A stretch of 64,000 bases of DNA from Candidatus Kaistella beijingensis (GTDB lineage: Bacteria > Bacteroidota > Bacteroidia > Flavobacteriales > Weeksellaceae), in the NCBI RefSeq assembly GCF_020084865.1, contig NZ_CP071953.1, positions 1,922,001-1,986,000 on the forward strand, given 5' to 3'. Both the position numbers and the translations under genes were made by a program. Below, piece by piece: positions 1 through 64,000 of this stretch; the stretch's first letter is position 1, and every line of letters begins with the position of its first letter. The notes beneath the pieces were generated by a model. The model searched no databases, was not told where the DNA came from, and saw only the letters and a program-made list of their open reading frames with translations.

Positions 1-122
1 ACAATATCAATTTCATGGTGTTGAAACCGAAAGTTTCTCACCAAAATCTTGTATCCTTTTTTGGCTAGAAAATCTGCGGCTAAATCTTCTGCAAGTTTTC
101 CGAATTCGTTGTGTTCAGCCAT
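1..122 (-). CDS. YraN family (UPF0102) endonuclease-like protein, partial
   Basis: The 3' part of this minus-strand gene lies outside the window; only the first 40 codons are visible. The N-terminus starts [19 protein letters not shown] and continues [12 protein letters not shown] to HHEIDIV, which is the UPF0102/YraN signature (G..GE..A..yL...G..IL.rN.R...gEID) of a predicted restriction-endonuclease-fold protein of unclear role. The ATG is at 120-122. Family assignment rests on this N-terminal motif alone. Confidence 0.82.
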
Positions 123-164
123 AAGACATTTTGTTTCAAGTTTCAGGTTTCAAGTACAAAGTTT

Positions 165-1094
165 CTAAAACTCAACCTTAACCTTTTCCTCAACCTCCAT
201 CTTCACAGTTCCGCCAATCAATAAAGGACGGTTATCATGAATATGTCCGTTAGGAAATCCGAAAATCGTTGGAAAATCATACTTTGAAATTCTTTCGGAA
301 ATGATTTTATAGGCAAATTCATCGAAACTTTCTCCGAAGTTTTTATTGTCTTTTTCATCGCCCATATTCGTCATTCCACCCACAATCAAACCTTTGATTT
401 TTCTAAAAACTCCCGCCAAATCAAGCGACATCAACATTCGGTCTAAAGCGTAAAAATTTTCGCCTATGTCTTCTATGAAAAGGATTTTGTCTTTAAAATT
501 AAAAGAATAGTTTGTTCCTAAAAGTGCATAAATCAGCGCCAAATTTCCACCAACCAATTCACCTTGTACTCTACCCTTTTTATTAAAAGAATTGTTTTCT
601 ATTTTGTATTTAGGGAATTTTCCTTTTAAAATATCAAAAGTCAAATCGTAACTTTGATCAGTTACTCCAAAACTTGAAGTTTTTACGGTTTGTCCGTGAA
701 TGGAAGCAAAACCGTTCTTCAATAAATAACTCTGAATTACCGTGTTATCGGAATATCCAATATACCATTTTGGATTTTTTCTGAATTTTGAAAGTTTTAA
801 ATGTCGTAACAAATGTTGACAACCATAACCTCCTCTTGAAGCCCAGATTGCAGAAATTTCTTCATTATTTAAAGCCCAATTCAAGTCGGAAATACGTTCT
901 TTTTCGGTTCCTGCATAATTGTAACCGTTGGAAAATTTAGTGTAAAGATTCTTTCCTAAAACGGGTTCAAATCCTTTGGATTCAATAAGTTTCAATCCTT
1001 TTTCCAATTGCGATTCTTCCACAGAACCTGCAGGTGAAATGATGGCAATTTTGTCGCCTTTTTTTAATGATTTTGGGAAAATTATTTCCTTCAT
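165..1094 (-). CDS. LD-carboxypeptidase (peptidase S66, LdcA/MccF family)
   Basis: Predicted serine peptidase that cleaves the L-Lys/mDAP-D-Ala bond of tetrapeptides in cytoplasmic murein recycling. The 309 residues match the family length. The nucleophile is Ser115 in the GYSDN motif, with Glu208/Glu212 in IEDIGE and His284 in PNGHIHDNRP completing the S66 Ser-Glu-His triad; a GGNLALI segment lies near residue 182. There is no signal peptide, in keeping with cytoplasmic action. Its ATG overlaps the stop of the upstream LysE-type gene by 4 bp (ATGA), so the two are translationally coupled. An MccF-type immunity role is possible but less likely in this housekeeping setting. Confidence 0.88.
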   Translation of the reverse strand: MKEIIFPKSLKKGDKIAIISPAGSVEESQLEKGLKLIESKGFEPVLGKNLYTKFSNGYNYAGTEKERISDLNWALNNEEISAIWASRGGYGCQHLLRHLKLSKFRKNPKWYIGYSDNTVIQSYLLKNGFASIHGQTVKTSSFGVTDQSYDLTFDILKGKFPKYKIENNSFNKKGRVQGELVGGNLALIYALLGTNYSFNFKDKILFIEDIGENFYALDRMLMSLDLAGVFRKIKGLIVGGMTNMGDEKDNKNFGESFDEFAYKIISERISKYDFPTIFGFPNGHIHDNRPLLIGGTVKMEVEEKVKVEF

Positions 1095-1774
1095 TTCTTC
1101 ATCTGTTTTTGTTCGGTTTTCTCTGCTTCTTCCAATTTTTTATCGAACTGATTGAATTTTTTAAAACTCTGCAGGAAAATAAAAATACTGAAAAACACCA
1201 AAATTACTCCCACACTTCTGCGGATTAAATTGGCAACGCGCTGATTCAGTTTATCGTGAAACTGCTTTGCAAGCATAATTTTTAAGAAATCAATGACTAA
1301 ATAGGTTCCTACAACCAATGCCATATAAAATAGAAAATCTTCTGTTTCAGGATATGCGTTTCGTACCGAAATCACGGTCACCAACCAAAAAAGTACAACT
1401 CCAATATTAAGGATATTAAACAGGAAACCGTTCAGGAAAGTCTTTACGTAATTTTGATTGATGATTTTCTCTTCGCCGCGAAGGTGCATTTTTGTACGGG
1501 AAACAATCATATAAAGCGCATAAATAAATACGATGAAAGCAGTAATCCTGTAAAAACCGGGATGTTTATCTATAATATCAACCAAATCACCACTAGCAAA
1601 GTAGGATGCGGAAATACACAAAACATCCGCTAAAACCACGCCTAAATCAAGAGCAAGTGCATGTTTCGGCCCACGAGAAAAACTGGTTTCAATCAGCAGG
1701 AAAAAAATCGGACCTATGAAAACAAGGCTCAACATAATTCCTAAACCGACTGCAGAAAATATGAGTTCAAACAT
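1091..1774 (-). CDS. LysE/RhtB-family amino-acid exporter
   Basis: Polytopic inner-membrane protein of 227 residues. The N-terminal segment GIMLSLVFIGPIFFLLIETSF followed by RGPKHALALDLGVVLADVLC is characteristic of LysE transporters (P-x-F rich TM1, then the G..GA..LG...D motif). About six hydrophobic helices are visible, and the C-terminal tail is charged (KKLEEAEKTEQKQMKK). The likely role is efflux of amino acids or related small metabolites; the substrate cannot be read from sequence. It is the first gene of a two-gene unit with the LD-carboxypeptidase, which fits export or recycling of amino acids from murein peptides, though that link is inference. Confidence 0.8.
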   Translation of the reverse strand: MFELIFSAVGLGIMLSLVFIGPIFFLLIETSFSRGPKHALALDLGVVLADVLCISASYFASGDLVDIIDKHPGFYRITAFIVFIYALYMIVSRTKMHLRGEEKIINQNYVKTFLNGFLFNILNIGVVLFWLVTVISVRNAYPETEDFLFYMALVVGTYLVIDFLKIMLAKQFHDKLNQRVANLIRRSVGVILVFFSIFIFLQSFKKFNQFDKKLEEAEKTEQKQMKK

Positions 1775-1832
1775 AGATTTTTTGTAAAATTTCTACTTCT
1801 TCGAAAATTTATGTTTTACAAAAATACGTTTT

Positions 1833-3986
1833 CTATTCCACTATCTTAAAATCCAGCTGTTTTTGAATGAGATTCGCCTTCATCACTTTGATTTTCACTT
1901 TGTCGCCCAATTGATATTGGTTTCCTGTTCTTGTTCCGTAAACCAAATGATTTTTGGCGTCGAACATATAGGAATCATCCATTAAATCACGTAATTTGAT
2001 GAGTCCTTCTGCTCCGTTTTCGGGAATTTGAACCCAAAATCCAAACTCTGCAACTCCGGAAATAACGCCTGTAAATACTTCTCCCACATGTTTCTCCATA
2101 AATTTAACCTGCATGAATTTGATGGAATCTCTTTCGGCGTCGGCTGCAAGTCGCTCCATGTTGCTGCAGTGTTTGCATTTTTCCTCGTATTCCTGTTGGC
2201 TAACTGATTTTCCGCCGTCTAAATAATGTTGTAAAAGTCGGTGTGCAATCAAATCGGGATATCTTCTAATCGGCGAGGTAAAATGGGTGTAAAATTCAAA
2301 ACCAAGTCCGTAATGTCCTATTGGTTCGGTGGAATAAACCGCTTTACTCATGGAACGCATCGCCAAAGTTTCAATCATGTTTTCCTCACCTTTTCCTTTA
2401 ACATCTTTCAAAAGTTTGTTTAAAGATTCTGCCACTTTTTTGGTATTCGCCAAGTTCATTTGATAGCCGAAAGTTCCTACAAATTCTCTCAACGCTTCCA
2501 ATTTTACTGGATCCGGATCGTCGTGAACACGGTAAATAAAAGTGAGATTGGTTCGTTCTCCTTTTCCGTTCAACGAGATAAATTCCGAAACTTTACGGTT
2601 GGCTAACAGCATGAATTCCTCAATTAAATGATTAGAATCTTTGCTGATTTTAAAGTAAACGCCGATTGGTTCATTGTTTTCATCAAGATTGAAGCGAACT
2701 TCACTTCTATCAAAAGTAATTGCACCTTTGTTGATTCTGTCTTTTCTTAAAATTTTTGCGAGTCGATCAAGCGTTAAAATTTCTTCAGCTAAATCGCCTT
2801 GTTTTGTTTCAATTCTTTCCTGCGCTTCTTCATAGGTAAATCTTCGGTCGGAATGAGTTACCGTTCTTCCAAACCATTGATTGAGGACATTGGCGTTATC
2901 ATCCAATTCAAAAACCGCTGAAAACGTGAATTTATCTTCATTCGGACGAAGCGAACAAACATCGTTGCTCAAAACTTCGGGCAACATCGGCACTACTCTA
3001 TCCACCAAATAAACGGAAGTTGCGCGATCGTAAGCTTCGTCATCAAGCGAAGTTCCGGGCGTTACATAATGGGAAACATCGGCGATGTGAACTCCGATTT
3101 CCCAATTTCCGTTTTGAAGTTTTCTGATGGAAAGTGCGTCGTCGAAATCCTTTGCATCTTTCGGGTCAATCGTGAAAGTGAGGATATTTCGCATATCGCG
3201 GCGTTTCGCCACTTCGCTGTCGTGGATTTGTCGGTCGATTTCGTTGGCTTCTTTTTCCACTTCTTCAGGGAAACTGTAAGGTAAACCGTATTCTGCAAGA
3301 ATGGAGTGGATTTCGGTTTCATGTTCACCGGGAGCTCCAAGAACTTTGATGATTTCACCTTCAGGATTTTTAGAATTAGAATCCCAACGCAACATTTTTA
3401 CCAAGACTTTGTCGCCGTCATTTGCGTCCAACATTTTTCCTTTTGGAATGAAAATATCCGTGTTGATCGACTTTTTATCAATTACTACAAAACCAAAATC
3501 CTTGTGCTTAATGAGTTGAAAAGTTCCCACAAATTCTTCGCGGCTTCTCTCCAAAACTTCTAGAACAGAACCTTCTAATTTTTTTCCCTTGAAATGATAG
3601 GTCACAATGAGAACGGTATCGCCCTGTAAGGCATGTTTCACGTTTTTGGAATGAACGAAAATGTCTTCATCCAATCCCTCCACTTTTACATAAGCGTTTC
3701 CTGTTTGGTTAAAATCGATGACACCGGTTAAAGTACCTTCAATCTTGAGGTTTACAATATATTTTCCTTTTTCTACCTCCTTAATTCTATCGTCTGCAAT
3801 AAGTTTGTGAAGCGCTTGAATCACCTGTTCTCTTTGACGCGGATTTTTATAGTCGATTCCGTCTGCAATCTGTTTGTAGTTATAGATTTTAGAGGATTTC
3901 TCGTTCATAAAACGCAAAATCAAACGCCCAATTTCTTGGAGTTTGTGATTGTTTTTATGAGATATGAATTTTGATTTTCTTGGCAT
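1833..3986 (-). CDS. rnr: Ribonuclease R
   Basis: 3'-5' exoribonuclease that degrades structured RNA and takes part in rRNA and mRNA quality control. Domain order: N-terminal winged helix (about 1-80), cold-shock/OB domains (about 80-220), RNB catalytic core (about 255-590) and C-terminal S1 domain (about 640-717). The metal-binding aspartates are in TIDPKDAKDFDDAL at residues 272-285. The YRVHDDPDP and TSPIRRYPDL motifs of RNase II/R are present. The 717-residue length is typical for Bacteroidota. It lies 58 bp upstream of the LysE gene on the same strand and may be separately transcribed. Confidence 0.95.
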   Translation of the reverse strand: MPRKSKFISHKNNHKLQEIGRLILRFMNEKSSKIYNYKQIADGIDYKNPRQREQVIQALHKLIADDRIKEVEKGKYIVNLKIEGTLTGVIDFNQTGNAYVKVEGLDEDIFVHSKNVKHALQGDTVLIVTYHFKGKKLEGSVLEVLERSREEFVGTFQLIKHKDFGFVVIDKKSINTDIFIPKGKMLDANDGDKVLVKMLRWDSNSKNPEGEIIKVLGAPGEHETEIHSILAEYGLPYSFPEEVEKEANEIDRQIHDSEVAKRRDMRNILTFTIDPKDAKDFDDALSIRKLQNGNWEIGVHIADVSHYVTPGTSLDDEAYDRATSVYLVDRVVPMLPEVLSNDVCSLRPNEDKFTFSAVFELDDNANVLNQWFGRTVTHSDRRFTYEEAQERIETKQGDLAEEILTLDRLAKILRKDRINKGAITFDRSEVRFNLDENNEPIGVYFKISKDSNHLIEEFMLLANRKVSEFISLNGKGERTNLTFIYRVHDDPDPVKLEALREFVGTFGYQMNLANTKKVAESLNKLLKDVKGKGEENMIETLAMRSMSKAVYSTEPIGHYGLGFEFYTHFTSPIRRYPDLIAHRLLQHYLDGGKSVSQQEYEEKCKHCSNMERLAADAERDSIKFMQVKFMEKHVGEVFTGVISGVAEFGFWVQIPENGAEGLIKLRDLMDDSYMFDAKNHLVYGTRTGNQYQLGDKVKIKVMKANLIQKQLDFKIVE

Positions 3987-4083
3987 ATACTATTTTGATT
4001 TTTTAACCGCAAAAGTCACAAAAGTTCTATGCGATTTATTTGTTATTTAGGCAAAGGAAGATTTCTATTAATTTTGGAAAATT

Positions 4084-4515
4084 CTAGCAAAAAGAAATTT
4101 TCTCCACCCTTTTTTCGTGTCTTCCGCCTTCGAAAGCGGTTTCTAAAAATTTTTCTACAATTTCCAGGGCGAGTTCTTTGGCGATGAATCTTGCAGGAAT
4201 TGCTACCATATTGCAATTATTGTGCTGTCTTGAAAGTTCTGCCAATTCAGGCATCCAAACAAGAGCGCAACGGATTTTCTGATGTTTGTTGGCGGATAAT
4301 TGAACGCCTTGTCCGCTTCCGCAAATAAGGATTCCCATTTCGTTTTCTCCGTTTTCTACGGAAGTTGCGGCAGGATGTACGAAATCGGGATAATCAACAG
4401 AATCGGGAGAATTGGTTCCGTAATCGGTGATTTCGTATTTTTCAGAAAGCTGCTTTTTAAGATATTCTTTGTACTCGAATCCCGCATGGTCGCAAGCAAT
4501 GGCTATTTTTTTCAT
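4084..4515 (-). CDS. rpiB: Ribose-5-phosphate isomerase B
   Basis: Interconverts ribose-5-phosphate and ribulose-5-phosphate in the non-oxidative pentose phosphate pathway. The 143 residues have the RpiB/LacAB layout: phosphate/substrate motif ACDHAG at 7-12, catalytic Cys65 in ILICGSGQG, RQHNN near 96, and the C-terminal GGRHEKRVEKI. It is the most upstream of the leftmost minus-strand genes and has its own TAAATTTG -7 promoter element about 35 bp before the ATG. Confidence 0.95.
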   Translation of the reverse strand: MKKIAIACDHAGFEYKEYLKKQLSEKYEITDYGTNSPDSVDYPDFVHPAATSVENGENEMGILICGSGQGVQLSANKHQKIRCALVWMPELAELSRQHNNCNMVAIPARFIAKELALEIVEKFLETAFEGGRHEKRVEKISFC

Positions 4516-4548
4516 TTTTTACTATTAGATTTGATTTTTGAACTCTCA

Positions 4549-4556
4549 CAAATTTA
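4549..4556 (-). promoter_or_regulatory. -7 promoter element of rpiB
   Basis: On the minus strand this reads TAAATTTG, an exact TAnnTTTG Bacteroidota -7 box about 34 bp upstream of the rpiB ATG. No clear TTTG -33 box lies at the usual 17-23 bp spacing. Confidence 0.5.
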
Positions 4557-4620
4557 GGATTATTAAAATAAAAATTGTTTGATTAAATCTTAAATCTCAA
4601 ATTTGTAGCGATATTTTAAT

Positions 4621-4785
4621 TTTGGGAACGTAATTCACGTGAGGGATTGCAACGGAAATCCCACAGCAAGCGTTGGATTCAGCGATGGAGCGAGGAATTG
4701 CAGTGAAAAGCCCGACCCGAGAAGTGGCGAAACCTTATAGGTTGATCAAACCTTTAAGGTTTAGCTAGGAGAGGGACACGCCCAA
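4621..4785. repeat. Composite flavobacterial intergenic repeat
   Basis: A GC-richer island in AT-rich intergenic DNA. It contains two related half-motifs, gggattgcaacggaaatcc (near 4643) and ggaattgcagtgaaaagccc (near 4694), then GACCCGAG and a terminal GGGACACGCCC. Between the last two are twin palindromes, AACCTTATAGGTT (4731-4743) and AAACCTTTAAGGTTT (4748-4762). I recall repeats of this layout between genes in many Flavobacteriia, but copy number here cannot be checked from one window. No ORF of coding character lies in it. Confidence 0.6.
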
Positions 4786-4799
4786 AAAATTTTGAACAA

Positions 4800-5200
4800 T
4801 ACTTGTGAAGATAACCCCGAAATGGTGTGGATAAGTTTGTGAAAGATTCTCTTTTTTTATTCATATTAAATTCATATTGGAAATTGTTTTTGGATTTTCT
4901 TGCAAATATTTTTTGCAAGTTGTGGTGTCGAAATGATGAAGTTCTTCATAGTCGGTTTCTCAATAAATGTATTGCACAAGAGTTATTGACAATTGTTGAT
5001 AAATGTTAAAGTAGATTAAGAATCAACGTTTTAAAATGTGAATTACCTATGAACTTTGTTTGAACTAAATGTGACGAAATAAAGCAATTTAGTTCTCCAC
5101 AAAAACGGGTGCTACAACAACACTATTCATTTTTATTTTTTTAAAGAAAGAAAATAGTGTTGAGAAAATGAGTTTCGGCAGTTTGTGGAATTTTAAATGA
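4800..5200. other. Candidate replication origin (oriC-like intergenic region)
   Basis: A gene-free AT-rich stretch between rpiB (minus) and pgk (plus). It contains one perfect DnaA box, TGTGGATAA at 4826-4834 (TTATCCACA on the minus strand), two single-mismatch boxes, TGTTGATAA at 4994-5002 and TTCTCCACA at 5093-5101, and a weaker TGTGGAATT at 5184-5192. A 10-bp perfect inverted repeat with a very AT-rich 25-nt loop lies at 5118-5162. Two parS sites lie 2.4 and 4.3 kb away. The origin call is inference; dnaA is not in the window. Confidence 0.35.
5118..5162. repeat. Inverted repeat with AT-rich loop
   Basis: The arms CAACACTATT (5118-5127) and AATAGTGTTG (5153-5162) are exact complements around a 25-nt A/T-rich loop. 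There is no downstream T-tract, so a terminator is unlikely. It could be part of the candidate origin or a cruciform-forming site upstream of pgk. Confidence 0.7.
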
Positions 5201-5230
5201 AAATTAATTTTTAATCGTGCGATTTAATCT

Positions 5231-5238
5231 TAAATTTG
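5231..5238 (+). promoter_or_regulatory. -7 promoter element of pgk
   Basis: TAAATTTG is an exact TAnnTTTG box 26 bp before the pgk ATG at 5265. It lies inside a longer reading frame that starts at GTG 5217, which argues against that GTG as the start. A T-rich stretch (5208-5212) is the only -33 candidate. Confidence 0.55.
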
Positions 5239-5264
5239 TGAAACTTAAAAACAGTGATTTTTTT

Positions 5265-6455
5265 ATGAAAACTATTAAGGATTTTGACTTTAAAGATAAA
5301 AAGGCTTTAGTTCGTGTGGACTTCAATGTGCCGCAAAGTGCAGACTTGAAAGTGACCGACAATACTCGAATTCAGGCAGTGAAACCTACCGTTGATAAGA
5401 TTTTGAATGATGGAGGTTCTGTGATTTTAATGACGCATTTGGGAAGACCAAAAGGGAAGGTGTCGGAAGAATTTTCTCTGAAGAATATTGTTCCTGAAAT
5501 TGAAAAAGTTCTGGGTAGCGAAGTGAAATTCTGCCCTGATTGCATGGGAGAAGATGCCTTGAACATGACGGGAAATCTAAAACCCGGAGAAATTCTTCTG
5601 TTGGAAAATTTAAGATTTTATAATGAAGAAGAAGCAGGCGATAAAGATTTTGCAGAAAAACTTTCAAAATATGCGGATGCTTATGTGAACGACGCATTTG
5701 GAACAGCGCATAGAGAACATGCTTCAACAGCTGTTATTGCACAATTTTTTCCATCAACTAAGTTTTTCGGTTTATTGATGGCGAAAGAATTGGAAGCAAT
5801 TGACAAAGTCTTGAAAAGTGGTGAAAAACCTGTCACTGCGATTCTTGGAGGTTCTAAAGTTTCTACAAAGATTACCATTATTGAAAATATTCTACCTGCG
5901 ATTGATAATTTGATTATCGGTGGAGGAATGGCGTTTACCTTTATTAAAGCTTTAGGCGGACAAATTGGGAATTCGCTTTTGGAAGAAGATAAACAAAATC
6001 TTGCTTTGGAAATTTTGGAGAAAGCTAAAGCTCAAAATGTAAAAGTTTATTTGCCTGTAGATACTATCATTGCAGATGAATTCAACAATGATGCAGATAG
6101 GAGAGAGGCGGATATTTATGATATTCCTGAAGGTTGGATGGGAATGGATGCAGGTCCAAAATCAAGAGATTTGTTCAATGATGTGATTTTGAATTCGCGA
6201 ACCATTTTGTGGAACGGGCCAATTGGTGTTTTTGAAATGCCGAATTTCTCTGCAGGAACTGTTGCTTTAGGTGACAGTATTGCCGAAGCTACCAAATTAG
6301 GAGCATTTTCTCTTGTTGGGGGAGGTGATTCTGTTGCGTTCGTGAAGCAGTTTGGTTATGATGATAAGGTAAGTTATGTTTCTACAGGGGGTGGCGCAAT
6401 GCTTGAAAGCCTCGAAGGAATGGAACTTCCGGGAGTTGCGGCCATAAATAATTAA
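5265..6455 (+). CDS. pgk: Phosphoglycerate kinase
   Basis: Glycolytic enzyme transferring phosphate from 1,3-bisphosphoglycerate to ADP. The start chosen is ATG 5265 (396 residues, the normal length). An upstream in-frame GTG at 5217 would add 16 residues unlike the family and would overlap the -7 promoter box. Visible signatures are ALVRVDFNVPQ near residue 14, TNTRI-type substrate contact (DNTRIQA), MTHLGRPKG, FGTAHREHAS, the hinge GGGMAFTF and the C-terminal nucleotide loop STGGGAMLESLEG. Transcribed alone, with a strong terminator downstream. Confidence 0.97.
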   Translation: MKTIKDFDFKDKKALVRVDFNVPQSADLKVTDNTRIQAVKPTVDKILNDGGSVILMTHLGRPKGKVSEEFSLKNIVPEIEKVLGSEVKFCPDCMGEDALNMTGNLKPGEILLLENLRFYNEEEAGDKDFAEKLSKYADAYVNDAFGTAHREHASTAVIAQFFPSTKFFGLLMAKELEAIDKVLKSGEKPVTAILGGSKVSTKITIIENILPAIDNLIIGGGMAFTFIKALGGQIGNSLLEEDKQNLALEILEKAKAQNVKVYLPVDTIIADEFNNDADRREADIYDIPEGWMGMDAGPKSRDLFNDVILNSRTILWNGPIGVFEMPNFSAGTVALGDSIAEATKLGAFSLVGGGDSVAFVKQFGYDDKVSYVSTGGGAMLESLEGMELPGVAAINN

Positions 6456-6485
6456 GTAAAACTAAAACTTTAGTTTAGATAAAAA

Positions 6486-6512
6486 GTTTCCAATATTTTG
6501 GAAACCTTTTTT
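6486..6512 (+). terminator. Rho-independent terminator after pgk
   Basis: Perfect 8-bp stem GTTTCCAA / TTGGAAAC with loop TATT, followed by C and six T. It lies 31 bp after the pgk stop. On the minus strand the flanking A-run would make it usable for the convergent methyltransferase too. Confidence 0.85.
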
Positions 6513-6675
6513 ATTAAGAAGATCAGGAAATTTGATAGTAAATTATTTTTGAGGTGAAATTTTTGAAAAAGAAGGAATTCTTTTTAATATTTAAAAATTT
6601 GAAATACAAAAAAATTAAAAATTTGGGATTTTTGATCAAAATTTGACCTTCAGAAACTGCCCAAAAATTCAAAAA

Positions 6676-7494
6676 CTATTTTTTTTCGATAATGTATATC
6701 AAACTAGAAAATTCGTCGTTTTTTAAGGCCTTTATGTTTGAAATTAGTCCGTAAATCATTCCTTTAAGCCAAAATAGGGTTGATTTTTTATACTTTTCGC
6801 TCAACATAGAAATATAGAACGAATCGAGTAGGAGTGGTTTGATTTTTTTGAGTTGCCATTTTTCATTGTTCATTAATTTTTCCATACCCGCTTTTGAAAA
6901 ATGATAAACATGACGTGGAACATCGTATGCTGCCCAAAATTCGTTATAGCGTTTTGCATCATCTGAAGTGTGATTGGGAACAGCAATAATCAATAAACCG
7001 TTGGTTTTCAATTTATTATAAAAAATATTTAAGATATCTTCTTGATTATCAATATGTTCAAAGACATGCCATAAAGTAATCGCATCTAAACTGTTGTTCT
7101 CTATTTCAGAAGTATCTACAACAATTTTGGTTTTTGAAACTTTTTTTAAAGCGGCATTTCTTGCTGATTCGTTTGGCTCAAATCCGAAAGTGTGAAAATC
7201 TTTTTCAATATATTTTACAAATTCCCCTGCGCCGCATCCGTAATCAAGAACCTTTTTTTCGGTTCCAATGAGATCTTTTAGAATATTTTTTTTATAGCTT
7301 AAATTAAAGACTTGTAAAAATTTGTAAAGTTTTTCTTTCAAAGAACCCGAATCTTGATGATGCGAAATATAATCTTGACTCTCGTAATATTTGTCAAGAT
7401 TTGCAGGAAGTGGAACCGTTCTGAAAATTCCCTTCGTTTCAGTTTCTATAATTTCGAAATCTTCCTGGGTAAGAAAGTGGTCTTTTATTCTCAT
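6676..7494 (-). CDS. Class I SAM-dependent methyltransferase
   Basis: 272 residues with a Rossmann SAM-binding motif, VLDYGCGAGEFVKYIEKD near 93-110, acidic strand-2 end GFEPN, and the motif IV region ITLWHVFEHIDN. This is the Methyltransf_23/UbiE-like layout. The N-terminal FRTVPLPANLDKYYESQDYISHH resembles methyltransferases tied to surface-glycan or O-antigen synthesis, but no glycan genes are adjacent, so the substrate is unknown. It is convergent with pgk and starts 95 bp past the mnmG stop; a run of gatttgag/aatttgaa repeats fills part of that gap. Confidence 0.8.
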   Translation of the reverse strand: MRIKDHFLTQEDFEIIETETKGIFRTVPLPANLDKYYESQDYISHHQDSGSLKEKLYKFLQVFNLSYKKNILKDLIGTEKKVLDYGCGAGEFVKYIEKDFHTFGFEPNESARNAALKKVSKTKIVVDTSEIENNSLDAITLWHVFEHIDNQEDILNIFYNKLKTNGLLIIAVPNHTSDDAKRYNEFWAAYDVPRHVYHFSKAGMEKLMNNEKWQLKKIKPLLLDSFYISMLSEKYKKSTLFWLKGMIYGLISNIKALKNDEFSSLIYIIEKK

Positions 7495-7573
7495 TATTGA
7501 TTTGAGATTTGAGGTTTGAAATTTGAAATTGACTGCTTTTGGAATTTCAAATAAATAATTTCAAACTAAAGAT

Positions 7574-7589
7574 TGTTTCACGTGAAACA
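7574..7589. other. parS site 1 (ParB-binding centromere sequence)
   Basis: TGTTTCACGTGAAACA is a perfect 16-bp palindrome and an exact match to the bacterial chromosomal parS consensus bound by ParB/Spo0J. It abuts the mnmG stop codon with no spacer. A second identical copy lies 1928 bp away on the other side of mnmG. Confidence 0.92.
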
Positions 7590-9449
7590 TTACTTTAAAT
7601 AAATTAATAAAACATTAATATCCGCAGGAGAAACTCCACTGATTCTTCCTGCCTGTGCGATGGTTTTAGGACGAATTTTCATGAACTTCTGTTTTGCTTC
7701 TGCTGATAATGATTTCAATGTATTATAATCAAAATCTTCAGGGATTTGAATGGTTTCTAAACGGAGTAGCTTGGAAACGTTTTCTTTTTCTTTTTCGATA
7801 TAGCCACGATATTTTACGTTGATTTCTGCCTGTTCTTTTACTTCGTCAGAATAGTTTTCTGTTCCTACTTTGATGAAATCAATTTCTTCCAATTTCTCTA
7901 AAGTCATGTTTGGTCTAGTTAATATCTGAGCTGCACGATAAGCTTGGTCAACAGGAGAGGATTCAATACTTTCAAGGACTGGATTGATGACTCCTGGTTT
8001 TAAGGAAGTATCTCTCAAGAAAGCTTCCAGTTCGTTACTTTTTGCAATTTTTTCTTCCACTTTTCTTAAACGTTCTTCTTTGGCTAAACCTAGATTGTAC
8101 GCTTTTTCAGTCAAACGAATATCTGCATTATCTTGCCGTAAAAGTAAGCGATATTCAGCACGGGAAGTAAACATTCTGTAAGGTTCTTCCGTTCCTTTGG
8201 TAATTAAATCATCAATTAAAACTCCGATATATGCTTCATCACGATTAAGGATGAATTCTTCTTTTCCGTGAACTTTATTATGGGCATTAATTCCTGCAAT
8301 TAAACCTTGTCCTGCAGCTTCTTCGTACCCTGTAGTTCCATTGATTTGTCCTGCAAAATAGAGGTTTTCAATCAATTTGGTTTCTAAAGTGTGATTCAAT
8401 TGAGTAGGAGGGAAGTAGTCATATTCAATGGCATAACCTGGTCGAAAAACTTTAACATTTTCAAAGCCTGGAATATGTTTCATCGCTTTAACTTGAACTT
8501 CCTCCGGGAGAGATGAGCTGAATCCGTTGACGTAAATTTCTACCGTTCTCCAACCTTCAGGTTCTACGAACAATTGATGGCGGTTTCTCTCAGCAAAACG
8601 GTTAATTTTATCTTCAATACTTGGACAATATCTTGGACCTAAACTTTGAATGGTTCCATTAAACATCGGACTTCTATCGAATCCTTCACGTAAAACTTCA
8701 TGGACTGTCTCGTTGGTGTAAACAATGTGACAACTTAATTGTTTTTGAAGTTTCGGAGAATCTAAATATGAAAATTTACCAGGATTTTCGTCGCCTTTCT
8801 GTTCTTCCATTTTGGAGTAATCCAGGCTTCTTCCGTCGACTCTTGGTGGAGTCCCGGTTTTCATTCTTCCTGCTTCAAAACCTAATGAAACCAATTGTTC
8901 GGTAATTCCAAAAGCTCTGGGTTCACCCATTCTTCCACCACCTAATTGTTTGTCTCCAACGTGAATTAAGCCGTTTAGAAATGTTCCGTTGGTAAGAACT
9001 ACAGATTTTGCTTTGATTTGTATTCCCAAAGAGGTAACAACTCCTGCAACTTTATTATTTTCAATGATTAAACTTTTCACCATATCTTGGAAAAAATCCA
9101 GATTTGGTGTATTTTCAAGAGCAATTCTCCATTCTTCTGCGAACATCATTCTGTCATTTTGCGTTCTTGGAGACCACATCGCAGGTCCTTTGGAAAGGTT
9201 CAACATTTTGAACTGGATTGCAGATTTGTCCGCAACAATTCCTGAATAACCTCCCATTGCATCGATTTCTCGAACAATTTGTCCTTTTGCGATTCCGCCC
9301 ATTGCAGGATTGCAGCTCATTTGTCCAATGGTTTGCATATTCATGGTGACAAGCAAAGTTTTTGAACCTAAATTTGCTGCTGCAGCTGCTGCTTCGCAAC
9401 CGGCGTGTCCTGCTCCAACAACGATGACGTCGTATATTTCGTTAATCAT
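7590..9449 (-). CDS. mnmG: tRNA U34 carboxymethylaminomethyl-modification FAD protein MnmG (GidA)
   Basis: With MnmE it makes the cmnm5 modification on wobble U34 of several tRNAs, using FAD and methylene-THF. The 619 residues match the family. The FAD dinucleotide motif VVGAGHAGCEAA is near residue 10, followed by MSCNPAMGGIAKG near 44, the MKTGTPPRV segment near 197, FAGQINGTTGYEEAAGQG near 370, and a helical C-terminal MnmE/tRNA-binding region. The gene is bracketed by identical parS sites just after its stop and 52 bp before its ATG. mnmG is classically near oriC. Confidence 0.97.
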   Translation of the reverse strand: MINEIYDVIVVGAGHAGCEAAAAAANLGSKTLLVTMNMQTIGQMSCNPAMGGIAKGQIVREIDAMGGYSGIVADKSAIQFKMLNLSKGPAMWSPRTQNDRMMFAEEWRIALENTPNLDFFQDMVKSLIIENNKVAGVVTSLGIQIKAKSVVLTNGTFLNGLIHVGDKQLGGGRMGEPRAFGITEQLVSLGFEAGRMKTGTPPRVDGRSLDYSKMEEQKGDENPGKFSYLDSPKLQKQLSCHIVYTNETVHEVLREGFDRSPMFNGTIQSLGPRYCPSIEDKINRFAERNRHQLFVEPEGWRTVEIYVNGFSSSLPEEVQVKAMKHIPGFENVKVFRPGYAIEYDYFPPTQLNHTLETKLIENLYFAGQINGTTGYEEAAGQGLIAGINAHNKVHGKEEFILNRDEAYIGVLIDDLITKGTEEPYRMFTSRAEYRLLLRQDNADIRLTEKAYNLGLAKEERLRKVEEKIAKSNELEAFLRDTSLKPGVINPVLESIESSPVDQAYRAAQILTRPNMTLEKLEEIDFIKVGTENYSDEVKEQAEINVKYRGYIEKEKENVSKLLRLETIQIPEDFDYNTLKSLSAEAKQKFMKIRPKTIAQAGRISGVSPADINVLLIYLK

Positions 9450-9501
9450 ATTTTTTTCAAATTATAAACTTTGTCAAAAAATTAGAAGTTTGACAAAGAA
9501 A

Positions 9502-9517
9502 TGTTTCACGTGAAACA
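9502..9517. other. parS site 2 (ParB-binding centromere sequence)
   Basis: A second exact TGTTTCACGTGAAACA, 52 bp upstream of the mnmG ATG. Together with site 1 it frames the gene, so ParB loading and spreading could cover mnmG and its promoter. Confidence 0.92.
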
Positions 9518-9550
9518 TTGTGAAGATTTAATTAGAAGTTCTGCTCAAAA

Positions 9551-9630
9551 CTAGCCCCGATTGAAGCGGCATCCTTTTGTGCAGCGAAGCGGAACTAAAG
9601 ATATAGCGGAAAGCTGGAAATAGCTCTTAA
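9551..9630. repeat. Flavobacterial intergenic repeat with GCGAAGC mini-hairpin
   Basis: Reads tagccccgattgaagcggc, then atcctttt, a variable centre, aaagatatagcgg and aaagctggaaatagct. The outer parts AGC(C) and (A)GCT and the agcgg blocks mirror each other in part. The centre contains GCGAAGC (9584-9590), a sequence known to form an unusually stable DNA mini-hairpin. I recall this arrangement as a dispersed repeat in Chryseobacterium and Flavobacterium genomes. It lies between the ybeY stop and the mnmG promoter region and could act as a structured 3' end for ybeY. Confidence 0.6.
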
Positions 9631-9658
9631 TAAAAATATTAGAGATTGCATCACTTCA

Positions 9659-10078
9659 TTACATATCGTTCGCAAAGACATTCAAATAAAAATCTTCTTT
9701 TTGTCGCATTACTGTAATTTCTTCTTCCGTCTTGTCTTTGTAACCCATTAAGTGAAGAATTCCGTGTGCTAAAACCCTGTGAAACTCTGAATTAAAGTCT
9801 CTTACCAAAGTTTTGGCATTATCAGAAATGCGCGGCAAAGATACGAAAATATCTCCCGAAATAGTTTTTCCTTTAACATAATCAAAAGTGATGATGTCGG
9901 TGTAATAATCGTGGTCTAAGAAATCTTGATTTACTTTTAAGAGATATTCATCATCGCAAAAAATGTAATTGATTTCTCCTAGTTTTTTGTTTTCTGTTTT
10001 GATGACGTCTTCTAACCACGAAATGGTTGCTGTAGAAATAGGGATTTCATCAATATTTTCGAAAAAGAACTGTATCAT
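9659..10078 (-). CDS. ybeY: rRNA maturation endoribonuclease YbeY
   Basis: Metal-dependent RNase involved in 16S rRNA 3' processing and ribosome quality control. In the 139 residues the metal motif is HGILHLMGYKD, with His105 and His109. The usual third zinc ligand of GYDH is replaced by Asp115. FDYVKGKTISGDIFVS contains the conserved GDI-S substrate loop, and the position before the motif (Arg101) is kept. It is the last gene of the tdk - murF/alr - patatin - ybeY unit, starting 4 bp after the patatin stop. Confidence 0.92.
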   Translation of the reverse strand: MIQFFFENIDEIPISTATISWLEDVIKTENKKLGEINYIFCDDEYLLKVNQDFLDHDYYTDIITFDYVKGKTISGDIFVSLPRISDNAKTLVRDFNSEFHRVLAHGILHLMGYKDKTEEEITVMRQKEDFYLNVFANDM

Positions 10079-10082
10079 ATTA

Positions 10083-12245
10083 TTAAAACCAATGACCGAG
10101 AATGACGCTGAATATATTATTCTTGTTGGTGAAGGACCTGCTGTAATTGAGTTTAACCTGACCGAATGGGGATTTATATCCAGCTGTTAAACCTGCTGAA
10201 GATTCGGAGATATGAATCAAATCATCCACTTTTAAATCGTTGAATAGATTAGCAATGCTAAAGTCTGCGTTTAAAAAGTAATTTTTATAAACCTTGAACT
10301 GAAATGTGTTGATATTGGTCAACATATTTTTTGCTCCCAACTGGCCGAATTCATATCCCGAAAACCGCGTAAAATTTCCTAGATTTTGATCAAAAATTCC
10401 GCCAATTCTAAATAAATAGTAATCGTTTAACACTTCACCTACTGTGAATCCACCAAAAAGACCTAATCTATAAGTAAACCAATCCGTGAAAGGGAAGTTG
10501 ATTTGTGTAGTGATTTTTGTCTGTATTGTGCTTCCCTTTTCGTCATTTACAAGCAAATCAAGAAGTTTACTTTCGGCATTCAATGTAAATCCTCTTGTTG
10601 GAAATCCTTTGTCGTCTTGCGTGTCGCTCCTGATAAAAACATAGGGATTCAAAAAGTTTCTACCATCCGAAAAAACGGCACTTCCTACAGTTTTCGATTC
10701 AAAATAATCATGACTTAATCCTCCTCCAATTGCAAACTTGTCTCGCCAAACAGATTGTATAAAAACGTCATTTCTGAACCAATTCCACCTTTGATAAATA
10801 TTGGAGTCTACATTCTTCAGATCAAGTGTCATTCCCGAAGCATATACGCCGAATCCTGGAATATATCCATTATCGATAAAATAATTAAAATAGTATCTAG
10901 GTTTATCACCTATAACTACATCCAATGAAATAATAGAATTCCTGAATAAAAGCCTTTTAGCCGTTGCGTTTAGAAGCATGCCCGTTTTGAAAATTTCATC
11001 ATAATGCAAACCAAACTTCAGAAAGAATCGCGTATCGTCTTCAGTAACAAATAGTTTGAGATAGTTTTTGTTATCTTCAGTGATCACATCGTAGTTAATG
11101 AGTTTGTAATTATTGGTTGCATAAAGTTTATCAATCATCTTATTGAGGGTTCCATAGGTTTGCATCGATGGAAGCTTAAGATTCATCTTACCCAAAATGT
11201 AATTCTTTCTAAAAATGTGGTTATTTTCTACCGCAAGACTGTCAATTTTGTAAACATTTGAATAAATGGAACTTAAAGGTGCGCGAAGCATATTTTGCTG
11301 CTTTTTTGGGAGTAAAGAAAGGGTTTCCACAAGTTTCTGAGCTGCCACATAACCAGAATCAAGAATAATTTTTTTTGCATCGTAACTTGTCGCGCTCATT
11401 CCCTTCAAATCGGGATGAATGTTGATATCGGTGTATTTGTATTGGTTTTTTGTTTCCTTTTGAATCCCAAAATCAATGACCTGATTGAGAATCGCAATTG
11501 CAGATTGTAAATCTTTTCTGCTCGCTAAAGGTTGACTTAAATCTACGCCAATTACCACATCTATTCCTTTGTCTTTTAATGGTTTGGAAGGATAATTCAC
11601 TGTCATTGCTCCGTCAATATAAATGGAATCTCCAATCTTCACGGGATCCATCAATCCTGGAAAAGCGGAACTCGCCATAATGGAACTCACCAAATCTCCC
11701 TTTTCAAAAACCTCCATTTTTCCACTTTCGAGGTTGGTTGCAATACACATGAAAGGAATTGGCAGTTTTGAAAAATCATCAATATTGGAGACACTTTTAA
11801 AGAGCTCTTTCAATAGGTAAATATTTTTTTGACCTGTGGAAATTGCTTTTGGTAAAACATTCACCTTTCCGTTTGTTATAGGAATTGTCAAGAGATATTT
11901 ATCGACTGATTTGTTGAAAAAAGTAGTTTCCTGCCTTGTTTTTTCGTTTGCGATAATCGTATAGAAATCGGTATCCATTACGATCTTCTCAATTTCTTTC
12001 CCAGTATAACCCGAAGCGTAAAGTCCGCCAACAATGGAACCCATACTTGTTCCGGAAATATAGTCAACCTTAACTCCTAGAGAATCAAGCACTTTTAAAA
12101 CTCCGATGTGTGCGAAACCTTTTGCTCCACCTCCCGAAAGTGCCAAACCGATTTTTGGATTTTTGGGAATCGTAAATCCTTCTCTTACCTGCGAATGGTA
12201 AAAGTTGGCGAAAATCATGAGAATGAACAACAGAAATTTTTTCAT
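10083..12245 (-). CDS. Patatin-like phospholipase with outer-membrane barrel (type Vd / PlpD-like)
   Basis: 720-residue surface lipase candidate. A signal peptide (about 1-18) is followed by a patatin domain: oxyanion loop SGGGAKG at 37-43, nucleophile Ser67 in GTSMG, catalytic Asp211 in DGA. After residue 320 come a POTRA-like segment (about 330-400) and a BamA-type 16-strand barrel region to the end, finishing with SVILGHWF whose terminal Phe suits BAM recognition. This is the type Vd autotransporter layout. Its ATG overlaps the murF/alr stop by one base (TAATG), so it is co-translated with a cell-wall enzyme. Substrate and whether the lipase is released are unknown. Confidence 0.9.
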   Translation of the reverse strand: MKKFLLFILMIFANFYHSQVREGFTIPKNPKIGLALSGGGAKGFAHIGVLKVLDSLGVKVDYISGTSMGSIVGGLYASGYTGKEIEKIVMDTDFYTIIANEKTRQETTFFNKSVDKYLLTIPITNGKVNVLPKAISTGQKNIYLLKELFKSVSNIDDFSKLPIPFMCIATNLESGKMEVFEKGDLVSSIMASSAFPGLMDPVKIGDSIYIDGAMTVNYPSKPLKDKGIDVVIGVDLSQPLASRKDLQSAIAILNQVIDFGIQKETKNQYKYTDINIHPDLKGMSATSYDAKKIILDSGYVAAQKLVETLSLLPKKQQNMLRAPLSSIYSNVYKIDSLAVENNHIFRKNYILGKMNLKLPSMQTYGTLNKMIDKLYATNNYKLINYDVITEDNKNYLKLFVTEDDTRFFLKFGLHYDEIFKTGMLLNATAKRLLFRNSIISLDVVIGDKPRYYFNYFIDNGYIPGFGVYASGMTLDLKNVDSNIYQRWNWFRNDVFIQSVWRDKFAIGGGLSHDYFESKTVGSAVFSDGRNFLNPYVFIRSDTQDDKGFPTRGFTLNAESKLLDLLVNDEKGSTIQTKITTQINFPFTDWFTYRLGLFGGFTVGEVLNDYYLFRIGGIFDQNLGNFTRFSGYEFGQLGAKNMLTNINTFQFKVYKNYFLNADFSIANLFNDLKVDDLIHISESSAGLTAGYKSPFGQVKLNYSRSFTNKNNIFSVILGHWF

Positions 12246-14689
12246 TAATCTTTGATATAAATTCTTTTTACACGTCGAGAAATCGAGGTTAAAACTTCAT
12301 AAGGTATTGTTTTACAATAATCTGCAAATTCTTCCAAACTTGGTTTTGAGTTAAAAATAATGACTTCATCTCCTTCTTTTGCAGCGAAATCATCGATTTT
12401 AATCATCATCATATCCATGCAAACGTTGCCCACAATAGGGAAAATAATTCCTCCAATTCCAACATTTCCGGCTTTGTTTCCAATCAGCCGTGGAATTCCG
12501 TCTGCGTAACCAACGGGAATCGTGGCAATTCTTGTACCGCTTTCCGCTCGATATTTTCTACTGTAACCAATTGAATCTCCTTGATTTACTTCCGAGATTT
12601 GTGAAATTACGGTTTTAAAACTTACCGCGCTCTGTAATTGTTTTTTTATTTCAGTATTTGAGGAAATTCCGGCCATTCCAATTCCAATTCTTACCATATC
12701 GAATTGATATTCAGAGTAATTCACTATTCCCGAAGTATTTAAAATATGTCGAAGTGGAGTGTAATTTAACCCTGAAATTAATTTCTCTGAATTTTTCTTG
12801 AAAACCTCAATCTGTTCAAGTGTATATTCCTTTTCATTGAAATCATCAGAAGAAGAAAGATGGCTAAATATACTCTCCACCTTCACATTCATCGAGTTCA
12901 ACTTTTCAATGAGTTCACCCAATTCATCTTCCTTAAAACCAAGTCGATGCATTCCTGTTTCCAACTTGATGTGGATTGGATATTTCTGCTGAATGCCTTT
13001 TCTAATCAATTGCTGGTTAAACAGTTCCAAAACGCGAAAACTATAAATTTCGGGTTCCAAATTGAAATCAATGATGATGTCATAACTATGCTGTTCAGGA
13101 TTCATCACCATAATCGGCGTAGTAATTCCATTTTTTCGCAAATCAACGCCTTCATCTGCATACGCAACTCCAAGATAATCAATGTGATGATGCTGTAAAA
13201 ATTCAGCAACTTCATAGCCGCCTAAACCGTAAGAATACGCTTTTACCATCGCCATCATTTTGGTTTCAGGTTTCAGCAAAGATTTATGAACATTGATGTT
13301 GTGAAGAATCGCATTCAAATTCACCTCCAAAACGGTGTCGTGTTTTTGAAGTTCGAGATGATTTTTCACCCTTTCAATTTCAAATTTTCTTGCTCCTTTT
13401 AATAGAATTATTTCATTTTCGATTTGATTAAATAAATGATTTTCAATTAATTCACTGGTATTATTAAAAGTGTAAGTTTCAGCTCTGAAAAGCTTATTAA
13501 ATTTCGAAATCTCGTTTCCGATTAGAAAAACTTTGCCGAAATTTTGGTGATTGGTCAACTCTGCAACTTCATGATAAAGTTGGTCAGAATTTTTTCCTTC
13601 CACAAAATCCGTGATAATTAGTGTTTTTAGTGGCTTATTATATTCATTGATAAACTGAAAAGCAATCTTCAAAGAATCCAAATCCAAATTAAAAGAATCG
13701 TTGATTATCAAATTGTTGCGAAGTCCGTTTACACTCTCCAAACGCATTTCGATGGATTTTAGAGCATTCAGTTTTTCAATAATCTTCGAATTGGAAAAAC
13801 CAAATTCTTTTAAGACCGCAATCACACACAAAACATTGATTAAAGTGGCTTCATCTCTTTGTTGTACAGGAACCGAAAAATCCTCATCGAAATATCGAAT
13901 TTTGAGGTCTTCATTTTTATTCTTCCAATCGTTTTTAATATAGATATTGTTTGAATGTTTTAGACCGAAAGAAATTAATTTTTTACTTAAGTAAAGGTCA
14001 TTAATTTTATTGACAACCAATTCGTTATCGCCATTAAAAATGATAATTTCAGAATTTTTAAATAGTAAAATTTTCTCATCAATAAGTTGCTCTTCATCTT
14101 TAAAGTTTGAAGAATGAGCAGAGCCGATATGTGTTAAAATTCCAATTTGAGGAGGAAAAATATCTTCCAAAATTTCCATTTCGTTTGGTTTAGAAATTCC
14201 GACTTCAAAAATTCCGAGTTGATGTTTATTATTGATTTCGAGAAGAGAAATAGGAAGCCCAATTTGAGAATTAAAACTTTTCGGACTTTTCACGGTAATG
14301 AACTCGTCGAAAAGACTTTGATAAAGCCATTCTTTCACGATGGTTTTCCCATTGCTTCCCGTGATTCCAATGGTTTTTAAGTCAAATTTATGCAAATGAT
14401 ATTTTGCCAAATCCTGCAAAAATTTCACCGAATCTTCTACAATAATCCATGTAACATTTTCAATTTCAAGTACTTGACGTTCAGAAATAATGACTGAAAC
14501 TCCTTTTTCAACCGCGGAATAAATATATTTTTCGCCCGAATTTTTTGAAGTATTGATGGCTAGAAAAAACGTGTTTAGAACAGAGAAAATATTTCGACTG
14601 TCAAACGCAATATTTTTAATGTGAAGATTTTCATCCCCGATTAATTGCGAATTCGTGATTTCTGCGAGTTGTTTGGTGGTGTAATTCAT
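12245..14689 (-). CDS. Bifunctional MurF ligase / alanine racemase
   Basis: Fusion that makes D-alanine and joins D-Ala-D-Ala to UDP-MurNAc-tripeptide. MurF occupies about 1-450, with ATP loop GITGSNGKT at 108-116 and the C-terminal Mur ligase domain with KGARKFE near 431. The alanine racemase covers about 451-814: PLP lysine Lys483 in MVKAYSYG, catalytic Tyr in GDSIGYSRKY, and IPVGYADGIPR with NVCMDMMMI. The same fusion is established in many Bacteroidota, so it is lineage-typical and not a novel event. The second half of the usual R-x-GI-x-x-YG segment reads GIGMAG, with Ala for Tyr. It begins immediately after the tdk stop. Confidence 0.95.
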   Translation of the reverse strand: MNYTTKQLAEITNSQLIGDENLHIKNIAFDSRNIFSVLNTFFLAINTSKNSGEKYIYSAVEKGVSVIISERQVLEIENVTWIIVEDSVKFLQDLAKYHLHKFDLKTIGITGSNGKTIVKEWLYQSLFDEFITVKSPKSFNSQIGLPISLLEINNKHQLGIFEVGISKPNEMEILEDIFPPQIGILTHIGSAHSSNFKDEEQLIDEKILLFKNSEIIIFNGDNELVVNKINDLYLSKKLISFGLKHSNNIYIKNDWKNKNEDLKIRYFDEDFSVPVQQRDEATLINVLCVIAVLKEFGFSNSKIIEKLNALKSIEMRLESVNGLRNNLIINDSFNLDLDSLKIAFQFINEYNKPLKTLIITDFVEGKNSDQLYHEVAELTNHQNFGKVFLIGNEISKFNKLFRAETYTFNNTSELIENHLFNQIENEIILLKGARKFEIERVKNHLELQKHDTVLEVNLNAILHNINVHKSLLKPETKMMAMVKAYSYGLGGYEVAEFLQHHHIDYLGVAYADEGVDLRKNGITTPIMVMNPEQHSYDIIIDFNLEPEIYSFRVLELFNQQLIRKGIQQKYPIHIKLETGMHRLGFKEDELGELIEKLNSMNVKVESIFSHLSSSDDFNEKEYTLEQIEVFKKNSEKLISGLNYTPLRHILNTSGIVNYSEYQFDMVRIGIGMAGISSNTEIKKQLQSAVSFKTVISQISEVNQGDSIGYSRKYRAESGTRIATIPVGYADGIPRLIGNKAGNVGIGGIIFPIVGNVCMDMMMIKIDDFAAKEGDEVIIFNSKPSLEEFADYCKTIPYEVLTSISRRVKRIYIKD

Positions 14690-15274
14690 CTATTTCCGCT
14701 TCGACATTTCTTCATTAAAAACTTTTCTACTCACCGCTTCGTAACTGTCGGTTTCACCCAGTTGCACCAAATCGGTATTTTCAGAAGTTCGCATCGAATG
14801 ATTAGCAAGATTTCCCGTTCTTTTACAAATCGCGTGAACTTTCGTCACATATTCCGCCGTTGCCATCAAATTCGGCATCGGCCCAAACGGACGTCCCATG
14901 AAATCCATGTCCAAACCTGCAATCACCACACGAATCCCCGCATTTGCCAATTGGTTGGCTACATCTACAATGCTTTCGTCAAAAAATTGCGCCTCGTCGA
15001 TTCCCACCACATCGCAAGTTGAACCGAGTAGCAAAATCTCGTTCGGACTTTCAACGGGCGTACTTCGGATTTTGTTCTGATTGTGGGAAACTACCTCTTC
15101 TTCTGCATATCTTGTGTCGAGTTTTGGTTTAAAAATCTCCACATTTTGTCCCGCCATTTCCGCACGCCGAAGTCTGCGAATCAATTCCTCGGTTTTTCCC
15201 GAGAACATCGAGCCGCAGATTACTTCCATCCAACCGCTTTGTTTGGCGTGATTTATTGTATTTTCTAAAAACAT
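14690..15274 (-). CDS. tdk: Thymidine kinase
   Basis: Type II thymidine kinase of the salvage pathway (thymidine + ATP to dTMP). The 194 residues carry P-loop [17 protein letters not shown] at 22-38, the DEAQFF Walker B/lasso region near 95, and [17 protein letters not shown] near 119. The family's zinc-binding cysteines are thin: Cys153 (HAICKRTG) is present, whereas the second CxxC is replaced by NLANHSMR, as in several Bacteroidetes TKs. First gene of the operon leading to murF/alr. Confidence 0.93.
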
Positions 15275-15304
15275 TTGTTAAATTAGCCGTAATATTTAAG
15301 ATAT

Positions 15305-15312
15305 CAAAATTA
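15305..15312 (-). promoter_or_regulatory. -7 promoter element of the tdk operon
   Basis: On the minus strand TAATTTTG, an exact TAnnTTTG box 31 bp before the tdk ATG in the 61-bp divergent gap. A -33 TTG at the correct spacing is not evident. Confidence 0.45.
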
Positions 15313-15335
15313 AGGAAATTTAATAAGAAACCATC

Positions 15336-16364
15336 ATGCAAAACCTTCAGGATATACAGGAAAAGATTTTTTTTGAGGCGAAAAATATTCTCGAAACCCT
15401 TTCAAAAATTAATTCGAAAGACGAATTATTAGCAAAGCAGGATCTGTTTTCAGAGGTTACAGACAGAATTGCCTTCCTTCGGATTTTAGAAAAAAACAGA
15501 GATAGTTTTGTTGTTGAAACACCTTTGCAAATCATTGATAATCAAGAGACAGACTTAGATTTAAACAAAGAACATGCTCCGAAAAATGAGGAATATTTTG
15601 ACGATGCTCCTTACGAAGAAGATGTAATCGAGGAAGAAGTAATTTTTACCAATGAGCTGAACGATATTGATGCCGAAGAATTACCAGAAATATCAATTTC
15701 AGGAGAACAATTAGAAGCGCCTATCGTAGCAAAATTGTCTGAAGGAGAGGTTTCAGATTTATCCTTGCAAGAACCTGATAAGGAAATTCCTTTAATTGTA
15801 GAACAGGAACAGTCTGATTACCATGAAAAAGTTGCACAGAGAGAGCGAGAATTTTTAGAATCAGAAGAACGACGTAGAAAAATTGTGGAATTCAACAAAG
15901 AAGATGTTGTTCATCCACCAAAAGAAGAAGTGTTTCAAGAAAATAAAACCCAGCAACATCACGCTGAGAAAAAATTTAAGTTGGCGAATATCAAAGGTTT
16001 AAAAGCCGTTCAGAATTTATTTGACGACGACCCACTTGAAAATGGTGAAGATGTTTCGGTAAAACATGCTGTAAAAGACGATTCAGGAAGTTTATTAAAA
16101 ACCAATATTCCAACTGATTTCATGGAGGCGGAAAAGCGCAAACCAGAATTCAAACTTGATTTGAACGACAAAGTTGCTTTTACGAAATTACTTTTTAAAG
16201 GAAATGAAGAAGAATTAAAATTCACCATCGATAAGCTGAATTCCTTCAAAGATTTGGAAGACGCGAGACAATATTTAAGCGAAATCTACTACTTAAAAGA
16301 TTGGGGAAAATCTGATGAATACGCACAAAGACTGTGGAGTTTGGTAGAAAATAAGTTTCTTTAA
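15336..16364 (+). CDS. Acidic conserved hypothetical protein
   Basis: I do not recognise a named family. The 342 residues have three parts. An N-terminal helix region (1-60) reads IQEKIFFEAKNILETLSKIN. A low-complexity, very acidic, Glu/Asp-rich linker follows (about 70-200, with EEDVIEEEVI and QEPDKEIPL), then a short basic motif and a folded C-terminal helical domain (about 265-342, LNDKVAFTKLLFKGNEEELKF to SEIYYLKDWGKSDEYAQRLW). There is no signal peptide or TM segment. The head-linker-tail layout suggests an adaptor in the cytoplasm. It is the first gene of the plus-strand run to fabG. Confidence 0.75.
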   Translation: MQNLQDIQEKIFFEAKNILETLSKINSKDELLAKQDLFSEVTDRIAFLRILEKNRDSFVVETPLQIIDNQETDLDLNKEHAPKNEEYFDDAPYEEDVIEEEVIFTNELNDIDAEELPEISISGEQLEAPIVAKLSEGEVSDLSLQEPDKEIPLIVEQEQSDYHEKVAQREREFLESEERRRKIVEFNKEDVVHPPKEEVFQENKTQQHHAEKKFKLANIKGLKAVQNLFDDDPLENGEDVSVKHAVKDDSGSLLKTNIPTDFMEAEKRKPEFKLDLNDKVAFTKLLFKGNEEELKFTIDKLNSFKDLEDARQYLSEIYYLKDWGKSDEYAQRLWSLVENKFL

Positions 16365-16474
16365 AGATCGGAGACCGAAGTCGGATTTCGGAAGAAAAAT
16401 TCTGAACCCACGAAAATCTTTTATAAACAAGTAAATCTACGGACTTCGGACTGCCGTCTTCCGACCAAAGAATT

Positions 16475-17851
16475 ATGATAAACAAAATTGAACAGTTCCA
16501 AAACGTCTTCTTCATCGGAGTTGCAGGAGTTGGAATGAGTGCAATTGCACAATATTTACAGGGAATCGGAAAAAACGTTTCGGGAAGCGACCGTTATTTT
16601 CATCCGAACGAATACAACAAAACCAAAGAACAACTGGAAGCAGAAGGAATTAAATGTTTTCTTCAGGACGGAAGCGGAATTACTGAAAATACGGACTTAA
16701 TCGTAGTTTCCACCGCAATTGAAGATACGGTTTATGAAGTTCAGAAAGCAAAAGAATTGGGAATTCCAATTATCAGACGAAGTGAACTTTTGTCCATCAT
16801 CGCCAAAAGTAAAAAAACAATTGCAGTTGCTGGAACATCAGGAAAGTCAACAACTTCCGCGATGCTTTACCAAATTTTGTTGGATGCGAAATTAGAACCG
16901 AGTATAATTTCAGGAGCAGGTTTAACTTCCATTATTAAAGAAGGAAAAATCGGAAACGCAGCCATCGGAAAAGGAGAATGGCTCATTATTGAAGCTGATG
17001 AAAGTGATGGTTCTGTGGTGCAATATGAACCTGAAATCGGTTTGCTTTTAAACATTGATAAAGACCATCAAGAAATTGATGAATTAATCGATTTATTTAC
17101 TATTTTTAAAAACAATACAAAGGGTTTATTTATTGTAAATCAATCAAATGCATTGGCAAAAACATTGTCGGCTGATTTTCAACAAGATTTTGGTTTTGAG
17201 GATGAAAATGCTCGATATACAGTGACCGATTTCAAACAAAATGGATTTGAATTATCCTTTAGAATTTTGGGACAATCGGTGATGATGCATTCCCTTGGAA
17301 AGCACAGCGCCGAAAATGCTGCAGCTGCGATTGCAGTAGCCAATCAAATAGGAGTAGATTTGGAGGTTTGCGCCGAAAGCTTGGAACATTACGAAGGAAT
17401 TTATCGCCGTCACCAAATTCTAGGACAAAAAAATGGAGTTTGGGTAATCGACGATTATGCACATAATCCTGCAAAATGTGCTGCAAGTATCAATGCTTGT
17501 CAACCTTTGGCGGAAAAGGTTATCGCATGGTTTCAACCGCACGGTTATAAACCGACCAAATTTTTACGAAAAGATTTTGTGGAGGAAATTTCCAGAATTT
17601 TGCGCCCGCAAGATGAGATTTGGATGAGCGAAATTTTCTATGCAGGTGGAACTGCCGAAAAAGACATCTCCGCAAATGATTTGGTTGAAGACATCAAAGC
17701 AAAAGGAAAAAACGCCCATTTTGTAGAAAACAGAAACGATTTGCTCGAACAATTGCGCCCTGAATTGAAAGAGGGAACGGTTCTTCTTTTAATGGGAGCG
17801 AGAGATCCGAGTTTGGAGGAGTTTTGTAAAGATCTGTATAATAAACTTTAA
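16475..17851 (+). CDS. MurC-like Mur ligase (UDP-N-acetylmuramate ligase family)
   Basis: 458-residue ATP-dependent amide ligase. UDP-MurNAc-binding Rossmann motif VFFIGVAGVGMSAIA at 11-25, ATP loop AGTSGKSTTSAM at 119-130, EADESDGS near 173, the NIDKDHQEID motif near 192, and domain 3 with DDYAHNPAKC near 326. MurC normally has GTHGKTTT; here His is Ser and the second Thr is Ser, and the HL of DHLD is HQ. A canonical MurC normally sits in the flavobacterial dcw cluster, so this may be a paralogue (Mpl-like recycling ligase or another amide ligase) rather than MurC itself. It precedes rsmI by 39 bp. Confidence 0.75.
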   Translation: MINKIEQFQNVFFIGVAGVGMSAIAQYLQGIGKNVSGSDRYFHPNEYNKTKEQLEAEGIKCFLQDGSGITENTDLIVVSTAIEDTVYEVQKAKELGIPIIRRSELLSIIAKSKKTIAVAGTSGKSTTSAMLYQILLDAKLEPSIISGAGLTSIIKEGKIGNAAIGKGEWLIIEADESDGSVVQYEPEIGLLLNIDKDHQEIDELIDLFTIFKNNTKGLFIVNQSNALAKTLSADFQQDFGFEDENARYTVTDFKQNGFELSFRILGQSVMMHSLGKHSAENAAAAIAVANQIGVDLEVCAESLEHYEGIYRRHQILGQKNGVWVIDDYAHNPAKCAASINACQPLAEKVIAWFQPHGYKPTKFLRKDFVEEISRILRPQDEIWMSEIFYAGGTAEKDISANDLVEDIKAKGKNAHFVENRNDLLEQLRPELKEGTVLLLMGARDPSLEEFCKDLYNKL

Positions 17852-17890
17852 GTATCTTCTGTGTAAATCTGTGATAGCTGTGAGAAATCA

Positions 17891-18565
17891 ATGAGTGGAA
17901 TCCTATACTTCGTTCCAACCCCGATTGGAAATCTAGAAGACATGACTTTCAGAGCAATAAAAGTTTTGAAAGAAGTCGATTATATATTATGTGAAGACAC
18001 AAGAACTTCGGGAGTTTTGCTAAAACATTATGAAATAGCTAAACCATTGAAATCGTATCACTTACATAACGAACATCACAGTACACAAAAAGTAATTGAA
18101 GATTTAAAAAACGGACAAAATATCGCCATCATCACCGATGCAGGAACGCCGGGAATTTCAGATCCCGGTTATCTTTTAGCCAAAGCTTGTGCGGATGAAA
18201 ATCTGGAAATGATTTGTCTTCCCGGCGCAACAGCTTTTGTTCCGGCTTTGGTGGTTTCAGGTTTGCCCAATCATGATTTTTATTTTGCTGGTTTTTTACC
18301 ACAGAAAAAAGGCAGACAAACCAAGCTAAAACAACTTGCAGAAGAAAAAAAGACGATAGTCTTGTATGAAAGTCCGCATAAAATCAACACGACTTTAGAG
18401 CAAATCAAAGAGTTTTTTGGCGATGAAACTAAAGTGAGTTTAAGCCGGGAAATCTCCAAAAAATTTGAAGAAACTAAACGCGGAACGATTGATGAACTCA
18501 TTGCCTTTTCAAAAAGTAAGACTTTGAAAGGAGAGATCGTTTTGATTATCAATAATTCAATTTAA
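17891..18565 (+). CDS. rsmI: 16S rRNA (cytidine-1402-2'-O)-methyltransferase RsmI
   Basis: SAM-dependent 2'-O-methylation of C1402 in the ribosomal P site. The 224-residue protein has the tetrapyrrole-methylase fold motifs: FVPTPIGNLEDMTFRAI at the N-terminus, CEDTRTSGVLL near 37, ITDAGTPGISDPGY near 80, and the PGATAFVPALVVSGL substrate loop. The AAA-like C-terminal extension of some RsmI proteins is reduced. Downstream fabG has a promoter whose -33 box lies inside the rsmI 3' end. Confidence 0.95.
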   Translation: MSGILYFVPTPIGNLEDMTFRAIKVLKEVDYILCEDTRTSGVLLKHYEIAKPLKSYHLHNEHHSTQKVIEDLKNGQNIAIITDAGTPGISDPGYLLAKACADENLEMICLPGATAFVPALVVSGLPNHDFYFAGFLPQKKGRQTKLKQLAEEKKTIVLYESPHKINTTLEQIKEFFGDETKVSLSREISKKFEETKRGTIDELIAFSKSKTLKGEIVLIINNSI

Positions 18566-18574
18566 CTATCTTTG
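18541..18574 (+). promoter_or_regulatory. fabG promoter
   Basis: -33 TTTG (18541-18544) and -7 TATCTTTG (18567-18574) with 22 bp between, matching the flavobacterial TTG-N17-23-TAnnTTTG consensus. It overlaps the last codons of rsmI and would start transcription about 25 bp before the fabG ATG. Confidence 0.65.
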
Positions 18575-18607
18575 AACATAATAATTCAGATAAAACTCAA
18601 ATAAAAT

Positions 18608-19351
18608 ATGGGACTATTAGAAGGAAAAGTTGCCCTCATTACAGGCGCAACAAGAGGAATCGGAAAAGGAATCGCTGAAGTTTTTGCCAAAGAAGGCGCA
18701 AAAGTCGCTTTCACTTACGCCGGTTCTGTGGATAAAGCAAAAGCATTGGAAGAAGAACTTTCAAAAATTACGACAGTAAAAAGCTATCAATCAGATGCTT
18801 CCGATTATGATGCGGCTCAAAAATTAGTCGAAGATGTTTTGGCAGAATTTGGGCAAATCGATATTTTGGTGAATAATGCAGGAATTACTCGCGATAATTT
18901 AATGTTGAGAATGTCAAAAGAAGATTGGGACACCATCATTAAAGTAAATCTTGATTCGGTTTTTAATTTAACGAAAGCCGTAATCAAACCAATGATGAAG
19001 GCAAAATCAGGCTCCATTATCAATATGACTTCGGTTGTTGGAGTTAAAGGAAATGCGGGACAAGCCAATTACGCTGCGTCAAAAGCAGGTGTAATCGGCT
19101 TCTCTAAATCTATTGCTTTGGAATTAGGTTCCAGAAATATCCGTTGCAATGCGATTGCTCCTGGTTTTATTGAAACAGAAATGACCGCGGCTTTGGATGA
19201 AAAAACGGTTCAAGGATGGCGAGAAGGAATTCCGTTAAAACGTGGCGGTCAACCTGAAGATGTTGCAAACGCTTGTGTTTTTCTAGGTTCAGAGATGTCG
19301 AGTTATATTACAGGACAAGTTTTAAATGTTGATGGCGGAATGTTGACATAA
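18608..19351 (+). CDS. fabG: 3-oxoacyl-[acyl-carrier-protein] reductase
   Basis: NADPH-dependent SDR that reduces 3-oxoacyl-ACP in type II fatty-acid synthesis. The 247 residues have the cofactor motif GATRGIGKG near 13, NNAG near 88, catalytic Ser-Tyr-Lys (NMTSVVG, YAASK), and the PGFIETEM loop. Length and motifs are those of true FabG rather than a generic SDR. Its downstream terminator has been split by an IS element. Confidence 0.93.
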   Translation: MGLLEGKVALITGATRGIGKGIAEVFAKEGAKVAFTYAGSVDKAKALEEELSKITTVKSYQSDASDYDAAQKLVEDVLAEFGQIDILVNNAGITRDNLMLRMSKEDWDTIIKVNLDSVFNLTKAVIKPMMKAKSGSIINMTSVVGVKGNAGQANYAASKAGVIGFSKSIALELGSRNIRCNAIAPGFIETEMTAALDEKTVQGWREGIPLKRGGQPEDVANACVFLGSEMSSYITGQVLNVDGGMLT

Positions 19352-19373
19352 ATTATAAAAATCCTTCAAGAAC

Positions 19374-19398
19374 TAGACTGCACCCAAAAGTTTAGACA
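19374..19398 (+). repeat. Left terminal inverted repeat of the IS3 element
   Basis: Begins TAGACTGCACCCAAAAG. The outermost dinucleotide is TA where the right end has the canonical IS3 TG. Confidence 0.85.
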
Positions 19399-19401
19399 AA
19401 A

Positions 19402-20202
19402 TTAAACAATATTATTAAAGGAAAGAGTTCGGTACTGTACCGGGCTCTTTCCTTTTAAATTAAGCCTTATTCTGTCGTTGTTGTAATAATCAATGTATTC
19501 TTTTATTTCTTTCCTGAGTTCGTCGATAGAACCAAACTTTTTGGTATAAAACATTTCAGACTTCAATGTTCCGAAGAAATTTTCGATTATGGCATTGTCC
19601 AGACAGTTCCCTTTTCGGGACATACTTTGAACAATTCCTTTTTCTTTTAATATATTTTGATAAGCTTTCATTTGATATTGCCAACCTTGGTCTGAATGTA
19701 AAATGATGTTTTCTGTATTTTTAATTTTCTTTAAACCCTTTTTCAGCATATCTGTAATCTGTGCAAAGACAGGCCTTTCTGAGAGATTATAGCTGATGAT
19801 TTCACCGTTGAATAAATCGATTATCGGAGATAAATAGAGCTTATTTCCCGAGACATTAAATTCCGTTACATCGGTTGCCCACTTCGTGTTCGGCTGGTCG
19901 GCTTTGAAATTTCTTTTCAAAATATTGGGTGCTATTTTTCCTTGTTCTCCACGGTAAGATTTGTATTTCTTTACCCGTATAATGCTTTTCAGTCCTAGCG
20001 ATTTCATTAATCTCAATACTGTTTTATGATTGATAATAATTCCTTTATCTCTCATTGTCAAAGTAATACGCCGGTATCCAAACCTTCCTTTGTGTTGATG
20101 ATAAATCTGTTTTATCATTGTTTTTACGTCCGAATATTTGTCGGTTTGAGCCTTGTTTTGATGATAATAGAAACTGCTTCTCGCCATCCCGGTACAATCC
20201 AA
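19402..20202 (-). CDS. IS3-family transposase OrfB (catalytic part)
   Basis: 266 residues from the first ATG. This is an rve/integrase-core domain with Asp111 (TDVTEF), Asp171 (HSDQGWQY) and Glu207 (NAIIENFF), a D-x59-D-x35-E spacing typical of IS3. HTH_21 lies in the first 80 residues (GRFGYRRITLTMRDKG). The open frame continues upstream of this ATG to the slippery site at 20280-20286, reading RPKYNLSVLLDCTG, so the active protein is expected to be an OrfAB fusion and the listed ATG may give only a minor product. Ends 28 bp inside the left IS end. Confidence 0.93.
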   Translation of the reverse strand: MDCTGMARSSFYYHQNKAQTDKYSDVKTMIKQIYHQHKGRFGYRRITLTMRDKGIIINHKTVLRLMKSLGLKSIIRVKKYKSYRGEQGKIAPNILKRNFKADQPNTKWATDVTEFNVSGNKLYLSPIIDLFNGEIISYNLSERPVFAQITDMLKKGLKKIKNTENIILHSDQGWQYQMKAYQNILKEKGIVQSMSRKGNCLDNAIIENFFGTLKSEMFYTKKFGSIDELRKEIKEYIDYYNNDRIRLNLKGKSPVQYRTLSFNNIV

Positions 20203-20228
20203 TAATACGGACAGATTGTATTTAGGCC

Positions 20229-20753
20229 TTAACTCTTCGATGGCTTTTGCTTGTTCTTTTTGAGAGTTAAGGCGTCTAACTTTTTTAGAAAATCGATTTC
20301 GGCTCGCAGTCTTTCATTTTCCAGTAACAATTCTTCTTCCCTGGTCAATGGTTTGCCAGACTTTTTCTTTTTACGTTGGTAATCGCTCATAATTGCTGGT
20401 CTTCCTTTGGGTTTATTCTGTAACCCTAAAATACCACTTTTTTCGTAAGCGCTCCGCCAATTGGTGATGCTGGATTCTGCAGCGATATTAAACCGTGCAG
20501 CAGCTTGCTTTAGAGATAAGTCTTGTGCCTTGATCGTTTCCAAAACTCTTAACTTAAATTTTACGTCATAACGGCGATTGCTTCTGCGTTGCAGTCCTTC
20601 AATTCCGTACAAATCATAAAACCTTTTCCATTTGCGAACAACCGTCGCATCCAAACCTACTTCCTGTGCCAAAGAGTGGATCGACAGATCATTTTTCTTA
20701 ATCTTCTCCACACAACTCACCTTAAATTCTAAACTATACTTTGATTCTCCCAT
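20229..20753 (-). CDS. IS3-family transposase OrfA (DNA-binding part)
   Basis: 174 residues with two successive helix-turn-helix units (about 5-55, with EFKVSCVEKIKKND, and about 62-115, with KFKLRVLETIKAQD), the IS150-group layout. A leucine-zipper-like coiled coil follows near 138-158 (EEELLLENERLRAEIDFLKKL). The frameshift window is just after that coil. It is co-oriented with sodC, so read-through from sodC could add to its expression. Confidence 0.93.
   Translation of the reverse strand: MGESKYSLEFKVSCVEKIKKNDLSIHSLAQEVGLDATVVRKWKRFYDLYGIEGLQRRSNRRYDVKFKLRVLETIKAQDLSLKQAAARFNIAAESSITNWRSAYEKSGILGLQNKPKGRPAIMSDYQRKKKKSGKPLTREEELLLENERLRAEIDFLKKLDALTLKKNKQKPSKS
20280..20286 (-). promoter_or_regulatory. 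Programmed -1 frameshift slippery site
   Basis: On the minus strand the OrfA codons CTA AAA AAG contain A-AAA-AAG, the slippery heptamer of IS150/IS3 elements. A -1 slip here enters the OrfB frame without meeting a stop. The orfA stop follows at 20229-20231. Confidence 0.75.
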
Positions 20754-20774
20754 AATAAAAATGCCCCTAAAAAG

Positions 20775-20799
20775 TGTCTAACTTTTTGGGGGCAGTCCA
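20775..20799 (-). repeat. Right terminal inverted repeat of the IS3 element
   Basis: Read inward on the minus strand it begins TGGACTGCCCCCAAAAAG. It lies upstream of orfA. Confidence 0.85.
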
Positions 20800-20866
20800 A
20801 ACTTTAACTTGAAGGATTTTTTTTATTTTTCGAAAGACTTTTCAAATCTTTGCTGGCAAAAAATTT

Positions 20867-21370
20867 CTATTTTATTTCTATGCAGCCCACTCTTCCACCT
20901 GCATTTCCAGTGGGTTGGGTTTTGAAATCGTCTCGACCTGCGTGAATGATTAATGATTTTCCTATGATATTTTTGGTTTCGTCTTTACAACCAATGCACC
21001 ATTTATCGGTCTTGAATAACAATCTAGCGGTTCCCTCTTTATCGGCATTCAAGTTTCCAATGTCTCCCATGTGGAAAGTCTCAGAACCAAATTTTCCGTG
21101 ATCGTGATTGGTTGGATTCCAGTGTCCACCTGCAGAACTTCCATCAGTTGATGAGCAATCTCCTTTTTCGTGAATGTGAACCGCATGAATTCCGGGAGTT
21201 AATTTGTAAACATTCAAATCCATCTCCACGTTTTTTCCTGTCTGAACAAATTTTGCCGTACCTTGAGTTTCGGTACCACTTTTAGAATTGATGGTGTAAT
21301 TTTTTGTCGTTGTGCAAGATACAGCTAAAATTGCGCTGCAAGCAAGCAAAGATAATTTTGTAGCGTTCAT
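20867..21370 (-). CDS. sodC: Superoxide dismutase [Cu-Zn], lipoprotein
   Basis: Extracytoplasmic dismutation of superoxide. The 167 residues start with a lipoprotein signal (lipobox LAVSC, Cys19). Copper ligands are in HAVHIHE (His65, His67), then GGHWNP (His83), a zinc region NHDHGK and HMGDIGN, and IIHAGRDDF (His143). The conserved disulphide cysteines (Cys72 and Cys163 in GRVGCIEI) are present. An extra CIGC pair (near 125-128) sits in a loop. Its terminator arm now abuts the IS element, so transcripts probably run into the transposase gene on the same strand. Confidence 0.93.
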   Translation of the reverse strand: MNATKLSLLACSAILAVSCTTTKNYTINSKSGTETQGTAKFVQTGKNVEMDLNVYKLTPGIHAVHIHEKGDCSSTDGSSAGGHWNPTNHDHGKFGSETFHMGDIGNLNADKEGTARLLFKTDKWCIGCKDETKNIIGKSLIIHAGRDDFKTQPTGNAGGRVGCIEIK

Positions 21371-21486
21371 AATGATATTTTTTAATGTTTATATTTTCCA
21401 AAAATTTTCGGGCAATCAAAAAAACAAATCAGTCGTTGTTTTTTACCGTTCAGAAAAAATTAATTTTACAGAAACTATTTTGACTT

Positions 21487-21494
21487 TACTTTTG
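21487..21494 (+). promoter_or_regulatory. -7 promoter element of the TonB receptor
   Basis: TACTTTTG, an exact TAnnTTTG box 20 bp before the ATG at 21515. The -33 region is T-rich without a clear TTG. Confidence 0.5.
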
Positions 21495-21514
21495 AAGTAA
21501 AAAATTTCAATCCC

Positions 21515-23719
21515 ATGAAAATTCAATCCATCAAAAATCTTACCATCGTACTTTTTACGGCTTTTAGTGTGGTTCTTCATGCACAAATTACAATTTCAGG
21601 AAAAATTTCTTTTAAAAATAAAGGAGTAAAAGACATTTCCGTTACGTTGAAAGATACTTACGACGGGGCAACCACTGATGAAAATGGTCATTATTCTTTT
21701 CAAACTTCTGAAAAAGGAAATCAAATTTTGGTGTTTACCAATCCAAAATTTGTAGAAGTTGAGAAACCAATTCTTATTGAAAACCAAAATATTACAATAA
21801 ATTCTGAGCTTAAAGAACAAATTTCTGAAATTGATGCCGTTGTCATTTCCGCGGGTTCTATCGAAGCAAGCGACAAAAAAAGAGCGACTGCGCTTCTCAC
21901 ACCAATCGACATTTATACCACAGCCGGAGCGGACGGACAAATTTCTTCGGCGCTAAATTATCTTCCCGGCGTTCAAAAAGTAGGTGAAAGTGAAGGCCTT
22001 TTCGTTCGTGGTGGAACTGGATCGGAAACCAAAATCTTCATGGATGGAAGTTTAATCAACAACTATTTTTCCAATTCCGTTCCCGGAATTGCAGGGCGAG
22101 ACCGCTTCAACACTTCATTGTTTAAAGGAAATATTTTTTCTAGCGGCGGTTATTCTGCACTTTACGGACAGGCTCTTTCCGGAGTGCTTATTTTGGAAAG
22201 TGTAGATCTACCGGACACAACTTCCTTCGATTTCGGAATTTCACCCATTTTCGCGAGTGGCAGTTTTCAGAAATTATCAAAGGACAGGACTTATTCTTTT
22301 GGGACGAGTTTAATTTACTTTAACCTTGGTTTGGTACAGCAAATTTTTAAATACAATACCGATTTCAGCAAGCCTGCACAGGGTTTTGGCGGCGATGCAA
22401 ACTTCAGAATTAAAACGAAATCCGGCGGAATGTTTAAATATTACGGAAGTTTCGATACCAATCAAATGGCGGTGAAATCTACAAGTCTTGAACCGGAATA
22501 TGACCAAACAAAAGTGGATTTAAATTCCGCAAACATGTATCACAATCTTTCTTTCAAGCAAAAATTTGGAAAATATTTATTGAATGCGGGAGCTTCTTAT
22601 TCTTACAATGATGCTAAACTGAATTTTGCCACTTTAAAAAATGACGTTGAAACACCGCAAACCGCTTTTAATAACAAGGATAATTATTTCAATTTTAAAA
22701 CGGTTTTAGAAAGAAAGATCAACAAAATCAGTGCGATTCGTGGTGGAGTTGAGTTTAATAATGCTCATGAAACCAATAATTTTAATAAAACCTACACCGA
22801 TTTACTTTCATCGGTATTTGCGGAAACCGATTTGGGATTCAGCAACAATCTGTCCGCAAAAGTTGGAGTCAGAGCGGAAAATTCTTCCTACTTGGATAAA
22901 ACCAACGTCGCTCCAAGGTTTGCGTTGGCTTATCGACTTTCAAAAGATTGGACTTCCTCTTTCGCTTACGGGATTTTCTATCAAAATCCTGAAAGTAAAT
23001 ATTTGAATTCCAACACACCGTTGACTTTCCAAAAAGCGGAACATTATATTTTGCAGGTTCAAAAATCTTCGGAAGGTAGAAGTTTCAGATTGGAAGCATT
23101 TTACAAAGATTATCAGAAATTGGTGAAAACTTTTGGCGACCAATATCTTCAAACCGCCATCAATAACGATGGAAATGGAACAGCAAAAGGTGCAGAAATC
23201 TTTTGGCGCGACAAAAAAACCTTTAAAAATATCGATTATTGGGTTTCCTATTCCTTTTTAGACACCAAACGAGATTTTATGAATTATCCAATTTCACTTG
23301 TTCCAAGTTTTGCGGCGAAACACACGCTTTCAGTTGTGGCAAAAAAATTTGTAACCGATTTGAAAACAGGATTTAACCTTTCATATACCTATGCTTCTGG
23401 AAGACCTTATTACGACATCGTTTCACAAAGTGGAACAAATATTTTAAGGCACGAAGGAACATTGAAAGATTACAGCGGACTCAATTTCAGCGTGAATTAT
23501 CTTCCGAATTTGGGTAAAAAAGATGCCAAAGCATTTACCGTTTTGGTTTTAAGCGTATCGAATATTTTAGGCAACAAAAATGTGTATGGTTACAACTTTT
23601 CCAAAGACGGGATGAGAAGTTCTGCGGTTGTTCCGCCTGTGAATACCTTTGTGTTCATCGGTGCATTTATCAGTTTCGGAGTGGATAAAACGAATGATGC
23701 GATTAACAATAATTTATAG
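21515..23719 (+). CDS. TonB-dependent outer-membrane receptor with CarboxypepD_reg domain
   Basis: 734-residue outer-membrane transporter. Signal peptide (about 1-23, ending VVLHAQ), a carboxypeptidase-regulatory-like beta-sandwich (about 25-100, ITISGKISFKNKGVKDISVT), a plug (about 120-230 with LNYLPGVQKVGESEGLFVRG and YGQALSGVL), then a 22-strand barrel with alternating aromatic strands to the end. The ligand is unknown; no SusD partner is adjacent, which argues against a glycan Sus pair and leaves metal or siderophore uptake open. The gene lies 186 bp upstream of a small periplasmic protein gene that may be co-transcribed. Confidence 0.9.
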   Translation: MKIQSIKNLTIVLFTAFSVVLHAQITISGKISFKNKGVKDISVTLKDTYDGATTDENGHYSFQTSEKGNQILVFTNPKFVEVEKPILIENQNITINSELKEQISEIDAVVISAGSIEASDKKRATALLTPIDIYTTAGADGQISSALNYLPGVQKVGESEGLFVRGGTGSETKIFMDGSLINNYFSNSVPGIAGRDRFNTSLFKGNIFSSGGYSALYGQALSGVLILESVDLPDTTSFDFGISPIFASGSFQKLSKDRTYSFGTSLIYFNLGLVQQIFKYNTDFSKPAQGFGGDANFRIKTKSGGMFKYYGSFDTNQMAVKSTSLEPEYDQTKVDLNSANMYHNLSFKQKFGKYLLNAGASYSYNDAKLNFATLKNDVETPQTAFNNKDNYFNFKTVLERKINKISAIRGGVEFNNAHETNNFNKTYTDLLSSVFAETDLGFSNNLSAKVGVRAENSSYLDKTNVAPRFALAYRLSKDWTSSFAYGIFYQNPESKYLNSNTPLTFQKAEHYILQVQKSSEGRSFRLEAFYKDYQKLVKTFGDQYLQTAINNDGNGTAKGAEIFWRDKKTFKNIDYWVSYSFLDTKRDFMNYPISLVPSFAAKHTLSVVAKKFVTDLKTGFNLSYTYASGRPYYDIVSQSGTNILRHEGTLKDYSGLNFSVNYLPNLGKKDAKAFTVLVLSVSNILGNKNVYGYNFSKDGMRSSAVVPPVNTFVFIGAFISFGVDKTNDAINNNL

Positions 23720-23905
23720 CGGGAAAATTGGCGATGGAAGATGAAAGTTTACAATTGGAGCGCAAAACGATAAACAAGAAACAAGAAACAAAATTACAGT
23801 TCAGATTGCATTTTCAACCTTTCAGAAAAAAATAATTTTCAACAGAACATTTTTAAAATACCTTTGATTCATCAAAATAGAAATCACAAACAAAAATTCA
23901 ATATC

Positions 23906-24547
23906 ATGGCAAGAATTATTTTCGCAATCGCAATGTTCATCAGTAGTATTGTATTTGCACAAACCGCTTACGAAAAAGTAATGACCGAAAAATTAGCAAA
24001 AATAGAAAAGCTGCATTCGGCAGATGAACTTACTGCACTTTCAAACGATTTCACACGAATCGGTGACAAGGAGAAATCGCAGTGGCTTCCTTATTATTAC
24101 GCTGCTTTCGCAACCATTCAAAAAGGTAGGGTTGCAATGAGAGAAGGCAAAACCTCTGAATTAGACCCCATTGCAGACGAAGCTCAAAAATCTTTAGACA
24201 AAGCGTCTGAATTAAATAAAGACAATGCTGAAATCTTGATTCTGCAAAAAATGATTCACGGTTTGAAAATGATGGTGAATCCGCAACAACGCTTTATGAG
24301 CGAAGGAATGTTGGCTGCAGAAGCTTTAAGTAAGGCCGAAAAATTGGACGCGGAAAATCCTAGAATCACATTAATGAAAGCGGAAGACACGTATTTTACC
24401 CCAGAACAATTCGGTGGAAGCAAAGCAAAAGGCTTGGAACTGTTCCAAAAATCTTTAGATCAATTTAAAGTGTATAAACCGAAAACTGCTTTAGATCCAA
24501 GTTGGGGAAAAGGGGAAGCGGAATATTTCTTGGCAAATAAACCGTAA
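23906..24547 (+). CDS. Periplasmic TPR-like hypothetical protein
   Basis: Start chosen at ATG 23906 (MARIIFAIAMFISSIVFAQ, a clear signal peptide), giving 213 residues; an upstream in-frame ATG would bury the signal. The mature protein is helical with repeated A/L/K patterns (SLDKASELNKDNAEIL, AEALSKAEKLDAENPRI) resembling TPR units, and a C-terminal WGKGEAEYFLANKP. Homologues often sit beside TonB receptors in flavobacteria, in my recollection. No catalytic residues are visible and the function is unknown. Confidence 0.75.
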   Translation: MARIIFAIAMFISSIVFAQTAYEKVMTEKLAKIEKLHSADELTALSNDFTRIGDKEKSQWLPYYYAAFATIQKGRVAMREGKTSELDPIADEAQKSLDKASELNKDNAEILILQKMIHGLKMMVNPQQRFMSEGMLAAEALSKAEKLDAENPRITLMKAEDTYFTPEQFGGSKAKGLELFQKSLDQFKVYKPKTALDPSWGKGEAEYFLANKP

Positions 24548-24611
24548 TTTATTTCTCGCAGATTTAGCAGATTGCGCAGATTTGAGAATTTAACTCCTGA
24601 ATCTAACCAAA

Positions 24612-24641
24612 AAAAATCTCTCAAAATTTTGAGAGATTTTT
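24612..24641. terminator. Bidirectional terminator between convergent genes
   Basis: Perfect palindrome AAATCTCTCAAAA / TTTTGAGAGATTT with T-tracts on both strands. It lies between the TPR-like gene (+) and the barrel gene (-). Confidence 0.85.
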
Positions 24642-24646
24642 GCTAT

Positions 24647-25183
24647 CTAAAGTCCGTAAACAATTCCCACACTTGGTATAAAACCGCCTCCGAAAACGGA
24701 TTTGTCTTTTTTATAAAGAACATTATACATTCCGCCAATCTGCATATAAGTTCTGTTACCAAGTCGCTGCATGTAACCGCCACCGAGGTAAAGAGCTGCT
24801 TCGTCGGCAGAATATTTCAAATTGTTGACTTTGTCTTTTTGATTAATAAAATACTCCTGAAACATCCCGCTCAAATAGAAATTTCGCGAGAAATAATAGT
24901 TCAGAAACGGACCCACTCCAATCATCGTGGAAGAATAATATTTTGAGTTTGACCAGGTTAAATTAGAAGCAAGACCAGCCTCTAAATTTTCAGTGACTTT
25001 ATAGCCCACTCTTGGCGTGACATAAAGCGAAACTCCGCCTCCATTTCCGAAAGCTCCGCCTAAACCTGCGTAACCGCCGAAAGTCCATTTAGAGTTTTCA
25101 CCGCCGATTTGGGTGGAAGTTCCGATTTGTGCATTCAGGAAAAATCCCGAAATGATCATTGAAAGTAAAAGTATTTTTTTCAT
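24647..25183 (-). CDS. Small outer-membrane beta-barrel protein
   Basis: 178 residues with signal peptide MKKILLLSMIISGFFLNAQ, then glycine/aromatic alternating strands (WTFGGYAGLGGAFGNGGG, LYVTPRVGYKV, LEAGLASNLTW, FLNYYFSRNFYLSGMFQEY, LYLGGGYMQRLG, IPSVGIVYGL), consistent with an 8-strand OmpA/OmpW-type barrel. No periplasmic domain follows. The role is probably structural or unknown. Confidence 0.75.
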   Translation of the reverse strand: MKKILLLSMIISGFFLNAQIGTSTQIGGENSKWTFGGYAGLGGAFGNGGGVSLYVTPRVGYKVTENLEAGLASNLTWSNSKYYSSTMIGVGPFLNYYFSRNFYLSGMFQEYFINQKDKVNNLKYSADEAALYLGGGYMQRLGNRTYMQIGGMYNVLYKKDKSVFGGGFIPSVGIVYGL

Positions 25184-25266
25184 TATTAAAGTGTCGAATA
25201 TTAAAATTTCTATCTAACAAATTTATACCATTTATTTTAAAAAATTTCAAACCGTATTTAAAGTTG

Positions 25267-25274
25267 TAATTTTG
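25267..25274 (+). promoter_or_regulatory. -7 promoter element of mnmA
   Basis: TAATTTTG, an exact TAnnTTTG box 55 bp before the mnmA ATG. The -33 candidate is a weak TTTC at 25245-25248. Confidence 0.5.
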
Positions 25275-25329
25275 CAGTCCGTTATTTTAGCGGTTTTATT
25301 AATTATTTATCAATCATCATTTATCAGTT

Positions 25330-26517
25330 ATGAAAATTGTTGTCGGTTTATCGGGAGGTGTAGATTCTAGTGTTGCAGCGTATTTGTTGCAAAAACAGGG
25401 ACATGAAGTGATTGCGCTTTTCATGCGGAATTGGAACGACGCTTCTGTAACTTTGGAAGATGAATGTCCGTGGATTGAAGACAGCAACGATGCTTTGATG
25501 GTTGCTCAAAAATTGGGAATTCCTTTCCAAGTCATTGATATGAGTGATTTATACAAAGAAAAAATCGTGGATTATATGTTCGCCGAATACGAAAAAGGTC
25601 GAACTCCAAATCCTGATGTTTTGTGTAACCGTGAAGTGAAATTTGATGTCTTCTTGAAAACCGCGCTTTCTTTGGGAGCAGATAAAGTGGCGACAGGACA
25701 TTATGCGAGAGTAAATTCTACTTTTGATGAAAGTGGAAAAGAAATTTTTCATCTTCTTGCAGGAAAAGACAACAACAAAGACCAATCATATTTTCTTTGT
25801 CAACTGAATCAGGAACAATTGTCGAAATCGCTGTTTCCCATCGGAGAATTAACGAAACCTGAAGTTCGGGAAATCGCAAAAGAAATCGGTTTGGTTACCG
25901 CGGAAAAGAAAGATTCTCAAGGTTTGTGCTTCATCGGAAAGGTAAGTTTGCCCACTTTTCTTCAACAGCAGCTTCAACCAAAAGAAGGCGAAATCGTGGA
26001 AATTTTTGATAATTTGTTTGAATTTCATCAAAAAGACCCTCAATTTACATCAAAATTAGAAGAATTACAATTTCTTTCAAAAAAAATTGATTACCGAAAA
26101 ACCGACGGAAAAGTTATCGGAAAACATCAAGGTGCACATTATTTCACCATTGGTCAAAGCAAAGGTTTGGGAATTGGCGGACATAAAGAATCTTGCTTCA
26201 TTATTCACCGCGATATGGAAAACAATTTGCTTTTCGTGGGTGAAGGAAAAAATTTCCCAGGACTTTTCAGAAAAGCTTTGAAAATTGAAAACGCAGAAGT
26301 TCATTGGGTTCGTGAAGATTTAAAACTTCAGAATGGCGATTCGATGAAGGTAAAAGCAAGAATTCGTTACAGACAGCCTTTGGAAAACGCAACTTTATAT
26401 CAATTCGAGGAAGGATTCTACATTGAATTCGAGAATCCGCAATCGGCGATTGCGGAAGGACAGTTTGCAGCGTGGTATTTGGAAGAGGAATTGATTGGAA
26501 GCGGGGTGATTTCTTAA
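25330..26517 (+). CDS. mnmA: tRNA-specific 2-thiouridylase MnmA
   Basis: ATP-dependent thiolation of U34 in tRNA-Lys/Glu/Gln. PP-loop [12 protein letters not shown] at 5-16, FMRNWND typical of the group, catalytic Cys near 98 in [11 protein letters not shown] and Cys near 199 in [10 protein letters not shown] 395-residue length includes a Bacteroidota-type insertion ([19 protein letters not shown], about 223-255). With mnmG in this window, both cmnm5 and s2 halves of the wobble modification are represented. Confidence 0.95.
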
Positions 26518-26522
26518 TATTT

Positions 26523-26590
26523 CTCATGGATTTCACAGATTTTCACAGATAATTAAGAGCAACATCCATGTAAATCTGTGATTCCGTGAG
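26523..26590. repeat. CACAGATTT-type intergenic inverted repeat
   Basis: The left arm CTCATGGATTTCACAGATTTT and right arm TAAATCTGTGATTCCGTGAG are imperfect complements, and TTTCACAGAT is also directly repeated (26531-26540, 26541-26550). It fills the gap between the convergent mnmA and LytTR regulator genes. Related half-copies occur at about 17855-17885, 24548-24590 and 43199-43232. Confidence 0.6.
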
Positions 26591-26593
26591 CAA

Positions 26594-27337
26594 CTATTTA
26601 CTCAACCAATCCTTAAAATCTTTTACTCGATCGCGGCTTACAGAAATTTCTTCTTCGGGCTGAAATTCTAAATCGACTTTGTAATACGGTGAAGTGTGGA
26701 TGTTTTTAATATATTCTGAATTGATGATAAACTGTCGGTTCACACGGAAAAACTTCTTTTCATCCAAAACTTCCTGAAGCTCATCCAAAGTAAAATCCGT
26801 TGGGAAAGTACGTTCTTTGGTTTGGAGGTAAACGATTTTATTTTCGCTAAAAAAGCAGGAAACCTCATCGGTTTGCACAATTTTCAAATTGTAACCAATT
26901 TTAACCAAGATTCTTGATAATTTCTGCTTTTCTTCTTTAATTAAAGATTTGATTTCCTGTGAGTTATGAGAGCGTTCAGTTGGTAAGAAATTTTTATATT
27001 TTTCAATAGCTTTTTCTAAGTCTTCTTCCATTATTGGTTTCAAAAGATAGTCAATGGAATTGAGTTTAAACGCCTTCAAAGTGTATTGGTCAAAAGCGGT
27101 CGTATAAATCATGAAACTTTTGGTGGGAATCTTTTCGAAAATGTCAAAAGACAATCCATCCCCCAAAACAATGTCGGAAAAAATTAAATCGGGATGTTTG
27201 TTTTCAGAAAACCATGCAATTCCTTCTTCCACAGAATTGAGCGTTGCAACTAATTCTAAATCAGGAAATAAACCCAATAAACGTTCTAATTTTCTTGCAG
27301 CGGGTTTTTCGTCTTCAATGATTACGGTTTTTATCAT
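26594..27337 (-). CDS. LytTR-family response regulator
   Basis: 247 residues. The receiver domain (1-120) has acidic pair Glu8/Asp9, phospho-acceptor Asp55 (FSDIVLGDG), switch Thr (YTTAF) and Lys104 (YLLKPI). The LytTR DNA-binding domain (about 145-247) contains LQTKERTFPTDFTLDELQEVL and FFRVNRQFIINSEYI. It is the last gene of the 2TM/kinase cluster and is separated from it by a 33-bp palindrome. The partner is expected to be the LytS-like kinase at 27967-29283. Confidence 0.93.
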   Translation of the reverse strand: MIKTVIIEDEKPAARKLERLLGLFPDLELVATLNSVEEGIAWFSENKHPDLIFSDIVLGDGLSFDIFEKIPTKSFMIYTTAFDQYTLKAFKLNSIDYLLKPIMEEDLEKAIEKYKNFLPTERSHNSQEIKSLIKEEKQKLSRILVKIGYNLKIVQTDEVSCFFSENKIVYLQTKERTFPTDFTLDELQEVLDEKKFFRVNRQFIINSEYIKNIHTSPYYKVDLEFQPEEEISVSRDRVKDFKDWLSK

Positions 27338-27352
27338 AACATTTTTTTAATG

Positions 27353-27385
27353 AGCGTTGTTAGCGCTTTAAGCGCTAACAACGCT
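27353..27385. promoter_or_regulatory. 33-bp palindrome upstream of the LytTR regulator
   Basis: Arms AGCGTTGTTAGCGCTT (27353-27368) and AAGCGCTAACAACGCT (27370-27385) are exact complements around one central T. It occupies most of the 49-bp gap between the last 2TM gene and the regulator ATG. No T-tract follows on the minus strand, so it is not a normal terminator. It is GC-richer than its surroundings. It could be an operator, an RNA hairpin that sets regulator level, or a mobile palindromic unit. Confidence 0.7.
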
Positions 27386-27386
27386 A

Positions 27387-27665
27387 CTATTTATACTTGT
27401 CCATTAACTTTCGGATTTTTCTCTCTTCCCAATTTCTTCCGAGAATAAAATTAGGCAGAAAAACCGTTAGTCCGTGGATGGCAAGACCTATTCCCCACAA
27501 ACCGAATCCCCAATCGAAAAACTTAATTTCTCCGCTTTTTTGAAACCTCAAGAAAATAATAATTGCATTTACCAAAACGTAAACCAACAAATGAACATAA
27601 AATCCTTTGAGTTGTTTCACTCTTTTTTTCGCCTGTTGATATCTGATTTCGTCTCTTTCTTCCAT
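27387..27665 (-). CDS. 2TM domain protein
   Basis: 92-residue membrane protein of the 2TM family. It has the motif YQQAKKRVKQLKGFYVHLLVYVLVN, two hydrophobic helices (about 21-41 and 52-72), and the C-terminal signature GRNWEERKIRKLMDKYK. Such proteins in flavobacteria are encoded with LytTR systems. A role in membrane sensing or in kinase assembly is plausible but unproven. Starts 5 bp after the previous 2TM gene's stop. Confidence 0.85.
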   Translation of the reverse strand: MEERDEIRYQQAKKRVKQLKGFYVHLLVYVLVNAIIIFLRFQKSGEIKFFDWGFGLWGIGLAIHGLTVFLPNFILGRNWEERKIRKLMDKYK

Positions 27666-27670
27666 GATTT

Positions 27671-27967
27671 TTAGTTGTTTTGTTTGTATTTTTTTGCGAG
27701 TTCATCCGTTTTCCTCGATTCCCAATTTTGGAAAAAAGGAACGAAAAGATAAATTCCGTAGATGACAAGGAACATTGCCCAACAAATCACCATCCAAAGT
27801 GTGTGAGATTGCCCTAAATCCATAAGGTTTGCTTCGTAATTGCTGTACACCAAAACGCCGCCTACAAGTATAAATCCTAAAATCATCAAGTAGAAAGTTT
27901 TGATGCTTTGCACTCGGTTTTCTGCCTTTTTATAGGCGATTTCTTTGTTTTTATCTAAATTTTCCAT
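27671..27967 (-). CDS. 2TM domain protein, divergent
   Basis: 98 residues from ATG 27967, which overlaps the kinase stop as TAATG; a second in-frame ATG at 27976 would add three residues and a 10-bp overlap. It has the AYKKAENRVQSIKTFYLMILGF start and two TM helices (about 20-42, 55-78). The C-terminal signature is weaker than its neighbours (FFQNWESRKTDELAKKYKQ, without the G-R/K-D-WEE form). Confidence 0.8.
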   Translation of the reverse strand: MENLDKNKEIAYKKAENRVQSIKTFYLMILGFILVGGVLVYSNYEANLMDLGQSHTLWMVICWAMFLVIYGIYLFVPFFQNWESRKTDELAKKYKQNN

Positions 27968-29283
27968 TATTTCCATTCTTTTGATTCTTCTTTTTGCATG
28001 AATTTTTTAATCTGTTTTTCCTCCCAATCTCTTCCGATTCCGAAAACTTGGATTCCGTGTGCAATCACACCAATTCCCCAACCGAACATCGGCCAAAATG
28101 CCCAATAATAATTCGGGGAGGTTTTCCAATTAATCAAGAATAAAAATGGTATGAAAATGCAGTAAGAGATGAGGTTTCCGTAAAATCCTTTTAACTCTTC
28201 CACTCTTTTTGCGGCTTTTTGATAAGCAATTTGCTCGTTAGAATTATTTGTATTCATCGCTGAAATTTTTTGGGTTAAAATAGGTAGTTTCACCTTGAAA
28301 TAATCTTCAGATTTTTCGATAAAAACATTCCTGTTGGTGATTAATGAGTATCGTTGTACGATATTGGAAAGTCCGATTCCCTCTCTTTCTTTTACCTGTT
28401 CTCTTGCTTGAAGGTTGTTTTCAACAATCAGATTTCCATTTTCGGAATAGATTTTAATAATTAAAGGTTTTGCAGAAGTCGCGAAATTGTGTTTAATGCA
28501 ATTCTCCAAGAGAAGTTGCAGCGATAGTGGAACAACAAAACCCTTCTTATCCTTAACCTCAACTTCAAAATTGACGCTGTCTTCAAATCTTGTTTTCAGC
28601 AATTCGCAGTAGGTTTTTGCAAAATCCAACTCTTCTTCAACGGTCACTAATTCCTTATCCTTTTGCTCCAAAACGTATCTGTAAATCTTTGACATTGAGG
28701 AAGTAAACCGTTGTGCCAAATTTGGATTTTCATCAATCAAAGAACTTAAAACATTCAAGGAATTAAAAAGAAAATGTGGGTCGAGTTGGTTCTTTAGAGA
28801 TTCGAATTGTGCGTTTGCAGATTTGGCGATGATTTTTTGTTCAACAACTTCTTTTCGGGTAGATTTTTTCCATTCTTCCATGAAGCTTTTGGCATGTAGA
28901 ATCGCCGAAACCAAAAGTGCAATGTTTATGGTAATCCAATTTGAAATCCCCATATTTCCTGTAAAAAAATCAGTTGCATTTTTCTTTAAGATAAGAATAT
29001 AGGTAACGTAGTTACAAAGTAAAACCAGAATCACATTCACCAAAAACGTGGCAATAATTCCAAGGATAACGCGGGTTTTGGTTTGCTCTACCCAGGAAAA
29101 TCTTCTGGTAAGAAAATCGTTGACAAAACCATTTCCCAAACCGATTATTAACGAATACATTAAACTAATGGCGAAAGTGAGTAACGCGTTCAAAGGCGAC
29201 CAGTCTTCATTGAAAAAAATGAAAATAGTGATGCTAATGAAAAATGCGACCCAAACAAGGTTGGTAAATGATTTGCGGTTCAT
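27967..29283 (-). CDS. LytS/YehU-type histidine kinase fused to a C-terminal 2TM domain
   Basis: 438 residues. Four TM helices (about 8-25, 31-52, 68-100, 112-130), then His_kinase domain with His170 in QLDPHFLFNSLNVLSSL, HATPase N-box LLENCIKHNF near 254, and EGIGLSNIVQRYS near 300. The kinase fold ends near LPILTQKIS (about 336). Then a complete 2TM unit follows (about 349-438: AYQKAAKRVEELKGFYGNL to GRDWEEKQIKKFMQKEE), preceded by an internal Met. In most relatives the 2TM protein is separate. The phosphoacceptor partner is presumably the LytTR regulator of the same cluster. Confidence 0.88.
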   Translation of the reverse strand: MNRKSFTNLVWVAFFISITIFIFFNEDWSPLNALLTFAISLMYSLIIGLGNGFVNDFLTRRFSWVEQTKTRVILGIIATFLVNVILVLLCNYVTYILILKKNATDFFTGNMGISNWITINIALLVSAILHAKSFMEEWKKSTRKEVVEQKIIAKSANAQFESLKNQLDPHFLFNSLNVLSSLIDENPNLAQRFTSSMSKIYRYVLEQKDKELVTVEEELDFAKTYCELLKTRFEDSVNFEVEVKDKKGFVVPLSLQLLLENCIKHNFATSAKPLIIKIYSENGNLIVENNLQAREQVKEREGIGLSNIVQRYSLITNRNVFIEKSEDYFKVKLPILTQKISAMNTNNSNEQIAYQKAAKRVEELKGFYGNLISYCIFIPFLFLINWKTSPNYYWAFWPMFGWGIGVIAHGIQVFGIGRDWEEKQIKKFMQKEESKEWK

Positions 29284-29318
29284 ATTATGAAATTAAGGAA
29301 ATTTAGCAATTTGGACGG

Positions 29319-29615
29319 TTATTTTTTCAAATATTCCTGAATTTTTCTTTCTTCCCAATCTTTCCCGAAAATCCAGTCTGCACCGAAAACGGAAAGTCCG
29401 TGAGCAAGAAGTCCGATTCCCCAAAAGAATGCTGTCGCATAAGTGTCGAAATGGAACAAGTTTCTGCCGCTCTCATAATAGTTTCCGAAGATGATGAGTA
29501 CATTCACGCATACATAAACGATGGCATGAATGTAAAATCCTTTAATTCTTTTTACTTTTTTTTGTGCCTCCAAAAGTCTTGTGTTTTCTGTGGTGTTGTA
29601 GCTGTAAGTTTCCAT
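29319..29615 (-). CDS. 2TM domain protein
   Basis: 98 residues; first gene of the 2TM/LytTR cluster. RLLEAQKKVKRIKGFYIHAIVYVCVNVLI with a second TM (about 55-77, FFWGIGLLAHGLSVFGADW) and the signature GKDWEERKIQEYLKK. The pattern YxHxxxYVxVN of helix 1 is shared with the 27387 copy. It lies 35 bp upstream of the kinase gene. Confidence 0.85.
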   Translation of the reverse strand: METYSYNTTENTRLLEAQKKVKRIKGFYIHAIVYVCVNVLIIFGNYYESGRNLFHFDTYATAFFWGIGLLAHGLSVFGADWIFGKDWEERKIQEYLKK

Positions 29616-29789
29616 TTTTTGAAGTTTAAAATTAATATTGGTGATTTTGATGGTGTAAAAGTATATCGGTGGAAATATTTTTCAAATTATTTATTTCCGA
29701 AGGGTGATTTTTTGAAACTGAACGGTATGTTTTGAGTGAATAGTGAATTCGCTTCGCTTTGAATGGTGAATTTGTACGATCCATCACAA

Positions 29790-29819
29790 AGAAAAACCAC
29801 CGAAAAATTCCGATGGTTT
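29790..29819 (-). terminator. Terminator of the C-terminal processing protease gene
   Basis: On the minus strand AAACCATCG pairs with CGGTGGTTT (one G-U pair) and is followed by a T-rich tract TTTTCTTT. It lies 25 bp after the protease stop. Confidence 0.65.
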
Positions 29820-29843
29820 CTATAAAGTTTTAATTATCTGCAA

Positions 29844-31964
29844 TTATTTCATCCCTGAAATTACATTCACCGCTTCCTGCAGATACAGATCTCTTTGAAG
29901 GTTTTTGGTCCAATTTTGAGTCTTTTTAGTAAAAGCTTCATCGCTTTTCTCACGTACCATTTCATCAGGATTTAAGGTGAATTTTAATCCGTTATTGAAT
30001 TTATCCAACACTTTGAACTTTTCAATCTGCGCCTTTCTTTTCTTCATCACCTCATCAAACTTCGATTCTTTCAAGGAAATGGATTCCTCTTTGTCAAGTT
30101 TTTCTTTCCATTGTGCAGATTCCTGAATCAACTGATAGTTTTTGTTGTTTTGAAGTCTTGCTTCCGATGCTTTTTGCAACGCCTGAATTGAGAAATAATT
30201 CATCGGTTGGTAAGCAACGGCAGGAATTTTATCCCATGCTAAAGCGAAATCATCATAACGCTCTCCAACTTCAGCATAGGTGAAAAAATCTTTCATCTGA
30301 ATATCCGACTGAATTCCTTTTCGCTGCGTTGATTCACCTGTCACTCTGTAGAATTTCTGAATCGTGAGTTTCAGGGAGCCAAAATCGTCGTTGGTATTTA
30401 AAAATCTGTTCAAATCCACAAAAGTTTGCACCGTTCCCTTCCCAAAAGATTGGGGTGAACCGAGAACGATTCCTCTTCCGTAATCCTGCATTGCTCCTGC
30501 TAAAATTTCAGAAGCCGATGCTGAAAGTTCGTTCTGCATAATCACAACGGGACCTGTCCAAATTGGGGAATTGGTCTTGTTTTTCAACGTTTGAATTTTA
30601 CCATTCCCATCTTTCACCTGAACGAAAGGTCCTGCATTCATGAACAGTCCCATGATGTCGCCAACTTCGGTCAAACTTCCGCCACCATTATTTCTTAAGT
30701 CCAAGATAATTCCCTGAACTCCTTGCGGTTTCAGTTTCAGGATTTCGTTCTTAATATCGTCCGAAGCATTTCTTCCTTTTGCATCTTCAAAGTCTGCGTT
30801 AAAACTTGGCAAACTAATTAAACCATATTTTTTTCCGTCCGCAGAATTTACGATGATGCTTCTTGCGAAAGTATCTTCAATAGCCACTTCTTCACGAATC
30901 ATCGTCACTTCTTTGATGGATTTGTCTTTTTTCTCCACGGTTAAAGTTACTTTCGTTCCTTTTTCTCCACGAATTAAGCGAACCGCTTCATCAGAAAGCA
31001 TTCCCACCACATTTACGGCATCCTCGTTTGGTTTTGACTTTACCTTTAAAATTTTATCGCCTTCTGAAAGTTGTTTTGATTTCCAAGCGGGAGCGCCAAT
31101 TGTTAAAGGACCCAAATAAAGATAGCCTCTTTTTTCCTGAATAATCGCACCAATTCCAATGACTTTTCCTTTGAATTGAGTATCGAAATCTTCCTTGTTT
31201 TTTGGTGAATAATAATTCGTGTGTGGGTCGAAAACCTCGGTGTACGCATTCATGTGAACCGTGAACCAATCCATTTTATTTCTTTTCTTGAATCTTCTGA
31301 AAGTGTCTGTAATAAGGTCTTTCACTTCAGTTGTCGCTTTAACTCGTCTTTGTTCAGGACTTAAAATTTCAAGCTTAATGGTGTCTTTTAATTTGAATTT
31401 CTGAACCGAATCTTTCTTCTCTTTCTGCGTTTCCTCTTTCGCTTTCAGAGATTCCATTTCTTGCAGGATATTGTATTTGATGTACTTTTTCCATTCAGCC
31501 GCCAATTCATTTTTGTTGGTGGCGTTTTTCCTTAATTTCGGCTCAAGAATCAACGTTTCATCCTCGTCCAAATTAATCGGTTTCGCTAAAATATCTTGCG
31601 TGATTTTATCGATTTCATCGACTCTTTGGTAAAGTCGGTCTATCGTCAATTTATAAAAAGTTAGGTTTCCCTGATTCAGATAATCATCCAATTTAGTTTT
31701 ATGTTTCGAAAATTCATCCATATCGGATTGCATAAAATACCTTTTCGAAGCATCAATCATTTCAAAATAATGCTTGTAAACTTCCTGCGAATAGGCATCA
31801 TTAATAGGTTTTGGCGAGTAGTGAAGATAGGAAAGCGTATTTTTTACACTCACCATAATCGTTGACATTTTTTCATCATCGTTTTTGGGTGAATTAAAGC
31901 AGAACACCAAACTCGTCAACGGAATGAAAAGAAGTAACGTATTGAATTTAAATTTTTTGAACAT
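29844..31964 (-). CDS. C-terminal processing peptidase (Prc/Tsp, S41A)
   Basis: Periplasmic serine protease that degrades or trims proteins at the C-terminus. 706 residues with a signal peptide (about 1-24), an N-terminal TSP domain, PDZ (about 245-330, DKILKVKSKPNEDAVNVVGM), and the S41 catalytic core with LDLRNNGGGSLTEVG near 420 and the Ser/Lys dyad region SASASEILAGAMQDYGRGIVLGSPQSFGKG near 480-510. A DUF3340-like C-terminal helix region follows. Length and layout match E. coli Prc rather than the short CtpA type. Transcribed alone. Confidence 0.93.
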   Translation of the reverse strand: MFKKFKFNTLLLFIPLTSLVFCFNSPKNDDEKMSTIMVSVKNTLSYLHYSPKPINDAYSQEVYKHYFEMIDASKRYFMQSDMDEFSKHKTKLDDYLNQGNLTFYKLTIDRLYQRVDEIDKITQDILAKPINLDEDETLILEPKLRKNATNKNELAAEWKKYIKYNILQEMESLKAKEETQKEKKDSVQKFKLKDTIKLEILSPEQRRVKATTEVKDLITDTFRRFKKRNKMDWFTVHMNAYTEVFDPHTNYYSPKNKEDFDTQFKGKVIGIGAIIQEKRGYLYLGPLTIGAPAWKSKQLSEGDKILKVKSKPNEDAVNVVGMLSDEAVRLIRGEKGTKVTLTVEKKDKSIKEVTMIREEVAIEDTFARSIIVNSADGKKYGLISLPSFNADFEDAKGRNASDDIKNEILKLKPQGVQGIILDLRNNGGGSLTEVGDIMGLFMNAGPFVQVKDGNGKIQTLKNKTNSPIWTGPVVIMQNELSASASEILAGAMQDYGRGIVLGSPQSFGKGTVQTFVDLNRFLNTNDDFGSLKLTIQKFYRVTGESTQRKGIQSDIQMKDFFTYAEVGERYDDFALAWDKIPAVAYQPMNYFSIQALQKASEARLQNNKNYQLIQESAQWKEKLDKEESISLKESKFDEVMKKRKAQIEKFKVLDKFNNGLKFTLNPDEMVREKSDEAFTKKTQNWTKNLQRDLYLQEAVNVISGMK

Positions 31965-32029
31965 AAATCGTTTGTAATTGCTAATTTGTTGAAATTTTTC
32001 CCGTTTCGTTACAGGATTTTACAAAGTAT

Positions 32030-32037
32030 CAAAATTA
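32030..32037 (-). promoter_or_regulatory. -7 promoter element of the processing protease
   Basis: On the minus strand TAATTTTG, an exact TAnnTTTG box 66 bp before the ATG. The divergent surE promoter begins 15 bp away. Confidence 0.45.
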
Positions 32038-32051
32038 ATACCTTATTTATA

Positions 32052-32080
32052 TTTGAACACTATATTTTTAAGTATTTTTG
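32052..32080 (+). promoter_or_regulatory. surE-guaC promoter
   Basis: -33 TTTG (32052-32055), 17-bp spacer, -7 TATTTTTG (32073-32080): a full match to the flavobacterial consensus, giving a 5' leader of about 45 nt before the surE ATG. Confidence 0.7.
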
Positions 32081-32132
32081 TGGGAAACGGAATATTTTTT
32101 ATTCCATTAAATCTTTTAAAAATAAAAATTAA

Positions 32133-32900
32133 ATGCAAAAACCTTTGATATTGGTAACCAATGATGACGGAATTACCGCACCTGGAATTAGAAATTTGGT
32201 GGAATTTATGAATGAACTCGGCGAAGTGGTAGTCGTAGCGCCCAACTCGCCACAATCTGGAAAAGGTCATGCAATCACCATCAACCAAACTTTAACTTTT
32301 GAAGAAATTTCCCTTGAAGGACCACAAACCGACTACTCTTTAAGCGGAACTCCTGTTGATTGCGTGAAATTCGCCTTAGATAAAATCCTCGACAGAAAAC
32401 CCGATATTGTAGTTTCAGGAATCAATCACGGCGCGAATTCTTCCATCAACGTTATTTATTCGGGAACGATGAGTGCGGCGGTTGAAGCGGGCGTGGAAGG
32501 ACTTCAGGCGATTGGCTTTTCCCTGCTCGATTTTTCTTGGGATGCCGATTTTTCTCAAGCCAAAGAATACATTCAAAATATCGTAAAAAAAGTTCTTGAA
32601 AATCCTTTACCGAAAGGTGTTGTATTAAATGTAAATATTCCCAAACTTCCGAAAGACGAGATAAAAGGCATCAAAGTTTGCAAGCAAGCCAACGCAAAAT
32701 GGGAAGAAAATTTCGACGAAAGAATCAACCCTCACGGAAAAAAATATTATTGGCTCACCGGTTATTTCAACAATATGGATAAAAGTGAAGATGCCGATGA
32801 AACCGCACTTGCCCAAGGTTACATTTCCATCGTTCCCGTAAAATTTGATTTGACTGCGCATGAATATTTGAAGGAGTTGGAAGAAGTGATGCAGTTTTAA
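32133..32900 (+). CDS. surE: 5'/3'-nucleotidase SurE
   Basis: Metal-dependent nucleoside monophosphatase of stationary-phase survival. 255 residues with the N-terminal metal motif LVTNDDG at 8-14 (Asp11, Asp12), APNSPQSGKGHAIT near 43, VVSGINHGANSS near 92 and YSGTMSAAVEA near 108. It lies 18 bp upstream of guaC, and the two form a nucleotide-turnover pair. Confidence 0.95.
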   Translation: MQKPLILVTNDDGITAPGIRNLVEFMNELGEVVVVAPNSPQSGKGHAITINQTLTFEEISLEGPQTDYSLSGTPVDCVKFALDKILDRKPDIVVSGINHGANSSINVIYSGTMSAAVEAGVEGLQAIGFSLLDFSWDADFSQAKEYIQNIVKKVLENPLPKGVVLNVNIPKLPKDEIKGIKVCKQANAKWEENFDERINPHGKKYYWLTGYFNNMDKSEDADETALAQGYISIVPVKFDLTAHEYLKELEEVMQF

Positions 32901-32918
32901 TTTTTAATAATTATAAAA

Positions 32919-33959
32919 ATGAGAATAGAAACCGAGCTCAAACTAGGATTTAAAGACGTAATGATCCGTCCGAAACGTTCTACTTTAAAATCGAGAGCGC
33001 AAGTAAGTTTGGAGCGAACTTTTACCTTTAGAAACTCAAAGAAAAAATGGAGTGGCGTTCCAATTATTGCCGCAAATATGGATACAGTCGGAACTTTTGA
33101 AATGGCAGAAGCGCTTTCGAAAGAAAAAATTATGTCCGCAATTCACAAACATTATTCATTGGAAGAGTGGGACAATTTCCTGAAAAAACAATCCGATTCT
33201 ATTTACGAATACATCGCATTAAGTACTGGAACAGGAAAAGCGGACGAGGAAAAAATCAAAGCCATAATTGAAAAACATCCTAAAATTCAATTTCTATGCA
33301 TCGATGTGGCCAATGGATATTCAGAATATTTCGTCGAATTTGTGCAAAGGGCAAGAAAAAATTTTCCCGATAAAACCATTATTGCAGGGAATGTAGTGAC
33401 CGGAGAAATGGTAGAAGAACTCATTCTTGCAGGAGCAGACATCATCAAAGTTGGAATTGGTCCTGGTTCTGTTTGCACGACAAGGATTAAGACCGGCGTC
33501 GGTTATCCGCAACTTTCTGCAATTATAGAATGTGCAGATGCAGCTCATGGACTTGGTGGACATATCATTTCCGATGGCGGCTGTAAAATTCCGGGAGATG
33601 TGGCGAAAGCTTTTGGTGGTGGTGCAGATTTCGTGATGTTGGGCGGAATGTTTGCGGGACACGACGAAAGCGGCGGAGAAATCATGGAAGAAAATGGTAA
33701 AAAATTTCGTCTTTTTTATGGAATGAGCTCACAAACTGCGATGGACAAACATTCAGGTGGCGTTGCAGAATATAGAGCTTCGGAAGGTAAAACCGTCAAA
33801 GTTCCCTATAAAGGTCCTGTCTCGGAAACCGTAAAAGATATTTTGGGTGGCGTTCGCTCCACCTGTACTTATGTGGGTGCAGCGGAATTGCGGGAGCTTT
33901 CAAAAAGAACGACTTTTATAAGAGTACAAGAACAGCATAATGAAGTTTTTGGGAGTTAG
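32919..33959 (+). CDS. guaC: GMP reductase
   Basis: NADPH-dependent deamination of GMP to IMP. 346 residues with the IMPDH/GMPR barrel, catalytic Cys186 in [18 protein letters not shown] and [25 protein letters not shown]. There is no CBS insertion and the length matches GuaC, not IMPDH. The N-terminal [17 protein letters not shown] is the GMP reductase type. Ends 35 bp before a strong terminator. Confidence 0.95.
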
Positions 33960-33993
33960 AATTTAAAAAATTTTTTGCACAGCCTTCCAACGA

Positions 33994-34021
33994 AAAACCC
34001 TTGTCAATGGACAAGGGTTTT
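33994..34021. terminator. Bidirectional terminator between guaC and clpC
   Basis: Stem AAAACCCTTGTC / GACAAGGGTTTT with loop AATG, A-rich before and T-rich after, serving both convergent genes. Confidence 0.9.
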
Positions 34022-34040
34022 ATTTAATAAAAACAGAAAT

Positions 34041-36569
34041 TTATTTTGATTTAGCCGTTTCTTTTTCTTTTGCTGGTTGTCCTTCTAGACCGTCTTTTGC
34101 TTCATTCAACTGTAGAAGAATGATTTCACCTTCTGAAAGCTGTTTGTTCACCAACATTTCCGCCAACAAATCTTCGATGTATTTCTGGATGGCACGTTTC
34201 AGCGGTCTTGCTCCAAAATCTTTGTCCCAACCTTTTTCAGCAATAAATGCTTTTGCGTCGTCAGTCAATTCAACTTTATAATTGAGTTTTTCAAGACGTT
34301 TGTACAGTTTGTTCAATTCCAAATCGATGATTCTTGAGATATCTTCTTTTTCCAAACTGTTAAAAATCACTATGTCGTCAATCCTGTTCAAGAATTCCGG
34401 AGCGAAAGCTTTTTTCAAAGCATTTTCAATCGTACTTCTTGCTCTTGCATCGGAAGTTGACTTCTTCGCATTAGTTCCGAAACCAACACCGTCGCCAAAA
34501 TCTTTCAAATCTCTCGTTCCAATATTGGAGGTTAAAATCACAATCGTATTTCTAAAGTCGATTTTTCTACCTAAAGAATCGGTCACAAAACCTTCATCCA
34601 AAATCTGCAATAAGATATTGAAAACATCAGGGTGAGCTTTTTCGATTTCGTCTAAAAGTACAACGGCATAAGGTTTTCTGCGAACCGCTTCCGTCAATTG
34701 ACCTCCTTCTTCGTAACCAACATATCCTGGAGGAGCTCCAACCAATCTCGAAACAGCGAATTTTTCCATGTATTCACTCATATCGATTCGGATTAAAGCA
34801 TCGTCTGAATCGAAAAGCTCTCTCGCCATTACTTTTGCCAATTCGGTTTTTCCGACACCTGTTGTTCCAAGGAAAATAAATGTTCCGATTGGTCGGTTCG
34901 GGTCTTTCAAACCGGCTCTGTTTCTTTGGATGGCTTTTACGACTTTTTTCACCGCATCTTCCTGTCCGATCACTTTTCCGTTCAACATATTGTCCATTTG
35001 CGCCAACTTGTCGAGTTCGTTTTTGCCGACTTTCGTTACAGGAATTCCACTCATCATGGAAACGACTTCTGCCACGTTTTCTTCGGTTACAACTTCTTTC
35101 TTTTCCTTAACGTTTTTATCCCAAGCTTCTTGAGCCAAATTCAGTTCAATCTGCAATCTTTCTTCCTCGTCTTTTAATTTTCTTGCTTCAAGGTAATCTT
35201 GTGCTTTTACCGCTTTCTGTTTTTGATCCTTGATTTCCTCGATTTTCTTTTCGTGATCGATGATTTCAGTCGGAACTTTCATGTTTTTGATATACACTCT
35301 TGAACCCGCTTCATCTAAAGCATCAATCGCTTTGTCTGGCAAAAAACGGTCGGTAATATATCTCGACGTTAAATTTACACAAGCATGAATGGCTTCATCA
35401 GTATAAGTTACATTGTGATGATCTTCGTATTTATCTTTGATTTGATTTAAAATCTGAACGGTTTCCTCAATCGTAGTCGGTTCTACCATTACTTTTTGGA
35501 AACGTCTTTCAAGCGCACCATCTTTTTCAATGTATTGACGATATTCGTCCAAAGTCGTTGCACCAATGCATTGAATTTCACCTCTTGCCAAAGCAGGTTT
35601 GAACATATTGGAAGCATCTAAACTTCCTGTAGAACTTCCTGCACCAACAATGGTATGTAATTCATCAATGAAGAGAATCACGTCGCGGTTTTTTTCCAAC
35701 TCGGTCATAATGGCCTTCATTCTTTCCTCGAATTGACCACGGTATTTTGTTCCCGCAACCAAACTCGCCAAATCAAGCGTAATCACTCTTTTTCCGAAAA
35801 GAACTCTTGATACTTTTTTTTGTTGAATTCTTAAAGCCAAACCTTCTGCAATCGCCGATTTACCAACTCCCGGTTCACCAATCAATAAAGGATTGTTCTT
35901 TTTTCTTCGGGATAGAATTTGAGAAACTCTTTCAATTTCCTTTTCACGGCCAATTACCGGATCGAGTTTTCCATCTCTTGCGAGTGAAGTTAAATCCCTT
36001 CCGAAATTATCCAAAGTAGGAGTTTTGCTTTTCCCTGTACCGATATTTCCTGTTGGTTTTCTCATCTGCTGCCCGAAGTCTTCTCTTTCTTCATCATCGT
36101 CATAAGCACTCATTTTTGGGTTTTCTCCCGAGTTTTTCAGCATCGTTTGATATTCACGAGAAACACTTTCGTAGTCGATGTCGTACGAACTTAAAATGTT
36201 TGTGGTGGGATCTTCAGATTTATAAAGGATTCCCAAAAGAAGATGCACGGTGTTGATTTCTGAACTTTGATATTGTCTGCATTCCAATTCCGAACGTTTC
36301 ACGGATTGATCCGCCATTTTGGTAAAAGAAATCTTGTCGCTTTCAGCTGAAAACGGATTCATGCTTGAAACCGCCATGGTTTCAATTTTTCTTCTGATTT
36401 GGGTTAAATCTGCCCCTAAGTTTTGCAAGATTTCTTTGGCCGAATTTTCTGTTTTAATCATTCCCAAAAGGAAATGTTCCGTGTTCAAAAATTCGCTCTG
36501 TAAACGTCTTGCTTCGTTTTTGCTGTGTTTGAACACTTGGTCCAAACCGTTAGAAAATTTATGATCCAT
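34041..36569 (-). CDS. clpC: ATP-dependent Clp protease ATP-binding subunit ClpC
   Basis: AAA+ unfoldase that feeds substrates to ClpP. The start is ATG 36569 (MDHKFSNGLDQVFKHSKNEA), 842 residues; the ATG five codons earlier adds residues not seen in the family. Clp N-domain repeats (about 1-145), AAA-1 with GEPGVGKSAIAEG near 220, UVR-type middle segment (about 420-475, EARKLKDEEERLQIEL), AAA-2 with GTTGVGKTELAKV near 565, and ClpB_D2-small C-terminus. The middle segment is the short ClpC form, not ClpB. Confidence 0.93.
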   Translation of the reverse strand: MDHKFSNGLDQVFKHSKNEARRLQSEFLNTEHFLLGMIKTENSAKEILQNLGADLTQIRRKIETMAVSSMNPFSAESDKISFTKMADQSVKRSELECRQYQSSEINTVHLLLGILYKSEDPTTNILSSYDIDYESVSREYQTMLKNSGENPKMSAYDDDEEREDFGQQMRKPTGNIGTGKSKTPTLDNFGRDLTSLARDGKLDPVIGREKEIERVSQILSRRKKNNPLLIGEPGVGKSAIAEGLALRIQQKKVSRVLFGKRVITLDLASLVAGTKYRGQFEERMKAIMTELEKNRDVILFIDELHTIVGAGSSTGSLDASNMFKPALARGEIQCIGATTLDEYRQYIEKDGALERRFQKVMVEPTTIEETVQILNQIKDKYEDHHNVTYTDEAIHACVNLTSRYITDRFLPDKAIDALDEAGSRVYIKNMKVPTEIIDHEKKIEEIKDQKQKAVKAQDYLEARKLKDEEERLQIELNLAQEAWDKNVKEKKEVVTEENVAEVVSMMSGIPVTKVGKNELDKLAQMDNMLNGKVIGQEDAVKKVVKAIQRNRAGLKDPNRPIGTFIFLGTTGVGKTELAKVMARELFDSDDALIRIDMSEYMEKFAVSRLVGAPPGYVGYEEGGQLTEAVRRKPYAVVLLDEIEKAHPDVFNILLQILDEGFVTDSLGRKIDFRNTIVILTSNIGTRDLKDFGDGVGFGTNAKKSTSDARARSTIENALKKAFAPEFLNRIDDIVIFNSLEKEDISRIIDLELNKLYKRLEKLNYKVELTDDAKAFIAEKGWDKDFGARPLKRAIQKYIEDLLAEMLVNKQLSEGEIILLQLNEAKDGLEGQPAKEKETAKSK

Positions 36570-36624
36570 AATATTTTGTCTCAATCTATTTATTAAAGAT
36601 AGAAAAAATCTTTAAAGTCCATAC

Positions 36625-36632
36625 CAAAGTTA
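36625..36632 (-). promoter_or_regulatory. -7 promoter element of clpC
   Basis: On the minus strand TAACTTTG, an exact TAnnTTTG box 56 bp before the clpC ATG. No CtsR- or CIRCE-like operator is evident nearby. Confidence 0.5.
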
Positions 36633-36701
36633 CAAATACTTTACCAAAAACTAATAATGACTTTATGGCAGAAAAGATTTCCTCATTTCACTGAAAATGA
36701 T

Positions 36702-36709
36702 TAGGTTTG
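36702..36709 (+). promoter_or_regulatory. -7 promoter element of the small membrane protein gene
   Basis: TAGGTTTG, an exact TAnnTTTG box 21 bp before ATG 36730. This is evidence against an upstream start at 36697. Confidence 0.5.
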
Positions 36710-36729
36710 TCACCCCAAAAATAATTTTT

Positions 36730-36951
36730 ATGAGTCCTGAAATTACCAATTTTATCGGTTACGGCGCGTCTTTTTTCGTGGTTTTGAGTTTTGTTCTTAA
36801 AGACATCAAAAAAATCCGAATCGTCAATTTAGTGGGCTGTATTCTTTTTGTGATTTACGGGGTTTTCAGCAATTATTTGTGGCCGATTATTATTCCGAAT
36901 GCGATTCTGTGCGTGATTCAGGCTTATCATTTGTTGAAGAAAGGGGAATAG
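36730..36951 (+). CDS. Small three-helix membrane protein (YgjV/SemiSWEET-like)
   Basis: 73 residues from ATG 36730. Three hydrophobic helices (about 6-24, 30-48, 50-68) with FIGYGASFFVVLSFVLKDIKKIR, GCILFVIYGVFS and LWPIIIPNAILCVIQAYHLLKK. The G-Y-x-A start, conserved YG and a P-N pair in helix 3 recall SemiSWEET/PQ-loop half transporters and the YgjV family. Function is unassigned; a dimeric small-solute carrier is possible. Confidence 0.7.
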   Translation: MSPEITNFIGYGASFFVVLSFVLKDIKKIRIVNLVGCILFVIYGVFSNYLWPIIIPNAILCVIQAYHLLKKGE

Positions 36952-37035
36952 ATTTCAGCTTTCATCAATCAGCTTTGGCGATGAACCCATCACCAAAAAT
37001 CTTTCATTTACAATTATTTTATCTAAATTTCGGCA

Positions 37036-38133
37036 ATGAAAGTTTTAGTAAGCGTTTTCAATAATTTATATACAGACCAACGTGTAGAAAAGGTTTGCAG
37101 AACTTTATCCGAAGCGGGTTACGATATTGAACTTATCGGAAATAATTGGGGCGGACTTCCGGAAATGCAGCGGCCATATCCTTTTTCAAGAATTTCTTTA
37201 AAATCAAAATCTTTAAAACTTGCCTATCCCGAATTTAATTGGAAATTGTATCAAGAGCTTCTGAAAAAAGCCGATAAAAACACGATTCTTCTTTCCAACG
37301 ATTTGGACACGCTTTTAGCGAACTATTTGGTTTCAAAAAAATTAAGAATTCCCTTAGTTTTCGACAGTCACGAGATTTTTACGGAAATGCCCGCAATCAA
37401 CGGGAGGTTTACGCAAAAAATTTGGAGGATTTTAGAGAAATTCATCGTTCCCAAACTGAAATTCGTGATGACCGCAAGTGAAAGCTACGCCGATTGGTTT
37501 GCCAAAACTTACGGAATTGAAAGACCAACGGTTGTTCAAAACTTTCCCGTTAAAATTGAAAATCCGCAGAATTATTCTGAAATAAATTTAAAGAAAATCA
37601 TTCTTTATCAAGGCGTTATCAATCCTTCACGCGGTTTAGACAAGATGATTCCTGCGATGGAAGAAATTGAAAATGCCGAGTTTTGGATTTGTGGAGACGG
37701 TCCTAAAAAAGAAGAATATCTTGCTTTAACTAAAACTTTTGGTTTGCAAGAAAAGGTAAACTTTTTAGGAAAACTTTTACCCGAAAAACTTCGTGAAATC
37801 ACCAAAAAAGCAGACGTTGGTTTAAGCATCGAAGAAAACAACGGATTGAGTTATTTCTATTCCATGCCGAATAAGGTTTCAGATTATATTCAGTCGAGAG
37901 TTCCAGTTGTGGTATCTAATTTTCCTGAAATGGGAAAAGTGATTAACCGTTTTCAGGTGGGTGAAAAAATAAACAGCCACAACGAACTTGCTGAAAAAGT
38001 AAACATCGTTTTGGAGCGCGGAAAAATTTTCTACGAAGATGCTTTAAATAAAGCAGCAACCGAACTTTGTTGGGAAAAGGAAGAGCCAAAAATTTTAGCG
38101 CTTTTCAGAAAAGTTACGCAAAAACATTTCTAA
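37036..38133 (+). CDS. Glycosyltransferase (GT4-like, GT-B fold)
   Basis: 365 residues. The N-terminal domain starts MKVLVSVFNNLYTDQRVEKVCRTL and has FDSHEIFTEMPAINGRF near 110. The C-terminal domain holds LYQGVINPSRGLDKMIPAM near 192 and the nucleotide-sugar region ISIEENNGLSYFYSMPNKVSDYIQSRVPVV near 258-288. This matches GT4 retaining enzymes acting on surface glycans. Acceptor and donor are unknown. Monocistronic or at the head of the run with sufE and the GT9 enzyme. Confidence 0.85.
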   Translation: MKVLVSVFNNLYTDQRVEKVCRTLSEAGYDIELIGNNWGGLPEMQRPYPFSRISLKSKSLKLAYPEFNWKLYQELLKKADKNTILLSNDLDTLLANYLVSKKLRIPLVFDSHEIFTEMPAINGRFTQKIWRILEKFIVPKLKFVMTASESYADWFAKTYGIERPTVVQNFPVKIENPQNYSEINLKKIILYQGVINPSRGLDKMIPAMEEIENAEFWICGDGPKKEEYLALTKTFGLQEKVNFLGKLLPEKLREITKKADVGLSIEENNGLSYFYSMPNKVSDYIQSRVPVVVSNFPEMGKVINRFQVGEKINSHNELAEKVNIVLERGKIFYEDALNKAATELCWEKEEPKILALFRKVTQKHF

Positions 38134-38145
38134 AGGTGAAATTCT

Positions 38146-38153
38146 TACCTTTG
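38146..38153 (+). promoter_or_regulatory. -7 promoter element of sufE
   Basis: TACCTTTG, an exact TAnnTTTG box 19 bp before the sufE ATG. A weak TTTC at 38127-38130 is the only -33 candidate. Confidence 0.5.
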
Positions 38154-38172
38154 TAAAAATCATAATTCGAAG

Positions 38173-38592
38173 ATGACCATCAAAGAAAAACAGCAAGAAC
38201 TTGTTGATGAATTCGCCTTTCTTGAAGATTGGGAGCAGAAATACGAATATATTATCGACCTCGGAAAAGAGTTGAAAGGTCTTCCCGAAGACAAAAAAAC
38301 CGAGGAAAACCTGATTAAAGGTTGTCAGTCAAAAGTGTGGATTGATGCCGATTTCAAGGACGGAAAATTGTTTTTTAACGCCGATTCAGATGGAATTTTA
38401 CCGAAAGGAATTGTCTCGCTTTTGGTTTCAGTTTACAGCGGACATTCTACCCAAGAAATTTTGGAATCCGATTTTGATTTTATTTCGGAAATCGGTTTGC
38501 AGGAATTTTTGTCACCATCCAGAGCCAATGGTTTAATGGCGATGACAAAGCAAATAAAGTTCTACGCTGTGGCGTTTCAGCTGAAAAAATGA
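38173..38592 (+). CDS. SufE family cysteine-desulfurase activator
   Basis: 139 residues. Accepts sulphur from SufS for Fe-S assembly. The persulphide Cys is in LIKGCQSKVWIDADFKDG near 51, and the SufE fold continues with SDGILPKGIVSLLVSVYSG and a C-terminal SRANGLMAMTKQIKFYA. No other suf genes are near, so the gene is separated from its pathway partners. Its stop overlaps the next ATG by 4 bp (ATGA). Confidence 0.9.
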   Translation: MTIKEKQQELVDEFAFLEDWEQKYEYIIDLGKELKGLPEDKKTEENLIKGCQSKVWIDADFKDGKLFFNADSDGILPKGIVSLLVSVYSGHSTQEILESDFDFISEIGLQEFLSPSRANGLMAMTKQIKFYAVAFQLKK

Positions 38593-39554
38593 ATCGGATT
38601 TTAGCATATCGTTTTTCTGCTTTTGGGGATGTTGCGATGACCGTTCCCGTTTTTACAGAGTTTTTGGAGCAAAATCCTGATGTTGAAATCGTGATGGTTT
38701 CCAGGAAAAATTTTTCAGATTTATTCGATGGAATTCCAAACCTTATTTTCAAAGGAATCAATGTTGACGATTACAAAGGAATTTCCGGAATGCGTCGATT
38801 GGCAAATGAGTTGACCAAAGAATTTAATCCAGCTTACATTGCTGATTTACACGATGTTATTCGAGCAAAAATTTTAGACAGAATCTTCAATAGAAAAGGT
38901 TTTAAAGTCTTTAAAATCAATAAAGGAAAAGAGGAAAAGGAGGAACTGACTGACGTTTGGAATCTCGAAAAAAAGCAACTGAAACAAACTACGGAACGTT
39001 ATGCTGATGTTTTCCGCGAAATGGGCTTTAACGTTGAACTTTCGAATCAATTACGACCAAAAAATATTGAAAAGTCAGGAATCGGAATTGCGCCTTTTGC
39101 ACAACACAAAGGGAAAATGCTTCCATTGGAAAAATCTTTTGAAGTTGCAAAAATCCTTTCATCAAAACACAAAATCTCCTTTTTTGGCGGAGGAAAAAAT
39201 GAAGTAGAAATTCTGAGCAATTGGCAAAAGGAAATCCCAAATTCGGAAAACCTTGCAGGAAAACTTTCTTTGAAACAGGAGCTTGAAAAAATTGCAGAAC
39301 TGGAACTCATGATTTCCATGGATTCTGCGAATATGCATTTGGCGAGTTTAATGGGAACTAGATGCGTCTCGATTTGGGGTTCAACCCATCCTTTTGCAGG
39401 ATTTCTCGGTTATGGACAAAGCGAAAATGACGTGGTTCAAATCAAGGATTTAACTTGCAGACCTTGCTCTGTTTTTGGAGACAAAGAATGTTATCGCGGC
39501 GACTGGGCTTGCTTGGAAGAAATTAATATTCAACAGATTATCAACAAGATATAA
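38589..39554 (+). CDS. Glycosyltransferase family 9 (ADP-heptose:LPS heptosyltransferase type)
   Basis: 321 residues. MNRILAYRFSAFGDVAMTVPVF is the GT9 start, ADLHDVIRAKI the conserved DLH segment, GIAPFAQHKGKMLPLEKSFEVA the start of the C-terminal domain, and MDSANMHLASLMGTRCVSIWG the donor-binding D-S-x-x-H-x-A motif. Predicted to add heptose or a related sugar to LPS core in the cytoplasm. A second GT gene lies upstream. Confidence 0.9.
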   Translation: MNRILAYRFSAFGDVAMTVPVFTEFLEQNPDVEIVMVSRKNFSDLFDGIPNLIFKGINVDDYKGISGMRRLANELTKEFNPAYIADLHDVIRAKILDRIFNRKGFKVFKINKGKEEKEELTDVWNLEKKQLKQTTERYADVFREMGFNVELSNQLRPKNIEKSGIGIAPFAQHKGKMLPLEKSFEVAKILSSKHKISFFGGGKNEVEILSNWQKEIPNSENLAGKLSLKQELEKIAELELMISMDSANMHLASLMGTRCVSIWGSTHPFAGFLGYGQSENDVVQIKDLTCRPCSVFGDKECYRGDWACLEEINIQQIINKI

Positions 39555-39557
39555 CTA

Positions 39558-39587
39558 AAAAATCTTTCAAACTAATGAAAGATTTTT
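39558..39587. terminator. Bidirectional terminator
   Basis: Stem AAAAATCTTTCA / TGAAAGATTTTT, loop AACTAA, T-rich on both strands. Ends both the GT9 gene (+) and the mannose-1-phosphate guanylyltransferase gene (-). Confidence 0.9.
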
Positions 39588-39604
39588 ATTTTTTGTGTCA
39601 AAGA

Positions 39605-40687
39605 TTACATGAACTTTTCGCCCTTTTTCAACGTTTTCAAATCCTGAATATATTTCTTAATCAACTGGTCATTATCTCTTGGGCAAATTAATAGTGCTTT
39701 TTCGGTATCCACAATAATATAATTTTTTAAACCATCGATAATTGCAGCTTTGTTTTTATTTTTCAGTCGAACAATATTTCCTTTGGAGTTGTAGGTGAGG
39801 ACGTGTTTGGATTTAATCGCGTTTTTCTCTTCGTCTTTTTCGGCGTTTTCATAAACTGAAGTCCAGGTTCCTAAATCACTCCACCCCAAATCGGCTGGAA
39901 TCACGTAAACATTTTTCGCTTTTTCCAGAATTCCGTTGTCGATGGAAATTTTGTTGACCTTCGGGTAAATGAGGTCGATACATGCCGATTCGCCTTTGGA
40001 ATTATATTCACAACTTTGAAAGTGCTGCGACATTTCTTCCAAATATTTATCGAAAGCAGCCAAAATTGATTTTACGTTCCACACAAAAATTCCTGCATTC
40101 CAAAGGAAATCACCGCTTTCCAGGAAGGTTTTGGCAATTTCTAAATCGGGTTTTTCGGTAAACGTTTTCACCTTAAAATATTCCGAATTTTTCTTCTCGA
40201 CAAACTGAATATAGCCATAACCTGTATCGGGACGAGTTGGCTTAATTCCTAAAGTGATGAGGTAGTCGTTTTTTTCAGCAAGGTTGAAAGCCAATTCTAC
40301 TTTTCGCAAAAAAATGTTTTCCTTTAAAATCAGGTGATCGGCAGGAAGCACAATCATGTTTGCACTGGGATTGAGGTCGGCGATTTTTTTAGCCATGTAG
40401 ATATTGCAAGCTGCCGTATTTTTCATCATCGGTTCGCCAACAATATTTTCAGGTTTTAGTTCCGGTAATTGTTGTTCTGTTAACGAAACATATTCCTTAT
40501 TGGTGATGACGAAAATGTTTTCTTTGGGAACAATTTGACTGATTCTGTCGTAGGTTTGCTGAATCATCGTGCGACCCGTTCCTAAAATATCCTGAAATTG
40601 TTTTGGATATTTTTGGGTACTCATCGGCCAAAATCTGCTGCCGATTCCTCCTGCCATAATGACGCAGTAATAATTTGATTTAGACAT
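39605..40687 (-). CDS. Mannose-1-phosphate guanylyltransferase
   Basis: Makes GDP-mannose from mannose-1-phosphate and GTP for glycan synthesis. Start chosen at ATG 40687 (MSKSNYYCVIMAGGIGSRFW), 360 residues; a longer frame from 40759 would run into the upstream gene. Signature AGGIGSRFWPMSTQKYPKQF at 11-30, the PADHLI motif near 111, EKPDLEIAKTFLESGDFLWNAGIFVW near 175-200, and the D-x-GWSDLGTW motif near 275. The C-terminal phosphomannose isomerase domain of the bifunctional type is absent. Confidence 0.93.
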   Translation of the reverse strand: MSKSNYYCVIMAGGIGSRFWPMSTQKYPKQFQDILGTGRTMIQQTYDRISQIVPKENIFVITNKEYVSLTEQQLPELKPENIVGEPMMKNTAACNIYMAKKIADLNPSANMIVLPADHLILKENIFLRKVELAFNLAEKNDYLITLGIKPTRPDTGYGYIQFVEKKNSEYFKVKTFTEKPDLEIAKTFLESGDFLWNAGIFVWNVKSILAAFDKYLEEMSQHFQSCEYNSKGESACIDLIYPKVNKISIDNGILEKAKNVYVIPADLGWSDLGTWTSVYENAEKDEEKNAIKSKHVLTYNSKGNIVRLKNKNKAAIIDGLKNYIIVDTEKALLICPRDNDQLIKKYIQDLKTLKKGEKFM

Positions 40688-40689
40688 AA

Positions 40690-41280
40690 TTAACTTGCAA
40701 TTTCTACTCTCGCCAAAGGTTTGAAAATATATTTTTTTCCGTTGTCGAGATTTTGACAAAGATAGTTTTTTTTAAGCTTTTCTTGCAGGATATAAGTTTG
40801 TTTGCGATAAATGAAACGGTCATTTATAGTTAAGTCTTCAATATAAGAGCTTTCATCCTCGTAATCTTCAATGTGGAAATATCTTACCAGATCGGGACTT
40901 GCCATGAAATTGGCTTTCGGTGATTTTGAAAAATTTAAAATAATGGGTTTTAAATCTTCGGAATAAATTGATATACTTTCCAAAAGCATTTCCTGAAAAG
41001 TCTGTTTCCATTCCGAACCATGAGGAGAAATTCGTCTGCCAAATTTTTCGAAAGCAATCAGATGTGCCAATTCGTGCGTTAAAACAAAAAAGAAAAGTTG
41101 CGGTTGAAGCGTAGAATTAATGGTGATTTGATGAGATTTGTCGGGCATTTTGCGATAATCGCCCAATTTGGAATTTCTACCTTTTGTGATTTTGATGTGG
41201 ATATAATGTTCACCAAACCATTTTCTTAAAAAGGGCAAAGTTTTTTCGGGAAGATATTTTTCTAAAAGTGAAACTGACAT
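40690..41280 (-). CDS. SprT-like zinc metalloprotease-domain protein
   Basis: 196 residues. The zinc motif is HELAHLIAFEKFGRRISPHGSEWKQTF near 69-95, with HExxH and the downstream His of HGxxW, typical of SprT domains. It starts MSVSLLEKYLPEKTLPFLRKWFGEHYIHIKITKGR, which is the family's N-terminal region. The C-terminal third is an unassigned beta-rich tail. SprT proteins elsewhere act on DNA-linked proteins, but the function of the bacterial ones is not clear. The gene ends 2 bp before the guanylyltransferase ATG. Confidence 0.85.
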   Translation of the reverse strand: MSVSLLEKYLPEKTLPFLRKWFGEHYIHIKITKGRNSKLGDYRKMPDKSHQITINSTLQPQLFFFVLTHELAHLIAFEKFGRRISPHGSEWKQTFQEMLLESISIYSEDLKPIILNFSKSPKANFMASPDLVRYFHIEDYEDESSYIEDLTINDRFIYRKQTYILQEKLKKNYLCQNLDNGKKYIFKPLARVEIAS

Positions 41281-41299
41281 ATGCTAAAGCTACCCCGTG

Positions 41300-41318
41300 T
41301 TCTGAACTTTGTTCAGAA
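41300..41318. repeat. Short perfect hairpin in the gap before the TolC-family gene
   Basis: TTCTGAAC-ttt-GTTCAGAA, set in taccccgtg...tacatccc. It looks like a fragment of a flavobacterial intergenic repeat. No T-tract follows. Confidence 0.5.
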
Positions 41319-41364
41319 TACATCCCTTCAAAGAAGTGGAATTTTCGTGTTTCTAAATTAATTT

Positions 41365-42714
41365 CTATAAAGATAAGGGAATTCCTGCATAAAAATTCAA
41401 AAGCTTCATACTGAAAAGATAGTTGTACTTAGCCTGCGCAACAGAACCTTGAGCGTTTGCGTAATTATTTCTAGCTACATTCAAATCGTAAATCGTGGTT
41501 CTTCCGGCTTCGTAACTTTTTTCGGCAAAATCTAAAGCAAGTCTTGAGCTCTTTTCGGCTTCCATCGCGGCAAGATAAGCTTCGTAATTGCTTTCGGCAT
41601 CAAATTGGGCTTTTTGAACATTTTGCAAAACCTCCTGTTTCTGTTGCTGCAAAGTGGTTTTCGCAATCTCTTCATTGATTTTTGATTGCTCAACATTTAG
41701 CCGCGTAATTCCTTTATTAAAGATGGGAATATTTGCAGACAAACCTAATTGCTGCCCGAAATTATCTTTGTATTGTTTGAAAAAACCACTTTCTTTAATA
41801 GGGTTTCCGTTGATGTCAACTCCTGCATAATTGGTTACCAAGGAATTGAAGTAAGAAGTTCCGATTCCCGCATTCGCCGTTACAGTTGGCCAAAATGCGG
41901 TTTTTGTAATTTCGGTTTGTGCTTCAGCGGATTTGATTCTTGTTTCTGCCGCCTTTATTTGTGGTTGATTTTCGTAAGCTTGATTAACAATGTTTTCCGC
42001 AGAATATAAAGGTGCATCTAAAACAGAATTTAAAGGAACGTCTTGAATGTCAAAATTTTTATAATCAGAAAGTTGCAATAACATCGCTAAAGAAAATAAA
42101 CTTCGATTGGTATTGATTTCTGCGGTTTTCACGTTTTGTTTTTCTCTTGCCAAAGCTGCTTCCGCTTCCGCTAAAACTGTTTTGGGAGTTGTTCCGACTT
42201 CTGTGGTTATTTTGGCTCTTTTGTAAAGTTTGTCTGCATTTTCAAGTGCGCTTTCAGAAATTTTGGTGATTTCCCGATTCAGAAGGACGGACAAATACTG
42301 TTGTGCAATTTGTAGCGAAATATCATTTTTAACTCGTTCCAAATCAAACTGACTTGCTTGAACATCATACTCTGTTTTTCTGATATTTTTTTCAAGTCTA
42401 CCGTTATTAAAGACTAAAATATCTGCTCCCACATTTGCGCTGTTGCTGAAATTGTCGTTACGATTGGAATTTCCAAAAATATCTCTTCCCTGTCCGAAAG
42501 TCGCATTGTTATTAATATTGCCAGAAACTGAAGGAAGATATTCGCGCTTTGCAATCTGTAAAGAATTGTCCTGACTCTTTTTCGAATATTGATTTTGAAT
42601 TACCTGCAGATTGTTTTCTACGGCGTAATTCACACACTCTTCCAAAGACCATTTTTTTTGCGAAAAGGCGACAAAGGAAATCAAGCTCAACGTTAAAACC
42701 GCAAATCTTTTCAT
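41365..42714 (-). CDS. TolC-family outer-membrane efflux protein
   Basis: 449 residues; signal peptide MKRFAVLTLSLISFVAFSQ, then two OEP repeats of long coiled coils (about 20-215 and 225-440), with WSLEECVNYAVENNLQV at the start and the second repeat's LNVEQSKINEEIAKTTLQQQK. The trimeric outer-membrane channel for RND or ABC exporters. No inner-membrane pump or adaptor is adjacent on this side; those would have to come from elsewhere. Confidence 0.92.
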   Translation of the reverse strand: MKRFAVLTLSLISFVAFSQKKWSLEECVNYAVENNLQVIQNQYSKKSQDNSLQIAKREYLPSVSGNINNNATFGQGRDIFGNSNRNDNFSNSANVGADILVFNNGRLEKNIRKTEYDVQASQFDLERVKNDISLQIAQQYLSVLLNREITKISESALENADKLYKRAKITTEVGTTPKTVLAEAEAALAREKQNVKTAEINTNRSLFSLAMLLQLSDYKNFDIQDVPLNSVLDAPLYSAENIVNQAYENQPQIKAAETRIKSAEAQTEITKTAFWPTVTANAGIGTSYFNSLVTNYAGVDINGNPIKESGFFKQYKDNFGQQLGLSANIPIFNKGITRLNVEQSKINEEIAKTTLQQQKQEVLQNVQKAQFDAESNYEAYLAAMEAEKSSRLALDFAEKSYEAGRTTIYDLNVARNNYANAQGSVAQAKYNYLFSMKLLNFYAGIPLSL

Positions 42715-42754
42715 TAAGAATTTTAATGAATTAGACGACGGAATCAGAAAAATG

Positions 42755-43147
42755 TTACAAAGAATTCTTCAATTCACCAATTCTCGACATAATCGGCATG
42801 GAGAAAATTCCACTTCTGTGAAGATAGGTTTCGTAGAAAGTTTTCGCTTTTTCAGCAAAATCTTTATTTGGATTTTCCTTGTTTTTAAAGTAAAACAAAT
42901 GTCCCAAAAGTTCGAAATAGGGAACGTGGTGTGAACTGTCTTTTGTATCAACCAAGGCAATAATTTCATCAGAAGATTTCGACGCCAATTCCTCGAAAGG
43001 CATTTTGAAGGTATCATTCATATTCGTCTCGAAAATCCGTTGTTGTTCTTCCGGAAGCGTTCCCTCGTTTTTCCCTAATAGCAAAGTCGCCAACATTTCG
43101 GAGAACTGTTTTACTATTCGGATGATGTAGTCTTTATCGTGAATCAT
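42755..43147 (-). CDS. Conserved helical hypothetical protein (DUF6483-like)
   Basis: 130 residues, all helical in appearance. The start MIHDKDYIIRIVKQFSEMLATLLLGKNEG resembles the DUF6483 N-terminal pattern (DYI-R-I-q-...L..lL.g). The rest has a TPR-like texture (PYFELLGHLFYFKNKENPNKDFAEKAKTFYE). There is no signal or TM segment. The family match is from memory and the function is unknown. Confidence 0.65.
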   Translation of the reverse strand: MIHDKDYIIRIVKQFSEMLATLLLGKNEGTLPEEQQRIFETNMNDTFKMPFEELASKSSDEIIALVDTKDSSHHVPYFELLGHLFYFKNKENPNKDFAEKAKTFYETYLHRSGIFSMPIMSRIGELKNSL

Positions 43148-43230
43148 AATTTTTTTGTTTCATATTTCAAGGTCAAAGTTTCAAGTTTTTTTATAAAGAA
43201 ATCTGAGTAACCTGCAAAATCTGCGAGAGA

Positions 43231-44634
43231 TTAGGCAAAAAAGACGTAAGCCAAAACCACTGAAGTAATAATTCCCACCAAATCTGCCAAAAGCATCGCG
43301 GTTACCGTGTATCTCGTGTTTTTAATTCCAACAGCTCCAAAATACACCGCGATCACATAGAATGTCGTATCCGAACTTCCCTGTAAAACCGCCGCCAATT
43401 TTCCTTGGAAACTATCCGCGCCGAAAGTCTGCATCGTGTCCACCATCATTCCTCTCGCTCCACTTCCTGAAAGAGGTTTGATCAAAGCGGTTGGAAGTCC
43501 GTCCACAAATCTCGTGTCGAAACCTACCACGGCTGCAACCCATTTCATCCCATCGATAATCACGTCAAAAACTCCTGAAGTTCTCAACAAAGAAATTGCA
43601 ATCAACATCCCGACCAAATAGGGAATGATTTTAACGCAGGTCCAAAAACCTTCTTTTGCACCTTCAATAAAGGCATCGAAAACATTAATCTTTTTATAGA
43701 TCGCTCCGAGAACGATGGCGAAAAATATGAGAAGGATGATTCCGTTACTCAATAATTTACTGAAATCATCGAGGCCTTCTTTACTTAAATTCACAAGGTA
43801 AACCACAAGTAGTCCGATGATGGCAGAAATTCCACCTAAATAAGCAATGACAACCGGCTGAAATAAATTGATTTTCTGATAAATTGAAACAATCAACATT
43901 GCCGCCATTGTTGCCGCAAAAGTAGCAATCATGCACGGAAGAAAAATATCGGTCGGTGTGTGAGAACCCATCGAAGCACGGATTGCAATGATGGACACAG
44001 GAATTAAAGTCAATCCTCCTGCGTGAAGACAGAGAAACATAATCTGGGAATTACTCGCCTTGTCTTTATCTGGATTTAAAGTCTGCAAGCTTTCCATCGC
44101 CTTTAAACCAAAAGGAGTTGCGGCATTATCCAAACCTAAAAGATTGGCGGAAAAGTTGAGCAACATGTGACCAAAAGAAGGATGGTTTTTTGGAATTTCA
44201 GGAAAAAGTCTGGAGAAAAATGGTTGTATAAATCGAGAAAGCAAATTGATTCCGCCCGCTTTTTCTGCGATTCCCATGAAACCCATGAAGAGCGTCATAA
44301 TGCCAATCAAGCCTAAACAGATTTTCACCGCAGTTTCGGAGGTTCCAATCACGCCGTCGGTTTCTTGAACCCGATAAACTTTCACTACAGATTTTGCAGA
44401 ATCGGTTTTGTAGTGAATTCGGTTATCGTCGAAAGTTGGCTTTAATAAAAGTGAATTCTTAATTTCAGGATTCAGTTCGTTGATATTTTTGGTTGCGATT
44501 TGTACGGTGTCGCCACTTTTTCCGACTACCATGTCGTTGTAAATCGCCTTGTAATTATCCGAGAATAAATATTTTGCACTTGCCACCAAAATTGCGACGA
44601 TGATAAAGGCGCTCCAAATTCTGCTTAAAACCAT
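43231..44634 (-). CDS. SpmA-SpmB fusion (nucleoside-recognition membrane protein)
   Basis: 467 residues. Two Gate/nucleoside-recognition halves: an N-terminal SpmA-like part (about 1-260, with SNQIMFLCLHAGGLTLIPVS and NLLGLDNAATPFGLKAMESL) and a C-terminal SpmB-like part (about 300-467, with GFWTCVKIIPYLVGMLIAISLLRTSGV and ALIKPLSGSGARGMMVDTMQTFG, then LQGSSDTTFYVIAVYFG). About ten TM helices. A loop of about 80 residues (25-105) may face the periplasm. The spore-maturation name comes from Bacillus; in a non-sporulating flavobacterium the role is a membrane transporter of unknown substrate. Confidence 0.85.
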   Translation of the reverse strand: MVLSRIWSAFIIVAILVASAKYLFSDNYKAIYNDMVVGKSGDTVQIATKNINELNPEIKNSLLLKPTFDDNRIHYKTDSAKSVVKVYRVQETDGVIGTSETAVKICLGLIGIMTLFMGFMGIAEKAGGINLLSRFIQPFFSRLFPEIPKNHPSFGHMLLNFSANLLGLDNAATPFGLKAMESLQTLNPDKDKASNSQIMFLCLHAGGLTLIPVSIIAIRASMGSHTPTDIFLPCMIATFAATMAAMLIVSIYQKINLFQPVVIAYLGGISAIIGLLVVYLVNLSKEGLDDFSKLLSNGIILLIFFAIVLGAIYKKINVFDAFIEGAKEGFWTCVKIIPYLVGMLIAISLLRTSGVFDVIIDGMKWVAAVVGFDTRFVDGLPTALIKPLSGSGARGMMVDTMQTFGADSFQGKLAAVLQGSSDTTFYVIAVYFGAVGIKNTRYTVTAMLLADLVGIITSVVLAYVFFA

Positions 44635-44739
44635 TTGCTCAAAAAATTTGAGTAAATGTAGCTAAAAAGTTTGTTTTCAGAAAGCGGGAAGTTGGAAGTC
44701 TGAAGCCGAGAAAAGAAAACCATCGCAAACATAATGGTT

Positions 44740-44832
44740 GCGGAGCCGCGAAGCGGCGGAATCAATAGCAAAGGGTGAAGCCCTTTGAATGAAAAGAAAT
44801 TACAAGCAAATGAGCCGCGAAGCGGCGACATC
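44740..44832. repeat. Three-hairpin flavobacterial intergenic repeat
   Basis: GCCGCGAAGCGGC (44745-44757), CAAAGGG-tgaag-CCCTTTG (44769-44787) and a second GCCGCGAAGCGGC (44814-44826). Each GC-rich hairpin holds the stable GCGAAGC mini-hairpin core. It is in the 223-bp gap between the radical SAM stop and the SpmAB start. Similar strings appear between genes in other Weeksellaceae, by recollection. Confidence 0.7.
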
Positions 44833-44857
44833 CAATATCCATATTCAAATTATGGAA

Positions 44858-45886
44858 TCAAAATAAACGTAATTGTTGTGTTTTTGTTCCAGTAAAATTT
44901 TCTGAGGAAAGCTTCGGCATTTCTTTATCAGCAAAAAATTTTCTTCGACCCAAAGCGAAAGTGTTGTGAATCATTTCCGCAATATTTCCTTCACCTTTGT
45001 ATCGTTCGTGGTATCTTTTTTCGCCTAATTTTCCGCCCCGCATCGAACGGATTAAATTCAATACTTTCTGCGCACGGTCAGGAAAGTTAGCATTAATCCA
45101 ATTCACAAAAACAGGTTCAACGGTATCGTTCAACCGAATCAGACTATAACCAAAAGTTTGTGCTCCCGCTTCGGAAACGGTTTTCAAAATGTTTAAACTT
45201 TCATCACTTGTCAAACCAGGAATTACGGGTGCAACCATTGCCATTGTTGGGATTTGGTTTTCAGAAAGAATTTCAATCGCCTTTAATTTGTTGTAAGTTG
45301 ATGAGGTTCTTGGTTCCATTTTTCGGCGAATTTCTTCATTGATGGTAGGAATACTCAAACCAACAGAAACCAAATTTTGTTCAGCCATCGGTTTTAGTAG
45401 GTCCAAATCCCGCAAAACCAAAGCATTTTTACTTAAAATAGAAATGGGATGCCGATAATCCAAACAAACTTTCAAAATTTTTCGGGTGATTTCAAATTGT
45501 CTTTCGGCAGGTTGATAACAATCGGTATTGCCTGAAAGCATAATGGTTTTTGGAACGTAATTTCTTTTTTGAAAAAATTTTTCGAGAAGTTCCGGCGCAT
45601 TTTTCTTCACCATTATTTTCCGCTCGAAATCCAAACCCGCAGAAAATCCCCAATATTCATGCGTCGGTCTTGCAAAACAGTAAGAGCAGCCGTGTTCACA
45701 ACCCTGATAAGGATTCATGGAATATTCCATCCGCAAATCGGGACTTTTCACCTCGTTCACAATGGTTTTCGGAAAAACTTCGGTGAAAGATGTTTTCACT
45801 TTTTCAAAATCTTCATCTTCCGCTTCAAAAGTATATCGGTCGAAGCGGTTAATTTCATTTTTCTGTGCGCCTTGACCTTTTTTCAT
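44858..45886 (-). CDS. PA0069-family radical SAM protein
   Basis: 342 residues. The radical SAM cluster motif is CEHGCSYCFARPTHEYWGF (Cys-x3-Cys-x2-Cys) near 63-70, typical of the PA0069/SPL group, with MNPYQGCEHGC before it, ERKIMVKKNAPELL and GNTDCYQPAERQ near 122. A C-terminal NFPDRAQKVLNLIRSMRGGK region follows. A spore-photoproduct-lyase-like DNA repair role is often guessed, but the substrate is unknown. No maturase or partner is adjacent. Confidence 0.88.
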   Translation of the reverse strand: MKKGQGAQKNEINRFDRYTFEAEDEDFEKVKTSFTEVFPKTIVNEVKSPDLRMEYSMNPYQGCEHGCSYCFARPTHEYWGFSAGLDFERKIMVKKNAPELLEKFFQKRNYVPKTIMLSGNTDCYQPAERQFEITRKILKVCLDYRHPISILSKNALVLRDLDLLKPMAEQNLVSVGLSIPTINEEIRRKMEPRTSSTYNKLKAIEILSENQIPTMAMVAPVIPGLTSDESLNILKTVSEAGAQTFGYSLIRLNDTVEPVFVNWINANFPDRAQKVLNLIRSMRGGKLGEKRYHERYKGEGNIAEMIHNTFALGRRKFFADKEMPKLSSENFTGTKTQQLRLF

Positions 45887-45930
45887 GAATGATGAGTAAT
45901 ATTAATAATTGATGAGTGATAATTGATAGC

Positions 45931-45979
45931 GGAAAGCAGAAAGCAGAAAGCAGAAAGCAGAAAGCAGAAAGCAGAAAGC
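45931..45979. repeat. Heptanucleotide tandem repeat (agaaagc)
   Basis: Seven units of 7 bp, the first GGAAAGC and the next six exact AGAAAGC, in the gap upstream of the radical SAM gene. As a non-coding microsatellite it is prone to copy-number change. It is purine-only except for the C of each unit. Confidence 0.9.
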
Positions 45980-46033
45980 AAAATTATTGGGTTATGTAAA
46001 AAAACAATTCACGTTAACACGTAACTTTTCCAC

Positions 46034-46063
46034 AAAAAATCCTGAAATCATAGAAATCAGGAT
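46034..46063 (-). terminator. Terminator of the small membrane protein gene
   Basis: On the minus strand ATCCTGA-(11 nt)-TCAGGAT is followed by a T-run. It is 23 bp after the stop at 46086. Confidence 0.7.
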
Positions 46064-46085
46064 GAAGTTATATTTTCGTGAAGTT

Positions 46086-46277
46086 TTATTGCATCGCTAA
46101 AAATTCCACACCGTGATGTTCGTCCCTATATCTTTTGTCGAAATGAAGGTGAAAATCTGAATAGTAATCATGATATTCTTTGTGTTTCTTCGATAAAAAC
46201 TTTCTGATGCCGAAAATTCCTAATCCAATGAGGACACCCAAGCTTCCCGCTAATAAAATTCCTGTCTCTTTTTTCAT
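46086..46277 (-). CDS. Small single-TM hypothetical protein
   Basis: 63 residues from ATG 46277 (MKKETGILLAGSLGVLIGLGIFGIRKFLSKKHKEYHD). One Gly-rich TM helix (about 5-25, of the YtxH-like type) and a His/Asp/Tyr-rich soluble tail (HDYYSDFHLHFDKRYRDEHHG) that could bind metal. An upstream in-frame ATG at 46325 would bury the TM start. Function unknown. Confidence 0.6.
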   Translation of the reverse strand: MKKETGILLAGSLGVLIGLGIFGIRKFLSKKHKEYHDYYSDFHLHFDKRYRDEHHGVEFLAMQ

Positions 46278-46388
46278 ATTAAATAGTTTGCTCGACCAAG
46301 TTAAGCAAAATTTATTCCCTTTCAATAATCTAAAATTTTAAAGTTTGTTAATATTTGTCCTTAATTCCATAAAATGGTTTAAAATATA

Positions 46389-46396
46389 TATTTTTG
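46389..46396 (+). promoter_or_regulatory. -7 promoter element of the prolyl oligopeptidase
   Basis: TATTTTTG, an exact TAnnTTTG box 16 bp before the ATG. A TTTG lies at 46354-46357 but 31 bp away, too far for the normal spacing. Confidence 0.45.
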
Positions 46397-46412
46397 AGAA
46401 AATTAAAGTCTA

Positions 46413-48524
46413 ATGAAGATAAAAATGTTTTCAGTTGCAGTGGCTTCTCTCGCTGTAACTTATTTCAGTGCTCAGAAAATGACAAACTTAAAGTACCCTG
46501 AAACCAAAAAAGTTTCACAAACCGATGACTATTTCGGGACAAAAGTTCAAGACCCTTATCGTTGGTTGGAAGATGACCGTGCCGAAGATACCAAAGAATG
46601 GGTACAGCGTGAAGTGAAATTCACCAATGATTATTTGGCGAAGATTCCATTCCGTGAAGAAATTCGTTCGCAATTGAAGGATATTTGGAACTACGAAAAA
46701 ATTGGTGCACCTTTTAAGGAAGGAGATTTCACTTATTTTTATAAGAACGACGGACTTCAGGCGCAATCGGTTTTATACAGAACCGACAAAAGCGGAAAGA
46801 CCGAGGTTTTCCTAGACCCGAATAAGTTTTCTGAAAAAGGGACGACTTCTTTGGCGGGAGTTTCTTTCAATAAAAAAGGAAATTTAGTAGCGTACAGAAT
46901 TTCAGAAGGAGGAAGTGATTGGAATAAAATCATCATTCTCAATGCTTTAACTAAAGAAAAAATCGACGAAACCTTGGTTGATGTGAAATTTTCAGGAACC
47001 TCTTGGTTGGGCGACGAAGGATTTTTCTACTCAAGCTATGACAAACCGAAAGGAAGCGAACTTTCTGCAAAGACAGATACCCACAAAGTGTATTTCCACA
47101 AATTGGGAACAAAGCAATCTGAAGACAAGTTGATTATTGGCGGCGAAAACTTCAAGAGAAGATACATGGGAATCGGCGTTTCTGAAGATGAGCGCTATCA
47201 GATTTTAAGCGCCTCGGAAGCAACAAACGGAAATGAATTGTACATCAACGATTTAACTAAAAATTCAGATTTCATTCCGATTCAAAAAGGATATGATTAC
47301 AATACCGATTTTGTGGATTCTAAAGGCGATTTCATTTACGCTTTAACAGATAAAAACGCGCCGAATATGCGTTTGGTGAAATTCAACATCAACAATCCTG
47401 ATGTTTGGATTGACGTGATTCCTGAAACTGAAAACGTGTTAAGTGTTTCAACAGGAGGAGGTTACCTATTTGCAAAATATATGAAAGATGCGGTAACTTA
47501 TGTGAAGCAAATGGATTTTGATGGAAAATTAGTTCGCGACATTCAATTACCGGGAATTGGAACCGCAGGTGGTTTTGGCGGAAAAGAAAAAGAAAAGGAA
47601 ATGTATTATTCTTTCACGAATTATATCACACCGGGAACGATTTACAAATTCGATGCAGACAGCGGAAAATCCGAGGTTTACCAAAAGCCAAAGGTAAAAT
47701 TCAATCCAGATAATTACGTTTCAGAACAGGTTTTCTATACTTCAAAAGACGGAACAAAAGTTCCGATGATGATTTCCTACAAAAAAGGACTTAAATTAAA
47801 CGGGAAGAATCCAACAATTCTATATTCCTACGGTGGCTTCAATATTAGTCTGCAACCTGCGTTTTCTGTAGTCAATGCAATTTGGATGGAAAATGGCGGA
47901 GTTTATGCCGTTCCAAACATTCGCGGTGGAGGTGAATATGGAAAAAAATGGCACGATGCAGGAACAAAAATGCAGAAGAAAAATGTGTTCGATGACTTCA
48001 TTGCTGCAGGAGAATATTTACAGAAAAATGGTTATACTTCCAAAGAATTCATGGCGCTTTCAGGTCGTTCAAACGGAGGACTTTTAGTGGGAGCAACAAT
48101 GACCATGCGTCCAGATTTGGCGAAAGTTGCTTTTCCAGGAGTTGGAGTTTTAGACATGTTGCGTTACAATAAATTTACAGCTGGAGCTGGATGGAGCTAC
48201 GATTACGGAACCGCAGAAGACAACAAAGAAATGTTTGAATATCTGAAATCTTATTCACCAGTTCACAATGTAAAAAAAGGAGTTTGCTATCCTTCAACCA
48301 TGATAATTACTAGTGATCACGATGATCGAGTTGTGCCGGCTCATTCATTCAAATTTGGGGCAGAATTGCAGGAAAAGCAAAGCTGTAAAAATCCAATTTT
48401 GGTAAGAATTGAAACGAATGCAGGACACGGTGCAGGAAGAAGCACTGATCAAGTAATTGGCGAAAATGCTGATTTATTGAGTTTTGCTTTATTCGAAATG
48501 GGTTTCAAAAATTTGAAAAAATAG
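46413..48524 (+). CDS. Prolyl oligopeptidase family serine peptidase (S9A)
   Basis: 703 residues with a signal peptide (about 1-20), so periplasmic or exported; cleaves after proline in short peptides. A seven-bladed propeller (about 70-440) comes first and the alpha/beta-hydrolase domain last. Catalytic Ser553 in GRSNGG, Asp in the SDHDDRVVP segment (residues 634-642), His672 in NAGHGAG. The N-terminal YPETKKVSQTDDYFGTKVQDPYRWLED is the S9A start. Transcribed alone, with a terminator after it. Confidence 0.93.
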   Translation: MKIKMFSVAVASLAVTYFSAQKMTNLKYPETKKVSQTDDYFGTKVQDPYRWLEDDRAEDTKEWVQREVKFTNDYLAKIPFREEIRSQLKDIWNYEKIGAPFKEGDFTYFYKNDGLQAQSVLYRTDKSGKTEVFLDPNKFSEKGTTSLAGVSFNKKGNLVAYRISEGGSDWNKIIILNALTKEKIDETLVDVKFSGTSWLGDEGFFYSSYDKPKGSELSAKTDTHKVYFHKLGTKQSEDKLIIGGENFKRRYMGIGVSEDERYQILSASEATNGNELYINDLTKNSDFIPIQKGYDYNTDFVDSKGDFIYALTDKNAPNMRLVKFNINNPDVWIDVIPETENVLSVSTGGGYLFAKYMKDAVTYVKQMDFDGKLVRDIQLPGIGTAGGFGGKEKEKEMYYSFTNYITPGTIYKFDADSGKSEVYQKPKVKFNPDNYVSEQVFYTSKDGTKVPMMISYKKGLKLNGKNPTILYSYGGFNISLQPAFSVVNAIWMENGGVYAVPNIRGGGEYGKKWHDAGTKMQKKNVFDDFIAAGEYLQKNGYTSKEFMALSGRSNGGLLVGATMTMRPDLAKVAFPGVGVLDMLRYNKFTAGAGWSYDYGTAEDNKEMFEYLKSYSPVHNVKKGVCYPSTMIITSDHDDRVVPAHSFKFGAELQEKQSCKNPILVRIETNAGHGAGRSTDQVIGENADLLSFALFEMGFKNLKK

Positions 48525-48543
48525 ATTAAAGTAATGGTATTGA

Positions 48544-48576
48544 GAAACTTCCTGAATTTACGGGAAGTTTCTTTAT
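48544..48576 (+). terminator. Terminator after the prolyl oligopeptidase
   Basis: GAAACTTCC / GGAAGTTTC stem with a 10-nt loop, followed by a T-rich tract. Confidence 0.8.
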
Positions 48577-48613
48577 TTAAAGTTGAAAGAATAAAATTCT
48601 TTATTTTTACCAC

Positions 48614-49333
48614 ATGAAAAAGGAAGATATTGCTGAATTCTACGACGAATATGTTCAACGCCAATTAAAAATCGGTGCCAATGAAAGGTTGATTTCTTTG
48701 TACAAAAGATTGATGGGTTTAGGATTAAAAGACGATTCAAAAGTTTTGGAACTTGGTTGTGGTGTTGGAATTTTCACCAAACTTTTAACAAAGAAGGTTT
48801 CAAGCGGAATTATTGAAGCCGTTGATTTGAGTGAAAAAAGCGTCACTGTGGCGAAAACCGAACTGAAAAGTAAAAAGAATATTCATTTCGATGTTGCAGA
48901 TGTTGTAAAATATCATCCCAAAAATTCAGACTTCGATTTCATTACTTTGATGGATGTGATTGAACACATTCCCTTGGAACAGCATGAGGAATTATTTGGA
49001 AATTTAGCAAAAATTGCAACCGATAAAACAAAAATCGCAATCAATATTCCGAACCCGCAATACATTGGTTATGCGAGAATTAACCATCCTGAAACTTTGC
49101 AGGTCATCGATCAGGAAGTTCATCTTTTCCCGGTAATTCAACATTTGGAAACACACAATTTGGAACTTGTGTTTTTTGAGAAATACGGAATTTGGGAAGA
49201 AGAAGATTATCATTTCATGGTCATCAGAAAGAAGCGAGATTTTCAGTTGAAACATCTTGCAGACCAAAGAAACTTAAAAGAAAAAATCGCTAAAAAAGTT
49301 TCAGTAAAAATCAACGAAATCAAATACAAATAA
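48614..49333 (+). CDS. Class I SAM-dependent methyltransferase
   Basis: 239 residues. SAM motif VLELGCGVGIFTKLL near 44-58, the acidic end of strand 2 AVDLSEKSV, motif III FDVADVVKYHP, and ITLMDVIEHIPL near 119. The layout is of the Methyltransf_11/25 group; no substrate clue is present. The C-terminal tail is Lys-rich (NLKEKIAKKVSVKINEIKYK). It is preceded by the S9A terminator and probably has its own promoter. Confidence 0.8.
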   Translation: MKKEDIAEFYDEYVQRQLKIGANERLISLYKRLMGLGLKDDSKVLELGCGVGIFTKLLTKKVSSGIIEAVDLSEKSVTVAKTELKSKKNIHFDVADVVKYHPKNSDFDFITLMDVIEHIPLEQHEELFGNLAKIATDKTKIAINIPNPQYIGYARINHPETLQVIDQEVHLFPVIQHLETHNLELVFFEKYGIWEEEDYHFMVIRKKRDFQLKHLADQRNLKEKIAKKVSVKINEIKYK

Positions 49334-49382
49334 TTATAGATAACTATTTAAAACAATTTTTCAAAACCCCGCAACTTATCGT

Positions 49383-49390
49383 TATTTTTG
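49383..49390 (+). promoter_or_regulatory. -7 promoter element of mutL
   Basis: TATTTTTG, an exact TAnnTTTG box 15 bp before ATG 49406. A TTG start at 49388 would lie inside it, so ATG 49406 is preferred. Confidence 0.55.
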
Positions 49391-49405
49391 TGGGATTGTA
49401 AAAAA

Positions 49406-51163
49406 ATGTCAGATATCATCAAACTTTTGCCGGATCATGTAGCCAACCAAATCGCCGCCGGTGAAGTGGTTCAAAGACCTGCGTCCATCGTGAAGGAATT
49501 GATGGAAAATTCCATTGATGCAGGTGCGACGAAAGTCGAACTCATCATTCGCGATGCCGGAAAAAATTTAATTCAGGTTGTTGACAACGGAAGCGGAATG
49601 AGCGATACCGATGCAAGATTGGCTTTCGAGCGACACGCAACTTCTAAAATCAGTACGACCGAAGATATTTTTAAAATTTCTACCAAAGGGTTTCGTGGAG
49701 AGGCTTTAGCTTCCATCGCGGCAGTTGCTCAGGTGGAGTTAAAAACAAAAACCCACGATGCGAAAACCGGAACAAATATTTATATTGAAGGTGGTGGTTT
49801 TCAGTTTCAGGAACCGATTCAAACGGCGGAAGGCTCAAACTTTTCTGTAAAAAATCTTTTTTACAATGTTCCTGCGAGAAGAAAATTCCTAAAAAATAAT
49901 AATGTGGAATTTCGTCACATTATTGATGAGTTTCAAAGGGTTGCACTCGCTCATGAGAATTTAGATTTCGAACTTTTCCACAATGACGATATTATTTTTC
50001 GTTTAAGAAAATCGAGTTTACTGCAAAGAATTATTGAAATTTTCGGACGGAAATTACAACCGCTTTTAGTTCCCATCAAAGAAGATTTAGGTTGGGTGAA
50101 ACTCAACGGATTTGTCGCAAAACCTGAAGGAGCGAAGAAAGTTCGTGGCGAACAGTTTTTCTTTGTAAACGGAAGGTTTTTTAGAAGTGCCTATTTCAAC
50201 AAAGCGGTTCAGGATGCGTTTGAAGGTTTGCTTTTGCCGGGATATATTCCAACATTTTTTCTTTTCTTGGAGTTGGATCCCGAAAAAGTTGATGTGAATA
50301 TTCATCCACAAAAAACAGAAGTGAAGTTTGAGGACGAAAATTTGATTTACGCTTTGATTCGTTCGACGATTAAAAAATCCTTGGGAATTTACAATGTCGC
50401 GCCAAGTTTGGATTTCGACAGAGATTCGAGTATTGACGCTTTTGTTCACCAAAAAGTAAATGCAGGAAGTTTCAAAACACCTGAAATTACGGTAGATAGA
50501 AATTACAATCCGTTTCGTGAGGAAGTTTCCACCGGCGAAAAAGTGGCGATGACTGAAATTTATCAGCAAAATATCCAAGCAGAACCTTCGAAAATTAATT
50601 TGTTTGAAGATGAAGATTTTGATGAGGATTTAATGCGGCTTCCGAATGGTTATTGGCTTTTCAACAAAGGCGGAAAAACGTTGATGCTCGATTTGGGGAG
50701 AATGCACCGTTTGGTTGTGGGCGAAAGAAATGCGAAGAAAAAAATCAGCAATGAAAGACACACGCTGCTTTTTTCTTTGGAATATCACATGAATGAAATT
50801 GAGAAAAATAAGTTTCGTTCCATTAAGAAATTTCTTCCCGAACTCGGTTTTGAAATGGTGATTGCAAATGATAACGTTTTAAGAATTGACGCCGTTCCGG
50901 AAGGTTTGAAAGAAACCCAGGTCATGAAATTCATGGAAAATCTTTTTGAAATTTTGGAATACAGAACGGAAGAAGAATTCATGAATTTTTACAAAAACCA
51001 ATGGAATAAAAACCAAAGTAAATCCCGTTTTGACTTCCTCTATAAAATGGATGCGGAACAGGTCATCAAAGACTTTACAGAACTCGGCTTCCCGGAATAT
51101 TTACCAACCGGAAAAAGATGCTTCATCGAAATTCCGTTGGAGGAATTAAAAAATAAATTTTAA
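49406..51163 (+). CDS. mutL: DNA mismatch repair protein MutL
   Basis: 585 residues. GHKL ATPase domain with IIKLLPDHVANQIAAGEVVQRPASIVKELMENS (N-box), IQVVDNGSGM and KGFRGEALASIAAVA, then the transducer region (about 215-330) with HPQKTEVKFED, and a C-terminal dimerisation domain. The endonuclease motif DQHAxxER typical of many MutL proteins reads DLGRMHRLVVGERNAKK here, so it is uncertain if nicking activity is kept. Start supported by the promoter at 49383. First gene of a tight four-gene run. Confidence 0.93.
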   Translation: MSDIIKLLPDHVANQIAAGEVVQRPASIVKELMENSIDAGATKVELIIRDAGKNLIQVVDNGSGMSDTDARLAFERHATSKISTTEDIFKISTKGFRGEALASIAAVAQVELKTKTHDAKTGTNIYIEGGGFQFQEPIQTAEGSNFSVKNLFYNVPARRKFLKNNNVEFRHIIDEFQRVALAHENLDFELFHNDDIIFRLRKSSLLQRIIEIFGRKLQPLLVPIKEDLGWVKLNGFVAKPEGAKKVRGEQFFFVNGRFFRSAYFNKAVQDAFEGLLLPGYIPTFFLFLELDPEKVDVNIHPQKTEVKFEDENLIYALIRSTIKKSLGIYNVAPSLDFDRDSSIDAFVHQKVNAGSFKTPEITVDRNYNPFREEVSTGEKVAMTEIYQQNIQAEPSKINLFEDEDFDEDLMRLPNGYWLFNKGGKTLMLDLGRMHRLVVGERNAKKKISNERHTLLFSLEYHMNEIEKNKFRSIKKFLPELGFEMVIANDNVLRIDAVPEGLKETQVMKFMENLFEILEYRTEEEFMNFYKNQWNKNQSKSRFDFLYKMDAEQVIKDFTELGFPEYLPTGKRCFIEIPLEELKNKF

Positions 51164-51168
51164 AAATT

Positions 51169-51810
51169 ATGTTTCCAAAACTTACTCCGATTACCCGAAA
51201 TATCATCATTTTAAATGTGATTTTCTACTTGGTTTCCAACTTCGTGGCATTCCCGAAATTTTATGAACTTTTTTCGGTGTATTACATTGGCTCACCGTTT
51301 TTCAGAATTTGGCAAGTCATCACGCACATGTTTATGCATGCGCCTTTAGGACAGGGAATTGGTTTGACGCATATTCTTTTTAACATGTTGACTTTGATGA
51401 GTTTCGGACCGGTTTTGGAGCAAGTTTTAGGAGAAAAAAAATACATTATCCTCTATTTTTTAAGCGGAATTGGAGCCTATCTTCTAAATTGTGCCTGGAA
51501 TTTTTTCGAAATCACTCAAGGCGCAAGCTTGGAGGAAATATATTCCATCCCAATGATGGGAGCTTCAGGAGCAATTTTCGGTGTGGTTGCAGCATTTTCT
51601 ACCATGTTTCCTGATGCAAAATTGTTTTTCATGTTCATTCCGTTTCCGATTAAGGCGAAATATCTTTTACCCGGAATTATCGTGATTTCACTGTACTTAG
51701 GTTTCAGTGGTTCAATGGGCGGAATTGCGCATTTCGCACACATTGGTGGTGCAATTGTGGGATTTATTTTGGCCAAAATGTGGAAGAACAATCAGTACAG
51801 AATTGATTAA
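51169..51810 (+). CDS. Rhomboid-family intramembrane serine protease
   Basis: 213 residues, six TM helices. Catalytic Ser in MMGASGAIFGVVAAFS near 124-139 and His in HFAHIGGAIVGFILAKMW near 185-202; helix 2 has HILFNMLTLMSFGPVLEQVLG. These give the Ser-His dyad of active rhomboids. It starts 5 bp after mutL and 5 bp before the EEP gene. The substrate is unknown. Confidence 0.92.
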   Translation: MFPKLTPITRNIIILNVIFYLVSNFVAFPKFYELFSVYYIGSPFFRIWQVITHMFMHAPLGQGIGLTHILFNMLTLMSFGPVLEQVLGEKKYIILYFLSGIGAYLLNCAWNFFEITQGASLEEIYSIPMMGASGAIFGVVAAFSTMFPDAKLFFMFIPFPIKAKYLLPGIIVISLYLGFSGSMGGIAHFAHIGGAIVGFILAKMWKNNQYRID

Positions 51811-51815
51811 CGTCA

Positions 51816-52793
51816 ATGAAAATTTTTCGGTTTGTTTTAACGGTTTCTCATTTCTTCATCATTGTTCTCTTGTTGGGAACTTTGCTCAATGCTTATATTC
51901 CACCGAAGGTTTTTCCCTGGTTTAATTTGCTTTCCTTGGCTTTTCCAGTTTTGATGATTATGAATGTTTTAATGATTTTTTTCTGGATTATTTTGAGAAA
52001 GAAAAGAGCTTTTCTGTTTGTAATGTTTTCATTAATACTGATTAACCCGACAAGAAGATGGGTGAATTTTAGTGCTAAAAAAGCAGAATCACCTAATCTT
52101 AAAATTGTAACCTATAACGTAAAGGGAGGAGCGGTTGATGTGAAATTAAACTATACCTATCTTGAAAAACAAAACGCAGATATTATTTTAGGACAAGAAT
52201 ATGGAAGCGAATTTAATATTCCGGGATTTGAAAACAGAACTAGAGATTATGAAATTGTCGCTTTAAATTCAAAATATAAAATTGTAAATCAGGGAAAACT
52301 TACCAAGACCGGAAACGGAAATTCATTTTTTGCGGACATTGATGTGAATGGAAAAATAATTCGTTTTGTGAATGTTTATTTGAATCCATTTTCTTTTGAT
52401 AAAGCACAAGTAAAACCAGGAGAAGATTTTGAAACAAATAGTGCAAAGGCAAAGTTCATTGTGAAAAGACTTCTCCCTACTTTCAAAGTTCATCAGCAAG
52501 AAGTTGCCGAAATCCGGACAGCAATCGACAATTCGCCATATCCGGTGATTTTGGCGGGAGATTTCAATTCAGTTCCCAATTCTTACGAATATTATCATTT
52601 GGGGAAAGGTTTAAGAGATGTTTTTATGGAAGTGGGAAAGGGAAGTTCAACAAGCTTTCACGATTATAAATTCCCGATTAGGATTGATTATGTTTTCTGT
52701 TCTAAAGAAATAAAACCTGTAAGTTATAAAGTGGACCGCTCGGTGAAAGTTTCTGATCATTTCCCTGTAATTGCCGAATTTAAAATTAATTAA
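51816..52793 (+). CDS. Endonuclease/exonuclease/phosphatase family membrane protein
   Basis: 325 residues with two or three N-terminal TM helices (about 4-25, 30-50, 55-75) and an EEP domain (about 95-325). Active-site pieces are YNVKGGAVDVKLN, LGQEYG (Glu), ILAGDFNSVPNSYEY near 252 and VSDHFPVIAEF at the C-terminus (Asp-His). The soluble domain probably faces the periplasm, as in lipid or sphingomyelin phosphodiesterase relatives. Overlaps the run mutL - rhomboid - EEP - lipoprotein. Confidence 0.88.
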   Translation: MKIFRFVLTVSHFFIIVLLLGTLLNAYIPPKVFPWFNLLSLAFPVLMIMNVLMIFFWIILRKKRAFLFVMFSLILINPTRRWVNFSAKKAESPNLKIVTYNVKGGAVDVKLNYTYLEKQNADIILGQEYGSEFNIPGFENRTRDYEIVALNSKYKIVNQGKLTKTGNGNSFFADIDVNGKIIRFVNVYLNPFSFDKAQVKPGEDFETNSAKAKFIVKRLLPTFKVHQQEVAEIRTAIDNSPYPVILAGDFNSVPNSYEYYHLGKGLRDVFMEVGKGSSTSFHDYKFPIRIDYVFCSKEIKPVSYKVDRSVKVSDHFPVIAEFKIN

Positions 52794-52795
52794 AA

Positions 52796-53173
52796 ATGAA
52801 GAATTTAATTTTATTAAACATCCCGTTTTTTTTGTTTTCCTGTGGAAAAAACACACAAGATGATGTCGTGATTTCGTCGAAAGAAAGCGCTATTCCTCCT
52901 TATGACACCATTGCAAAGGACTCGTTTTCAGCAGGCGCAATTTCGGTGGATATTGCACGACAAATTAGAATGTCCTCACAGCAATATCAAGATTCTATAA
53001 AAGAAGTCCGTAAAAAAATGGAAGAGGAACGAATCTTGAAGGAGGAAAAAGATAAAGCCGACAAAAAATTAGCGGAAGAAAAGAAAATAACGGAAGATGC
53101 TGAAAAAGCAGAAAAGGAAAAAGACAAAAAAACAGTTGAAACTGCACCGACTGAAACCGCGACAAACCCGTAA
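52796..53173 (+). CDS. Hypothetical lipoprotein with charged coiled-coil tail
   Basis: 125 residues. Lipobox LFSCG (Cys16), then a short Ser/Thr region and a long Lys/Glu-rich coiled coil (about 58-125, KKMEEERILKEEKDKADKK). Start is 2 bp after the EEP stop, so co-translation is likely. No known domain; function unknown. Confidence 0.7.
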   Translation: MKNLILLNIPFFLFSCGKNTQDDVVISSKESAIPPYDTIAKDSFSAGAISVDIARQIRMSSQQYQDSIKEVRKKMEEERILKEEKDKADKKLAEEKKITEDAEKAEKEKDKKTVETAPTETATNP

Positions 53174-53210
53174 TTTCTTATAATTTCTAAACACCACTAA
53201 AATTACCATT

Positions 53211-53555
53211 ATGAAAAATTATCTTTTAGCAGCAGGTTTTTTGACCCTAAGTTTAACTGCCTGCAAACAATCGGAAACAAAGGTTTTAACTTCAGAAAAT
53301 CCAGACGGATCCGTTACAACAACGACTGTGGAAACTGAAAAAACCACTGGTGTTGATTCAGCAAAAATCAATGCGACCGTGGATAAGGCAAAAGAAAAAT
53401 TAAATACGGCAGGAGAAAAAATTGATGAAGCTGCTGATAAAGCAGGAGAACATTTAGAAAAAGCAGGAGAGGACTTGAAAGAAGCCGCATCAAAAGGAGC
53501 CGAAAAGGTCGAAAAAGAAGCCGAAAAAGTGAAGGAAGATTTGAAAAAAAATTAG
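53211..53555 (+). CDS. Hypothetical lipoprotein with amphipathic helical repeats
   Basis: 114 residues. Lipobox LTAC (Cys18), linker SVTTTTVETEKTTGVDSAK, then repeats of about 11 residues with Ala/Glu/Lys (DKAKEKLNTAGEKIDEAADKAG, EHLEKAGEDLKEAASKGAEKVEKEAEKVKEDLKKN). The pattern recalls apolipoprotein-, YtxH- or LEA-type amphipathic helices. A structural or membrane-tether role is possible; no function is assigned. Confidence 0.65.
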   Translation: MKNYLLAAGFLTLSLTACKQSETKVLTSENPDGSVTTTTVETEKTTGVDSAKINATVDKAKEKLNTAGEKIDEAADKAGEHLEKAGEDLKEAASKGAEKVEKEAEKVKEDLKKN

Positions 53556-53613
53556 AAAAAAATCTGTTTTTGCGTTCAATTTTTTATGTAATTGGAGCAG
53601 TCGTAGCAACCAA

Positions 53614-54888
53614 TCATCTGTAATATTTTTCAAGAAAAACAAAAAACTCTTCCATTCGCAACAAATTGTTCATCGCCAAATAAAAGAACAGAACACCAAC
53701 TGTTACAAAAAGAAATGATAACATTTTAGGTGAGTTTTTATAAGAATAAAAAAGCCAACCAATCAGAAGCGGCACCACGAAAATAAAATGGCCACCATAA
53801 ATATAAGAAGTGTGAAGGCCGAATTTCAAGATGCAGTGAATCACAATATCCACCAAAAACGAAATCATTAGAACTTGAACCAACTTATTTTTGAAGTTCT
53901 TGAAATAACTCCAAAAAACTAAAATTAAAACCGCCGCAACAAAAACATATGGAATCACCGAAGTGTAAACATCCATGAAAAGTGCTTTGTAATAAAACCC
54001 TTTTTTATTGTGATAATCACGGATGACGAAAGATGGGAACAACATATTTCCACCAAAAAACCAGGAAGAAATCATGTCCCAAAGTGGAGTGACTTTCGGT
54101 TTGGAAAACTTATCGTATTGTTCTCCGGATTTGTTTAGAAATCGCATATAATCGAAATCTAAACGGTAAAGAAACAGCAAAACAAAAATCACAATGGACA
54201 TTAAAACCCTTAAAACTGCATTCCCAAATTTCTTCCAATTCTGAAAAAGATTTTTCTCAAAAAGTACGGATATAAAAACTTTCACCGCATTCGTCACGGT
54301 TAATCCACCAATAGAAATCGTTGCTAAAGTGAGTGCGGTTGCAGGAATTATCGCTTCTTTTTTCAATTTTAAAGCCGCATAATAATTAAAGAGAACAAGG
54401 AAAAATAAAGTATAAGTATAAGTTTCAGGCGTAAATGAAAGCAAAATATTAGTCGTGAAAAACGCAAAAAACGATAGAATTAAAAGCGAAATATTTTTAG
54501 GCAAACGGATGATGTTTTTCAAATATTTATAGATCTGAATCAAACTCAAACTCACTGCAAAATTGCTGCACCACGCTAAAACCAAACGAAAATTGGCATC
54601 TTTTTTTCCATCTGAAAACAACAATGCAAATTCCCGAATCCAATTGAAGAAATAATTCGCAAGCGGATGTCTTTCAAAACCACCACCGGTCATCACAATC
54701 GCTCGGTTATCAAAACTAAAATAAGCGTCCCACGGAATTCTATTGTCGAAAATAATTCGGTAATTCAGTGCAATGTAAGTACCCAATGCTCCATAAATAC
54801 TCAAAAAAATTAGAAATAATAGCGTTTCAAATTTTGTAGCGGGGAAAACTGTTTTTATAAAATCGAAAAATTTTTGTTTGAAGTTCAA
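53614..54888 (-). CDS. Polytopic membrane protein (DUF6080-like)
   Basis: 424 residues with about eleven TM helices. Conserved-looking loop FERHPLANYFFNWIREFALLFS (about 75-96) after TM1 and ETYTYTLFFLVLFNYYAALKL near 145 recall GT-C-like glycosyltransferase or polymerase membrane proteins, and I associate the family with DUF6080 from memory. The pattern fits an envelope glycan enzyme, but no catalytic residues are certain. Transcribed alone. Confidence 0.6.
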   Translation of the reverse strand: MNFKQKFFDFIKTVFPATKFETLLFLIFLSIYGALGTYIALNYRIIFDNRIPWDAYFSFDNRAIVMTGGGFERHPLANYFFNWIREFALLFSDGKKDANFRLVLAWCSNFAVSLSLIQIYKYLKNIIRLPKNISLLILSFFAFFTTNILLSFTPETYTYTLFFLVLFNYYAALKLKKEAIIPATALTLATISIGGLTVTNAVKVFISVLFEKNLFQNWKKFGNAVLRVLMSIVIFVLLFLYRLDFDYMRFLNKSGEQYDKFSKPKVTPLWDMISSWFFGGNMLFPSFVIRDYHNKKGFYYKALFMDVYTSVIPYVFVAAVLILVFWSYFKNFKNKLVQVLMISFLVDIVIHCILKFGLHTSYIYGGHFIFVVPLLIGWLFYSYKNSPKMLSFLFVTVGVLFFYLAMNNLLRMEEFFVFLEKYYR

Positions 54889-55034
54889 TGGTTTAAATTT
54901 TCGGCAAAAGTAGTGAACGGTTTAAGATTTATGAAATTTTTTTACGCAACATAGGCATTTAGAAGTAAATCCTTCAACAACTTGTAATCAAAAAAAAGAA
55001 ACTGCCCAACTATGTGTCTATGTGGCTTTAAAAA

Positions 55035-56579
55035 TTACGAACTACAAGAAAGCGTCGAACATCCTGTTTGTCCATCATATTTGGAAGGACGCTTTTGTGA
55101 AAATTCCGGGTAAGTTTCTTGGTAAGGATTTTCTAAAGCAACTAAAATTTTATTCAACAAATCTTTTTTGCCAACTTTCAATTCTTCGATGCATTCAAAT
55201 AAAATATAGTTTCGAAGGATGAATTTTGGATTGGTTTTAGACATCAATTCTAAGGATTCCGCTTTTGAAATCGTGTTTTTTTCTAAACGGATTTGATAAT
55301 TTTTAATAAAGACTTCAAGCATTGAAAGCTGTTCTTCATTTAAAATTGAATAAGAAATATCCCCGAAAAGTTCCTTCAAATCTGATGTTGTCACTAATTT
55401 TTCAAGACGGTTAAAAAACAAAGTGTAATCTAATTTCAAGTCTTCCAACAATTTTTGTGCGTCGGTAAATAGTTGGTCGTCTCCTTCCAAAACTTCATTG
55501 AAACCAAATTTTTTCGCCATCACTTCATCGTGTTTTTTCCAAAATATTTCGTTGAAATCGTTTAACGTTTTCTCTAATTTTTTTTCGTCCTTAATTAAAG
55601 GAAAAAGCGCATTCGCCAATTGCCATAAATTCCATTGCGCAATTTTTGCCTGATTTCCGAAAGCATATCTTCTTCCCGGCAAATCGGTGGTGTTTGGAGT
55701 GAAGTTCAAAGAATATTCATCGACAAAAGAAAACGGTCCGTAATCAATCGTCAATCCCAAAATCGACATGTTGTCAGTATTCATCACGCCGTGAACAAAT
55801 CCGACACGATACCATTCCACGATTAAATTGGCGGTTCTTTCCGAAACATTTTGGAAAAATTCCGAATATTTTTCGGGGCTTTTAGAATCGATTTCAGGGA
55901 AATAATTTTCAATGGTAAAATCGGTAAGTTTTTGTAAAGTTTCAATTTCATTTTGAGCAGAAAGCAGTTCGAAATGCCCAAAACGCAGAAAACTTTCCGC
56001 AGTTCGCATCATGACTGCACCATTTTCGTATTGGGGATTTCCATCGTACATCATGTCTCGCACGACTTTTTCACCACTCAAAGAAAGCGATAAACCTCGA
56101 GTTGTAGGAATTCCCAAATGATGCATCGCCTCACTCATCAAATATTCCCGAACCGAGGAACGAAGAACTGCTCTTCCATCCGCATGTCGGGAATAGGGAG
56201 TTGCTCCCGCTCCTTTCCATTGAAGTTCGGTTTTTTTCCCTTTAGAATTCTCAATTTCGCCTGCAAAAATGGCTCTTCCGTCGCCGAGTTGTCCCGCCCA
56301 ATTTCCGAATTGATGTCCTGCATAAGCGGTGGCGTAAGTTTTTAAATTTTTTGGAATGCGTTCGGCATTCATGAACTTTAAATCTTCCTCATTCTCAACT
56401 TTTCCCAAACCGATTTCTTCCGACAGTCTTTCATTAAAGACTAGAAGTTGAGTATTTTGAAACTCAACAATATCTGTAGTTGAAAACAAAACTTTGGGAG
56501 TTTGCCGCTGCATGGGATTTCCTGAAAAGTCTCCGGGAAATTTGTCTAAATATTGTTGCGTGATTTTGTCTAAATTCAT
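55035..56579 (-). CDS. selO: Protein adenylyltransferase SelO (YdiU family)
   Basis: 514 residues. A pseudokinase fold that AMPylates proteins in redox stress. Recognisable segments are TYATAYAGHQFGNWAGQLGDGRAI near 98-122, the lysine site GAGATPYSRHADGRAVLRSS near 142-162, LGIPTTRGLSL, VHGVMNTDNMSILG near 259 and YGPFSFVDEYSLNFTPNTTD. The C-terminus ends TGCSTLSCSS; the selenocysteine of eukaryotic SelO is a Cys position here. Alone in its transcription unit. Confidence 0.92.
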   Translation of the reverse strand: MNLDKITQQYLDKFPGDFSGNPMQRQTPKVLFSTTDIVEFQNTQLLVFNERLSEEIGLGKVENEEDLKFMNAERIPKNLKTYATAYAGHQFGNWAGQLGDGRAIFAGEIENSKGKKTELQWKGAGATPYSRHADGRAVLRSSVREYLMSEAMHHLGIPTTRGLSLSLSGEKVVRDMMYDGNPQYENGAVMMRTAESFLRFGHFELLSAQNEIETLQKLTDFTIENYFPEIDSKSPEKYSEFFQNVSERTANLIVEWYRVGFVHGVMNTDNMSILGLTIDYGPFSFVDEYSLNFTPNTTDLPGRRYAFGNQAKIAQWNLWQLANALFPLIKDEKKLEKTLNDFNEIFWKKHDEVMAKKFGFNEVLEGDDQLFTDAQKLLEDLKLDYTLFFNRLEKLVTTSDLKELFGDISYSILNEEQLSMLEVFIKNYQIRLEKNTISKAESLELMSKTNPKFILRNYILFECIEELKVGKKDLLNKILVALENPYQETYPEFSQKRPSKYDGQTGCSTLSCSS

Positions 56580-56678
56580 ATTTCAAAGGTCGGTAAAAAA
56601 ATATCCTTCCAAAAATTTGAAAGGATAAATATTATTTAAGATGAAAATTAAGTATTCGAAATCAGTCGTTATACAAAA

Positions 56679-57272
56679 TTAATAAGCCATAACAAGTTCA
56701 ATTGAAACATCCATGTCTAAAGAGTTGCGTTCCAAGGGGTCGTTTAATTTCCTTTCCCACTTATCATTTTTAAAATACCACAAAATATCTGTTTCCGACT
56801 TCCTATTGGAGAGTATTGGATAATAAAGGTCTTGTTTTTCACTTGAATAAATTTTATCAAAAACCATTTTATTTTTCTTTGTTGTAATCCATTCAATACC
56901 ACAAAATATTCCCTCACGTGGAACATTGAATTCTAATCCGTTAAATTCGATTGATATAACTTGACTTTTGCTATTTCTTTTTGTTTCTACGAGAAGATGG
57001 TGAGTAATTTTACCTGGTTTCCCATTTTCATTTGTATAAATATTAAAGAAGAAAGTAGAGTTTTTACTTTGTGGATTAATCTTAAACTGGAATCCTTTTA
57101 TTGGGTGTAAATCTGAATTAGCAATAAATTGTGCATACTGATTTTCTGTAACCATTCCTGAAAACCCTAGCTTATATAGGTTTTCAGTATCATTAATTGG
57201 GTTAATCGCAATTTTTTGTGAAAATAGAAATTGAGCCACAACAAAAAACAGAATACAAAAAACATTTCTCAT
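56679..57272 (-). CDS. Hypothetical secreted protein
   Basis: 197 residues from ATG 57272 (MRNVFCILFFVVAQFLFSQ, a signal peptide). A longer frame from 57338 would overlap the PBP1A 3' end. The mature protein is beta-rich without recognised motifs (MVTENQYAQFIANSDLHPIKG, VISIEFNGLEFNVPREGIFCGIEW). Lower GC than its neighbours. It could be a late-acquired or fast-evolving exported protein; function unknown. Confidence 0.6.
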   Translation of the reverse strand: MRNVFCILFFVVAQFLFSQKIAINPINDTENLYKLGFSGMVTENQYAQFIANSDLHPIKGFQFKINPQSKNSTFFFNIYTNENGKPGKITHHLLVETKRNSKSQVISIEFNGLEFNVPREGIFCGIEWITTKKNKMVFDKIYSSEKQDLYYPILSNRKSETDILWYFKNDKWERKLNDPLERNSLDMDVSIELVMAY

Positions 57273-57294
57273 CGGCTTTAAGAATAACTGATAT

Positions 57295-59679
57295 TTATTT
57301 GTTAAAATCAATTTCTTCACCGGTGTTGAGGTTTTCATTCACGTTTTCCTCTTTTTTGCCGGAGGACTTTTTTGGTCCGGTGTTTACGGGTTCCACGGGT
57401 TTTGGATTTTTAATTTCGTCGATGGTTTGTAATCCGCCATCATCACCATAACCGCCTAAACCTTGAAGGTCGGAACAACTTCCCGTCCAATTCGAAGGTT
57501 TGACAAACTTATCCTCCATCGTGATTCCAAGTTCTTTGTCTGCCCAAACTTTCTTCATGAAAATCGCCCAAATTGGGAGTGCCATTTTCGCGCCTTGACC
57601 TTCACCGGTTCCCCAAAAGTGGGTTGCCCTGTCTTCCCAACCAACCCAAACTCCTGTTGCGAGATTCGGTACAATTCCCATAAACCAACCATCCGAATTA
57701 TTTTGTGTGGTTCCTGTTTTTCCGGCAATTTCTACCCCTTTTGGAACTCCTTTTCTGCCCAATTCTCCGGAAGCAGTCCCGAATTCAGCCACCCCTTTCA
57801 TCAGATCAATCATCGTGTAGGCATAAAGCTCGTTCATTACTTCTTTCATGACCGGTTTTACTTCTTTAATAACACGCCCGTTTGCGTCTTCAATACGCCA
57901 AATCATTTCGGGTTTAATGTAATTTCCATAATTCGCGAATGTGGAATAAGCTCCCAACATTTCGTAAATCGTAATATCGGAAGAACCAAGTGCAACAGCA
58001 TATTCATTAGGAATTTCTTCGGTTACTCCCAAATCACGAGCGGTTTGAATCACGCTTTTCGGTGTCGCCATTTCAATCAAACGAACTGCAACCGGGTTTT
58101 TTGAGTGAGCAAGTGCATCACGAAGCGTTAAACTTCCTCCGGAACCTTCAACAGTCCAAGTTCCTTTTCTGTAAGTTGCGTTGGAAACGGTTGAACAAGG
58201 CGTCATTCCCAATTTCATAATCGCAGTCGCATAAACGAAAGGTTTAAAAGTGGAACCTACCTGTCTTTTACCCTGTTTAATGTGGTCATATTGAAAATGC
58301 TGCCAATTAATTCCTCCAACCCAAGCTTTGATTTCTCCCGTTCCCGGAACCATCGACATTAAGCCGGCTTGAGCAATTTGTTTGTGATAACGGATGGAAT
58401 CCCACGGTGACATTTCTACTTCTTCTTCGCCGTTCCAAGTAAATCTAGAGGTTTTAGTCGGAGTTTTGAAATCAAGCATGATGGAATCTTCCGAAACTCC
58501 CGCTGCTTTCAATTGCTTGTAACGCCCGGTTCGCTTCATAGCTTGAACCATTACCCCTTCAATTTGTTTGTCATTAAGGTAATAGAAAGGTCTCTGTTTT
58601 CTTCCACGCTGTTCCGCATCAAATCTTTTCTGAAGGTCCGTTAAGTGTTCTTTAATGGCCTCTTCTGCATAGACCTGCATTTTTGAATCCAATGTTACGT
58701 AGATTTTCAAACCGTCTTTAAATAAGTTTAAAGTCTTTCCGGTTTTCTTTTCGTAGTCTTTTAAATAACCGTCGATTTCTTTTCTTAAATAGAACTTGTA
58801 ATAAGCGGAATAACCGTCATCAATAGATTTTACCGGATGATAATCAAGTACAATGGGCGTGTCAACAGCTTTTTGATACGTTTGTTGGTCTAGATATCCT
58901 GTTTTCAACATTTGGTCTAAAACAACATCGCGTCTTGCTTTTGAACGCTGCTCGTTTCGCATTGGATTATTTTTCACCGGGTTTTCAAGCATTGCCACAA
59001 AAGTAGCTGCTTCAGGTAAAGTTAGTTGTGAAGTCGTTTTGTTGAAATAGATTCGAGATGCCATTTCAATTCCGTTCGCATTGTACAGGAAATCGAATTT
59101 ATTAAAATATAAAGTGATGATTTCTTCTTTGGTATAACGTTTTTCAAGACTTACCGCTACAACCCATTCTTTTAATTTTTGGAAAGCTCTTTGAACCTTA
59201 TTTTGTGAAGCGGTTCCTGTAAATAATAATTTTGCCAACTGCTGCGTAATCGTTGAACCACCCCCACGAGAACCACCGTAAACAACCGCTCTTCCGATAG
59301 ACTGCAAATCAATTCCGGAGTGTTCCTTGAAACGCTCGTCTTCTTTTGCTTGAAGTGCGTAAATCAAATACGGCGGCAATTCTTTGTAAGTTACGGGCTG
59401 CGTTTTTTCTTTTTCAAATTTTCCTAAAAGTTTCCCGTCGGAGGAATAAATTTCCGAAGCCACATAAATGTCGGGGTTTTCAAGCTCCTTTACATCGGGC
59501 ATAGTTCCGAGGAAACCTTGCGAAGTCGCAAAAAATAATCCTGCAATTCCTAATATAATGGCAATGAGTCCTATCCAAATGAATTTTACCCACTTTTTCC
59601 AACCGCGGTTTTTAACTTTTTTGGGAGGAAGGGGAAACGTTTGCTTTGGCTTGTTTCCCAGATTTTGTTTGTTTTCCAT
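57295..59679 (-). CDS. Penicillin-binding protein 1A (bifunctional transglycosylase/transpeptidase)
   Basis: 794 residues. Cytoplasmic basic start, one TM (about 33-55), GT51 domain (about 75-260) with EDERFKEHSGIDLQSIGRAVV and GGSTITQQLAKLLF, and transpeptidase domain (about 400-700) with the Ser-x-x-Lys motif GSTFKPF, the HSKN box and KTGTTQNNSDGWFMG. A Gly/Lys-rich tail follows. Polymerises and crosslinks peptidoglycan. It is 8 bp downstream of gldH, so it is read with ricT and gldH. Confidence 0.93.
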   Translation of the reverse strand: MENKQNLGNKPKQTFPLPPKKVKNRGWKKWVKFIWIGLIAIILGIAGLFFATSQGFLGTMPDVKELENPDIYVASEIYSSDGKLLGKFEKEKTQPVTYKELPPYLIYALQAKEDERFKEHSGIDLQSIGRAVVYGGSRGGGSTITQQLAKLLFTGTASQNKVQRAFQKLKEWVVAVSLEKRYTKEEIITLYFNKFDFLYNANGIEMASRIYFNKTTSQLTLPEAATFVAMLENPVKNNPMRNEQRSKARRDVVLDQMLKTGYLDQQTYQKAVDTPIVLDYHPVKSIDDGYSAYYKFYLRKEIDGYLKDYEKKTGKTLNLFKDGLKIYVTLDSKMQVYAEEAIKEHLTDLQKRFDAEQRGRKQRPFYYLNDKQIEGVMVQAMKRTGRYKQLKAAGVSEDSIMLDFKTPTKTSRFTWNGEEEVEMSPWDSIRYHKQIAQAGLMSMVPGTGEIKAWVGGINWQHFQYDHIKQGKRQVGSTFKPFVYATAIMKLGMTPCSTVSNATYRKGTWTVEGSGGSLTLRDALAHSKNPVAVRLIEMATPKSVIQTARDLGVTEEIPNEYAVALGSSDITIYEMLGAYSTFANYGNYIKPEMIWRIEDANGRVIKEVKPVMKEVMNELYAYTMIDLMKGVAEFGTASGELGRKGVPKGVEIAGKTGTTQNNSDGWFMGIVPNLATGVWVGWEDRATHFWGTGEGQGAKMALPIWAIFMKKVWADKELGITMEDKFVKPSNWTGSCSDLQGLGGYGDDGGLQTIDEIKNPKPVEPVNTGPKKSSGKKEENVNENLNTGEEIDFNK

Positions 59680-59687
59680 AAATGATG

Positions 59688-60152
59688 CTACGGTTTTGCC
59701 GTCTCTATTTTTACACCAATATCTTCAATTCCTTTCAGGTTGTCATTTCGCATCGCCTGAATAATTCCGATGGAATAATCACCGTTTTGAGGAAATTTAT
59801 AATTCAATTTATATTGAAACAACGTTTCCTTTGTATCGCCGAAACCTTTTCCGATCCATTCTCCGTTTGGTTTCGCGAGAATGTAGTTCAAAGTGTCGAT
59901 GGTTTTTTTCTTCGGCTTCAACTCCTGAAGATTCACGATAAACCGAATGTTACTGTACGGATAATCATTGTTGTTTCTTACAACAAATATAATATTTTTT
60001 GGATGTTGCGCGTCGTTTACCTTAAAATCGAATTTCTGTTCTGCTTTTTTGTTCCAATCCCCGTTGAGGGTTTTCATATAAACTTGTTCCGAAGGATTGC
60101 TGCAACTCGAAAGCATCAACACAACGAAAAAAAACCCGAAAATCTTATGCAT
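59688..60152 (-). CDS. gldH: Gliding motility lipoprotein GldH
   Basis: 154 residues from ATG 60152 (MHKIFGFFFVVLMLSSCSNP, lipobox Cys17). Longer frames from 60284 would be lysine/arginine-rich junk that is the antisense of ricT's tail. The mature domain holds DFKVNDAQHPKNIIFVVRNNNDYPYSNIRFIVNLQ and GWIGKGFGDTKETLFQYKLNYKFPQNGDYSIGIIQAMRND-type GldH pattern. GldH is needed for gliding in Flavobacterium johnsoniae. Its start overlaps the ricT end by 8 bp. Confidence 0.88.
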   Translation of the reverse strand: MHKIFGFFFVVLMLSSCSNPSEQVYMKTLNGDWNKKAEQKFDFKVNDAQHPKNIIFVVRNNNDYPYSNIRFIVNLQELKPKKKTIDTLNYILAKPNGEWIGKGFGDTKETLFQYKLNYKFPQNGDYSIGIIQAMRNDNLKGIEDIGVKIETAKP

Positions 60153-61485
60153 TGTCGTCACGTTTTGGCTGAATTTTTTTCTTGAAATTTTTCTTCTGCT
60201 GATTTTGCGGTTTCGCATTCTGGGTCTGATTTTGCTGCTGAACTTTTTCAGGGGAATTTTTTCTTCTTTCGCCTTGATTATCATCGGGTTTCTTTTCCGA
60301 AACTTTATTTTCAGGTTTTGGGTTTGGTCGCTGTTTTCCCGAAGGTTTCTGTTGGTTGTTCGGTTTTTTGCGGTTTTGATTTTTACCCTGATTTCTATTT
60401 TTTCGGTCGAAGCGTTCGATATTACTTTCCTGAATTAAATCCACCGATTTGGTAGGAACGTCGAGTACTTTTAAGTCTTCAAGAGGTGGAGTTTTCTCGC
60501 CGCGTTTGTTTTGGGCGATTAATTTTTTCACTTCACCCACTTCCAAATCGTACCACGCCATGGAATGGTCAACATAAGCAAACCACATTCTCTTTTTGAA
60601 AACGTCGATTTTAATACAGAAAGCCTTTCCTTTTTCCGTATCTAAAGTCGTTGAAGAAGAAGGGAAATCACTTAAGGTATCGAGGTAACTGTCGAGTTCG
60701 TAGTTCAGACAACATTTAAGTTTTCCGCACTGTCCTGCTAATTTTTGAGGATTGATGCTTAATTGCTGATAACGAGCTGCATTCGTATTCACAGAACGGA
60801 AATCAGTCAACCAAGTTGAACAGCACAATTCTCTGCCGCAAGAACCAATTCCGCCCACTTTCGCAGCTTCCTGGCGGAAACCGATTTGTTTCATGTCGAT
60901 TTTGGTACGGAAAGCGGCGGCATATTCTTTAATTAATTGCCTGAAATCCACGCGATTATCTGCGGTGTAATAAAAAGTGACTTTTTGTCCGTCACCTTGA
61001 AACTCCACATCGGTAATCTTCATGTTGAGGTTTAAAGCGTACGCAATTTTCCTCGCCTGAATTTTTACCGATTCCTCTTTTTCTCTTGATTGTTGCCAAA
61101 CTTCGATGTCTCTTTGGTTGGCTAAACGGTAAATTTTAAGAGGGTTTTCTTCAGTTGCATTTTTCTTTTTCATCTGAATTTTCACCAACTCTCCGGTGAG
61201 ACTTACCACACCTGTATCGTGACCCGGACTCGATTCTACTGTTACTACGCTCCCAATATGAAGCGGTAAATGATGTACGTTTTTATAAAAATGTTTTCGG
61301 TCGTTCTTGAATCTTACTTCCACAAAATCACATTTGGATTCGGAAGGATTGTTGATATTCGAGAGCCAATCGAAGACGCTTAATTTATAGCTATTTCCGC
61401 AGGTATCTACACTTTCACAGCCATTCGCAGATTTTGTTCCGCATGAATGGGACGAATCGCCGGATGTTTTGCATCCACAACTCAT
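60145..61485 (-). CDS. ricT: PSP1-domain protein RicT (YaaT)
   Basis: 446 residues. RicT is a subunit of the RicAFT complex that binds Fe-S clusters and acts on RNase Y maturation in Bacillus. The N-terminus is Cys-rich (MSCGCKTSGDSSHSCGTKSANGCESVDTCG, five Cys in 30 residues). The PSP1 core spans about 40-300, with FRQEAAKVGGIGSCGRELCCSTWL and KLKCCLNYELDSYL as its cysteine motifs. The C-terminal 110 residues (about 335-446) are a basic, Gln/Asn/Lys-rich disordered tail with NQGKNQNRKKPNNQQKPSGK. Upstream of gldH and PBP1A in one unit. Confidence 0.92.
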   Translation of the reverse strand: MSCGCKTSGDSSHSCGTKSANGCESVDTCGNSYKLSVFDWLSNINNPSESKCDFVEVRFKNDRKHFYKNVHHLPLHIGSVVTVESSPGHDTGVVSLTGELVKIQMKKKNATEENPLKIYRLANQRDIEVWQQSREKEESVKIQARKIAYALNLNMKITDVEFQGDGQKVTFYYTADNRVDFRQLIKEYAAAFRTKIDMKQIGFRQEAAKVGGIGSCGRELCCSTWLTDFRSVNTNAARYQQLSINPQKLAGQCGKLKCCLNYELDSYLDTLSDFPSSSTTLDTEKGKAFCIKIDVFKKRMWFAYVDHSMAWYDLEVGEVKKLIAQNKRGEKTPPLEDLKVLDVPTKSVDLIQESNIERFDRKNRNQGKNQNRKKPNNQQKPSGKQRPNPKPENKVSEKKPDDNQGERRKNSPEKVQQQNQTQNAKPQNQQKKNFKKKIQPKRDDNA

Positions 61486-61507
61486 ATTGATATATTATAT
61501 ATTCCTG

Positions 61508-61526
61508 CAAATTTAGCACAAATTTA
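61508..61526 (-). promoter_or_regulatory. Tandem -7 promoter elements of ricT
   Basis: On the minus strand TAAATTTG occurs twice (61519-61526 and 61508-61515), each an exact TAnnTTTG box, 23-34 bp before the ricT ATG. Neither has a clear -33 box. Confidence 0.5.
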
Positions 61527-61843
61527 TTTTGCATATATTAGGAAGAATGTTTTTTGTGAACCATCTTTAGTTTTTAATGAAAATTTATTTTTCTTGCGGA
61601 TTTGTTAACAATATCTTTAATATTATGCAAATCATATAATTGAAATTTTAAAAAAAATAATGGTTTTACTGAAAAGATTTAATTTAAACGGTTTGTAAAC
61701 AGCTTTCTTGAATTTATAACAATGTCTTATTAATAAGGGATTTGTTTTAAGTTTAAGCAAAAATAAATCTTAAACAAAATAGCGAAATTGAAATTTGTTT
61801 AAAAAAAATTAAGATTTATTAACACCTGTTAAAAAAATAATTT

Positions 61844-61851
61844 TATATTTG
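61844..61851 (+). promoter_or_regulatory. -7 promoter element of the FadL-family gene
   Basis: TATATTTG, an exact TAnnTTTG box 21 bp before ATG 61873. The -33 candidate (CTGTT at 61826-61830) is poor. Confidence 0.5.
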
Positions 61852-61872
61852 TAACCATTAATAATGAATTTT

Positions 61873-63108
61873 ATGAAAAAAATTGTTGTATCTACAGCAC
61901 TATTGGCCGCTTCTCTTGTGTATGCAGGAGGATTCAGAGTTTCTTTACAGGGCGTAAAGCAATTGGCAATGGCTCATACAAGTGCTCATGCGGAAGATGC
62001 GAGTGTTGCATTTTTCAATCCTGCGGGAATTTCGTTTATTCCTAATAAACTGAGTGTTGCAGCGGGAGGGTTTGGAATTAATGCAGAAGTTGAATATCAA
62101 AACCTGCAAACATTGGAGTCTTATAAAACAGACAACCCGATGGGAACGCCCATTTATTTCGCAGCTGCCTATAAAGTTTTAGACAATGTTTCATTGGGTT
62201 TCAGTTTTGCAACGCCTTATGGAAGTACTGTAAAATGGCCAACAGATTGGGCGGGTAAAGAAATTGTACAGGAAATTGAATTAAAGGCTCTTTATTTCCA
62301 ACCAATGGTTTCATTTAAACTTGCTGATTGGGTTTCTTTGGGAGGTAGCTTCATCTATGCAAAAGGAACGGTAGATTGGACAAAAGCGGTAACGCAATTG
62401 GGAGGAACTTTGAATATTAAAGATGACGAAGCTTCAGGGAAGGGATTTGGTTTAGGGTTCTACTTCAGACCGACGGATAAACTTGATGTGAGCATCGCTT
62501 ATCGTTCACCGGTTGATATGAAGGCAGATAAAGGTGTTGCTACTTTTAATATTTCCCCTAGTTTGTATCCGTTGGTTGGGCTTAACTCAAGCGGACAGGA
62601 CAATTTTAAGGCGGTTTTGCCTTTGGTTGACGAATACACCATTGGTGCAACTTATAAAGTGACGCCAAAATGGCAAGTTTCGGGAGACTTCAATTACAGC
62701 GGATGGGATCAGTATTATGCTTTAACACTTGATTTTGAAAAAGCACCAATAGGAAACCAGGCAAGTGACCCAACTGTTTTGATTACCCCAAAAAATTGGA
62801 AAAGCACTAAAACGTGGAGAGTGGGTACACAGTATATGTTTACAGATGCTTTAGCAGGAAGATTAGGATATTATCATGATGAATCACCTTATGCTGATTC
62901 TGATTTCAGCGCAGAAAGTCCATCTTTCGAAGCTAATGTAATTACCGGAGGTATTGGTTACAAATGGAAAGGTTTAGGAATTGATTTTTCCGGAGCGTAT
63001 AACTTCCAAACACCGAGAGAGGTAAAGAATTCTTTCTATAATTTTAACGGGCAGGCGAAAGCCAAAGCATATTTCTTTGGTTTAGGTTTATCATACAACG
63101 CATTTTAA
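61873..63108 (+). CDS. OmpP1/FadL/TodX outer-membrane transporter
   Basis: 411 residues from ATG 61873 (MKKIVVSTALLAASLVYAGG, a signal peptide); ATG 61864 would add three residues. The mature N-terminus GGFRVSLQGVKQLAMAHTSAHAEDASVAFFNPAGISF is the FadL hatch pattern (NPAG). A 14-strand barrel follows with repeated FxxGxxY strands and the C-terminal FFGLGLSYNAF. Predicted to take up hydrophobic compounds such as fatty acids. It lies 19 bp before a lipoprotein SGNH-hydrolase gene, a lipid-processing pair. Confidence 0.92.
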   Translation: MKKIVVSTALLAASLVYAGGFRVSLQGVKQLAMAHTSAHAEDASVAFFNPAGISFIPNKLSVAAGGFGINAEVEYQNLQTLESYKTDNPMGTPIYFAAAYKVLDNVSLGFSFATPYGSTVKWPTDWAGKEIVQEIELKALYFQPMVSFKLADWVSLGGSFIYAKGTVDWTKAVTQLGGTLNIKDDEASGKGFGLGFYFRPTDKLDVSIAYRSPVDMKADKGVATFNISPSLYPLVGLNSSGQDNFKAVLPLVDEYTIGATYKVTPKWQVSGDFNYSGWDQYYALTLDFEKAPIGNQASDPTVLITPKNWKSTKTWRVGTQYMFTDALAGRLGYYHDESPYADSDFSAESPSFEANVITGGIGYKWKGLGIDFSGAYNFQTPREVKNSFYNFNGQAKAKAYFFGLGLSYNAF

Positions 63109-63127
63109 ATAAAATAAGAATCTACAC

Positions 63128-64000
63128 ATGAAAAAAATATTAATTTCAACAGTTGCTTTATCAACTTTATTATTTACGGTTAGCTGTAAAAGAGATTTTG
63201 ATACCGACGTAAGCAGCGTTACGGTTACAAAAGGCGACGCGGATTTCACAAAATACGTTTCCATCGGTAACTCACTAACTTCTGGTTACAGAGACGGAGC
63301 TTTATATATCGACGGGCAAAACGAATCTTTCCCTTCCATGATCGCAGCTCAAATGAAACTTGCGGGAGGTGGGGAATTCAAGCAGCCTTTAATGGCGGAC
63401 AACTTGGGTGGAATTCCTGCGGTTGGCTTCACCAATAAAAGAGTACTTACTCCAACAATGGGATTGGGTTTTGCTGCTGGAACAGGAGCTACAACTTTAG
63501 CTAATATTTACGCTTCGGGACCTTACAATAATATGGGGGTACCGGGAGCTAAATCTTACCATTTGGTTGCTCCAGGTTATGGAAATCCTGCAAATCTCCC
63601 TTTAGGAAAAGCGAATCCTTATTTCGTAAGATTTGCAAAAAACCCAGCAACATCGTCCGTATTAAGTGATGCGATGGAAATGAAGCCAAGCTTTTTCTCT
63701 CTTTGGATCGGAAATAATGATGTTCTTTCCTATGCAACAAACGGTGGTATGAACTCCACCACCGTAAACGGAGTTACCACTTATACTCCAGCGGTTGTTC
63801 AAACAGGAAATTTGGATCCCACAACATATAAAGGGAATGATATCTCTGATCCAAACGTTGTTGGTGGCGTAATTAAAAGTGTTTTGGACGGATTGAAAAG
63901 TGTTGGTTCTACAAAAGGCGTTATTGCAAATATTCCTAATGTAACAGCAATTCCTTTCTTCAACAGAGTGCCTTATAACACTATTGCGCTAGATGCGACT
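63128..64000 (+). CDS. SGNH/GDSL-hydrolase lipoprotein, 3' end outside the window
   Basis: The frame stays open from ATG 63128 to the window end (291 codons, no stop). Lipobox FTVSC (Cys20). The first SGNH block is YVSIGNSLTSGY near 43-54, with the nucleophile Ser49 in GNSL (GDSL variant), and the third block is SLWIGNNDVLSY near 197. An esterase or lipase acting outside the cytoplasm, next to a FadL-type porin. The stop and the last SGNH blocks are unseen, so full length cannot be judged. Confidence 0.85.
   Translation, partial: MKKILISTVALSTLLFTVSCKRDFDTDVSSVTVTKGDADFTKYVSIGNSLTSGYRDGALYIDGQNESFPSMIAAQMKLAGGGEFKQPLMADNLGGIPAVGFTNKRVLTPTMGLGFAAGTGATTLANIYASGPYNNMGVPGAKSYHLVAPGYGNPANLPLGKANPYFVRFAKNPATSSVLSDAMEMKPSFFSLWIGNNDVLSYATNGGMNSTTVNGVTTYTPAVVQTGNLDPTTYKGNDISDPNVVGGVIKSVLDGLKSVGSTKGVIANIPNVTAIPFFNRVPYNTIALDAT

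Follow-up and report, generated by a model that had tools for sequence, protein, structure and literature searches.

Two exact parS-like palindromes at the edges of mnmG in Candidatus Kaistella beijingensis and recurrence of this arrangement across Bacteroidota

Organization of the mnmG locus

The window analyzed here is a 64-kb stretch (positions 1,922,001–1,986,000 of the contig) of the genome of Candidatus Kaistella beijingensis, which consists of a single contig of 2,816,191 bp. The gene of interest in this window is mnmG (also known as gidA), which encodes a tRNA uridine-34 modification enzyme and is located between a methyltransferase gene and ybeY (Table 1). The mnmG product scores 864 bits against TIGR00136 (cut-off 525), and its best named relatives, mostly from Chryseobacterium and Kaistella, share 85–91% identity with it. 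Both edges of the gene carry an exact copy of the 16-bp palindrome TGTTTCACGTGAAACA. The copy at the 3' edge abuts the stop codon (7590–7592) with zero gap, and the copy at the 5' edge is separated from the ATG (9447–9449) by 52 bases (9450–9501), such that the spacing from site to site is 1928 bp (about 1.93 kb). The original prediction had proposed two exact 16-bp palindromes, one at the mnmG stop and the other 52 bp before the ATG, and the window scan confirmed both the coordinates and the distances. The further claim that the sequence equals the ParB consensus also holds, as an excerpt of PMC10197239 presents it as the consensus of parS and an excerpt of PMC7022226 tabulates it among parS sequences.

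Table 1. Features at and around mnmG, numbered from the first base of the window.
Feature	Position	Strand	Remarks
Candidate oriC, AT-rich intergenic region rpiB–pgk	4516–5264		three DnaA-box-like sites
Methyltransferase gene, downstream neighbor	6676–7494	-	PF13489
parS-like site, 3' edge of mnmG	7574–7589	palindromic, no strand	exact TGTTTCACGTGAAACA
mnmG (gidA), tRNA uridine-34 modification enzyme	7590–9449	-	TIGR00136, PF01134; flanked by both sites
parS-like site, 5' edge of mnmG	9502–9517	palindromic, no strand	exact TGTTTCACGTGAAACA
ybeY, upstream neighbor	9659–10078	-	TIGR00043

When up to three mismatches to TGTTTCACGTGAAACA were allowed, no site besides the two exact ones was found in the 64-kb window; the mean of 0.69 from shuffled windows refers to sites with up to three mismatches and is inapplicable to exact copies. 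Rather than many scattered copies of the motif, the whole genome contains exact TGTTTCACGTGAAACA at only these two places. Sites with two mismatches occur at three further places, and a reversed control pattern occurs at one place (up to two mismatches). Under equal base frequencies, a genome of this size should contain any particular palindromic 16-mer about 0.0007 times, so an exact pair 1.93 kb apart is not explained by chance. One of the three places with two mismatches, AATTTCACGTGAAACA, is located at genome positions 1905555–1905570, 24 kb from the pair and within an open reading frame of 897 amino acids, and could be a weak third parS.

Several other elements were observed in the window. 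A Flavo-1 RNA (Rfam RF01705, 57.3 bits) is located at 9549–9624 between the 5' site and ybeY. It is on the plus strand, opposite to mnmG, and begins 31 bases beyond the site; a scan of 15 related loci found this RNA on the same side of mnmG in just one of them (L062, Kaistella gelatinilytica). A perfect 10-bp inverted repeat (CTTTGTCAAA/TTTGACAAAG) with a 10-base loop occupies 9469–9498, between the 5' site and the mnmG start, and visual inspection of the Chryseobacterium/Kaistella alignment revealed no counterpart in the other loci. Finally, an IS3-family transposase gene pair is present at 19402–20753, in which the second gene scores above the NCBIfam cut-off and the first matches under the cut-off.

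Conservation in related genomes

Among the 24 mnmG loci compared from the Chryseobacterium/Kaistella group (L048–L071), an exact copy of the 3' site is found 0–9 bp after mnmG in 22, and an exact copy of the 5' site is found 21–49 bp before mnmG in 23. Together with the window, the exact 5' site is present in 24 and the exact 3' site in 23 of these 25 loci. The 40 bases on either side of the sites have drifted, with a mean top-base frequency of 0.61–0.66 in an alignment that included only the rows with exact sites (one row fewer for the 5' side and two fewer for the 3' side). As judged from these alignments, the sites are 16-bp islands amid diverged DNA. In a broader set of 80 named mnmG loci, sites with up to two mismatches are present in the fetched flanks on both sides of the gene in 66 loci, on one side in 13, and on neither side in one.

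The strict 16-mer was found in 36 of the 60 genomes of the host's own family (two copies in 28 and one copy in eight, never more than two). The remaining 24 genomes lack the strict form, the only form considered in this count. Of the 28 pairs, 27 are 1888–1951 bp apart and one is split over two contigs. Only the spacing was measured in these genomes, and it is compatible with the length of mnmG plus gaps. A different layout was observed in six Flavobacterium loci (L092, L093, L099, L110, L111, and L121). Rather than a single pair, these have four or five parS-like sites (up to two mismatches) upstream of mnmG, spaced about 40–150 bp apart, and a further one or two downstream.

Conservation across Bacteroidota

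The comparison was extended to 148 genomes of the phylum, of which 111 are outside the host's own class according to the kinship column. Bacteroidota is used here in the GTDB sense, which may cover classes treated elsewhere as Chlorobi or Ignavibacteria. An exact TGTTYCACGTGRAACA was found in 110 of the 148 genomes, compared to one for the reversed control. ParB and DnaA were found in all 148 genomes and mnmG in 147. Among these mnmG loci, 130 were analyzed (17 were left out), with flanks of 1.5 kb in 30 loci and up to 3 kb in 100; the mnmG start was read from alignment and is approximate.

In 106 of the 130 loci, a site with at most one mismatch straddles an edge of mnmG or is no more than 250 bp away from it. 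These comprise 40 loci with sites on both sides, 35 with upstream sites only, and 31 with downstream sites only, which leaves 24 with none. For sites that match the IUPAC form exactly, the corresponding numbers are 20, 34, 25, and 51. As a control, 60 scrambled palindromes were searched in the same manner, and every one had zero sites near mnmG edges. The loci that lack a site within 250 bp of mnmG include all three from family f16 and all four from family f19; in the latter, sites are found about 0.5 kb downstream of mnmG. Families f23 and f30 also have no site at mnmG. The sites are also largely confined to this locus. In the 94 genomes that belong to the 130 and have an exact site, the analyzed mnmG locus contains 145 of the 168 exact sites, with none outside it in 80 of these genomes. 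The four named chromosome records agree, as every one of their 10 exact sites is at mnmG. These patterns show that the arrangement is far more general than the original prediction suggested, and the comparison of sequences points to placement at mnmG edges as a trait that is probably old in the phylum.

This conservation bears on two alternative explanations. The first is that the sites are two chance copies or a functionless old duplication, for which the shortness of the palindrome may be cited. The conservation refutes this explanation, as the same kind of site is found at the same gene edges in the family and in the phylum despite diverged flanks, and the scrambled-palindrome controls gave zero; we regard it as virtually inconceivable. 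The second is that the palindromes act as RNA, either as a terminator or as an mRNA-stability hairpin at the mnmG ends. Each site in the window can fold into a hairpin of 6–8 bp, with regional z-scores of -1.70 and -2.54 (the latter aided by a second inverted repeat). However, no T-run follows the 3' site and a terminator scan was negative there, the genome has only two copies of the palindrome, and sites are found on either side of the gene. Among the 241 sites compared, which were chosen at up to one mismatch from the IUPAC form, variation is found chiefly at positions 1, 5, 12, and 16, with two letters permitted by the IUPAC form itself at positions 5 and 12. Near mnmG edges, 17 stem-breaking (C-A) cases were counted versus 18 stem-keeping (U-G) cases, and such equal counts are expected for a DNA site that is read on both strands. 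The missing T-run and the equal counts both disfavor the RNA explanation, which appears extremely unlikely.

ParA, ParB, and Smc

As the original prediction stated, the window contains neither parA nor parB. The genome as a whole does have one chromosomal-type parA–parB pair, with parA directly before parB, and the single ParB gene is found about 0.8 Mb away. Its product is the only ParB_N protein in the genome (TIGR00180 match at 1,125,437–1,125,967) and has the ParB_N, HTH_ParB, and ParB_C (C-terminal dimerization) domains. Residues 39–241 align with the solved structure of Spo0J (1vz0; E = 4e-54), other solved ParB proteins also align, and the GERRFRA motif is present. The distance from the parS sites to the ParB gene is 805 kb, which differs from the usual par layout with parS a few kb from parAB.

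Another protein of the ParB type, such as Noc, or an unrelated factor might be considered as the binder of these sites in place of chromosomal ParB. The ParB of this genome scores 243 bits against the Noc model, but this is below the cut-off of 315 and no other ParB_N protein was found in the genome. Moreover, the sites have the parS consensus rather than the sequence of the Noc binding site. The residues that read parS can also be compared. When mapped by eye on the alignment with 1vz0, the R of GKER and the G of AGHGR are at the places of Caulobacter R173 and G201. These two residues are conserved in all ParB orthologs, and Noc has Q and R instead (excerpt of PMC7383237). The residues and the family score both disfavor a Noc site, and a binder other than chromosomal ParB is very unlikely.

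The loading of Smc is one of the usual jobs of ParB–parS systems. No SMC_prok_B protein was found over the cut-off in this genome, in which the best TIGR02168 match has 24 bits compared to a cut-off of 567. For this reason, the Smc-loading role may be missing here, and the main role of the parS sites is likely to serve as a handle for ParA.

Association of parS with mnmG

The genes adjacent to mnmG are well conserved among close relatives. For ybeY, presence was found in 79 of the 80 named loci (23 of 24 in the Chryseobacterium/Kaistella group and 56 of 56 in the others) and in 27 of 37 loci from the host's own class; the methyltransferase gene is present in 78 and 22 of these loci, respectively. 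By comparison, none of the eight window neighbors was detected within about 3 kb of mnmG in 93 loci of other classes (tblastn, E = 1e-6), in a search that used the proteins of the window and that very diverged neighbors could escape. Because the neighbors are undetected outside the own class while the sites persist in most families, synteny with the neighbors is rejected as the cause, and the link is to mnmG itself.

Distances to the other candidate partners were determined in 29 chromosomes. These are 22 of the 23 one-contig genomes (G029 was dropped, with the place of dnaA unlisted), three two-contig genomes in which mnmG, parB, and dnaA are all on one contig, and four named records; several of the lengths are rounded. 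ParB is at least 301 kb from mnmG in all 29 chromosomes, with a median of 868 kb. The distance between dnaA and mnmG is at most 120 kb in 12 of the 29 and about 749 kb or more in all 10 Flavobacteriales. These distances indicate that parS follows mnmG and neither parAB nor dnaA.

ParB proteins in general are CTP clamps loaded at parS, and by analogy with this behavior elsewhere, ParB should load at the two sites and spread across mnmG by sliding. One may then ask if the sites are a control device in addition to a centromere. In such a scenario, ParB clamps loaded on both flanks would occupy mnmG and modulate its transcription, or transcription of the gene would modulate the loading of ParB, and a putative coupling of tRNA-34 modification to the cell cycle would result. 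The tie to mnmG itself is consistent with this scenario, given that parS still adjoins the gene in loci without the neighbors, and in several families no more than about 20 bp separate the 5' site from the start codon. However, the side varies among loci, as seen in the 35 with upstream sites only and the 31 with downstream sites only, and the gap between site and ATG can be close to 0 or exceed 100 bp, a spread that would be unusual for an operator. In addition, an unpublished test in Escherichia coli found no regulation of the Pseudomonas aeruginosa gidA promoter by ParA/ParB (excerpt of PMC3909081). Control of mnmG by ParB is possible and putative, and the combined scenario of centromere and control device is unlikely.

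GC skew and the replication origin

In the contig, dnaA is located at about 1.2 kb, which is 0.89 Mb from the two sites. GC skew was sampled in 40 stretches plus the window. Between 0.70 Mb and the first quarter of the window, 18 of 20 samples have negative skew; from that quarter onward, round to 0.64 Mb, 19 of 24 samples have positive skew. In a free two-point fit, the origin falls at 1.94 Mb and the terminus at 0.64 Mb. If mnmG is taken as the origin and the terminus is set opposite, the skew score is 0.0253, compared to a maximum of 0.0225 in 300 permutations; the corresponding scores are -0.0020 for dnaA and -0.0091 for parB, and the best origin with an opposite terminus is at 2.10 Mb. 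The skew signal is weak, and the placement of the origin is coarse. The original prediction had suggested a comparison with GC skew, dnaA, and parAB, which places the sites near the change of skew sign and both dnaA and parAB at a distance.

Skew at third codon positions was also calculated, with stretches more than half masked excluded. In the own genome, the best origin is at 1.62 Mb, 41 of 141 grid origins are better than mnmG, and the free fit gives 1.92 Mb. For Chryseobacterium sp. ZHDP1, mnmG is first (0 of 246 better), with 121 and 95 of the 246 grid origins better than dnaA and parB, respectively; the whole-stretch skew of this strain is inside the permutation range. For Flavobacterium sp. 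SLB02, the best origin is at 4.82 Mb and mnmG at 5.27 Mb, with 16 of 319 grid origins better than mnmG and 110 better than each of dnaA and parB. Neither dnaA nor parAB is acceptable as an origin marker, based on the scores below zero in the own genome and the ranks far below mnmG in ZHDP1 and SLB02. Among mnmG, dnaA, and parB, only mnmG fits the GC-skew origin.

The AT-rich region between rpiB and pgk is a candidate oriC only. It begins 2.3 kb from the 3' site, and its nearest box is about 2.5 kb off. One of its boxes is an exact match at 4826 (minus strand) to the DnaA-box consensus TTATCCACA, and the other two have one mismatch each. Both genes are present in 11 of the 24 related loci, where the interval contains one to four boxes each (31 in 7083 bp), compared to a background of 115 boxes with up to one mismatch in 232,541 bp for the whole 24 loci; the interval is AT-rich, and this background is not AT-matched. 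Among the sampled stretches, DnaA-box-like sites are most densely packed elsewhere, with four in 600 bp in L016 at about 6943–7540 (genome position about 1.127 Mb). This cluster starts about 30 bp upstream of parA, and the skew suggests no origin there.

Centromere interpretation and comparison with known systems

The two sites can with good confidence be interpreted as the predicted ParB-loading parS centromere of this chromosome. This interpretation is based on the two exact copies only, the parA–parB pair elsewhere in the genome, and the skew sign change nearby, and on the same grounds the centromere part of the original prediction is supported. Points that weigh against the interpretation are the weak skew signal and coarse origin, the 24 of 130 loci with no site within 250 bp of mnmG, the 24 of 60 family genomes that lack the strict 16-mer, and the Smc search, which had no match above the cut-off. 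Mechanistically, the single ParB encoded by parAB 0.8 Mb away would load at both sites as a CTP-dependent clamp and slide over mnmG and its neighbors, and ParB on the DNA would provide ParA with a handle for the separation of newly copied origins. As for the history, mnmG was probably part of the ancestral origin cluster and parS would have remained with it, with dnaA now elsewhere in each of the 10 Flavobacteriales studied and parAB in each of the 29 chromosomes. The edges of the gene could accommodate a 16-bp site without changes to the conserved protein. Most likely, mnmG is a passenger that was retained from an ancient origin cluster. A more ambitious reading is that mnmG is the centromere gene of the phylum, in which an interplay between ParB occupancy and mnmG transcription couples tRNA decoding capacity to segregation. 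Selection would then have held the sites at the mnmG edges for the age of the phylum, in cells without a recognizable Smc, as in this genome. We consider this reading doubtful and quite unlikely.

A centromere of this type is a known kind of element, and this one is very probably real. The arrangement at mnmG is undescribed in the open literature searched, in which no account of parS at mnmG in Bacteroidota was found; the 2007 parS survey of Livny and others is outside that literature. In a large phylum where dnaA and parAB give little guidance, the mnmG edges offer an easy way to locate the centromere and, probably, the vicinity of the origin. Annotation of oriC, estimates of growth rate from read coverage, and chromosome genetics would benefit from such a rule. 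The arrangement also raises the question of why the centromere stays with one tRNA-modification gene though the surrounding genes differ between classes.

In comparison with characterized systems, the components found here resemble the Spo0J-type ParABS of Bacillus subtilis. The two share the 16-bp palindrome, a single ParB that contains ParB_N, HTH, and C-terminal domains, the adjacency of parA and parB, and the location of the sites near the apparent origin. In B. subtilis, a 7.2-kb PCR product that ends in gidA covers the parS inside parB (excerpt of PMC4442127), and the distance between parAB and oriC in P. aeruginosa is about 7 kb (excerpt of PMC3909081). Unlike the B. subtilis system, parAB is here 0.8 Mb from parS, and in none of the 29 chromosomes is ParB closer to mnmG than 0.30 Mb. 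A study of 12 gut bacteria, including two Bacteroidetes, reported clusters of parS at the GC-skew origin, stated that dnaA is not always an origin marker, and found no known condensin in the two Bacteroidetes (excerpt of PMC10197239). The result for Smc in this genome agrees with that condensin result, whereas the consulted part of that study contains neither a link to mnmG nor a phylum-wide claim for the parS clusters. Finally, the ancestral origin cluster includes gidA, gidB, parA, parB, dnaA, and others (Ogasawara and Yoshikawa, as cited in an excerpt of PMC2099444). The present arrangement is similar in that mnmG (gidA) is a known origin-proximal gene. It is different in that parAB and dnaA are distant, while mnmG, together with parS, stays at the apparent origin.
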